IMG/VR virus record: IMGVR_UViG_3300049845_000618
Location: 1 to 28,107 of that record
DNA length: 28,107 nt
Reading direction: 5' to 3' (one strand)
DNA from: a virus
Position numbers and translations under genes: made by a program. The notes below the pieces were generated by a model that was not told where the DNA came from, made no database searches, and worked only from the letters and a program-made list of their open reading frames with translations. Shown here in pieces: positions 1-28,107 of the stretch (positions are counted from its first letter, which is position 1; each line of letters opens with the position of its first letter).

Positions 1-1032
1 TCAGCCCTTCAACAGCTTGTCGTAGTCCACGACCTGGGCGGCCGGGACACCGATGCCAAGGTTCAACGGACTGGCCGCCGTCGCCTGCTCCAGAAGCATG
101 CGCTTGTTCTCGCCGAGCAGGATGGAATCCGCCTTGGACTCCCATTCTTGCAGGCGCTTCAGCGCTTCAGCTTCGTACACGCCGTTCTGCATGTCGAGGC
201 TGTCGACGAACGGCTTGCTGTTCTCGATGAAGGACTCGATCTCGCCGAGCTTCATGCCGTAATCCTTGACCACGAACTCCAACGCTTGATCGAAGAGCTC
301 GCGTTCATCCGTGCCACCATGCAGGATTGCCTTGGCTGCTCGCATCATGGAGTGCGAGGCCATGATCATCTCGCGCCGGTCGGACTGTGCTTGCACCTCA
401 TTGCGCAGGTCCTCGATCACAGTGCCGGTGACCTCGTAGTACTTGTTCGCGGCGCGCAGGTGAGCTTCAAGCTGCATCTTCAGCGGCACGTACGTCTCAT
501 TCGTGAGCTGCTCCATGCGCATGGCTTGACGGGACTGCACCGTCAAGACCGCGTTGTTCCCCTTTTCCTTGGCGATCTTGGCCATCGCCATGGACTTCTC
601 GTACTGCGTGGTGCCTTTGTTGATTTTCTCTTCGAGGACCTTGATCTGACCGCGGAGCTTGTCGCGCGTCTTGCCGACGACCTCACGCTTGTCCTCGAGC
701 GAGTCGATGTACGAGCGCATGATGCCGATTGGGTCGATCTCCACGAACCAGCCCGTGACCTTGCGCATCGCGGACTTGAACATGTACGACACGAGCGTCA
801 GGAACTTCTTGTTCGTGAGCACGTACAACAGGGCTGCCAGCACCGCGCACAGGACCACCACCGCGATAGTGTGCCCCAGCAGGACCGTGAGGCCCTTCAT
901 GAAGGTGATGAGCGTCGGCAGGGCGAAGAACAAACCCACGGCCGCACCGCCCAGCACCAGCATGCCGGTGGTGCCTTCGGGACGCGACCAGAACGAGCGG
1001 GTGGCGTTTGGATCGGTGGTAGATGGAAGCAT
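1..1032 (-). CDS. Membrane-anchored PspA/Vipp1 (ESCRT-III)-like coiled-coil protein
   Basis: The 343-residue protein has two hydrophobic segments near its N terminus (about residues 24-46 and 52-70). A long, charged helical region (about 98-240) follows, then a second helical stretch to the C terminus. The helical part starts with an IDPIGIMRSYIDSLED segment and continues with K/E-rich heptads and a Q/R-rich middle. This layout is reminiscent of PspA/Vipp1 proteins, which begin with a DPxxxLxxxIxxME-type segment and form ESCRT-III-like membrane-bound polymers. Unlike bacterial PspA it carries its own transmembrane anchor. The ATG has GGAGAG upstream. It is the last gene of a run with a coiled-coil protein, a LemA-like and a TPM-like protein, which suggests envelope work. 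The family assignment is my inference from pattern; a generic coiled-coil membrane protein is the alternative. Confidence 0.55.
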   Translation of the reverse strand: MLPSTTDPNATRSFWSRPEGTTGMLVLGGAAVGLFFALPTLITFMKGLTVLLGHTIAVVVLCAVLAALLYVLTNKKFLTLVSYMFKSAMRKVTGWFVEIDPIGIMRSYIDSLEDKREVVGKTRDKLRGQIKVLEEKINKGTTQYEKSMAMAKIAKEKGNNAVLTVQSRQAMRMEQLTNETYVPLKMQLEAHLRAANKYYEVTGTVIEDLRNEVQAQSDRREMIMASHSMMRAAKAILHGGTDERELFDQALEFVVKDYGMKLGEIESFIENSKPFVDSLDMQNGVYEAEALKRLQEWESKADSILLGENKRMLLEQATAASPLNLGIGVPAAQVVDYDKLLKG

Positions 1033-1048
1033 CGTTCTCTCCAGAACT

Positions 1049-1714
1049 TCAGGTTAGGGTGGACATGACCGCGGACTTCTGCCCTTCGAGCTCGCCGCGA
1101 ACGAGAACGAGTGCCGCCTCGAACTGCTGCTGAGAGGTCGTGAACTTGGTGCTCTCGGCGGTGGCGTTCGCCTGCAGCTCGGCGATGCGTGCGTTGTTCT
1201 TGACGATGAGCTCCTGCAGCTGCTGGATCTGTTGCGTCATCGCCTGGATCTGCGCGTTCGCCGTGTTGTTCGACTGAGGCAGCGATGACAGCTCGGCCTC
1301 AATGGCGCCCAGTGCCTCGCGGCGCTGACGTTCCAGCGCCTGCATGAACTGCATCTTCTGCGCCTCGAGGTCCGCCACGTGTACATCGATCGCACCGACG
1401 ACCTCGCGCAGTCCTCGACCTTCGCCACTGACCGTGGCGTACGCGGCCTTCAACCGCGTGGTTGGATCAGGAATGATGTTCGCAAGCTTGTCGGCTGCCG
1501 CGAGCAGTGACGTGAACGCCGTTGGTCGGTTCTTGATGGCAGCACGCAGGGCATCCGCGAAGGGGTTTTGCGCGGGCGTCATCACCCCAGCTGATGGTGC
1601 GCTCGTGCTAGCCCCAAGCGGGGTGCCAGGCGCAGGAATTGGCGTCTGCCCTGGCGTCGACTTCGGCTTCGACTCGTCGACGAAGAGCGCGCTGCTGATC
1701 TTGCTCCACACCAT
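1049..1714 (-). CDS. Coiled-coil protein, partner of the PspA-like gene
   Basis: This 221-residue protein has a short conserved-looking N terminus (MVWSKISSALF), a Pro/Ala/Ser/Thr-rich linker (about 15-50), and a globular helical part (about 50-100). The remainder is a long Gln/Ala/Glu-rich coiled coil (about 105-221). No signal peptide or membrane segment is visible. The start is supported by GAGGAA a few bases before the ATG. It lies 16 bp upstream of the PspA-like gene and 9 bp downstream of the LemA-like gene, so the three are almost certainly cotranscribed. I do not recognise a named family. A soluble scaffold or regulator that assembles with the adjacent coiled-coil membrane protein is a plausible but unproven role. 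Confidence 0.75.
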   Translation of the reverse strand: MVWSKISSALFVDESKPKSTPGQTPIPAPGTPLGASTSAPSAGVMTPAQNPFADALRAAIKNRPTAFTSLLAAADKLANIIPDPTTRLKAAYATVSGEGRGLREVVGAIDVHVADLEAQKMQFMQALERQRREALGAIEAELSSLPQSNNTANAQIQAMTQQIQQLQELIVKNNARIAELQANATAESTKFTTSQQQFEAALVLVRGELEGQKSAVMSTLT

Positions 1715-1723
1715 GATGGTTCC

Positions 1724-2302
1724 TCAGTTCGCGGGACGCAGCTGGATGCCGGTGTCACGTTTGGTCTCGAAGGTCTGACGTGCCTTGTCGGTCGTGACGA
1801 TCGTGCACATCTTCTGCAGGTCCGTCTTAGGGTACCCGGCGAGCTTCAACCAGAACCCGCCCCACACGTACCCCAAGTTCGTCTCGTAAGTGCGGCACTG
1901 ATCGAGCAGCGCTGTTTGCGCCGTCCTGAACTCGTTCCTGAAGGCCTCCATGGCCTGTTGGATCCTGGTGTACACCGAGCTGTCGATCTGCGGGTTCTGT
2001 TCCTGGATCCACTGGAACACGGCCTGCGAACCGTTCTCACCGTACCTGCCCTGCAGCGCCGCGGTGAAGACCTCCTTGATGTCGTCACGCATCATGGCCG
2101 GAACCTGTGCGATCTCCATGACCTTCTGCGTGCCGTTCGCGTACACGTTCTCGTTGTCTTGGTACTTGGCCTTGATCGAAACCTCGGCGCGGTTGCCGTA
2201 GTTCGCGGCACTGATGTACGAGAACACGAGCACGGCGCCGATGGCGACGAGCGCGATGATCAGGATGATGGAAGCGCTGATCGCGCCACGTTGGTTCTTC
2301 AT
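1724..2302 (-). CDS. LemA-like membrane-anchored protein
   Basis: The 192-residue protein starts with a short basic N terminus and one transmembrane helix (about residues 9-31). A helical domain follows: a YxxNENVYANGTQKVMEIAQVP-type first helix, a Gln-rich middle, and an AQTALLDQCRTYETNLGYVWGGFW segment near the C terminus. The single N-terminal anchor followed by a long helical bundle resembles the LemA family, seen in bacteria and some large phages. I chose the ATG at 2302 because it makes an ATGA overlap with the preceding gene's stop and has AGGTCC upstream. A 26-codon N-terminal extension is possible in frame but would overlap that gene. LemA function is poorly known; the gene context, next to a TPM-like protein, fits the LemA-TPM pairing seen in bacteria. 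Confidence 0.7.
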   Translation of the reverse strand: MKNQRGAISASIILIIALVAIGAVLVFSYISAANYGNRAEVSIKAKYQDNENVYANGTQKVMEIAQVPAMMRDDIKEVFTAALQGRYGENGSQAVFQWIQEQNPQIDSSVYTRIQQAMEAFRNEFRTAQTALLDQCRTYETNLGYVWGGFWLKLAGYPKTDLQKMCTIVTTDKARQTFETKRDTGIQLRPAN

Positions 2303-2637
2303 TTGGACCTCATGATGGCGACGATGTTGCGCTTGGAGTTCCGCTCGGTAGTGACCGAGTCGGCCCCGAACTTGGAGCACCCGACGGAGGAGATGTACGA
2401 CTGCAGCTGATCGAGCGTGCGGCCGCGCGGGGGCTTGAACTCGAGAACCTCGCCGACTGGCATGTTCTCGATCTGCTCTCGGATGGCGGTTCCTTCTTGA
2501 CCCCAGGAGTGTCGAACTCCTCTGGGCTTGAAGTTCCCCTTCGTGTCAAATGAAAGGGCGAACGATGGGTGATCCTTCTGGATCGCCCTCAACATAGCCT
2601 CGACCTTCTTCAGGTTCGTGAGATGCAGTTCCCGCAC
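2299..2637 (-). CDS. Conserved-looking small protein of unknown function
   Basis: This is a 112-residue soluble protein with a basic N-terminal helix (RELHLTNLKKVEAMLRAI) and a conserved-looking centre (GVRHSWGQEGTAIREQIENMPVGE). The C terminus is a short alpha/beta-like stretch (TLDQLQSYISSVGCSKFGADS). I chose the GTG start at 2637 because a strong GGAGG lies seven bases upstream. The ATG further upstream at 2706 would give an arginine/proline-rich extension unlike a natural N terminus and has no such site. The stop overlaps the LemA-like start by four bases. I cannot assign a family. Confidence 0.7.
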   Translation of the reverse strand: MRELHLTNLKKVEAMLRAIQKDHPSFALSFDTKGNFKPRGVRHSWGQEGTAIREQIENMPVGEVLEFKPPRGRTLDQLQSYISSVGCSKFGADSVTTERNSKRNIVAIMRSK

Positions 2638-2679
2638 TGTACAGCCTCCAGGTTGCCGTTGATGAGTCGGCGTAGGGTC

Positions 2680-2685
2680 ATTGTA
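2680..2685 (-). promoter_or_regulatory. Possible -10 box TACAAT in an 84-base gap
   Basis: GTACAATGACC lies in the gap between the TPM-like and the 112-residue gene and is framed by GGGTC/GACCC arms. The same TACAATGA occurs before the RNA ligase (5617-5622) and at 10292-10297. No -35 is evident. Confidence 0.3.
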
Positions 2686-2721
2686 CGACCCTCGCCATCG
2701 AAACACCGATCCGTTTTTGGT

Positions 2722-3840
2722 TCAGCGCCGTCGAGCCCCGGCGACACGAGAGGCCCACCAGGCACCTCCACCGTAGCCGACACAGAGCATAACAGCGAGA
2801 GTCATCAGCAACCACTCGGGTGGGCTGATGGCATCGGCGAGGTACTCGAACTCGGCCATCTGCCGACGCTCGAACGAGGAGCTGATGTGTTGGCTGGCGA
2901 GCTGCAGCACGCGTGCCCGGTCGATGACACCGAGGCGCTGAACATCATCCCGGAGTTGGACCTTGAAGAGCTCGCTACGGGACCAGGACAGAACGTCCAC
3001 CCACGAGATACGTTGACCATCCGCTGAACCGATCACGAGCACGACATCGTTCTTGTTCGCGCCTTCCCAGGCTTCGAGCAAGGCGTGCGCGTACCGTGGA
3101 TCCTCCGTACGAGCAACGACCACGATCAGGTTCACCTGCTTCTTCGGCCCGAGCTCACGTAGCAGCATGCCGATCTCGCGGTTCCAGGTGCCAGCGTCGT
3201 CGAACTTGAACCCGACCTGTACGAACCTGTCGATGCGGTACAGGTCGTAGATCTGATCGGGGTACGGTGGCAGCATGCTCGCGAAAGAGGCTGCTGCGCC
3301 TGTGAACCTAAAGAGGCTCTCAGGAACCGCTTGCACGTAATTCGTGTACGAGCTGCGCTTGGAGACAGGGTCACCAGGCTGGATGCTCTCGTACCGTGCC
3401 GGGTTGGGTGTGTTCCAAACAGAGCGCGATGTTGTGTCACGGCTGTCGATCGTGAAGCGCCCCAGCGTCGTGTTGCAGTACCAGTGCACCGTGTACCGGT
3501 CCTCGTAGCATGTGTCGCATACTCGAGAGCAGGTTCGGTTTTGTCCAGATCCTCGGCATTCATCACGGCAGCGACAGTCGTACGAGCGCTCGTACTCCCC
3601 ATGCACTCGTTCCTTGGAGGCCACTTGGCCGTTCCAGATCTCAACGTCGCTGACCGCCGAGGTCTGCGAAATCCCAAAGACCAGCGCCACCAGCACAATA
3701 CCTGGTAGGGCGAACAATGGGATCGCGATCAGGCTCTGGTACTTGCCCATTGAGCGGGCCAAGGACTCACGAGCATACAGTTTGACCAGCGCGGCGCCAA
3801 TGATTGGCAGCGCGAGAAAGAACCAGAGAGTGGCGTTCAT
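2722..3840 (-). CDS. Membrane protein with Cys-rich insert and TPM-like domain
   Basis: The 372-residue protein has two N-terminal transmembrane helices (about 4-20 and 36-57) and a C-terminal one (about 343-365). Between them is a cysteine-rich stretch with Cys at 89, 91, 95, 104, 108, 111 and 122. A domain follows that contains a VNLIVVVART strand, an ALLEAWEGANKNDVVLVIG segment and a QRISWVDV strand. That strand-helix-strand order, with a conserved W followed by ND-VLV, resembles TPM domains. These domains are common next to LemA proteins in bacteria. The cysteine cluster could bind metal or form disulfides if it is periplasmic. The start overlaps the upstream stop (ATGA). The TPM call is by motif impression only; the membrane topology is clearer. 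Confidence 0.6.
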   Translation of the reverse strand: MNATLWFFLALPIIGAALVKLYARESLARSMGKYQSLIAIPLFALPGIVLVALVFGISQTSAVSDVEIWNGQVASKERVHGEYERSYDCRCRDECRGSGQNRTCSRVCDTCYEDRYTVHWYCNTTLGRFTIDSRDTTSRSVWNTPNPARYESIQPGDPVSKRSSYTNYVQAVPESLFRFTGAAASFASMLPPYPDQIYDLYRIDRFVQVGFKFDDAGTWNREIGMLLRELGPKKQVNLIVVVARTEDPRYAHALLEAWEGANKNDVVLVIGSADGQRISWVDVLSWSRSELFKVQLRDDVQRLGVIDRARVLQLASQHISSSFERRQMAEFEYLADAISPPEWLLMTLAVMLCVGYGGGAWWASRVAGARRR

Positions 3841-4190
3841 TGATGCGCAATCAGTACGGCCCCACGGCCGGCAAGGGCTTCTTCAGGCGGCTTGTGCGTG
3901 ACCCAAAAGGTCACGAGACGAATCTGTCCTTCCTGCATCAAATCAAAGATGAACACGTGCGAGCTGATCATCGCGGCAGCCTTGTGCCCACGACCTTGAT
4001 CGAGTCGCCTGATGATCGAGCGCATCGCGACCTCGAAGGCTCCAAGGGCCTTCATCTGCTCGGCTGCCCGGATATTGAAGCGCTCGATGAAGTGCGATGA
4101 CAAGTACAACCTGCAGTTCACCTCATCGGCGAGCTTGTATGCTCGATCGAAGGTGCGTTTCCTGGCTTCCTGAACTTGAGAGGGTGTCAT
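3837..4190 (-). CDS. Small protein of unknown function
   Basis: This is a 117-residue soluble alpha/beta protein. It has a helical N terminus, a SSHFIERFNIRAAEQ segment in the middle, and two C-terminal strands (HVFIFDLMQEG and IRLVTFWVTHKP). The order 'SxHxxERFxxR, helix, then paired hydrophobic strands' is faintly like DUF4258/BrnT-type small proteins. The catalytic residues of those toxins cannot be pinned down here, so I leave it unassigned. It overlaps both neighbours by ATGA junctions, so it belongs to the operon that runs from the RNA ligase to the PspA-like gene. Confidence 0.75.
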   Translation of the reverse strand: MTPSQVQEARKRTFDRAYKLADEVNCRLYLSSHFIERFNIRAAEQMKALGAFEVAMRSIIRRLDQGRGHKAAAMISSHVFIFDLMQEGQIRLVTFWVTHKPPEEALAGRGAVLIAHQ

Positions 4191-4345
4191 TGGCCTGTCG
4201 CCAGTTTGAGCACCGTGAGCCGCTCTAGCTCAGCCCGTACCGCGTACAGGCGCTTGAGCAGCTCCTCGTGCTTGGTTGGATCTTGTGCCGCCCAGGTCTG
4301 CATCTTGATGATGTCCTCGCGGAGCTCATCGTAAACGCTGGCCAT
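4187..4345 (-). CDS. 52-residue helical protein
   Basis: This short gene encodes one acidic/basic helical protein (MASVYDELRE at the N terminus, then an amphipathic helix ending in LKLATGQ). The support is positional. Its ATG shares a base with the TGA of the RNA ligase (TGATG), and its stop overlaps the next start (ATGA). It therefore fills the 155-base gap exactly, as real genes do throughout this operon. No motif is recognisable. Confidence 0.75.
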   Translation of the reverse strand: MASVYDELREDIIKMQTWAAQDPTKHEELLKRLYAVRAELERLTVLKLATGQ

Positions 4346-5598
4346 CAGTCCTTCTCCTTGGACAAGAACTGGTTGCTGATGGCCTTGAAGCTGAACTGGC
4401 CGTCGATCCGCTTGAACACCAGGCCTTCACGAACTGAGTGAGTCAGGCTTGGACCTTCGGCGAAGGCCAGCAGCTCCTTGACGTTCGTGATGCCGAGCTC
4501 GTCGAGCGTCACGTTGTTGTGGAGCTTCGGCACGTGCTGCACGAGGTTGGGGTTGGCGCCTTCGCGGTACAGCTTGAGCACGAACTCCTTGCGCTCTTCA
4601 GGAGTCAGGTATGTCCCCTTGTCCAGGTTCTGCACGTCGAAGATGAAGAGCTGGTGGACCTTCAGGTTCTCACGGTTGCCTTGGATGCCGGGGCCCATCA
4701 GCTCACCTTGCACTGCGAAGCTGCCTTCACCGTCTCGAGCCAGATCTTCGAGTACACCAAGCAGGCCGCTCTTCAGCGCGACGCTGATGAACGTGTTGTC
4801 GGCGTTGGCCTCGTTAACCTTCAGCTGCAGGTTGCGGCTGCACACGCCGGCCTCGATCTCGTTGATGCCGGCACGGGCGAAGACGGTCATGCTGCTGCCG
4901 TCCATCTTGAGCGTGACCTCGTAGCGGGCGTTGCGGTCGGCCTTGGCGCTCTTGACCTTCATCCACACTCCGTCGACTTGCTTGAGGATGCCCTTTTCAC
5001 TCAGAGACGTGAGAGCCTCGGGCAGCAGGGGAGCGACATCGAACGGCTCCATCGTGTCCTCGTACCCGAAGATCTCGGGCACCAGGTTCTGGCAGCGCTC
5101 CTGGTCCGTCTTGCGGATGAAGCTCGGGAACAGGCCTTCGGCTTGACCGGCCAGCTCGGCGGGCAGCGGCTGCTCCCACTTCTTGATGCCCAGCAGCGGG
5201 GCGAAGTCCTCGTTGCGCAGCTCCGCGTAGTCGTTTTCGCAGAAGTACCCGTCACACGCACGGCTCAGCGCGAAGTTCACGATCTCAGGGAACATGTCGA
5301 TCTTGGCGATGAAGCCTTGGCTCACCTGACCGCGCAGCTTGACGGTGCGCAGGCGGTGACCAAGCACGCCCTCGAAGGTGCGACCTTGCTTGTCGACCAG
5401 GAACTGCCACGCGGGATGGCCGGTCGGCAGGAAGCTGTCGATCTCGAAGTACACGCAGTAGCTACCAGGCAGGAACTCGCCTTTCTTGGTGACGACCTGC
5501 CAGCCTTCGATGGTGGCGACCTCGATGGCGTCGGCCCCCTCGATCGGGTCGACGCGGTCGATCTTGCGAACGGTGACGAGCTTGCGCTTGATGTCCAT
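4345..5598 (-). CDS. RNA ligase, Rnl5/DRB0094-like
   Basis: The protein (417 residues) would seal nicked RNA by ATP-dependent ligation, working through a covalent lysyl-AMP. The adenylation motifs are visible: motif I KMDGSS with the nucleophile lysine at 231, motif Ia SRNL (254-257), motif III FAVQGELMGPG, IFDV near 319-322, motif IV EGLVFKR (391-397), and motif V FKAISNQF. About 220 residues precede motif I, with an OB-fold-like N terminus (residues 1-100, KLVTVRKIDRV, GWQVVTKKGEF). This is characteristic of the Deinococcus DRB0094/Rnl5 family rather than T4 Rnl1 or Rnl2. The ATG has AAAGGAG upstream. Phages use such ligases to repair host-cleaved tRNA or RNA, but the substrate here is unknown. 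Confidence 0.9.
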   Translation of the reverse strand: MDIKRKLVTVRKIDRVDPIEGADAIEVATIEGWQVVTKKGEFLPGSYCVYFEIDSFLPTGHPAWQFLVDKQGRTFEGVLGHRLRTVKLRGQVSQGFIAKIDMFPEIVNFALSRACDGYFCENDYAELRNEDFAPLLGIKKWEQPLPAELAGQAEGLFPSFIRKTDQERCQNLVPEIFGYEDTMEPFDVAPLLPEALTSLSEKGILKQVDGVWMKVKSAKADRNARYEVTLKMDGSSMTVFARAGINEIEAGVCSRNLQLKVNEANADNTFISVALKSGLLGVLEDLARDGEGSFAVQGELMGPGIQGNRENLKVHQLFIFDVQNLDKGTYLTPEERKEFVLKLYREGANPNLVQHVPKLHNNVTLDELGITNVKELLAFAEGPSLTHSVREGLVFKRIDGQFSFKAISNQFLSKEKD

Positions 5599-5609
5599 GG
5601 TGGCTCCTT

Positions 5610-5846
5610 TCAGCTCATTGTACCTTCGTTCGCGTCGCGCGCTACCTCACACCGCCAGCACTCGACCTGCGAGCCGTCGTCCATCAGGAACGCCAGGTTC
5701 GGGGTGTGATCATGCACGCAGACGCTTTGCGGCACCCCGATCTTCTTGCCGCTCTTGAACGGCTTGCCGCTGCGCTTGACGATCGGCACGCCGACCATCG
5801 CATGCCAGCGCTGTACAGCTTCAGGGGTTGAGTGCTTTTGATGCAT
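5610..5846 (-). CDS. Small protein with C-terminal CxxC
   Basis: The 78-residue protein is basic in its first half (KRSGKPFKSGKKIG), followed by SVCVHDHTPNLAFLMDDGSQVECWRCEVA. A Cys-His pair and a CWRC dyad could form a small metal site, but this is not certain. The start at 5846 overlaps the end of the HNH gene by 26 bases and has only a weak GCGGGA upstream. A downstream ATG at 5798 has no ribosome-binding site either, so the longer start is kept. Family unknown. Confidence 0.65.
   Translation of the reverse strand: MHQKHSTPEAVQRWHAMVGVPIVKRSGKPFKSGKKIGVPQSVCVHDHTPNLAFLMDDGSQVECWRCEVARDANEGTMS
5617..5622 (-). promoter_or_regulatory. Possible -10 box TACAAT before the RNA ligase
   Basis: GTACAATGAGC lies 18 bases before the RNA ligase start, within the last codons of the preceding gene. 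An internal promoter for the ligase is possible but unproven. Confidence 0.3.
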
Positions 5847-6336
5847 TGGATTTTTCCCGCAGGCGCTCCGCGTACTTTCGCGCCCGCTCTTGGTTGATCA
5901 GCTCAGGATGGGCGCGCATGAAGGCCATGTCGCTCTTCGACATGTTCGAGCCGCGTTGCCCGTTGCAGAGCTCGCAGCCAGGCCGAAGGTTCTCGACGGC
6001 GTCAACGCCGCCCATAGAACGAGGGATGATGTGGTCTCTCGTCATCATGACGATCCGACTGTATGCTGGGTTCTTCTTGCTGGCCGGGATGTGCTTGGTG
6101 GCGAACAGGTCAAGCACCGGCTTCGAGATCTTGTCGTTCTTGCCCTTGGCTGCCACCCAGCGATCGGCCTGGCACCCGCACTTCCAGCACTTGATGGGGC
6201 TGGCGCGAAAGTGCTGGAAGAGCTCGATGCCACTCGCGAGCGAGACCTCTCGGCCGGCGATGATGCGCGAGTGCTTTGGCAGCTCAGCAAGCTGAAAGCC
6301 CTCTTCGAGGGAGAGCTCCTTGTAGAAGATCAGCAC
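5821..6336 (-). CDS. HNH endonuclease-like protein
   Basis: The 171-residue protein carries a zinc-framed HNH module. CWKC lies at 50-53, RDHIIPRSMGG (Asp101, His102) follows, then VENLRPG (Asn116) and CELCNGQRGS (Cys121, Cys124). This is the H-N-H order of the treble-clef fold, so it probably nicks or cuts DNA using one metal ion. The N-terminal 45 residues and the basic C-terminal helix have no obvious assignment. Free-standing HNH genes are common in T4-like phages, either as homing nucleases or DNA-processing enzymes. It sits cleanly within the operon, overlapping the neighbour on each side by a few bases, which suggests a domesticated gene rather than a recent insertion. Confidence 0.85.
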   Translation of the reverse strand: MLIFYKELSLEEGFQLAELPKHSRIIAGREVSLASGIELFQHFRASPIKCWKCGCQADRWVAAKGKNDKISKPVLDLFATKHIPASKKNPAYSRIVMMTRDHIIPRSMGGVDAVENLRPGCELCNGQRGSNMSKSDMAFMRAHPELINQERARKYAERLREKSNASKALNP

Positions 6337-6707
6337 TTGACGGCACCTTCTAACAGGTCCCTGACGCGCCCTAGCAGCACGTCCTTCTCGTGGTTCGTGC
6401 CATGCGCCAGCAATGTCTGCACGGTTTCACGCAGATCGCGGAAGTCACGGGCCGGCATCGTGAACAGCAGGTCGAGACCTCCCATCTCGCAGTACTCGAG
6501 GCGGTCCTGGCGCATCACCGTCATGCGCGGCTCGTTGCGCTCGTCCATGTGACCGATCAGCTCGAGCCGCGGCTCGGTCTTGGCTGGCGTCTCGCACTGG
6601 TGGAAGGCCGCCATGTGCTCGCTCTTGAAGTCCTTGAGGCACCGCACACAGCGGTGGATCTGGGCCCGTGACCAGTTCGATGCCGGCCGGCTGGTGTACT
6701 GGTTCAT
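6330..6707 (-). CDS. Small zinc-finger-like protein
   Basis: The 125-residue protein has a C2HC-type finger near the N terminus: Cys20, Cys23, His36 and Cys38 (CVRC, then FHQC after a 12-residue helix). The rest is a soluble mixed fold with an RLELIGHMDER and an EYCEMGGLDLLFTMP segment and a C-terminal helix. The finger resembles the one in the 246-residue protein at 17423-18163. No function is known; a nucleic-acid or protein contact is the usual role for such fingers. The start overlaps the preceding gene by ATGA. Confidence 0.75.
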   Translation of the reverse strand: MNQYTSRPASNWSRAQIHRCVRCLKDFKSEHMAAFHQCETPAKTEPRLELIGHMDERNEPRMTVMRQDRLEYCEMGGLDLLFTMPARDFRDLRETVQTLLAHGTNHEKDVLLGRVRDLLEGAVKC

Positions 6708-6880
6708 GCGCCCACCGACATGCGGAACACGTTGCCGGTCTCGGCCTTGACCCAGCCGTACGGGTCGTTCATCGGGTACGTCGTGTCGACGAACTGGTCA
6801 GCCTTGAGCATCGCGGCCTCGCGGCAGCAGGCCTGGCAGATGAACTCGTTGCACCCGAACTTGAAGACGAAGGTTTCCAT
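6704..6880 (-). CDS. 58-residue Cys-rich protein, first gene of its operon
   Basis: The predicted protein has Cys10, Cys15, Cys18 and Cys19 (GCNEFICQACC), a putative metal knuckle, then TYPMNDPYGWVKAETGN. It is short, but its stop overlaps the next start by ATGA and its start follows a promoter-like element at 6910-6948, which supports it. It begins the long minus-strand unit that runs to position 1. No family recognised. Confidence 0.7.
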   Translation of the reverse strand: METFVFKFGCNEFICQACCREAAMLKADQFVDTTYPMNDPYGWVKAETGNVFRMSVGA

Positions 6881-6909
6881 GGATTCGCACCGTGGTTGAC
6901 TGTGAAGGC

Positions 6910-6948
6910 ATTCTACACCGTTCTAGACTTAAAATGTAACGCGTTACA
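6910..6948 (-). promoter_or_regulatory. Promoter module: TAGAATGC box plus perfect 14-bp palindrome
   Basis: Read on the minus strand, the palindrome TGTAACGCGTTACA (6935-6948) is followed 19 bases later by TAGAAT (6910-6915), a good -10-like box extended to TAGAATGC. GTTACA at the end of the palindrome could serve as the -35 region. Similar modules precede four other minus-strand units in this window. It would drive the operon starting at 6880. Confidence 0.6.
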
Positions 6949-6961
6949 CAGGCAGTAGGCC

Positions 6962-6967
6962 TAAATA
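6962..6967 (+). promoter_or_regulatory. T4-late-like promoter box TAAATA
   Basis: CCTAAATAC lies 20 bases before the small plus-strand gene at 6988. The TAAATA core matches the conserved end of the T4 late promoter (TATAAATA). Confidence 0.45.
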
Positions 6968-6987
6968 CGCGATGATTGCCTTGAAGC

Positions 6988-7167
6988 ATGAAGCTGTACG
7001 ACTTTTCACTGTACGCGCGTCGTCGAGACGAACGCCGGGCCGCTGAGCAGGTCGAACAGCTCGTTCCCAGGCTCCATGAGCCTGGCATTGTGATTGAGCT
7101 TAAATTGAGAGTTCAAGGGTGGATGGAGCTCCACCAAGAGATCACGAAGCTCGTCAAAAGCGGGTAA
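6988..7167 (+). CDS. Small basic helical protein
   Basis: This 59-residue plus-strand reading frame (MKLYDFSLYARRRDERR, then an amphipathic helix ending in ITKLVKSG) has a natural-looking composition. It is preceded by a TAAATA box. It has only a weak ribosome-binding site, and nothing identifies a family. Its opposite-strand alternatives in the same region look artefactual. It is one of few plus-strand genes in the window. Confidence 0.5.
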   Translation: MKLYDFSLYARRRDERRAAEQVEQLVPRLHEPGIVIELKLRVQGWMELHQEITKLVKSG

Positions 7168-7202
7168 AAGAAAGTCGCTGCGGCGATGAGCTCGTGAAAG
7201 AA

Positions 7203-7271
7203 AAGTGCAGGCGGTAATCGAAAGTTCAAGAAACTTCAATTTCGTAACTAAAATTACAGGCGCCTGCACTT
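7203..7271. repeat. 11-bp inverted arms enclosing a 47-base loop
   Basis: The arm 7203-7213 (aagtgcaggcg) is the exact reverse complement of 7261-7271. The loop contains a second small inverted repeat (AAGTT/AACTT around 7221-7236). Read on the minus strand, the distal arm is followed by TTTTCTTTC, so it could act as a terminator of the GIY-YIG gene, whose last codons form one arm. Confidence 0.55.
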
Positions 7272-7847
7272 CCAGCCTTTGCACGGTCCACGAGTGAAAG
7301 CTCTTCCTGAGATTAGGAAGAGCGCGCTGCCGTGAGGCAGACCATGTTCCTCGCAAAATTTCTTAAACCCACCGAAAACCCGTGTTACCTCTCCGTCAGG
7401 CGACGTAAACTCAAACCAACGCGCTCTTCCGTTCAGTGATCCAGAAACATCAGCGTGATTAGCCGCGATCTTTAACCTTGCTTCATTGGTATGACCTTTG
7501 CCATACAGAGGATGAAGCTCCTTAGAAACGTCCCTACCAAAGCAGCCGTTTTTGGCCGCCACGGATTGGTTCACGTACAAGATCGATCGCACAACATTTA
7601 GCTGCAGTTGAAGTCGACGTTCAGCTGCCAGCGCTTCGGATCTGGATTTGTACTCTGCTCGAAGCCACCGAGTCTTGAAAAGATGAGGGTTGTTCTTCAG
7701 CTCTTCTACCCATAATCGACAATACCGCCGAGATCTAACCGAACCCCGATACCCGAGTTCAAGCCTTCTCTGGCTAGTGCTCCCGATGTAGAAAGGCGGC
7801 AGTTTGTTTCCACGGTAAGATGTCAAATAGACCCTGTAAATAGTCAT
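7254..7847 (-). CDS. GIY-YIG homing endonuclease
   Basis: The 197-residue protein has the GIY-YIG nuclease signature in variant form: RVYLTSYRG (residues 5-13), then PPFYIGSTS (18-25), an arginine-rich segment (LGYRGSVRSRR), and an AERRLQL helix. The C-terminal half has a GKGHTNEARLKI stretch typical of NUMOD3 DNA-binding modules. A FKKFCEEHGLPHGSALFLISG helix-turn-helix-like end follows. This matches free-standing phage homing nucleases such as the Seg family. It lies between two plus-strand genes, and its DNA looks richer in A+T than most of the window, consistent with recent acquisition. A TAAATA box precedes it. Whether the nuclease is active cannot be judged. Confidence 0.85.
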   Translation of the reverse strand: MTIYRVYLTSYRGNKLPPFYIGSTSQRRLELGYRGSVRSRRYCRLWVEELKNNPHLFKTRWLRAEYKSRSEALAAERRLQLQLNVVRSILYVNQSVAAKNGCFGRDVSKELHPLYGKGHTNEARLKIAANHADVSGSLNGRARWFEFTSPDGEVTRVFGGFKKFCEEHGLPHGSALFLISGRAFTRGPCKGWKCRRL

Positions 7848-7868
7848 AACACTTCCAATCTCGAGTAC

Positions 7869-7874
7869 TATTTA
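7869..7874 (-). promoter_or_regulatory. T4-late-like promoter box TAAATA for the GIY-YIG gene
   Basis: On the minus strand CATAAATAG lies 21 bases upstream of the GIY-YIG start. Its last base is the first base of the ATG of the opposite-strand metallophosphoesterase. Confidence 0.5.
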
Positions 7875-8719
7875 TGCTCATCCGTGTCGCCTCTGATCTC
7901 CATCTAGAAGCCTTCTATGGAAGGGACATGGAATCACTCTTTGTGGATTTCATGCCACGCGACCCTAGAGATGATGGAGCTGTGTTGGTCCTTGCTGGGG
8001 ACATAAGCTCAGATCCAAATCAACTGATCGGATTTTTGCTAGCTGTAGAAAAACGGTTCAAGCACGTGGTCTACGTTGGAGGCAACCATGAGGCCTACCG
8101 ACACAACTTTGATGCCTGGAACCTAGAGATGCGTCAGCGTTTCGACAGCCACCTGACTAAAACTAATGCTGCTGTCTTGAACGAGGTTCGACAAGTCGTA
8201 ATTGACGGAACTAGGTTCATTTTTGGAACACTCTGGGGCGACGGCGGGCCCACTCTAGATGATAGAGGCAAGGTTGGATTTTATTTGAACGATTTTCGCC
8301 TGATCACGCGTGATGGCCAGCGGCGCTTTACTGTTGACGACATGATGAATGAGTTTAAGGCTCAGAAGGTGGTTCTTCAATCGCACTTAAATCAACCACA
8401 TGATGGCAAAACCGTAGTTGTTACACACCACCTACCGTCTCGCCGCCTCGTGTCTGCGAGATTTTGGCCTATGGATGGGTCTGACGGTGCAAACGGCGGA
8501 TTCGTCGGTCAATGTGACGACATTCTCGCCAAGACAGAAACTGCTCCATCCCTGTGGATTCATGGACACACGCACGACACCATTGATACTGAACTTTGGA
8601 AAACACGAATCGTCTGCAACCCTGCTGGGTATCGCGGCGAGTGGTTTTCTAAGGTGAATACGTTCATGCAGGTTGGAAAGGATGGGCCTAGAACCGTCCC
8701 ATTCTTCGTGGAGCTCTGA
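7874..8719 (+). CDS. Calcineurin-like metallophosphoesterase
   Basis: The 281-residue protein has the full order of metallophosphoesterase motifs: SDLHLE (Asp8, His10), LAGDIS (Asp43), GGNHEAY (Asn71, His72), VTHHLPSR (His185) and IHGHTHD (His230, His232). These residues bind two metals and hydrolyse phosphate esters or diesters; the natural substrate cannot be told. The sequence is complete, with no broken motif. Oddly, no ribosome-binding site precedes the ATG; it may be translated from a leaderless or unusual transcript. Its codons are also more A/T-rich than in the neighbouring operons. Its stop overlaps the next start (TGATG), so the two form one plus-strand unit. Confidence 0.9.
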   Translation: MLIRVASDLHLEAFYGRDMESLFVDFMPRDPRDDGAVLVLAGDISSDPNQLIGFLLAVEKRFKHVVYVGGNHEAYRHNFDAWNLEMRQRFDSHLTKTNAAVLNEVRQVVIDGTRFIFGTLWGDGGPTLDDRGKVGFYLNDFRLITRDGQRRFTVDDMMNEFKAQKVVLQSHLNQPHDGKTVVVTHHLPSRRLVSARFWPMDGSDGANGGFVGQCDDILAKTETAPSLWIHGHTHDTIDTELWKTRIVCNPAGYRGEWFSKVNTFMQVGKDGPRTVPFFVEL

Positions 8720-9126
8720 TGGGCGACGTTGTCGAGCTCAGCTCCTGGCGGCCTAAGAAGCCCACAATTGAGGAGCTAGCCGTCAAGTCGACGGAGTTGA
8801 TCTTGGCGGACTGGGAGCGTTTCGCCAAGATCAACCGGCTGAACGACTATTTCAAGAACTCGCTGAGCTCGATTGCCAAGGATGAAAGCTACCTGACCGA
8901 CTTGAACGCGCTGGCGGTGATGGAGCTCAAGATGGGGATCTGGCCTGTGGTGTACTTTCCGAACACCACGAATCCGAGGCAGCACGGGTGGGTTGTGACC
9001 TTCGAGCTCGGCAAGGTCAAGATCTCGACTCCAGAGATGGCGACCGAGACTTACGCTCGCGCGTTCGCAATCCTGCTGTTCTTGAAGGTCAAGCACGACG
9101 CGCTGGCGGCCGGCCTGCTGTATTAG
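8719..9126 (+). CDS. Hypothetical protein, second gene of the metallophosphoesterase unit
   Basis: The 135-residue protein starts MGDVVELSSWRPKKP, has a central helical region (ELILADWERFAKINRLND) and a strand pair (WPVVYFPNT, GWVVTFELGKVKIS), and ends in a hydrophobic-leaning helix. No family is recognised. It ends with TAG inside the copy-1 inverted repeat and is followed by a strong palindromic terminator. The TGATG overlap with the metallophosphoesterase argues for coupled expression. Confidence 0.75.
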   Translation: MGDVVELSSWRPKKPTIEELAVKSTELILADWERFAKINRLNDYFKNSLSSIAKDESYLTDLNALAVMELKMGIWPVVYFPNTTNPRQHGWVVTFELGKVKISTPEMATETYARAFAILLFLKVKHDALAAGLLY

Positions 9127-9198
9127 GCGACGTCCGCGACACCCGGTCTAACCGACATAGTACCAAACAGACGAGGGGCCCTAGGGCCCCTCGGTGGT
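9124..9198 (+). repeat. Copy 1 of an inverted 3'-UTR repeat
   Basis: From the stop codon onward this segment aligns without gaps to the reverse complement of 23958-24033. It shares an exact 44-bp core from CCGACATAG through the terminator palindrome. See the matching copy at 23958-24033. Confidence 0.85.
9172..9193. terminator. Bidirectional palindromic terminator
   Basis: A perfect 22-bp palindrome (CGAGGGGCC, then CTAG, then the complement) lies between two convergent genes. Its T-run is weak on either side (GGTTCC on plus, TCTGTTTGG on minus), but the location and GC-rich stem fit a terminator for both units. Confidence 0.75.
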
Positions 9199-9214
9199 TC
9201 CTCGTGTCGCCGAG

Positions 9215-9559
9215 CTACCGTGCTGCCTCATGATCACGCTGATCGCCAGCTCCCTTGCGCAGACGAATGATGCGCTCGTCCTTCAGCATCTCAAGACTTT
9301 CGTCGCCGTTCAAGAACTCCAGCCAGAGCTGAGCTGCCCAGCGGTCCATCCACCTGGCGATGTCCTCGAGTGTCTTCGCCTCATCGACTTCGGCACCGTC
9401 CGAGGCGGTGAACTTCAGCGGGGTCTTGGTGACATCAACCCAGTACGTGTACGATCCACCGTTGATGCCGATCGGCTGTGGCAGCTCCTTGAGCTGTCCG
9501 AGTGGGCTGTAGTCCTTTTGAGGCTTCTTGCGGGCCTCAGCGAGCTGGGAGAGCAACAT
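9215..9559 (-). CDS. Hypothetical 114-residue protein
   Basis: A small soluble protein of mixed character: a basic N terminus (AEARKKPQKDYSP), a strand region (GGSYTYWVDVTKTPLKFTA), a central helix with three tryptophans (WMDRWAAQLWLEFL), and a charged C terminus. The ATG has AAAGGA seven bases upstream and a TAAATA box before that. Family unknown. Confidence 0.75.
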   Translation of the reverse strand: MLLSQLAEARKKPQKDYSPLGQLKELPQPIGINGGSYTYWVDVTKTPLKFTASDGAEVDEAKTLEDIARWMDRWAAQLWLEFLNGDESLEMLKDERIIRLRKGAGDQRDHEAAR

Positions 9560-9785
9560 CAGGGTTTCCTTTCGTGTCCGCCCTATTTACTGACCGACCG
9601 GTCAGGACGCCCCAGCTGGCACCTCGTGGTTCGGTGTCAAAGCCACACTCTCGAAGCTGCTTCGCCACCCAGGTCATGCGCTCGTCCTGCGTCATGGCAT
9701 CGAAGAGCTCACGGTACTGCGGATCGCTGATCAGCGCCGCAACACTGAAGGTGATGTCGACGAGACGTTGGAGCTCGTTTTGCAT
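9537..9785 (-). CDS. Hypothetical 82-residue protein
   Basis: The helical N-terminal 55 residues look natural (LQRLVDITFSVAALISDPQYRELFDAMTQDERMTWVAKQLRECGF). The last part (GVLTGRSVNRADTKG) overlaps the promoter and start of the next gene by 23 bases. That might be real or might indicate an altered end. It sits immediately downstream of the 101-residue gene. Confidence 0.65.
   Translation of the reverse strand: MQNELQRLVDITFSVAALISDPQYRELFDAMTQDERMTWVAKQLRECGFDTEPRGASWGVLTGRSVNRADTKGNPDVALPAR
9584..9589 (-). promoter_or_regulatory. T4-late-like promoter box TAAATA
   Basis: AGTAAATAGGG lies 25 bases before the start of the 9215-9559 gene, inside the end of the preceding gene. A CTGACCG-AC-CGGTCAG inverted repeat (9590-9605) adjoins it on the upstream side. 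Confidence 0.45.
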
Positions 9786-9786
9786 G

Positions 9787-10092
9787 TCAACCTGGCGTGG
9801 TGAAGATCCAGAACGGATCGTAGTTCTCGTTGTACGCTGGCTTGTCGTACTTCACAAGCCAGCCCTGAGCCCGGTAAGCCGGTTCGAAGTTCAACCAGCT
9901 GTTGCTGAACACGGTCTGACGGCTAACGCCCAACATCTCAGTGATCGCTTCAACAAGCTCGTTTTGCTTGATCACGATTCTGGAGGAACCGGCCTTGACA
10001 AGCATATCATTGATGATGTCGAAGACCTCATCAGGGATTTGCGCGCCAGTAGCCTGAGCTTGAATGACGTCTTGAGGCGAAAACGCTTTCAT
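9787..10092 (-). CDS. Conserved-looking phage protein of unknown function
   Basis: The 101-residue protein begins with a helix (SPQDVIQAQATGAQIPDEVFDIINDMLV). Next comes a probable helix-turn-helix-like segment (QNELVEAITEMLGVSRQTVFSNSW), and it ends with a short strand region (GWLVKYDKPAY). The EAITEMLGVSRQTVFSNSWLNFEPAYR segment could be a winged-helix or DNA-contact region, but the assignment is weak. Its start overlaps the preceding stop by ATGA. Confidence 0.75.
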   Translation of the reverse strand: MKAFSPQDVIQAQATGAQIPDEVFDIINDMLVKAGSSRIVIKQNELVEAITEMLGVSRQTVFSNSWLNFEPAYRAQGWLVKYDKPAYNENYDPFWIFTTPG

Positions 10093-10262
10093 CGTGGAGG
10101 AATCAACAGATGGATGGCGGCCATGATCAGCAGCACGATTGAGGCTCCGGCAAACGCGAACCCCAGAACCGCCACATAAGTTAGTGCCTCAAGATTGACG
10201 CCTGCGATCATGAACATGAGCGCCCACGGCAGAAAACGCCATAGGCCTTCGCCAAACCCCAT
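10089..10262 (-). CDS. Small two-helix membrane protein
   Basis: The 57-residue protein consists of two hydrophobic helices (WALMFMIAGVNLEAL and YVAVLGFAFAGASIVLLIMAA) with short ends. I chose the ATG at 10262 because AAGAGA precedes it, while the ATG at 10286 has no site and lies right next to a likely -10 element. No family recognised. Confidence 0.65.
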   Translation of the reverse strand: MGFGEGLWRFLPWALMFMIAGVNLEALTYVAVLGFAFAGASIVLLIMAAIHLLIPPR

Positions 10263-10291
10263 GATGATTCTCTTGAGAACGAGCACATGTC

Positions 10292-10297
10292 ATTGTA
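10292..10297 (-). promoter_or_regulatory. Possible -10 box TACAAT
   Basis: CTACAATGACA lies 30 bases before the 10262 start and after the upstream terminator, where a promoter would be expected. No clear -35 is visible, so the call is tentative. Confidence 0.35.
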
Positions 10298-10323
10298 GAC
10301 TCAGAAGCGTGCTCCGGAAACGA

Positions 10324-10348
10324 GCCCTGGGAGCTAGGCTCCCAGGGC
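10324..10348. terminator. Rho-independent terminator hairpin
   Basis: An 11-bp perfect stem (GCCCTGGGAGC) with a 3-base loop follows the stop of the ligase-unit gene on the minus strand, with TCGTTTCC beyond it. On the plus side GGTTTT follows, so it may work in both directions. Confidence 0.75.
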
Positions 10349-10362
10349 GGTTTTGCGCGAGA

Positions 10363-10752
10363 TCAGGCGGCGAGCTGTACGGGCGCCGCCTTCGGGGTCA
10401 CGGCGATGCTGCCCAGCGTGAACTCCTCTTCAGTGAGATGTTCCTTGAGCAGCTCGCAGAACGTGTCGTACCCGATGAAGCCGACGCGGTACGCCACCGC
10501 GGCCTTGCGCAGCGCGTCGAAGCTGTTCTCCTCGAGCTTCTTCTTGTTCAGCGCCTGGAAGGCCAGGCGCTCGGCGAAGCGCGGGCCACGGTTCATGAGC
10601 TCGGAGATGCGACGCAGCGTGGCGTCACGCTCGGCCTTGGGGATCTCGTTGAAGGTCTCGAGCGTCATGCCGATGCCGAACGAGCGCGTCATCGCGGTGT
10701 ACGCTTGGACCAGGACCTGCTCGGTGATGGGTTGGCGGGCTTGGGTGCTCAT
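10363..10752 (-). CDS. Hypothetical helical protein in the DNA-ligase unit
   Basis: The 129-residue protein is largely helical (EQVLVQAYTAMTRSFGIGMTLETFNEI; ATLRRISELMNRG; FDALRKAAVAYRVGF), with a conserved-looking FIGYDTFCELLKEHLTEEEFTLGS C-terminal part. The ATG at 10752 is the first methionine preceded by AAGGAG; upstream in-frame extensions overlap the ligase gene and look artefactual. It follows the ligase by 20 bases and is followed by a terminator, so it is probably the last gene of a two-gene unit. Role unknown. Confidence 0.75.
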   Translation of the reverse strand: MSTQARQPITEQVLVQAYTAMTRSFGIGMTLETFNEIPKAERDATLRRISELMNRGPRFAERLAFQALNKKKLEENSFDALRKAAVAYRVGFIGYDTFCELLKEHLTEEEFTLGSIAVTPKAAPVQLAA

Positions 10753-10772
10753 GGCTCTCCTTGGTTGGGTGA

Positions 10773-12131
10773 TCAGGGCTTCTCGGGAACGATCTTGTCG
10801 TCGCGCAGGAGCTTCTCCTGATCGACGGTCGGGAAGCGCAGCGAGGCGTGCGCCTTGTCCTTGCCCTTCGAGACTTCCTGGTACTTGACCACGAGGGTCT
10901 TGCCCTTCCAGTTCTTCTCGAAGTTCTTGACGAAGTCCTCGCGCTGTGCGTCGGTCCAGCCGCTGCCGACGCCGACCTCGAAGTACGTGCCGTCCTCGAG
11001 CCAGCCGTGTCCGTTCACGCGGCCCATGCGCTGCGCGTTCTTCTTGCGACCGAACTCCCAGGAGTCGATGCGCATGTCGGCGTCGTAGAACTTCTTGACC
11101 TTGCACCAGTCAGCGGTGCGGTCCCACTTGTACGTGGCGCTCAGCACCTTCAGGATCAGGCCTTCCTGGCCCTTCGGCATGCCTTGGAAGCCGGGGGTCG
11201 TCACCCGATCCAGCTCCTTCATCATCTCGGTGTGCGAGTTCACGAGCACCGAGTCGGTCAGCGTGATCTTCTTCAGGTCCAGAACCGCGATCACGTCGGC
11301 GATGTGCTCACGCGTTTCGACCATCGTGATGGCCGTGCGCTGCGCCTGCCAGTCAGTGAGGGGCATCAGGAAGAACGCGCGGAAGATCATGTTCGCGCGG
11401 GCCTCGGCGCCTTCCTTGCCTGATTTCTTGGCGTTGATCGTGTCGATGTATGTGCGCGCCATGCGCTCGCCATCGAGGATGAAGTCGTACCCGAGGTGCT
11501 GGCGGATCTTGATCAGCTCATCGTCGAACAGGCCGACCATGTGCTCGGCGACCTTGCCGCTGCGTGAGTAATGCGTCACGTCGTACACACCACCCGTCTC
11601 GGTCACGATCGCGACGTTGCGCTCGCCATCGTACTTGATGTCGGCCAGGCACGGGTACGAGATCTCCTCGAACTCCTCATCGGTCGTGCACTTGTCGGCA
11701 AGCATGACCTCGAACGTCGGGACCGGCTCGTTCGGCCAGATCTTGTTGAACGTGTCGGCGGAGAAGCCGGCCTGCAGGTCCTTGTCGATGATGCGGGCGA
11801 TGTACGCCGCGGTCTCGGGCGTGAACTCAGCCAGCAGGTTCGTTGCGGCGGCGCGGGCCGCGTTGCCGGTGAGCTTGCGCGAGATCAGCTTCTCGAGCAC
11901 GATCTTGATGAACGTCAGCGCGTCGGGGCGGTCGGTGCTGGAGTACTGCTCGGGCCGGTCGAACTTCTTGATGCCGAACACCAGGTACGGATCCATCGCG
12001 TACCGCACGAGCTCTCGCGCGGTGCTGTCCATGCCCTTGATGGCGCGCTTGATCACGTCCTTCGATCCCGGACCTGAGGCCTGCTCGCAAGCCTTGATCG
12101 AGGCGACGAAGTTCTGGATGGTTTGGCTCAT
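10773..12131 (-). CDS. ATP-dependent DNA ligase, T4 gp30-like
   Basis: The 452-residue protein seals DNA nicks using ATP, as in phage lagging-strand synthesis and repair. Motif I is KYDGER with the nucleophile lysine at 166, preceded by a helical DNA-binding-like N-terminal domain (residues 1-140). Later motifs include ILDGERMA near 218-225, EGLILKV (323-329) and WCKVKK (342-347). An OB-fold C-terminal part (about 350-452) ends with LRFPTVDQEK. The length fits gp30 (about 487). The start is ATG with GGAGAG nearby. It is the first gene after a promoter-like module at 12155-12215. Confidence in the family is high. Confidence 0.92.
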   Translation of the reverse strand: MSQTIQNFVASIKACEQASGPGSKDVIKRAIKGMDSTARELVRYAMDPYLVFGIKKFDRPEQYSSTDRPDALTFIKIVLEKLISRKLTGNAARAAATNLLAEFTPETAAYIARIIDKDLQAGFSADTFNKIWPNEPVPTFEVMLADKCTTDEEFEEISYPCLADIKYDGERNVAIVTETGGVYDVTHYSRSGKVAEHMVGLFDDELIKIRQHLGYDFILDGERMARTYIDTINAKKSGKEGAEARANMIFRAFFLMPLTDWQAQRTAITMVETREHIADVIAVLDLKKITLTDSVLVNSHTEMMKELDRVTTPGFQGMPKGQEGLILKVLSATYKWDRTADWCKVKKFYDADMRIDSWEFGRKKNAQRMGRVNGHGWLEDGTYFEVGVGSGWTDAQREDFVKNFEKNWKGKTLVVKYQEVSKGKDKAHASLRFPTVDQEKLLRDDKIVPEKP

Positions 12132-12154
12132 GTGCTCTCCGTGACGATAGGGAG

Positions 12155-12215
12155 ATTATAGACCGAGGATTTGCTCGTGTTCGAACCAATCTGTAACGGG
12201 AGCCAGTCGTTACAG
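12155..12215 (-). promoter_or_regulatory. Promoter module: TATAAT plus CTGTAACG inverted repeat
   Basis: On the minus strand an inverted repeat CTGTAACG-9-CGTTACAG (12191-12215) is followed 31 bases later by a perfect TATAAT (12155-12160). The DNA ligase starts 24 bases after it. The inverted repeat may double as terminator of the previous unit or as a binding site. Confidence 0.65.
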
Positions 12216-12216
12216 T

Positions 12217-12552
12217 TCACGGACTCAAGTACTCGACCAGCTCCTTGAGCGGCATCTCGAGAAGGCGTTCACGGCTGAAGACCTCGCGCTGGCGAGCTTC
12301 TTCCAGCGCCTGCTCGAACGCCTTCTCATACGCCGTGTTGATGGCGGCGCGACGGGCCTCTTGATCCTCGACCATCATCTGCCGCAGGCGCCGGTGGCTG
12401 TCGATCAGGGTGTCCAGCGTGAACGGGGTGTGCAACCCAAGTTCGGTCGAGTACTTGGCGATCATGTCATCACGAGCACTTTTCTGCTCACGATGAAGGC
12501 GCAGGATCTCGAACTCCTCTTCCGAGAGCTCGTACATCAGGACTTTTCTCAT
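12217..12552 (-). CDS. Hypothetical helical protein
   Basis: A 111-residue, mainly helical, charged protein (ELSEEEFEILRLHREQKSARDDM; AYEKAFEQALEEARQREVFS; PLKELVEYLSP at the C terminus). No motif or family. It overlaps the upstream membrane protein by ATGA and is the last gene before the promoter module of the ligase unit. Confidence 0.75.
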   Translation of the reverse strand: MRKVLMYELSEEEFEILRLHREQKSARDDMIAKYSTELGLHTPFTLDTLIDSHRRLRQMMVEDQEARRAAINTAYEKAFEQALEEARQREVFSRERLLEMPLKELVEYLSP

Positions 12553-12830
12553 AGTTCACCTCTGAACCAAAGCGCAAGCATTGCGAGGCCGGCCAACAGC
12601 AAGATCGAGATCGTCTTGTAGCTGACCAGCGCCCAAACCAGCACGGCGAGCTTCATGCTGTTGTCACCGATCTGAGCGTCGTCGTAGAACGCCTTCCAGA
12701 CCGCGCCGATGATGAAGCCAAAGAACCCGATCATGAGCTGGTACGGCGCGTGCGCCGAGTTGTCCTGGATGAACATCAGGTGCAGCAGCATGCCGGCGCT
12801 GATCAGCATTGTGGCGTTATGGAGCTTCAT
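12549..12830 (-). CDS. Small multi-pass membrane protein
   Basis: The 93-residue protein has hydrophobic segments around residues 5-20, 32-48 and 62-87, so two or three membrane spans. ATG with GAAAGAGAAAG upstream. The gene overlaps the next upstream gene by 14 bases. No family recognised. Confidence 0.7.
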   Translation of the reverse strand: MKLHNATMLISAGMLLHLMFIQDNSAHAPYQLMIGFFGFIIGAVWKAFYDDAQIGDNSMKLAVLVWALVSYKTISILLLAGLAMLALWFRGEL

Positions 12831-12999
12831 CTTTCTCTTTCACGACCTCGAAGATCGGGAAGATCTTGGTCGAACAGAACACCATCGTCGCGCCGAAGAT
12901 GATGCCAACGAAGACATCCTCAAACTGCGCCTGCAGCACCATGATCGGCACGATCTGCAGCAGGCGGAGTGGGCGCGTGACCAGCTTCTGTTTTTCCAA
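12817..12999 (-). CDS. Small membrane protein with probable TTG start
   Basis: The 60-residue protein (EKQKLVTRPLRLLQIVPIMVL, then a span FVGIIFGATMVFCSTKIFPIF) contains one or two hydrophobic stretches. I prefer a TTG start at 12999, because AAAGGA stands eight bases before it; a GTG at 13026 has no such site. The reading overlaps the end of the zinc protein gene by 80 bases in another frame. Confidence 0.55.
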   Translation of the reverse strand: MEKQKLVTRPLRLLQIVPIMVLQAQFEDVFVGIIFGATMVFCSTKIFPIFEVVKEKDEAP

Positions 13000-13243
13000 G
13001 CTTCTTGTCCTTTCGATGGAGTTCACAAGAGGGTTCTTGACGACGGCGACCGTTTACGACCGGGTAGATCACGACGACACGCTCCTCACAGCCAGGTGAT
13101 CGGCACTTGTACGGGATAAGGCCCATGTACGTGCCGACGTTCGTACGGGCAGAGCCTTTGTACGCGAACATGCCGCACCTAACGCAGCGATAGACCGCGC
13201 GGCACTTCTCGACCGGCTGGAAGGCGTGTTGCTCGCAGGTCAT
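12920..13243 (-). CDS. Zinc-ribbon-like protein
   Basis: The 107-residue protein has cysteine-rich knuckles: TCEQHAF, CRAVYRCVRCGMFAY and PYKCRSPGCEERVV. These suggest one or two zinc-ribbon motifs. The C-terminal 35 residues (HAPTPPAADRADHGAAGAV) are low-complexity and overlap the next gene, so the true end could be earlier or frameshifted. The ATG at 13243 makes the ATGA overlap with the preceding stop and has GGAAGG upstream. Role unknown. Confidence 0.6.
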   Translation of the reverse strand: MTCEQHAFQPVEKCRAVYRCVRCGMFAYKGSARTNVGTYMGLIPYKCRSPGCEERVVVIYPVVNGRRRQEPSCELHRKDKKLGKTEAGHAPTPPAADRADHGAAGAV

Positions 13244-13641
13244 GCGACCTTCCACGCCTCGATGAACTTCGGCCCGACATCGAGTGAGACGAAGTCGCGG
13301 CCCTGCATCCCCATCTCGCTGTACCCAATGTCCTGGGACTCGGGCGGCACCAAGTCGCTCAAGTACTGCTTAAGGTTCTTCAGGAAGACCGGGTCGGTGT
13401 ACACCAGGCCCTGCTCGGCGGTGTTCCAGGTCTTCGTGTCGAAGTGCACCCGCAGCTCGCCGGCGAGGTACGCACCACCGTCGTTCTCGTGCTCCATACC
13501 ATGGACCTCGAGCTTCGTGACGCGCAGCGTGCCTGCCGCCGTCGACCAGAGCCCTTCGCCACCCGTTCGCAGACACACGTCGCAGTTCCGGTCCTCGAAC
13601 TCGAACGTGCCGTACTCGTCACCGCTGGGCTTGAACTTCAT
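13240..13641 (-). CDS. Hypothetical 133-residue protein
   Basis: The protein starts MKFKPSGDEYGTFEFEDRNCDVCLRTGG and looks like a beta-rich domain (LRVTKLEVHGMEH, AYLAGELRVHFDTKTW, FVSLDVGPKFIEAW). A CDVC dyad is present but without a second pair. It overlaps the SprT-like gene (ATGA) and the zinc protein (ATGA), so it is a firm member of this operon. No family recognised. Confidence 0.8.
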   Translation of the reverse strand: MKFKPSGDEYGTFEFEDRNCDVCLRTGGEGLWSTAAGTLRVTKLEVHGMEHENDGGAYLAGELRVHFDTKTWNTAEQGLVYTDPVFLKNLKQYLSDLVPPESQDIGYSEMGMQGRDFVSLDVGPKFIEAWKVA

Positions 13642-14252
13642 TCGTCGTCTCCTTCGACGCCTTCCATCAGGTCCTGGCAGCGCAGCACGAACAGCTCCTG
13701 CTGCTCCTTGGGCAGGCGCTTGAAGCCGGTCTCCAGGCGCTTGAGCATGTCGTCGACCTGAGAGATCGACAGGATCGCGCCGCGCTTGGCACGCTTGCGG
13801 GGCTTGACCTCGATGGACGAGGTGTCGTACTTGTGGTACGTCGCCGGCTTGAGGCCGAACTTCTCCATGACGGAGCGCCATTCCTTGCCGTGCGACCGGA
13901 CCTTCTTGACGGTGGGCTGGCCCTTCTCGACGACCGTCTTCGTGCGACCGAACACGACGCGGCAGACCAGGTGCGCGACCTCGTGTCCGACGGTCTGCTC
14001 GATGAAGTCCGCCTCGTTCTCGTAGCACAGGATCAGGTTCAGGCGGATCGTCCAGTCGTCCTCACCGCCGGTGATCGCGTACCCACCGAACTTGTTCTTG
14101 ACGTCGTACCGGATCTCGGGCGCGTCCTGGAACTTGGCGGCGTGCTCGGGCCAGATCTTGGACGACAGGTCGAGCAGCTCACGAGCGCGGCGCTCGACCT
14201 TGGCCCGCAGCTCGGGGGTCAGGAGCTTGCGCTCTTGGACGGGGGCCAGCAT
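13638..14252 (-). CDS. SprT-like zinc metalloprotease
   Basis: The protein (204 residues from ATG) shows the SprT signature: an HEVAH motif (His90 and His94 counted from this start), LVCRVVFG, and SHGKEWRSVMEKFGL, where the following histidine is the third metal ligand. SprT/Spartan-type proteases cut DNA-protein crosslinks in cells; a similar role for the phage protein is inference. An N-terminal helix (LTPELRAKVERRARELLDL) precedes it and a charged C-terminal tail follows. The ATG shares a base with the upstream stop (TGATG); an overlapping GTG one codon earlier is also possible. SprT-like genes occur in other T4-like phages. Confidence 0.85.
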   Translation of the reverse strand: MLAPVQERKLLTPELRAKVERRARELLDLSSKIWPEHAAKFQDAPEIRYDVKNKFGGYAITGGEDDWTIRLNLILCYENEADFIEQTVGHEVAHLVCRVVFGRTKTVVEKGQPTVKKVRSHGKEWRSVMEKFGLKPATYHKYDTSSIEVKPRKRAKRGAILSISQVDDMLKRLETGFKRLPKEQQELFVLRCQDLMEGVEGDDE

Positions 14253-14629
14253 CACTTGGCTCCCTTGAGCATGCTCGCCATCATCGCGGCGTCGTACAAG
14301 TACGGCTTGCCGTCCTTGTCGCGCAGCACGGCCTTCGAAGCGCGCATCCCGATGAACTCCATCAGGCCGCGCGAGGTCTGGACCTTGCGGTGCAGCATGC
14401 TCTCGTCCAGCCCGACGACGAAGCCGTTCCGGCGCAGATCGCGCAGGAAGCGCGGGTCGATGGCGTTCGGGTTCGCTTCGCGCTCGCTGAACATCAGCGT
14501 GGCCTTGAAGTCCGTGGCGCTGTACCGGATCTGCGAGGCGCCGGCGACCAGGCCGTGCTTCTCAGCAAATTCCTTCAGGGTCTTGTCGAGCTCGCGGTGC
14601 AGCTCGGCGATCTTGGTCTTATCCAGCAT
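14252..14629 (-). CDS. Hypothetical protein, first gene of the SprT unit
   Basis: The 125-residue protein begins with LDKTKIAELHRELDKTLKEFAEKHG and continues IRYSATDFKATLMFSERE, then RKVQTSRGLMEFIGMRAS. The fold is not recognisable; the strand-helix pattern may be a small nucleic-acid contact domain, but that is a guess. I use the second of two tandem ATGs (14629) because AAGGA lies six bases upstream; the earlier ATG at 14632 is possible. A promoter module lies just upstream. Confidence 0.7.
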   Translation of the reverse strand: MLDKTKIAELHRELDKTLKEFAEKHGLVAGASQIRYSATDFKATLMFSEREANPNAIDPRFLRDLRRNGFVVGLDESMLHRKVQTSRGLMEFIGMRASKAVLRDKDGKPYLYDAAMMASMLKGAK

Positions 14630-14667
14630 CATTGATCCTTGGAGTTGATCAGCGGGTTGATGGGTGC

Positions 14668-14727
14668 ATTCTATAACGCTATCAAAACCCAGGAAGATCA
14701 ATCTGTAACGGCCTGACAGCCGTTACA
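14668..14727 (-). promoter_or_regulatory. Promoter module: TAGAATGC box plus TGTAACGGC inverted repeat
   Basis: On the minus strand the 9-bp inverted repeat (TGTAACGGC, 6-base spacer, GCCGTTACA; 14704-14727) is followed 30 bases later by TAGAAT (14668-14673). The unit starting at 14629 follows. The site also lies upstream of the divergent plus-strand gene at 14770. Confidence 0.6.
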
Positions 14728-14741
14728 CCTTCCGTGCAACC

Positions 14742-14747
14742 TAAATA
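14742..14747 (+). promoter_or_regulatory. T4-late-like promoter box TAAATA
   Basis: CCTAAATATCG lies 22 bases before the plus-strand gene at 14770. The same CCTAAATA stands before the gene at 6988. Confidence 0.5.
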
Positions 14748-14769
14748 TCGGGACTCACCGGAGAACTAG

Positions 14770-15228
14770 ATGTCCAAGAAGAAGATCCCAACCTTGATCA
14801 TTGAACACGTGTCGGATCAAGGCAACCTTCACCTGCTCTCGATGCTTGAACACCGACGTGAGAAGTACCTGGTGATCGTCGACAACATCGACGAAGAGAA
14901 CGTGTACGCGTACGTGCTCGACCAGGCGCAGCAGGAGGGACTCGATCTCAAGGTCTTCATCCACATCGCCGAGACCTGGCTGAACACGTCGTCTGGTGGC
15001 TATCCACTGTCCTTCGAGCTCTCAAGAATCGGGATGACGACAGCCGCGCGCCGGATCTACAAGACCTTTGACCTGGCGTACGTCACTCGTCTGGTTGGTC
15101 GCGCCTTCAGCTTCGACCTGACGACACCGATTCGCGTGCGCCGTCGTCGTGCAAACATCGTTCCAGCCGGGATCGAGATCAGACCGAAAGCACGCGTGTC
15201 GATGCTGACAAGCCGTATCGTTCCCTGA
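14770..15228 (+). CDS. Hypothetical plus-strand protein
   Basis: The 152-residue protein (KKKIPTLIIEHVSDQGNLHLLSMLEHRREKYLVIVDNID) has an N-terminal alpha/beta pattern and a middle part (LKVFIHIAETWLN, YPLSFELSRIGMTTAARRIYKTFDLAYVTRLVGRAF) of mixed type. The C-terminal tail is arginine-rich (RVRRRRANIV). No family recognised. A GGAGAAC site precedes the ATG. Its 3' end overlaps the convergent nucleotidyltransferase gene by 50 bases, which is unusual in this genome. Confidence 0.75.
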   Translation: MSKKKIPTLIIEHVSDQGNLHLLSMLEHRREKYLVIVDNIDEENVYAYVLDQAQQEGLDLKVFIHIAETWLNTSSGGYPLSFELSRIGMTTAARRIYKTFDLAYVTRLVGRAFSFDLTTPIRVRRRRANIVPAGIEIRPKARVSMLTSRIVP

Positions 15229-16243
15229 GCCAGGACAAGAACAGCGCTTCTAAGTTGTCGCCCAACACCCCGGGTTCTGGGAGCTCGGTGAGCTGCAGCT
15301 CCCACGTCACTAGGTCATCGAGAATTCGAAGCTTGGTGGTGACCTCTTCCAAGGCGACCTTGCCGCTCTTGATCCGCCGAAGCTCGTCAGCGTTCTCACG
15401 CGGGAACGTGATCTTCTTGGTCCGCAGGAGCTCAATGACCTGCTCGTAAACGCGAACCGCATGGGACAGGGACTTCCAGTCCACATCCGTGCTAGCGGCC
15501 TTGGTGCTGCGCTCACCGTACTGGTCACGCAGCTTGACCACAGCAGTCTTGAAGTTCTCGAGTGTCGTGGTCTCAAGGTACTCACGACCATTGAGCTTCA
15601 GGGTCCGCATGACCGTGTTTTGGTTCGTGCTGGTGCCGAGCTCCAGACCCGTCATGGCCGCGATCCGATCCATGACAGTTCCTGGCTCGTGCTTCATGGC
15701 CTGCACCGCTGCGAGCTGGGTGCACAGTCGCACCGCCAGCCCGGTGGTCTTGAAGGCCTGCTCGAGCTCCTCGATGCTGGCGATGGTCTGCACGGCGTTG
15801 TTGTACCGTTCACCACGACGCACGTAGTCGAAGGTCTGCTTGATCGCGAAGCCGACCATGCCGCTCACGTTCCGATGCACGAACACCGTGCAGAGCAGAT
15901 GACACAACCCGGTGAAGGCAGTCTCACTGAACCCCATCTCAAGCCGGTCCTTCATGCCTTGGGCGAACGCGATCTCAACCGCGTACGCTTGACCAGTCAT
16001 GAAGTCGTTCACGAACTTCTGGACGGGGATGATCTCCTCTTCCCAACCTCCGGGCGGCATTGGAACCTCTTCGCTGATCGAGTTTCCATCGGCGTCGAAC
16101 TTGCGCTTGCGCACCTGGAGTCTATGCCCCAGCAGCAAGTCGTCAATCGATGGTAGAACGATGACCTTGTAGTCGAAGTCCGATGTTGCGGTGTTTGTGC
16201 CATACAGGTGAGAACCATACAGCAAACGTGAAAGCTCAATCAT
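15179..16243 (-). CDS. Phage nucleotidyltransferase (DNA polymerase beta superfamily)
   Basis: The 354-residue protein begins MIELSRLLYGSHLYGT and then has SDFDYKVIVLPS. GSxxYGT plus DFD (Asp22, Asp24) is the catalytic core of a pol-beta-type nucleotidyltransferase. Such proteins are common in T4-like phages and transfer a nucleotide to an unknown acceptor. The rest is helical (VQKFVNDFMTGQAYAVEIAF; LCHLLCTVFVHRNVSG) and unassigned. The ATG at 16243 makes the ATGA overlap with the previous stop; an 8-codon upstream extension is unneeded. The third metal-ligand Asp or Glu is not clear. Confidence 0.8.
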   Translation of the reverse strand: MIELSRLLYGSHLYGTNTATSDFDYKVIVLPSIDDLLLGHRLQVRKRKFDADGNSISEEVPMPPGGWEEEIIPVQKFVNDFMTGQAYAVEIAFAQGMKDRLEMGFSETAFTGLCHLLCTVFVHRNVSGMVGFAIKQTFDYVRRGERYNNAVQTIASIEELEQAFKTTGLAVRLCTQLAAVQAMKHEPGTVMDRIAAMTGLELGTSTNQNTVMRTLKLNGREYLETTTLENFKTAVVKLRDQYGERSTKAASTDVDWKSLSHAVRVYEQVIELLRTKKITFPRENADELRRIKSGKVALEEVTTKLRILDDLVTWELQLTELPEPGVLGDNLEALFLSWLRERYGLSASTRVLSV

Positions 16244-16497
16244 GATCGTCCTTCGTGTTCGTCCCAAAGCCCCTCGAGCTCACGCTTGAGCGAGTCTCGT
16301 TGTTGGTCATACAGCTGGTTCAGCTCAGTCTGCAGGGCCTCGAACTCGGCAAAGATTCTGGCCTGCCGGTCGATGAGCTCCTGAGGTACCGTGATCAGCA
16401 TGTTCACAGGTTGAATCCAACCTCTATCGTCCAAGAACTTCTGGTCGATCAGGTGGAAGACCGTCATCTGGTCGAGTTCAACTCTCGCGTTCGTCAT
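16240..16497 (-). CDS. Hypothetical helical protein
   Basis: An 85-residue protein with a LDQMTVFHLIDQKFLDDRGW N terminus and a coiled-coil second half (RQARIFAEFEALQTELNQLYDQQ). No family recognised. It overlaps the neighbouring genes by ATGA at both ends. Confidence 0.75.
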   Translation of the reverse strand: MTNARVELDQMTVFHLIDQKFLDDRGWIQPVNMLITVPQELIDRQARIFAEFEALQTELNQLYDQQRDSLKRELEGLWDEHEGRS

Positions 16498-16670
16498 TGA
16501 AGGGTCTTGTGGTCAGGAAAGACGTGAACGTCGGGGCGCTCGAGCGTCTTTTTGGCGATGGCCATCATTGTACGCTCTTCGAGCTCACGAATATCGTCGC
16601 GTGTGAGGTCATCGTCGTCGAGCTCACCGTGCAACCAGGCAAGCAGCCGCTTCTGTTGTTTGTCTTTCAT
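16494..16670 (-). CDS. 58-residue acidic/basic protein
   Basis: A short helical protein (KDKQQKRLLAWLHGELDDDD, then IRELEERTMMAIAKKTL, then RPDVHVFPDHKTLQ). It fits the gap exactly, with ATGA overlaps to both neighbours, which is the main support. No motif. Confidence 0.75.
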   Translation of the reverse strand: MKDKQQKRLLAWLHGELDDDDLTRDDIRELEERTMMAIAKKTLERPDVHVFPDHKTLQ

Positions 16671-17236
16671 AGGCGATCCTGCTCAATCAGGTGAAGCTGC
16701 AACCAGATCACGTACGCGTAAGACAGTGCGTGCGATTTCTTGAATGAGTACGTGCCGTCCTCTCGCGACCACAGCAAGTCACGCGCCATGGTCTTGGACT
16801 TCAGGTACAACGGCAGAAGCTGCCGCTTACCAGGTCGGATCAGCGCAAGCGCATCAGCTAGGTCGATCAGCGATGCGGGCTTGAGCTTCTGCAGCAGCTC
16901 ACCGTGCTGTGAGAGCTGGAAGAGCTTAGGGTGCACGCTGGGTAGCTGCAACAATGTCCAGTCCGGCTCAATCTTCAGGAGCTCGTCGATCTCACGACGG
17001 GAGCTGAAGTGCGCGTACACGTTCAGGTGCAAGAAGTCGATCTTGAAGTACCCAAGGACCTCAGCTTCTTGGTATGGGATCGCCGCCAGCCCAGTCAGCG
17101 GATCAGCCGAGATGGCTTGCGGGTACACGCCGCAGGGGTGCGGCGTGAGCTCGCCATCTCGAACGACGGCCGCCCGCACCCAGTTGAAGTACCGCTCAGG
17201 ATCAAACGTTGGGACGACGTCGATGTCAATATCCAT
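16667..17236 (-). CDS. C-family (Pol III alpha-like) polymerase fragment, catalytic half
   Basis: This 189-residue protein reads like a compressed bacterial Pol III alpha (DnaE/PolC) catalytic segment. It starts MDIDIDV, matching the PDxDxDF motif that carries two catalytic aspartates. TPHPCGVYP (32-39) matches the HAGGVVI region, and GYFKIDFLHL (62-71, with Asp67) matches KFDFLGL, which carries the third aspartate. LADALALIRPG (126-136) matches the IAL-RPG region, and YSFKKSHALSYAYVIW (163-178) matches YGFNKSHAAAYALxSYQ. The spacers normally holding fingers and thumb are largely missing, so activity is doubtful. The N-terminal half (GRGS region) is encoded separately at 21432-21959. The start overlaps the previous gene by 11 bases. 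Confidence 0.7.
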   Translation of the reverse strand: MDIDIDVVPTFDPERYFNWVRAAVVRDGELTPHPCGVYPQAISADPLTGLAAIPYQEAEVLGYFKIDFLHLNVYAHFSSRREIDELLKIEPDWTLLQLPSVHPKLFQLSQHGELLQKLKPASLIDLADALALIRPGKRQLLPLYLKSKTMARDLLWSREDGTYSFKKSHALSYAYVIWLQLHLIEQDRL

Positions 17237-17426
17237 TGAACTTCATCTGCCTTGGCAGATCCTCGATGAAGCGCACGAATGAGTACACGTCGTCGGTCTC
17301 ACACAGCAGCACATCAAACAGGCCGCGCTTGTATGACTGGATGTTCAGCATCAGCATGAACAGCAGCGGTTGATAGAACCGCTGTGTGCTCTCAGGAAAC
17401 CCGACGAAGGTCGAGTGCGGGCTCAA
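17226..17426 (-). CDS. Small protein preceding the Pol III-like fragment
   Basis: A 66-residue protein (SPHSTFVGFPESTQRFYQPLLFMLMLNIQSYKRGLFDVLLCETDDVYSFVRFIEDL). The start is a TTG that overlaps the preceding stop (TTGA) and has GGAGG upstream, in line with the 4-base overlaps elsewhere. The first methionine of the natural protein cannot be fixed beyond that. Family unknown; the location suggests a partner of the polymerase-like fragment. Confidence 0.65.
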   Translation of the reverse strand: MSPHSTFVGFPESTQRFYQPLLFMLMLNIQSYKRGLFDVLLCETDDVYSFVRFIEDLPRQMKFNGY

Positions 17427-18163
17427 AGCCCCTCCTGCTCGCAAGCTTCCCGGAACAGACGGGCAAGCTCACGGTTCGCATTCAGGCGGTTGGCGTACGC
17501 CATGAAGTTCACCGCCTCGTTCATGATGTCGCGCTCGTACTGCGCAAGACCTGCAGCCCATTTCAGGAACTTCGGCGACACCACAAGGACCCATGGTGAC
17601 AGCTTGCGACGACGCACTAGCTTTGCCAGCTCAATGGCCCCAAGTTGCTGAAAGAGCTCGGAGACCTCACACCCATGATCGATCGCCATGAGCTTGAGCT
17701 GCTCGAGGGACTCAACGAACTGCTGCTCCGGTGGGAAGGTTGAGTCATAGTGCTGGAGGTACAGCTCGTATGTGTTTGACCGACACCACAGGACAGGCTG
17801 CGTCCCGCTGTCTACCATGAGCTTGATGAATGAGCTCACGTTTGGAATGGCGGTCTTGTCGGCCCACTCAGCGAACTTGATGAAGTGATTGTACTGTCTG
17901 GAGGTCATGAAGGTCTCAGCCGGTGGCACCGAACGGCGCTGCAAGCGCATCCACTCGCCGTACGCCGCGTACGCAGCTTGGCCGACTGGTGAACGCAGTT
18001 GATCGAGACGATCGCGCTCTCGGCAGTGATGCTTCATGAACCCAAGTTCGGTCATGAAGTCGCGGGTGCAGAACTCGCACCGCCAGACCTGGGTCTTTGG
18101 GGCGACCTCGTCAGGCTGGTTTCTTCTTTCTTGCGCTGCTTTTCGGAGCTGCTCCCGATCCAT
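17423..18163 (-). CDS. Zinc-finger protein of T4-like phages
   Basis: The 246-residue protein has a C2HC finger near the N terminus (Cys29, Cys32, His45, Cys47; WRCEFC, then FMKHHC). Conserved-looking helices follow: LRSPVGQAAYAAYGEWMRLQRRS, PPAETFMTSRQYNHFIKFAEW and PVLWCRSNTYELYLQHYD. I recall similar proteins in marine T4-like phages, but their role is unknown. The ATG at 18163 with AAAGGA upstream is preferred; it overlaps the gp62-like gene by 53 bases. The position next to the clamp loader suggests a replication or late-transcription role (inference). Confidence 0.8.
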   Translation of the reverse strand: MDREQLRKAAQERRNQPDEVAPKTQVWRCEFCTRDFMTELGFMKHHCRERDRLDQLRSPVGQAAYAAYGEWMRLQRRSVPPAETFMTSRQYNHFIKFAEWADKTAIPNVSSFIKLMVDSGTQPVLWCRSNTYELYLQHYDSTFPPEQQFVESLEQLKLMAIDHGCEVSELFQQLGAIELAKLVRRRKLSPWVLVVSPKFLKWAAGLAQYERDIMNEAVNFMAYANRLNANRELARLFREACEQEGL

Positions 18164-18626
18164 CACGGTCCTTTGCGAGCTCGGCTTTGAGCTTCTTGAT
18201 TGCGTCAGCGTCCCACCCAGCATGTTCAGCACAATGTAACACGTCCTCTGAATCAAGCAACCCAAGATATTGTTCGGCTTCTCGAGCCGAGACCTCGTAC
18301 ATGTCCTGCACGGCCTTGACCGCGAGCCTAGTTGAGCTGGTGCTTGGGCCCTTCAACCACGTGACTCGCTTCGAGCCGGTGCAGGATGACGCCAGGAGCT
18401 TGAACAGCAGGGCCTTTTCAGTGCCAAGGCTGAAGATGTACTTGTTCGCGAACTCGTTCAGCCGAACGATCTGCGCCCGGTCACTTGTGCCGCTCAACCA
18501 CCGCATGATCACGAGCGGGTGCGCGGCTTTCTTGCCCTCGTCCGCCAGCGAGTCATACCATTGCAGATCGCGCCTGTTCAGACTGCCGAGCCCGGCAAAG
18601 AGGTCAAAGGCATCGCGATCAGCCAT
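18111..18626 (-). CDS. 62: Clamp loader small subunit, gp62-like
   Basis: The 171-residue protein (FDLFAGLGSLNRRDLQWYDSLADEGKKAAHPLVIMRWLSG, then WLKGPSTSSTRLAVKAVQDMYEVSAREAEQYLG) matches the pattern of gp62 of marine T4-like phages: LFxxLxxLxxxDxxxYDxLxxExKK, then PLVIMRWLSG, then WIKGP. It would complete the clamp loader with the gp44-like ATPase. The C-terminal tail is Lys/Ala-rich and variable. Its TGATG overlap with the gp44-like gene is typical of T4-like clamp loader gene pairs. The low sequence complexity makes the match moderately, not fully, certain. Confidence 0.8.
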   Translation of the reverse strand: MADRDAFDLFAGLGSLNRRDLQWYDSLADEGKKAAHPLVIMRWLSGTSDRAQIVRLNEFANKYIFSLGTEKALLFKLLASSCTGSKRVTWLKGPSTSSTRLAVKAVQDMYEVSAREAEQYLGLLDSEDVLHCAEHAGWDADAIKKLKAELAKDRDGSGAAPKSSARKKKPA

Positions 18627-19537
18627 CAGAGCGCACCAAGCTCAATGAACAGCGCCGCGATCTGAATCTCGGGGTCAGCCACGAAGGCATGCTGGTACTG
18701 GTACTGTGCCAACAGCACGACCGCCTGGTCTTGCTTGCCCTTGAGGCGCTTCACACGGTCAAGGTTGTCGAACAGGAAGCGGTACACGTCCTGTAGCTCT
18801 TCCTTGGTAGCCGACTCACAGACCAGCTTGCGAGCCCCGCCCAGATCATCGGCCTCCAGCAGGGGTAGCAGCTGAAGCTTCCAGTCCTGGATGCTCTGGT
18901 TACCTTGGATCTTGAGCTTGCCGGTTCTTGAACCAGCTTCGAGCAAACTGAAGGTACGACGAAGGTCTGGGTAGCTCGCCGTCAGCACGCGCTCCAGATC
19001 ATCGAGCTCGAACTCGACACCCTCCTCCGCAAGGATCTCCGCCATGCGAATCAGCACGTCCTCTCGAAGAGGCTTCGAGAACTCGACGTGATGGAACCGC
19101 GACTGCAATGCCGGGATGATGCGGTTCTTGTAGTTCGCCGTGGCAACGAACCTGCACGACGAGCTCGTGCTCTCGATCAGATCACGCAGCAGGGCCTGAC
19201 CATCATTCGACAGGTGGTCGATCTCCTCGAGACGAACGACCTTGAACGACCCCATTGGCATTGTGAAGGCGAAGACCTTGACCTTGTCTCGCAGCGCCTC
19301 GATCTTCTCATCTGAGCAGTTGATCTTCAGCACATCGGCCGGATCGACCTGCAGGTCGTTCATTAGGGCCAGCGAGATCGTGCTCTTGCCAACACCAGGG
19401 GACCCAGTCAAGAGCAGGTTCGGCAAGGTCTGGTCACGAACCAGACTTGTGAAGTACTGCTTCTCGTCTTCCGACCCAAAGATCACTTGCTCAATGGTTT
19501 TGGGTCGGTGCTTCTCGACCCACAGCTTGTTCAGCAT
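18626..19537 (-). CDS. 44: Clamp loader ATPase, gp44-like
   Basis: The 303-residue AAA+ protein loads the sliding clamp in an ATP-dependent complex with gp62. Walker A is GSPGVGKST (45-53). The Walker B site is VRLEEID (101-107). A TANYKN sensor-like strand and the arginine finger SRF (146-148) follow. The KHRPKTIEQVI N terminus is typical of RFC/gp44 proteins. Walker B has EEID where T4 gp44 has DEFD. The C-terminal part (about 230-303) is the helical collar domain. The length is close to T4 gp44 (319). Confidence 0.92.
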   Translation of the reverse strand: MLNKLWVEKHRPKTIEQVIFGSEDEKQYFTSLVRDQTLPNLLLTGSPGVGKSTISLALMNDLQVDPADVLKINCSDEKIEALRDKVKVFAFTMPMGSFKVVRLEEIDHLSNDGQALLRDLIESTSSSCRFVATANYKNRIIPALQSRFHHVEFSKPLREDVLIRMAEILAEEGVEFELDDLERVLTASYPDLRRTFSLLEAGSRTGKLKIQGNQSIQDWKLQLLPLLEADDLGGARKLVCESATKEELQDVYRFLFDNLDRVKRLKGKQDQAVVLLAQYQYQHAFVADPEIQIAALFIELGAL

Positions 19538-19791
19538 CAGCTTTCCTTGACTTGTGCGGCAATGGTCTCAGCCGCTTTGCGTAAACGGGCATTGAACCAG
19601 CGTCGGATGACGTAGCTCCGAACCAAGCTGATCAGCGTGAAGTACGCCCCGATCTCGAGATTCGTCGAGAGCGGCACACCGTGGATTCCAACCAATGGAA
19701 AGACCACGATCTGAGAGGCGATCGCGACCACAAACCCAATGACGATGTTCAGTGCCGCTTCAATCAGCGATCCAAGCTTGCTTTGCTCCAT
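19537..19791 (-). CDS. Small DUF7220-like membrane protein
   Basis: The 84-residue protein has two membrane helices (IVIGFVVAIASQIVVFPLVG and YFTLISLVRSYVIRRWF). The IEAALNIVIGFVVAIASQIVVFPL...NLEIGAYFTLISLVRSYVIRRWFN pattern is that of the DUF7220 small phage membrane proteins. Function unknown. The stop shares a base with the gp44 start (TGATG), so it precedes gp44 in the same unit. Confidence 0.75.
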   Translation of the reverse strand: MEQSKLGSLIEAALNIVIGFVVAIASQIVVFPLVGIHGVPLSTNLEIGAYFTLISLVRSYVIRRWFNARLRKAAETIAAQVKES

Positions 19792-19800
19792 GGAGCAATC

Positions 19801-20814
19801 TTACTTCTGATCTCGATAGTGCGCTGCTGAATCTGTAGGGTGATCGTCAAAGCTCACCGTGGTGTCGGCGCGGACGCGATTGAGTGAGCTGTGATATGGT
19901 CGAGCTGGTGACGTCATGGGAGGCGGCTGCAGATCACGGAGCTTGATCTCCTTCCGGTCCACAATTGGTTTCGGTTCTGCCGGTGGAGCTGAAGGCATCT
20001 CCTCGGGCACCGCCTCGGCGACAACAGGCGACGCCGGAGGCACCTGAACAGGCTCTGGTGTAGTGGCCTCAGTCGGCTTCATCGGTGGCACCGGTGGGGT
20101 CGCTGGAGCTGGAGGCTCTTGGGGTGGCGGCCCCGGGCGGCGATGACGTTCCCAGAGGAAGTTACCTGCTACGATCAGGAAGACGGCCAGCGGGTCGAAC
20201 ACGAAGATGATCAGCGCGATCACGTACTTCGCGGCCTCTTCGACTGGGATGTCGAAGGCCTTCGAGATCGCCACGATCGGACCAGCCTTAGCTTCAGTCG
20301 TGACTTGCTCGATGCGGAGCGTTGGCAGCTCTCGATCAAGCTCCTCGAGTCGAGCCGTGATGCGGCGCTGCTCAGCCTCGAACTCCCGCATGACGTTCAC
20401 GCGGGTTCGACCGTAGTTCGCTGGCAGGTTTGCAACCTGGTTGTCGATCTGTTGCTTGCGTGCCAGCAACCTTGTCTGCTCTTCACGCAACGCCTCAACC
20501 TTCAGTGCGATCTCCTGCGTCCCAACCATCGCTTTCTGGAACTCAGACGTCAGATACCCCGCCGCTCCGGCAGAGGTGATCAGCATCGTGATGCAGGTTG
20601 CCAGCACCGCGTACACGCGCATGAGCTTACTCAGCTCACGCCAGTACTTGTACAACAGTGAGACCACGATGATCTTGCCGACGTCGAGCGCGATCGCGAC
20701 CGCAACAATGATTGGGTTGGCACCGAAGAAGGTGCTCAACCCGATGACTGAAATCAGGGTCGCGAGGGCCTCAATGGAGAGCGCCGTCGCGAAGGTCAGG
20801 ACGGCGAAGAACAT
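19801..20814 (-). CDS. Membrane protein with coiled-coil and Pro-rich tail
   Basis: The 337-residue protein has four or five N-terminal transmembrane helices in all. The first two are MFFAVLTFATALSIEALATLISVIGL and IIVAVAIALDVGKIIVVSLL; the third is ITMLITSAGAAG; a fourth lies around 196-221. A coiled coil (100-175) lies between the third and fourth. The cytosolic-looking tail is Pro/Glu/Ala-rich (PPPQEPPAPATPPVPPM and so on). Similar proteins exist in T4-like marine phages. The role is unknown. Confidence 0.7.
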   Translation of the reverse strand: MFFAVLTFATALSIEALATLISVIGLSTFFGANPIIVAVAIALDVGKIIVVSLLYKYWRELSKLMRVYAVLATCITMLITSAGAAGYLTSEFQKAMVGTQEIALKVEALREEQTRLLARKQQIDNQVANLPANYGRTRVNVMREFEAEQRRITARLEELDRELPTLRIEQVTTEAKAGPIVAISKAFDIPVEEAAKYVIALIIFVFDPLAVFLIVAGNFLWERHRRPGPPPQEPPAPATPPVPPMKPTEATTPEPVQVPPASPVVAEAVPEEMPSAPPAEPKPIVDRKEIKLRDLQPPPMTSPARPYHSSLNRVRADTTVSFDDHPTDSAAHYRDQK

Positions 20815-21134
20815 CAGAACCCGTACGTGCTAGCTTCGTCGTTGGTGACGGCGAGGATCTTGGAGTCGTCAGTCTTCCAGACCTTCTCTCCCTCAAAGAC
20901 CTCATGTCGGGTCCACTGCAGCGGCTCAATCAGGATGAAATCACCTTCCACAACACCGTCGACATCTGGGCCGACCGCGGTCACGCGCGCCCAACGTGGA
21001 GTCTTGTCCTGAGCTGACCTCAGTGCCGGGATGATGATGGTGCCCTTGGTGCGTTCTGTGAACTGACCCTTAGAGCCAGCAGTTTCATCGAGGAACGAAA
21101 AGAGCACGGTGGTCTTGAGCGGGCGGAGCTTCAT
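20814..21134 (-). CDS. GroES/gp31-like co-chaperonin
   Basis: The 106-residue protein has the GroES-like beta-barrel layout: MKLRPLKTTVLFSFLDE at the N terminus, a mobile-loop-like region with GTIIIPA, then WARVTAVGPDVDGVVEGDFILIEPLQW and SKILAV near the end. AVGPDV is close to the VGPDV of T4 gp31. It would cap the host GroEL chamber to help fold phage proteins such as the capsid. The length is near that of GroES (97) and gp31 (111). The assignment rests on motif order; the identity to gp31 looks low. Confidence 0.75.
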   Translation of the reverse strand: MKLRPLKTTVLFSFLDETAGSKGQFTERTKGTIIIPALRSAQDKTPRWARVTAVGPDVDGVVEGDFILIEPLQWTRHEVFEGEKVWKTDDSKILAVTNDEASTYGF

Positions 21135-21135
21135 C

Positions 21136-21375
21136 TTACTTTCGCTTTGGGGCGGTTTTGTTGGCGACTCGCGAGGCTTCGGCAGCCTCAGCTGAGAGCT
21201 TCATGAGTTCGGCGACAGCCTCGGGCGGTTGGCTCTTGACTCCTTCGCGCTCCTCGATCGCGGTCTTGCGCTCCGTGACCTGCTTTGGAACAGGTTTCGC
21301 GGCGAGCTGAGACTTGATGGCGAGGAGCTCGAAGTCAACAACTTCTCCTCGAGCGCTACGAATAGTGTGAGGCAT
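21136..21375 (-). CDS. Small conserved protein of T4-like phages
   Basis: The 79-residue protein (MPHTIRSARGEVVDFELLAIKSQLAAKP, ending in a Lys/Pro-rich tail) begins with a pattern SARGEVVDFELLxIKxQL that I associate with small proteins of T4-like phages. No function is known. It has a TAAATA box upstream and GAGACCCC directly before the ATG. Confidence 0.65.
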   Translation of the reverse strand: MPHTIRSARGEVVDFELLAIKSQLAAKPVPKQVTERKTAIEEREGVKSQPPEAVAELMKLSAEAAEASRVANKTAPKRK

Positions 21376-21408
21376 GGGGTCTCCTTAAAGCCCTTTGTGG
21401 ACGTTGTT

Positions 21409-21414
21409 TATTTA
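21409..21414 (-). promoter_or_regulatory. T4-late-like promoter box TAAATA
   Basis: GGTAAATAA lies 34 bases upstream of the gene at 21375, between it and the Pol III-like fragment gene. This would give a late start for the co-chaperonin and the following genes. Confidence 0.5.
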
Positions 21415-21431
21415 CCCCTGCCGGCCAGCGT

Positions 21432-21959
21432 CTAATGCATGAACTCCTCCAGGTCGACATCATGTAAGATCGGATCTACGACATGCAGTCCGAGCAGGAA
21501 CAGCACGTACGAAGCACAAGACGATCCTCGGCCGACGCCCCAGACAACGTTCTTCTCCATGAAGACGTCCAGGACGTACATGATCGCTCGAAGCAGGTCA
21601 AACAGACCCCGTCGCTCGAACTCAAGTAACTCGGTCTCTAGCCTGGTTCGAGCAAGTCCCAGGTCGTAAGGCGGGTGCTGCCGCTCGAAGAGCGCCCAAA
21701 GCTTCGCCCGTACGTCGAGCTCCATGTACTCTTGTGGAAGCTTCCAGGAGAACCGTAGCGTCAGTGGATCATTCAGCCCATCAAGGAGCTGCTCGTACGG
21801 CAACTGCTCATTGAAGATCTGTACGTCAGCATCTGGAACTGGCACGCGAAGATCGGCGGGCTCGAGCCCACGAAGAAAGAACTTCGGGACGTCAGCAGCC
21901 TGGACGATCGAGACACCGTCGTACCTGAGCTCGCGGTCTTTGAGCTTGGTTGAGCTCAT
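21432..21959 (-). CDS. C-family (Pol III alpha-like) polymerase fragment, N-terminal half
   Basis: The 175-residue protein ends with a segment that aligns to bacterial Pol III alpha just before the catalytic motif: ARTRLETELLEFERRGLFD, then NVVWGVGRGSSCASYVLFLL and DPILHDVDLEEFM. These match the R..LEYEL, PVGPGRGSxxGSLVAYxL and DPL..DLLFERFL of DnaE. The protein then stops, and the next expected motif (PDxDxDF) opens the separate gene at 16667-17236. The N-terminal half (1-100) has no recognisable domain (no PHP motif seen). It follows dCMP deaminase by an ATGA overlap. Confidence 0.7.
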   Translation of the reverse strand: MSSTKLKDRELRYDGVSIVQAADVPKFFLRGLEPADLRVPVPDADVQIFNEQLPYEQLLDGLNDPLTLRFSWKLPQEYMELDVRAKLWALFERQHPPYDLGLARTRLETELLEFERRGLFDLLRAIMYVLDVFMEKNVVWGVGRGSSCASYVLFLLGLHVVDPILHDVDLEEFMH

Positions 21960-22426
21960 TTGAGCTGATCGACCTTGACGCCGCGCTTCAGAAGAAATGC
22001 GATTCCTTCCGTGTCACGGTACTGTTCTCTAAAGACCACTCGTTTGATCTTTGCTTGTTTGATGAGCTTGGCGCACTCTTTGCATGGCGACATCGTCACA
22101 TACAAGGTCGCGCCCTGAGCGCCAACACCACCGTTTTCGGCGATTTTCGCCAGGGCATTGCTTTCGGCATGCAGCACCTCTGGTTTAGTTTTGAGGGTCG
22201 GTGTTAGGGTTGGATCATTGATATTGATCGCCCAGTGCTCGCACGTGTCATCCTCATCACCAGCGGGCATACCATTGTACCCGTCACTAATGATTTGTTT
22301 ATCCTTGACGATCAAGGCACCAACCTGTTTGCGATTGGCCTTGGAGCGCTTGGCCCAAACCTCGGCCATCTGCATGTACGCCTCATCGAGGTCAATGCGG
22401 TTTGGATTGATTGTGATTGGTTCCAT
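21956..22426 (-). CDS. Deoxycytidylate (dCMP) deaminase
   Basis: The 156-residue protein deaminates dCMP to dUMP, feeding dTMP synthesis. The zinc site is visible: HAE (His86, Glu88) and PCKEC (Cys115, Cys118). The DGYNGMPAG substrate loop is conserved as in T4 Cd and ComEB. The ATG at 22426 is chosen because an earlier TTG adds residues that would fall on the upstream terminator region. No ribosome-binding site is strong. The neighbouring Pol III-like fragment is translated from the overlapping ATGA. Confidence 0.92.
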   Translation of the reverse strand: MEPITINPNRIDLDEAYMQMAEVWAKRSKANRKQVGALIVKDKQIISDGYNGMPAGDEDDTCEHWAININDPTLTPTLKTKPEVLHAESNALAKIAENGGVGAQGATLYVTMSPCKECAKLIKQAKIKRVVFREQYRDTEGIAFLLKRGVKVDQLK

Positions 22427-22453
22427 GATTGATTGTACGTGAGAATGCAAAAA

Positions 22454-22479
22454 GTGTCGTCACAATATTATGACGACAC
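22454..22479 (-). terminator. Rho-independent terminator after the SPFH unit
   Basis: An 8-bp stem (GTGTCGTC/GACGACAC) with a 10-base AT-rich loop is followed on the minus strand by TTTTT (22449-22453). It ends the two-gene SPFH unit just before the dCMP deaminase. Confidence 0.85.
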
Positions 22480-22498
22480 CTTCGGGAGTTCGTGATGC

Positions 22499-23056
22499 TC
22501 AGATGATCAGGTTGAAGCCAAACACCAGCCCAATCAAGATCATCGCAATGCTGAAGATCGTCTTGACAACACGAGCCTCATCAGAGTACGTGACTCGAAC
22601 GACCCTACGACGAACCCACATGCCCTTGAGATATGGGATGTGCTCGTACTCGATGTTTGTCGCGCCGATCTTAGCCCGCCAGGCCACAGCCGCCAAGGTC
22701 AGACAGATCATCAGCAAGGTGATCCCAGACATAATCTGCAAGATGTCTTGACCAACGATCTTGTACACGATGATCGCTACCGTGATCTTGCCGAGCGTGG
22801 TCTGAGAGAACTCGTTCGCCGCGACTCCGACCTCACGAGCCGCGCTCACCATGGCCCGTCCCATGTTCGCACCAAGCTCGCCCCAGGCTTCCGCCTCCTG
22901 ACGAACGGTAGCTGAGATGTTCTCAGGTTGGGCCTTGAGCTTGCTGACCTGCTCGTTCAGCGCCTTGACCTGTTCTGGGGTCAGTCCCTCAGTCGAGATC
23001 TGAGCGAAGCTGAACTGGCTGAAGATCAGCAGCGCCAGCAGTACCAGGTACTTCAC
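22499..23056 (-). CDS. Secreted/membrane partner of the SPFH protein
   Basis: The 185-residue protein has an N-terminal signal-like segment (KYLVLLALLIFSQFSFA, ending before Gln19). A helical region with LTPEQVKALNEQVSKLKAQ follows, then a transmembrane stretch (TVAIIVYKIVGQDILQIMSGITLLMICLTLAAVAW) and a C-terminal hydrophobic helix (IFSIAMILIGLVFGFNLII). No family recognised. The ATGA overlap with the SPFH gene and the shared terminator make a two-gene unit, so they likely act together. Confidence 0.75.
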   Translation of the reverse strand: MKYLVLLALLIFSQFSFAQISTEGLTPEQVKALNEQVSKLKAQPENISATVRQEAEAWGELGANMGRAMVSAAREVGVAANEFSQTTLGKITVAIIVYKIVGQDILQIMSGITLLMICLTLAAVAWRAKIGATNIEYEHIPYLKGMWVRRRVVRVTYSDEARVVKTIFSIAMILIGLVFGFNLII

Positions 23057-23880
23057 TTGACGTTCACCACTTGGTTGCCAGGGGTGATGATGCAGTTCGC
23101 CGCCTTCTCGCAGGCCTCAGCCCAACGGCGGTTGATCTCGATCTCCATGAACTGCTGTGGAGTCAGGCCCATGCTGTTCCGGTACGCGTTGTCAGCCTGG
23201 GCCTTGGCGATCTGCTCGGCCTTGCGCTGCAGCTCAGCAGCTTCGGCCTCGATCAGGGTGCGTCGACGTTGCTGCTGCGCGGCGGTGGCGTTCATCTGCT
23301 CAAGGACACTGGCGTTCGGCTTGGCACGACCCAGTGAAACACCGAGGATCTCAATCGGCAGGCCCTGGTCAACGACGTGCTTGACCAGTGCTTGCGTGAC
23401 CTCGTTGTCGACGGTCTGCGCGGCGCTGACGTCAGACATCATCTCTGACATGGACTTCTTCTTGACCGCTTCACGAACGATCGCGAGGTACTGGCGCAGC
23501 ACGTTGTTGTTGAACCAGTCCTCGCCGAACTTGTCGACGAGCTTGACTGAGTCGGTCACGCGGTACTGGATCGTGCTCTCGAAGTCCAGCAGGATGTTGT
23601 CAGATGAGCTGAAGTCATCGACCTTGACGTTCTCGGAGGTTGGCGTGACTCGCACCGTGTACATCGTGCTGGTGCGCCACAGCAGGATCCGACCTTCACG
23701 CAAGGGTTCAGGACGAACGCCTGAGCTGCCGAAGAAGTACGGCTTGTCGACGATCACACCATGATGACCAGGCTCGACGGTCTCAGTGTACATGAAGGCG
23801 AACCAGCTGATGAACATCCCAATCAGCGAGATGATGCCCAGCACGATGATCGCCACGAAACTTTGTCCTGCTCTGGTCAT
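23053..23880 (-). CDS. SPFH (prohibitin/band 7-like) membrane protein
   Basis: The 275-residue protein has a single N-terminal transmembrane helix (about 8-30) and the SPFH layout: EPGHHGVIVDKPYFFG, then RILLWRTSTMYTVRVTP, LLDFESTIQYRVTD, and a helical part (EDWFNNNVLRQYLAIVREAVKKKSMSEMMSD). A C-terminal coiled coil follows (AAQQQRRRTLIEAEAAELQRKAEQIAKAQAD). This matches HflC/prohibitin-type proteins that organise membrane microdomains. The SD before it (AGGAGG) lies in a hairpin, see 23886-23901. The role in the phage is unknown; a link to the membrane proteins at 1-3840 is a guess. Confidence 0.85.
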   Translation of the reverse strand: MTRAGQSFVAIIVLGIISLIGMFISWFAFMYTETVEPGHHGVIVDKPYFFGSSGVRPEPLREGRILLWRTSTMYTVRVTPTSENVKVDDFSSSDNILLDFESTIQYRVTDSVKLVDKFGEDWFNNNVLRQYLAIVREAVKKKSMSEMMSDVSAAQTVDNEVTQALVKHVVDQGLPIEILGVSLGRAKPNASVLEQMNATAAQQQRRRTLIEAEAAELQRKAEQIAKAQADNAYRNSMGLTPQQFMEIEINRRWAEACEKAANCIITPGNQVVNVK

Positions 23881-23885
23881 GGAAT

Positions 23886-23901
23886 CCTCCTAGAAAGGAG
23901 G
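23886..23901 (-). promoter_or_regulatory. Hairpin that can hide the SPFH ribosome-binding site
   Basis: On the minus strand CCTCCT, a 4-base loop (TTCT) and AGGAGG form a perfect 6-bp stem. The AGGAGG is the SD of the SPFH gene, so the upstream CCTCCT can pair with and mask it. An RNA-level switch or temperature effect would be expected if it is real. Confidence 0.5.
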
Positions 23902-23957
23902 GCATCATAGCATAGCAAGATTGACGTGCATAGGGTACTTGGGTCCGTTGCACCAAA

Positions 23958-24033
23958 AACGACCGAGGGGCCCTAGGGCCCCTCGTCTGTTTGGTACTAT
24001 GTCGGCCGGGCCGAGTGTCGCAGTCGTCGCCTA
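23958..24033 (-). repeat. Copy 2 of an inverted 3'-UTR repeat
   Basis: Read on the minus strand it begins at the stop of the 37-residue gene (TAG at 24031-24033) and continues through a terminator palindrome (23964-23985) followed by GTCGTTTTT. It matches copy 1 at 9124-9198 in opposite orientation, with an exact 44-bp core. Confidence 0.85.
23964..23985 (-). terminator. Palindromic terminator after the mini-ligase unit
   Basis: The same 22-bp palindrome as at 9172-9193, here followed on the minus strand by GTCGTTTTT, so a good rho-independent terminator for the unit that starts at 25522. Confidence 0.8.
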
Positions 24034-24144
24034 GGTGTCGAGGCGAACCGCTCGGATCGCCCTGTTCGCCTCGCAAAGGATCTGGGCCTCGAGGACGCTG
24101 AAGATCCCGAGGTACTCGTCGCCTTCCCAGAGCTCGTACCTCAT
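24031..24144 (-). CDS. 37-residue hypothetical protein
   Basis: A short protein (RYELWEGDEYLGIFSVLEAQ, ending AIRAVRLDT). Its ATG overlaps the preceding stop by ATGA and its TAG begins the inverted repeat, supporting it as the last gene of the unit. No motif. Confidence 0.65.
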   Translation of the reverse strand: MRYELWEGDEYLGIFSVLEAQILCEANRAIRAVRLDT

Positions 24145-24473
24145 GCGGCCTGCTCCTCGATCAGCTGGCGTATCAACTCGTTCGAGCGCTCGAGCGGCAC
24201 GGCGGGGACCGCGGCGTTCGTCACCAGATTCGGCTTGGCCGCGATCCTGGTGGCTCGCTCAGCGGCCGTCTCGGGCTTGAGCTGTAGCGTATGCAGCACG
24301 TACTTCATCATCACGGTCATCGGGACCTCGATGTACGGCAGCTCGGGCCAGAACTGGACCTCGCCCCAGTTCCCGGTGCGCAGGAAGGTCTTGAAGGACT
24401 CCATGTGCTCCTGGTTCGTCGGGTCGAAGATCTCACGCGACACGAGGCGGGCCTGACGCAGAATATCCGACAC
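24141..24473 (-). CDS. Hypothetical phage protein
   Basis: The 110-residue protein (ILRQARLVSREIFDPTNQEHMESFKTFLRTG; WPELPYIEVPMTVMMKYVLHTL) is compact and probably conserved. The LPYIEVPMTVMMKYVLHTL part could be a hydrophobic core helix. No assignable family. It follows the 78-residue gene by two bases. Confidence 0.75.
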   Translation of the reverse strand: MSDILRQARLVSREIFDPTNQEHMESFKTFLRTGNWGEVQFWPELPYIEVPMTVMMKYVLHTLQLKPETAAERATRIAAKPNLVTNAAVPAVPLERSNELIRQLIEEQAA

Positions 24474-24475
24474 GT

Positions 24476-24712
24476 TTACTCCTTGATGTATCGATGGAAG
24501 CGAAGGCCAGAGACCAGGCTCTTATCCACAGCCTGATCGCTGACGCAGGTGTAGAGCTTACCGTTCTTCATGACGACCTCGAGGCCGAGCAGCTGGTCCT
24601 CTGGACTCGAGCTGATGAAGAACATTGGGACCATGCCGAACGGTGCTTGCTTGACGATGTCGTCGATCGGCCGCTTTTCGGTCACGAACGCGTGCGTAGG
24701 GAAGCTCACCAC
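24476..24712 (-). CDS. Small protein of unknown function
   Basis: The 78-residue protein (VSFPTHAFVTEKRPIDDIVKQAP, SSSPEDQLLGLEVVMKNGKLYTC) has an alpha/beta composition. It overlaps the preceding gene by seven bases. No motif. Confidence 0.7.
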   Translation of the reverse strand: MVSFPTHAFVTEKRPIDDIVKQAPFGMVPMFFISSSPEDQLLGLEVVMKNGKLYTCVSDQAVDKSLVSGLRFHRYIKE

Positions 24713-24909
24713 TGCACCTTCGTGTACACATTCGCGACCGTCGTGTTGTCATGGTACTCCCAGACAACCTTCATCACGAGCAGCTCCATGGTGGGCGGCA
24801 TCTTCGAGTTCCTGACGTAGTCACCAACTCGTGGGACCACCATCGGCGCGTTGCCTTGCGAGACCGTGACGATCTCACCTTTGTGGATGATGTTCAAGAC
24901 GTAGATCAT
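24706..24909 (-). CDS. Small beta-rich protein
   Basis: A 67-residue protein rich in strands (IIHKGEIVTVSQGNAP, PRVGDYVRNS, LLVMKVVWEYHDNTTVANVYTKV) with a PRVGDYV pattern that could be an SH3-like barrel; this is a weak impression. It lies four bases after the mini-ligase. Confidence 0.65.
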   Translation of the reverse strand: MIYVLNIIHKGEIVTVSQGNAPMVVPRVGDYVRNSKMPPTMELLVMKVVWEYHDNTTVANVYTKVQW

Positions 24910-24913
24910 GATC

Positions 24914-25522
24914 TCAGAAGGAGTAGTTCTTGTGCGGAATGCGGCACTTGACCTGCCAGCCAGCGTTGGAGTCTGGCTTGTAGCACGGCTTGAGCGGCGC
25001 GAGCGGGTTCTTGATCACCAGCCCCTCGTCCTCTGGAGCGAGGTTGTCGAACATCTGGGCAAAGCCCTCGTCGAAGCACTTGGCGATCGTAACATACGGG
25101 CTGACTCGGACTTGGTCGCCTTCGTCCTTGCCTTCGAAGCGATCGTGCAGCAGAACCTGGCGGTCGGCAAAGGTGGAACCCACCAGGTAGTCGCCGTTCG
25201 ACACCAGCACGTCGAAGATGTACAGCTGGTCCTTGGGTCCGCCGGCGACCTTGGAGTGCAGCAGCTCAGCGACGTACACGTTCCAGGCTTTCGGGCCAGC
25301 GAAGAACGAGATGTGCTCGCGCTTCGGGGACCAGAGCTTGTGGTCGTCGTTGTGACGGGTCTTGAAGATCACCTGGGCGCCGCGAGCGAACACCAGCGTG
25401 CAGGTCCCGTTTTTCTTCTTCTGCGCCCACCAGCCCTTGTTCTCGTAGTACGAGAGCTGCGGACGAGCGATCTTCTGCTCGGGGCGCGGAGGCCAGAGGT
25501 ATTGGTACTCGGCGTAGTTCAT
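24914..25522 (-). CDS. Small ATP-dependent polynucleotide ligase-like protein
   Basis: The 202-residue protein has the nucleotidyltransferase motifs of the ligase superfamily without an OB-fold or other domain. Motif I is in the form KKNG (Lys36-Gly39, WAQKKKNGTCTLVF). VAELL (84-88) is motif III, IFDV is at 102-105, EGLVIKNP (167-174) is motif IV, and WQVKCR (189-194) motif V. The lack of other domains is typical of a mini-ligase. Its substrate (DNA or RNA) cannot be told. It starts the unit that ends in the inverted repeat and follows the GTAAC-type promoter module at 25529-25569. Confidence 0.8.
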   Translation of the reverse strand: MNYAEYQYLWPPRPEQKIARPQLSYYENKGWWAQKKKNGTCTLVFARGAQVIFKTRHNDDHKLWSPKREHISFFAGPKAWNVYVAELLHSKVAGGPKDQLYIFDVLVSNGDYLVGSTFADRQVLLHDRFEGKDEGDQVRVSPYVTIAKCFDEGFAQMFDNLAPEDEGLVIKNPLAPLKPCYKPDSNAGWQVKCRIPHKNYSF

Positions 25523-25528
25523 GATGGC

Positions 25529-25569
25529 ATTCTACGCCAAACCCAGGTCAACCCCGTTACATCGTTACA
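25529..25569 (-). promoter_or_regulatory. Promoter module: TAGAATGC box plus two GTAACG repeats
   Basis: On the minus strand two direct TGTAACG copies (25555-25569) are followed 20 bases later by TAGAAT (25529-25534). It lies seven bases before the mini-ligase start, so the transcript would be close to leaderless. The repeats sit over the stop of the previous gene. Confidence 0.55.
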
Positions 25570-25876
25570 GCTTCGGTGCTCGATGTGGTTTCCTACGAAG
25601 GAGTCCCTTCCAGTACACGAAGCCATGTCGCTGGTACCAGGCCGTGAGTTCATCTTGAGTCAGCCCGCCAGTCGCCGCAGGTTCGAGAAAGAGTGTGATG
25701 CGTTCTTGATCGGCGTCGTTCAGGATCTGCTGCATCAGCGCGCGACCGTGCCCGTTTCCACGAGCGGCCTCGGGCACGTTGATGCGCGTGATGATCCGCC
25801 CAAGGCTGTAGTAGTCGCACAGATCAGCGATCGCGATCGAGTACTCGCTGAGCTTGATGAAGTAACAGGACTTCAC
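25565..25876 (-). CDS. GNAT acetyltransferase
   Basis: The 103-residue protein has the GNAT acetyl-CoA site: RINVPEAARGNGHGRALMQQIL, with the RGNGHG P-loop-like turn. Strand RITLFLEPA and the WYQRHGFVYWKGL motif (motif B) follow. The C terminus is basic (RRKPHRAPKL). The substrate is unknown. The GTG start at 25876 is chosen because it overlaps the preceding stop (GTGA); the longer in-frame frame upstream is arginine-rich and overlaps another gene. Confidence 0.8.
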   Translation of the reverse strand: MKSCYFIKLSEYSIAIADLCDYYSLGRIITRINVPEAARGNGHGRALMQQILNDADQERITLFLEPAATGGLTQDELTAWYQRHGFVYWKGLLRRKPHRAPKL

Positions 25877-26025
25877 CGCACCGGCTCGGGCTTGCGCTTG
25901 CCTTCTGCCACGGCTTTCGCGAACGCCAGCGCCGCGCCCTTGCAGTTGAAGTCCGGTCGTTGGAGCTTGCCGTCCACGACTGCTCGCCAGGTCTCGGGCT
26001 CGAAGGTCACGGCGTCGTAGCTCAT
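25873..26025 (-). CDS. 50-residue protein
   Basis: A short protein (SYDAVTFEPETWRAVVDGKL, then FNCKGAALAFAKAVAEGKRKPEPVR). It fits between genes with ATGA and GTGA overlaps. No motif. Confidence 0.65.
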   Translation of the reverse strand: MSYDAVTFEPETWRAVVDGKLQRPDFNCKGAALAFAKAVAEGKRKPEPVR

Positions 26026-26600
26026 CGGAAGATCCCTTCACGGTAGTGGTAGTTCGCACCGAAGGTCACGCCGTCCTTCTGGATGCCGAACCGCATGATC
26101 TCCTCGTCGACCCAGTACGGCGCGCTCAGGTTGCAGTCACCGTACTTCTTGACGGCCGCCTTCTTGATCGTCTCGGGCGACACGTCGAACGTACAGCGCG
26201 GTTTGGACACCTGCTTGGTCAGGGCCTTGATGAGGCCCTCGATCTTGAGCCGCTCGTCCATCGTGTCCGGGTACCCCGACATCTCGTCCCACTCGCGCTG
26301 CAGCTCGTTCACCAGCTCGGTGACCCTGCCGAGCGGTTCACGCGGCGGAGTCGGCAGCGCGTTCGTCGGCACCGCCATGAACCCACTACCGAGGCAGGCC
26401 ATGCACTGGTAGTTGTGGTCATCGTGATCGAGACCGCTGCCACCGCAGCTCTCGCACTTGACCTCGAGCTCGGCGATCTTGGCGACCGCCTGCGACATCC
26501 ACTGCAGCGCGACCTCGATCCAGGCTCGTTCGGTGCCATTTTGGATGGACAGCTCCGCCAACCGGCGGAGCTGGTCAAGCGTGACCTTGACCTTGTCCAT
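26022..26600 (-). CDS. DnaJ-type zinc-finger protein
   Basis: The 192-residue protein contains two CxxCxGxG motifs (Cys49-Cys52 in CESCGGSG, and Cys66-Cys69 in CMACLGSG), the hallmark of DnaJ-type zinc fingers. An N-terminal helix (VTLDQLRRLAELSIQ) and a C-terminal region (LIKALTKQVSKPRCTFDVSPETIKKAAVKKYG) flank it; no J domain is visible. It probably binds a protein or nucleic acid. The role is unknown. Confidence 0.75.
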   Translation of the reverse strand: MDKVKVTLDQLRRLAELSIQNGTERAWIEVALQWMSQAVAKIAELEVKCESCGGSGLDHDDHNYQCMACLGSGFMAVPTNALPTPPREPLGRVTELVNELQREWDEMSGYPDTMDERLKIEGLIKALTKQVSKPRCTFDVSPETIKKAAVKKYGDCNLSAPYWVDEEIMRFGIQKDGVTFGANYHYREGIFR

Positions 26601-26601
26601 G

Positions 26602-27282
26602 TCAGGCCGCCTTGGCGCCGGGCAACTTGGCGAGCTTGGCCTTCTTGGAGGGCTGCACGATCTCCTTGACGTTGTCGAACAGCGCTTCCATCGGGTAGCC
26701 TTCCTCGAGCTTCGGCTTGATCGCCATCGTGGTCATGATCTCGATCGCTGCGCGATGCTTCTTCTCGAACCCGGCGGTCAGCATCTCGTCGCTGACCACG
26801 AACTTGGAGCGGCCTTCCTGCTTGACGATGAAGTCCGAGGGCAGGCCGGTGACTTTGGACAGCGCGGTCTCGACCTTGGCCATGAGCTTCGCGTCGGCAG
26901 CGTACTCGGGGTTGATGCCGAACATCTCGGTCGTGATGGTCTGCTCGAAGGGCTCGATGCCGAGCTGCTTGAGCGTCGCGATCTCGTCCTCGTTCAGCGC
27001 GCTGTTCGTGCCGCGCTTGCGCATCTCGATGCTCGCGCTGGCCATGCCGTCGACGCCGCGGAAGCTCTCGGGACGCGAGCTGCCGGCCATCTCCAGGAAC
27101 TTCTCGAACCCGCTGCTCTTGAGCTCACCTTCCAGGCTCTTGGCGACGCCTTCCAGGCTGGCCATCAGGGCCTTGATCTCGGCCAGCTGCTGGAGCTGCG
27201 GCATCGCGATCTCGAGCTTTTCCTTCTTGGCCTTGGCGGTCTTCGGGGCGGCGATCGTCTTGGCGGTGGAGAACAGACCCAT
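26602..27282 (-). CDS. Conserved-looking phage protein (MGLF...)
   Basis: The 226-residue protein begins MGLFSTAKTIAAPKTAKAKKEK, followed by helical segments (LQQLAEIKALMASLEGVAKSLEGELKSSG) and a C-terminal segment ending in PGAKAA. I associate the MxLFxTAKT start and the Lys-rich linker with a small protein family in large phages, but cannot name the role. CGGAG precedes the ATG at 27282, which is preferred over one 11 codons upstream. Confidence 0.7.
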   Translation of the reverse strand: MGLFSTAKTIAAPKTAKAKKEKLEIAMPQLQQLAEIKALMASLEGVAKSLEGELKSSGFEKFLEMAGSSRPESFRGVDGMASASIEMRKRGTNSALNEDEIATLKQLGIEPFEQTITTEMFGINPEYAADAKLMAKVETALSKVTGLPSDFIVKQEGRSKFVVSDEMLTAGFEKKHRAAIEIMTTMAIKPKLEEGYPMEALFDNVKEIVQPSKKAKLAKLPGAKAA

Positions 27283-27313
27283 GTGAATGCTCCGTAGGTT
27301 GGTCGATAGGTGC

Positions 27314-27374
27314 ATTCTAGCATGGTCAAGAAATCTAGGTCGACAAAAGTGTAACGGGTCCGGTACTTGTTACG
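27314..27374 (-). promoter_or_regulatory. Promoter module: TAGAATGC box plus GTAAC inverted repeat
   Basis: On the minus strand CGTAACA...CGTTACA (27350-27374, imperfect arms) is followed 30 bases later by TAGAAT (27314-27319). The gene starting at 27282 follows. It shares TAGAATGC with three other modules. Confidence 0.55.
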
Positions 27375-28107
27375 ACTGTGTGTACTGACCAAGGCGTCTG
27401 AACGTGACGATCAGCTCCATCCTGACGGCCGCGGTGATGCTGGCGTTGTGCGCGGCGCCGAAGACCTCAAGCGTGCCTCCAAGGTTAGTCGCGACATGGT
27501 GAGCAAACGTGAAGGTCTGAGTGCGGTTAGCACTGAATGGACCCGTCCCGAGCTGTAGGTTCGAGTCAGTGAAGCGCGTGAATGGGTAGGAGCTCACGTA
27601 CAGGTTATTCGCCGTGTTTCCGGCGTTGAACTCCACGCCATACGACATCTGACCGTTTGGAAAGTCGTTTCCGAGCGGCTCAAAAATCCGACCTGTCACC
27701 GAGATCTCCCAAAGCCCGTCTCGCTGGAACGTGAAAACGCCTTCGCTCTCGGTGACGATCTGATCAAGCTCTTGATCAATGCGCTGCACCTGCCAGCTGG
27801 AAAACAAGAAGCCATTGAAGGTTTGGTTGCCGCTCAGAAGCCTGAAAACGGAAGGGTTAGCTGCGCCGCCTGGTGCCCAGTACGGCGGTGCGTCTCCGTC
27901 GCTAGTCAGAACATCACCTGGGTTGCCGAATGAGCCAGACAGCTCAAGCGCTCCGGAAGTGCGAATTCTCATTCGCATCGAGCCCTCAGTGAAGAACCTG
28001 ATATCGCCGCTGGGGTCACCAACGCCTGCCCTGATCAACACCGATCCAGCATCGTACTGCGGAGCGTTTCCGGCGTCGATGATCACGTCGCCACCGGTGT
28101 TGAAGCC
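27370..28107 (-). CDS. Virion/fibre-like protein, 5' part beyond the window
   Basis: The reading frame is open to the right edge (246 codons to the stop), so the N terminus is missing. The visible part starts GFNTGGDVIIDAGN and has a Gly/Asn-rich, beta-like character: DIRFFTEGSMRMRIRTSGALELSGSFG, GDVLTSDGDAPPYWAPG (a phrase common at the end of phage tail-fibre repeats), then a C-terminal domain of strands (FTFQRDGLWEISVTGRIF, QTFTFAHHVAT, MELIVTFRRLG) that resembles C1q/TNF-like trimeric heads. It is likely a tail or head fibre protein (inference from composition). Confidence 0.7.
   Translation of the reverse strand, partial: GFNTGGDVIIDAGNAPQYDAGSVLIRAGVGDPSGDIRFFTEGSMRMRIRTSGALELSGSFGNPGDVLTSDGDAPPYWAPGGAANPSVFRLLSGNQTFNGFLFSSWQVQRIDQELDQIVTESEGVFTFQRDGLWEISVTGRIFEPLGNDFPNGQMSYGVEFNAGNTANNLYVSSYPFTRFTDSNLQLGTGPFSANRTQTFTFAHHVATNLGGTLEVFGAAHNASITAAVRMELIVTFRRLGQYTQS

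Follow-up and report, generated by a model that had tools for sequence, protein, structure and literature searches.

The window, by which we mean the whole stretch of DNA analyzed, is a virus fragment of 28,107 bases. On its minus strand, a 275-aa SPFH gene (23880-23053) is followed by a 185-aa gene (23056-22499) for a predicted membrane protein, here termed the partner. The features of the pair are as follows.

23053..23880, minus strand: SPFH/Band 7 gene, 275 aa, ATG start (ORF list; PF01145 E 1.9e-20, AlphaFold2 model, hydropathy)
22499..23056, minus strand: partner gene, 185 aa, GTG start (phrog_19575 E 2e-18, phrog_33832 E 2e-14, AlphaFold2 model, hydropathy)
23886..23891, minus strand: AGGAGG ribosome-binding site of the SPFH gene (read in the sequence)
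23053..23056, minus strand: GTGA, in which the partner start overlaps the SPFH stop, the geometry of translational coupling (sequence)
22449..22479, minus strand: intrinsic terminator 3' of the partner, 9-bp stem plus T5 (sequence, RNA fold)
23955..23985, minus strand: intrinsic terminator of the preceding unit, upstream of the SPFH gene (consensus scan, RNA fold)
23092..23112, minus strand: C257 and C263 codons, encoding the C-terminal cysteine pair (present in all family members examined)
22790..22843, minus strand: partner family signature, residues 72-89 (alignment A8, 23 rows)
SPFH protein, predicted parts: TM anchor, residues ~7-28; SPFH domain, ~30-190; long helix, 190-236; second helix, 241-259 (AlphaFold2 model, hydropathy)
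Partner protein (185 aa), predicted layout: signal peptide, helical region, TM helix, beta hairpin, TM helix (hydropathy, AlphaFold2 model)

The SPFH gene and its overlapping partner

The initial annotation described the two genes as translationally coupled in a unit with its own terminator. Both points held: the GTGA overlap has the geometry of coupling, and the hairpin 3' of the partner (22454-22479) has a perfect 9-bp stem followed by T5, with an RNA fold of −20.5 kcal/mol (z −4.7 versus shuffles). A second hairpin lies upstream of the pair, before the SPFH gene (−28 kcal/mol, z −3.8 versus shuffles). The consensus terminator scan listed only this upstream site (23964-23985, both strands) and missed the downstream hairpin; its 2 terminator-like sites against 2.0 expected represent no excess. 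A promoter scan gave nothing above chance (2 found against 1.5 expected). The pair is bordered by a dCMP deaminase gene downstream and an uncharacterized 110-aa ORF upstream.

The SPFH protein belongs to the superfamily by its match to Band_7 PF01145, at 74.1 bits against a cutoff of 23.6. Its AlphaFold2 model (pLDDT 81, pTM 0.56), for which the underlying alignment had four rows only, has the SPFH fold with a long helix after the domain. The best solved matches of this model by Foldseek and VIA were human prohibitin, erlin, stomatin, and E. coli HflK/C, with a Foldseek E of 5.9e-13 to PHB1/2 and a VIA Z of 17.6 (rmsd 10.1, 230 residues aligned). The stomatin SPFH domain alone gave a VIA Z of 14.5 with an rmsd of 3.2 over 113 aligned residues. 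Hydropathy placed an N-terminal hydrophobic segment at residues 1-32. The PF01145 match, the predicted fold, and the hydrophobic N-terminus bear out the earlier reading of an SPFH protein with a TM anchor, and the predicted helix at 190-236 is in keeping with the C-terminal coiled coil it proposed.

By sequence, the closest solved chain was HflK (E 1.2e-5), and PMC13086221 is cited beside it for our preferred reading. The hflK model was also the only NCBIfam model matched, at 31.7 bits against the TIGR01933 cutoff of 159.4, which places the protein outside the HflK equivalog. Among phage families, it matched phrog_200 (“lipoprotein”) at E 1e-26. A PADLOC defense role for the pair was set aside, as the PADLOC models gave no defense family at E≤0.01.

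The partner has a signal-peptide-like N-terminus and hydrophobic stretches at about 100-132 and 160-185 by hydropathy. Its AlphaFold2 model (pLDDT 84, pTM 0.49) consists of long helices with a beta hairpin between two TM helices. Neither of the two PHROGs that it matched is annotated with a function. Its membership in phrog_19575 was confirmed in that 23 of 23 members of our partner alignment (A8) match the profile and the GVAxN[ED]F-type signature is present. The family core in the 23-row alignment reads A-A-x-E-x-G-V-A-x-N-E/D-F-x-x-T-x-x-G, with A73, E75, G77, V78, A79, F83, T86, and G89 invariant and A72 and N81 near-invariant. Relatives were found in 38 phage records and, by alignment-based scan, in 26 viral contigs; a single-sequence scan of the viral contigs with the partner gave no confirmed relative. 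The bacterial genome scan, which was seeded by one motif and so leaves cellular relatives possible, found none. Within the searches made here, the partner family thus appears so far to be found only in phages.

No Pfam family could be assigned to the window partner. The NfeD profile was absent from its matches at E≤1 and from those of the 23 A8 members (E≤0.01), so that NfeD membership is not supported at profile level. An HR_lesion match in 1 of the 23 members (E 0.0043) was set aside. Against the PDB, the single sequence match was a flagellar protein at E 1 (residues 1-53). By fold, the best PDB match had an E of 0.89, and the best VIA match had a Z of 6.2 (rmsd 4.6, 69 residues), with no solved relative prominent; set against the C-terminal OB-fold domain of NfeD proteins, what the model has is the hairpin between its TM helices. 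BFVD yielded 7 matches at E≤1e-3, among them Noxifer and ACP17 proteins, and all were uncharacterized or unnamed. Arg and Lys are abundant in the stretch that joins the two TM helices. Under the positive-inside rule, such a stretch of a membrane protein lies on the cytoplasmic side, which would leave the helical N-terminal part on the periplasmic side.

Anchors and relatives of the SPFH family

By its sequence, the window SPFH protein is a member of a mostly-lipoprotein family common to phages and the chromosomes of Xanthomonadaceae and related bacteria. We identified 19 phage records with relatives by tblastn, including Stenotrophomonas DLP3 and DLP5, Xanthomonas X1 and LucasX, Pseudomonas PaBG, and Tunturiibacter Tunturi_3. 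The nearest relative, designated L044, is 64% identical. In bacterial genomes, the alignment-based scan gave 26 loci at 32 to 58% identity, 16 of which are Xanthomonas by record title. In viral contigs, the same kind of scan gave 4 loci, and a single-sequence scan with the window protein gave no confirmed relative. Surroundings were listed for 7 of the 26 bacterial loci, and ten neighbor proteins from 6 loci were scanned. Because 8 of these 10 match UvrB, glutathione transferase, GntR, MFS, EamA, amidohydrolase, or ABC models, the bacterial copies look chromosomal, not prophage-borne, at the 6 loci scanned.

We built a maximum-likelihood tree of 33 sequences, in which phage members are interleaved with bacterial ones. 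One clade (ultrafast bootstrap 100) unites the window protein with L043 and PaBG, and Tunturi_3 groups with four gammaproteobacterial MAGs (ultrafast bootstrap 100). The tree suggests that an SPFH lipoprotein gene has passed between phages and bacterial chromosomes. Several deeper nodes are weak (support 20 to 62), so the number and direction of these transfers are unsettled.

A lipoprotein-type signal is present in the SPFH proteins of DLP3, Tunturi_3, cm3, and, by eye, X1. A hydrophobic TM-type segment replaces it in the window protein, where the lipoprotein pattern was not found, and in L043, PaBG, and LucasX. Among the bacterial loci, 19 of 26 have the lipoprotein pattern (first 75 residues of the longest ORF), while the other 7 have over-extended or cut ORFs or deviate from it. 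The lipobox column of the tree alignment holds a cysteine in 27 of 33 rows; the six rows lacking it are the window, L043, PaBG, LucasX, and two bacterial members.

The C-terminal cysteine pair was kept in 34 of 34 members examined (8/8 phage lineages and 26/26 bacterial loci), a survey that did not take in other phage records such as phi127 (25% identical). Its first cysteine is invariant in all 33 alignment rows. Besides this pair, the phage members have no cysteine other than that of the lipobox and a single one within the TM segment of L043. A conserved lone pair fits a disulfide, with metal binding also possible. Taken with the lipid anchors, the pair suggests that the SPFH domain lies outside the cytoplasm. 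Since lipidated proteins are exported and the pair fits a disulfide, the domain is most likely periplasmic, like that of HflK/C.

SPFH genes have been described in phages before. The SPFH domains of T4-like phages 44RR, Aeh1, and RB43 were tabulated in 2006 (PMC1524935), the DLP5 gene was termed a moron (PMC5834331), and the DLP3 and X1 genes were listed (PMC7326821, PMC13384950). SPFH proteins of Erwinia jumbo phages were identified by mass spectrometry in a 2020 paper that calls SPFH function in phages poorly understood (PMC7760394). Kuttervirus Sajous1 gp200 appears in a mass-spectrometry table with a count of 3 (PMC10892097), and a role in entry was guessed for the GIB1 protein (PMC13239085). 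An envelope location also agrees with the detection of Pasteurella multocida PM0222, an HflK/C-like SPFH protein of a prophage island, in outer-membrane vesicles (PMC9872710). SPFH is further mentioned for a protein of an outer-membrane proteome (PMC3499465), on which we do not draw. Matches to “prohibitin” in PMC11879866 and PMC9938867 proved to be the word “prohibiting,” and PMC7159879 names SPFH solely in the title of a reference. In the accessible portions of the literature searched, we met no description of an SPFH-partner pair or of the cysteine pair, which is not proof of absence. What appears new here is the coupled partner, the cysteine pair, and the switch of anchor with its bearing on topology.

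The closest known systems each resemble the pair in part. HflK and HflC, the E. coli FtsH modulators, share the SPFH domain, the N-terminal membrane anchor, and the helix after the domain. However, the window protein is shorter, falls below the hflK cutoff, carries the C-terminal cysteine pair, and belongs to a family mostly of lipoproteins. Other phage SPFH proteins (phrog_200, DLP5, X1, PaBG, kutterviruses, and 44RR/Aeh1/RB43) are likewise without an assigned function, but the window protein is TM-anchored and its gene overlaps a partner gene that the relatives' records lack (9/9). QmcA-YbbJ (SPFH-NfeD) also combines an SPFH protein with a small membrane protein, and its solved complex, 8z5g, is among the SPFH fold matches. 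The window partner differs in having no Pfam NfeD match and in its layout of signal peptide, helices, TM, hairpin, and TM. PM0222 is a prophage-borne HflK/C-like SPFH protein that we liken by description, not by sequence; the accessible part of its description, however, mentions no partner protein.

Proximity and co-occurrence in other phages

We measured the distance between genes in records carrying both. SPFH and partner genes lie ≤10 kb apart in 8 of 13 such records, with the window excluded (combined P 1e-4 versus random placement). The same test gave 2 of 12 records for TPM and partner (P 0.11) and 1 of 15 for SPFH and TPM (P 0.20). Not counted as extra rows for SPFH and partner were VPG01 (~5 kb apart, same subfamily as Ceto) and G001 (like G009). 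Where a record has two SPFH genes, we took the closer of them in G009 and XacN1 and, in X1, the member of the window's family. The TPM-partner test left out phi 3 (like VPG01) and G001. The SPFH-TPM test took one RaK2-sized contig for eight and left out G064 (like VPG01), G001, and 13 contigs of 152 to 162 kb. G017 and W12 are the same phage.

In Variovorax phage V45v66, which is unannotated, an SPFH gene with a lipobox lies 72 bp past the partner, the reverse of the order in the window. In Stenotrophomonas DLP_6, the SPFH gene is followed after 67 bp by the partner, and a hairpin seen by eye in this gap may separate the two genes. This DLP_6 gene (KU682439.2; L010:3932-4837), directly upstream of the partner homolog, is labelled a transposase and is an SPFH/Band 7 protein (E 4e-25). 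By length and N-terminus, the SPFH proteins near the partner in V45v66, DLP_6, and other phages fall by eye into several subtypes, and those of V45v66 and DLP_6 differ in subtype from the window's. In XacN1, Band 7 matches of equal score at 31295 and 350090 lie near both record ends; with the two partner positions, they point to long terminal repeats carrying the region.

The partner gene was absent from all 9 further records that hold a relative of the window SPFH protein, including the nearest, L044; these nine also include phi127 and G026 (a fragment). Band_7 was found in 7 of 25 partner-bearing viral contigs versus 7 of 8 partner-bearing named phages, and many of the 18 contigs without it are fragments. 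Thus, the SPFH protein and the partner can each occur alone. In G006, the contig with the top TPM match, the partner and a Band_7 gene of another subtype are 93 kb apart. The two genes are loosely linked: a partner gene tends to have an SPFH gene of one subtype or another nearby. Proximity is in itself no proof of a link; accessory-region genes of phages cluster anyway.

The initial annotation further suggested for the SPFH gene a common membrane-organizing program with LemA-, TPM-, and PspA-like genes of the window. The PspA-like label was not borne out, with PspA_IM30 at 10.1 bits against a cutoff of 33.9 in the ORF at 1-1032. This ORF encodes a 343-aa membrane protein whose only phage relatives found were 15 Lak megaphage records at ~28% identity. 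The LemA and TPM Pfam models stayed below threshold in the relatives: LemA PF04011 (window 1724-2302) matched 0 of 5 phage relatives at E≤0.01 and 0 of 8 records at E≤1, and TPM PF04536 (window 2722-3840) matched 0 of 5 at E≤0.01 and 1 of 8 records (VPG01) at 13.4 bits, below the cutoff of 22.1. A remote kinship of these phage genes to LemA and TPM is plausible, since the six control genomes with phrog_1383 matches are a subset of the eight with a LemA match. That PHROG is annotated as a virion structural protein. The TPM-like and LemA-like neighbors have relatives in 471 and 456 phage records, respectively, and in the TPM-like protein the TM stretches are followed by a segment rich in cysteine, which may also be an exported domain. 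Elsewhere in the window, 19801-20814 encodes a 337-aa protein with several hydrophobic stretches and no family match. When both profiles were searched, the LemA-like and TPM-like genes co-occurred, with both present in 12 of 38 records and neither in the other 26.

Band_7 was present in 23 of 57 TPM-positive contigs versus 2 of 16 TPM-negative clamp-loader controls (Fisher P 0.042). Two groups supplied 17 of these 23 contigs, namely, RaK2-sized contigs (8) and those of 152 to 162 kb (9/18). When each group was counted once, Band_7 fell to 8 of 33 (P 0.46), so the raw excess stems from two lineages. Both samples are small, the controls represent another kind of phage, and neither P value is phylogeny-corrected, which leaves an association conceivable. 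Within the second group, Band_7 occurs in 8 of 13 contigs that are likely near-duplicates, and without these 13 the count is 15 of 44 (P 0.12). The 57 were drawn from 73 TPM loci (60 kb or more), leaving out 12 shorter ones and G001, G006, G009, and G016, which had been picked through the partner too and of which 3 have Band_7. The controls were 16 of 80 clamp-loader loci (57 kb or more; 16/16 without TPM). Lineages were grouped by size class, SPFH length, and named taxonomy, with no tree. The expected co-occurrence of SPFH with TPM was thus seen in the raw count and was gone once the two lineages were collapsed. The close SPFH family occurs with TPM in X1, PaBG, L044, and the window and without it in LucasX, DLP3, Tunturi_3, and cm3. 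The contigs of 152 to 162 kb (G088-G100, G061-G063, G068, and G069) are similar to one another and TPM-positive, with SPFH in 9 of 18, and may offer a natural comparison.

A proposed periplasm-facing scaffold and its candidate client

Our preferred reading, to which we give a probability of about 0.4, is that the pair consists of an HflK/C-like, periplasm-facing SPFH scaffold and a phage-specific membrane client. The unit would be a two-component envelope device. The SPFH protein would be held in the inner membrane by its TM helix, unlike its mostly lipid-anchored relatives, exposing its SPFH domain and C-terminal cysteine pair to the periplasm in the manner of HflK/HflC. Analogy to SPFH proteins of solved structure leads us to expect its assembly into a membrane ring or cage. 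The translationally coupled partner would be cut by signal peptidase, with its helical domain in the periplasm and two membrane crossings, and as the phage-specific client it would be gathered or walled off by the SPFH ring through physical contact. The most likely purpose would be an altered host envelope during infection, for example, by shielding phage membrane proteins from FtsH-type proteolysis or by blocking a second phage. As a protein so far found only in phages, with genes that tend to lie close to SPFH genes of differing subtypes, the partner is a concrete candidate for the client, and the topology can be tested through the conserved cysteine pair and the lipoprotein anchors.

The main rival is that the SPFH gene is a host-derived moron, a captured envelope gene acting alone, in membrane order or in helping the infected cell to tolerate stress, and that it is coupled to the partner here merely by accident of gene order. 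We consider this possible, if doubtful. In its favor are the interleaved tree, with Tunturi_3 among gammaproteobacterial MAGs and its deeper nodes weak, the chromosomal-type neighbors of the bacterial copies (6/26 loci), and the absence of the partner from the other records with a relative (9/9). Against this, the two genes overlap at GTGA and are isolated between two terminator hairpins, and the partner is close to SPFH genes of several subtypes in other phages. An SPFH protein carried in the particle, or acting at adsorption or DNA entry, is unlikely on balance. The mass-spectrometry reports for Erwinia jumbo phages (PMC7760394) and Sajous1 gp200 (PMC10892097) and the guess for GIB1 (PMC13239085) speak for it, but the gp200 count is low, those proteins are set beside the window's by description only, and no nameable structural genes adjoin the pair.

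We hold the single membrane-organizing program to be quite unlikely. All of its genes lie within this window, SPFH and TPM recur together in X1, PaBG, and L044, and the raw Band_7 excess is in its favor; however, that excess does not survive counting two lineages once, SPFH and TPM are rarely close (1/15), four phages have the close SPFH family and no TPM, and the PspA label is not significant. As stated, the program is not supported. A decoy or modulator of host HflK/C-FtsH is very unlikely. It would account for hflK as the only NCBIfam match and HflK as the best solved chain by sequence, but the score is far below the hflK cutoff, and most family members look lipid-anchored and so would have no TM helix to sit beside FtsH.

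If the scaffold-and-client reading is true, the pair would form a phage-built envelope compartment. In its strongest form, which is conceivable but improbable, a periplasm-facing phage SPFH cage would enclose a phage-only membrane protein as an exported proteinaceous compartment, and the cage of the lipoprotein relatives would sit on the outer membrane. To our knowledge, the outer membrane is not a place usually given for SPFH proteins. The placing of these relatives is based on the lipoprotein sorting rule for the residue after the lipid cysteine; the members read have T, S, A, or N at this position, and none has D. Separately, a second SPFH lipoprotein subtype in V45v66 (L009:6565-7515) and XacN1 (L004:1615-2526) has a cysteine pair of its own near residues 56-61 (CxxxC).
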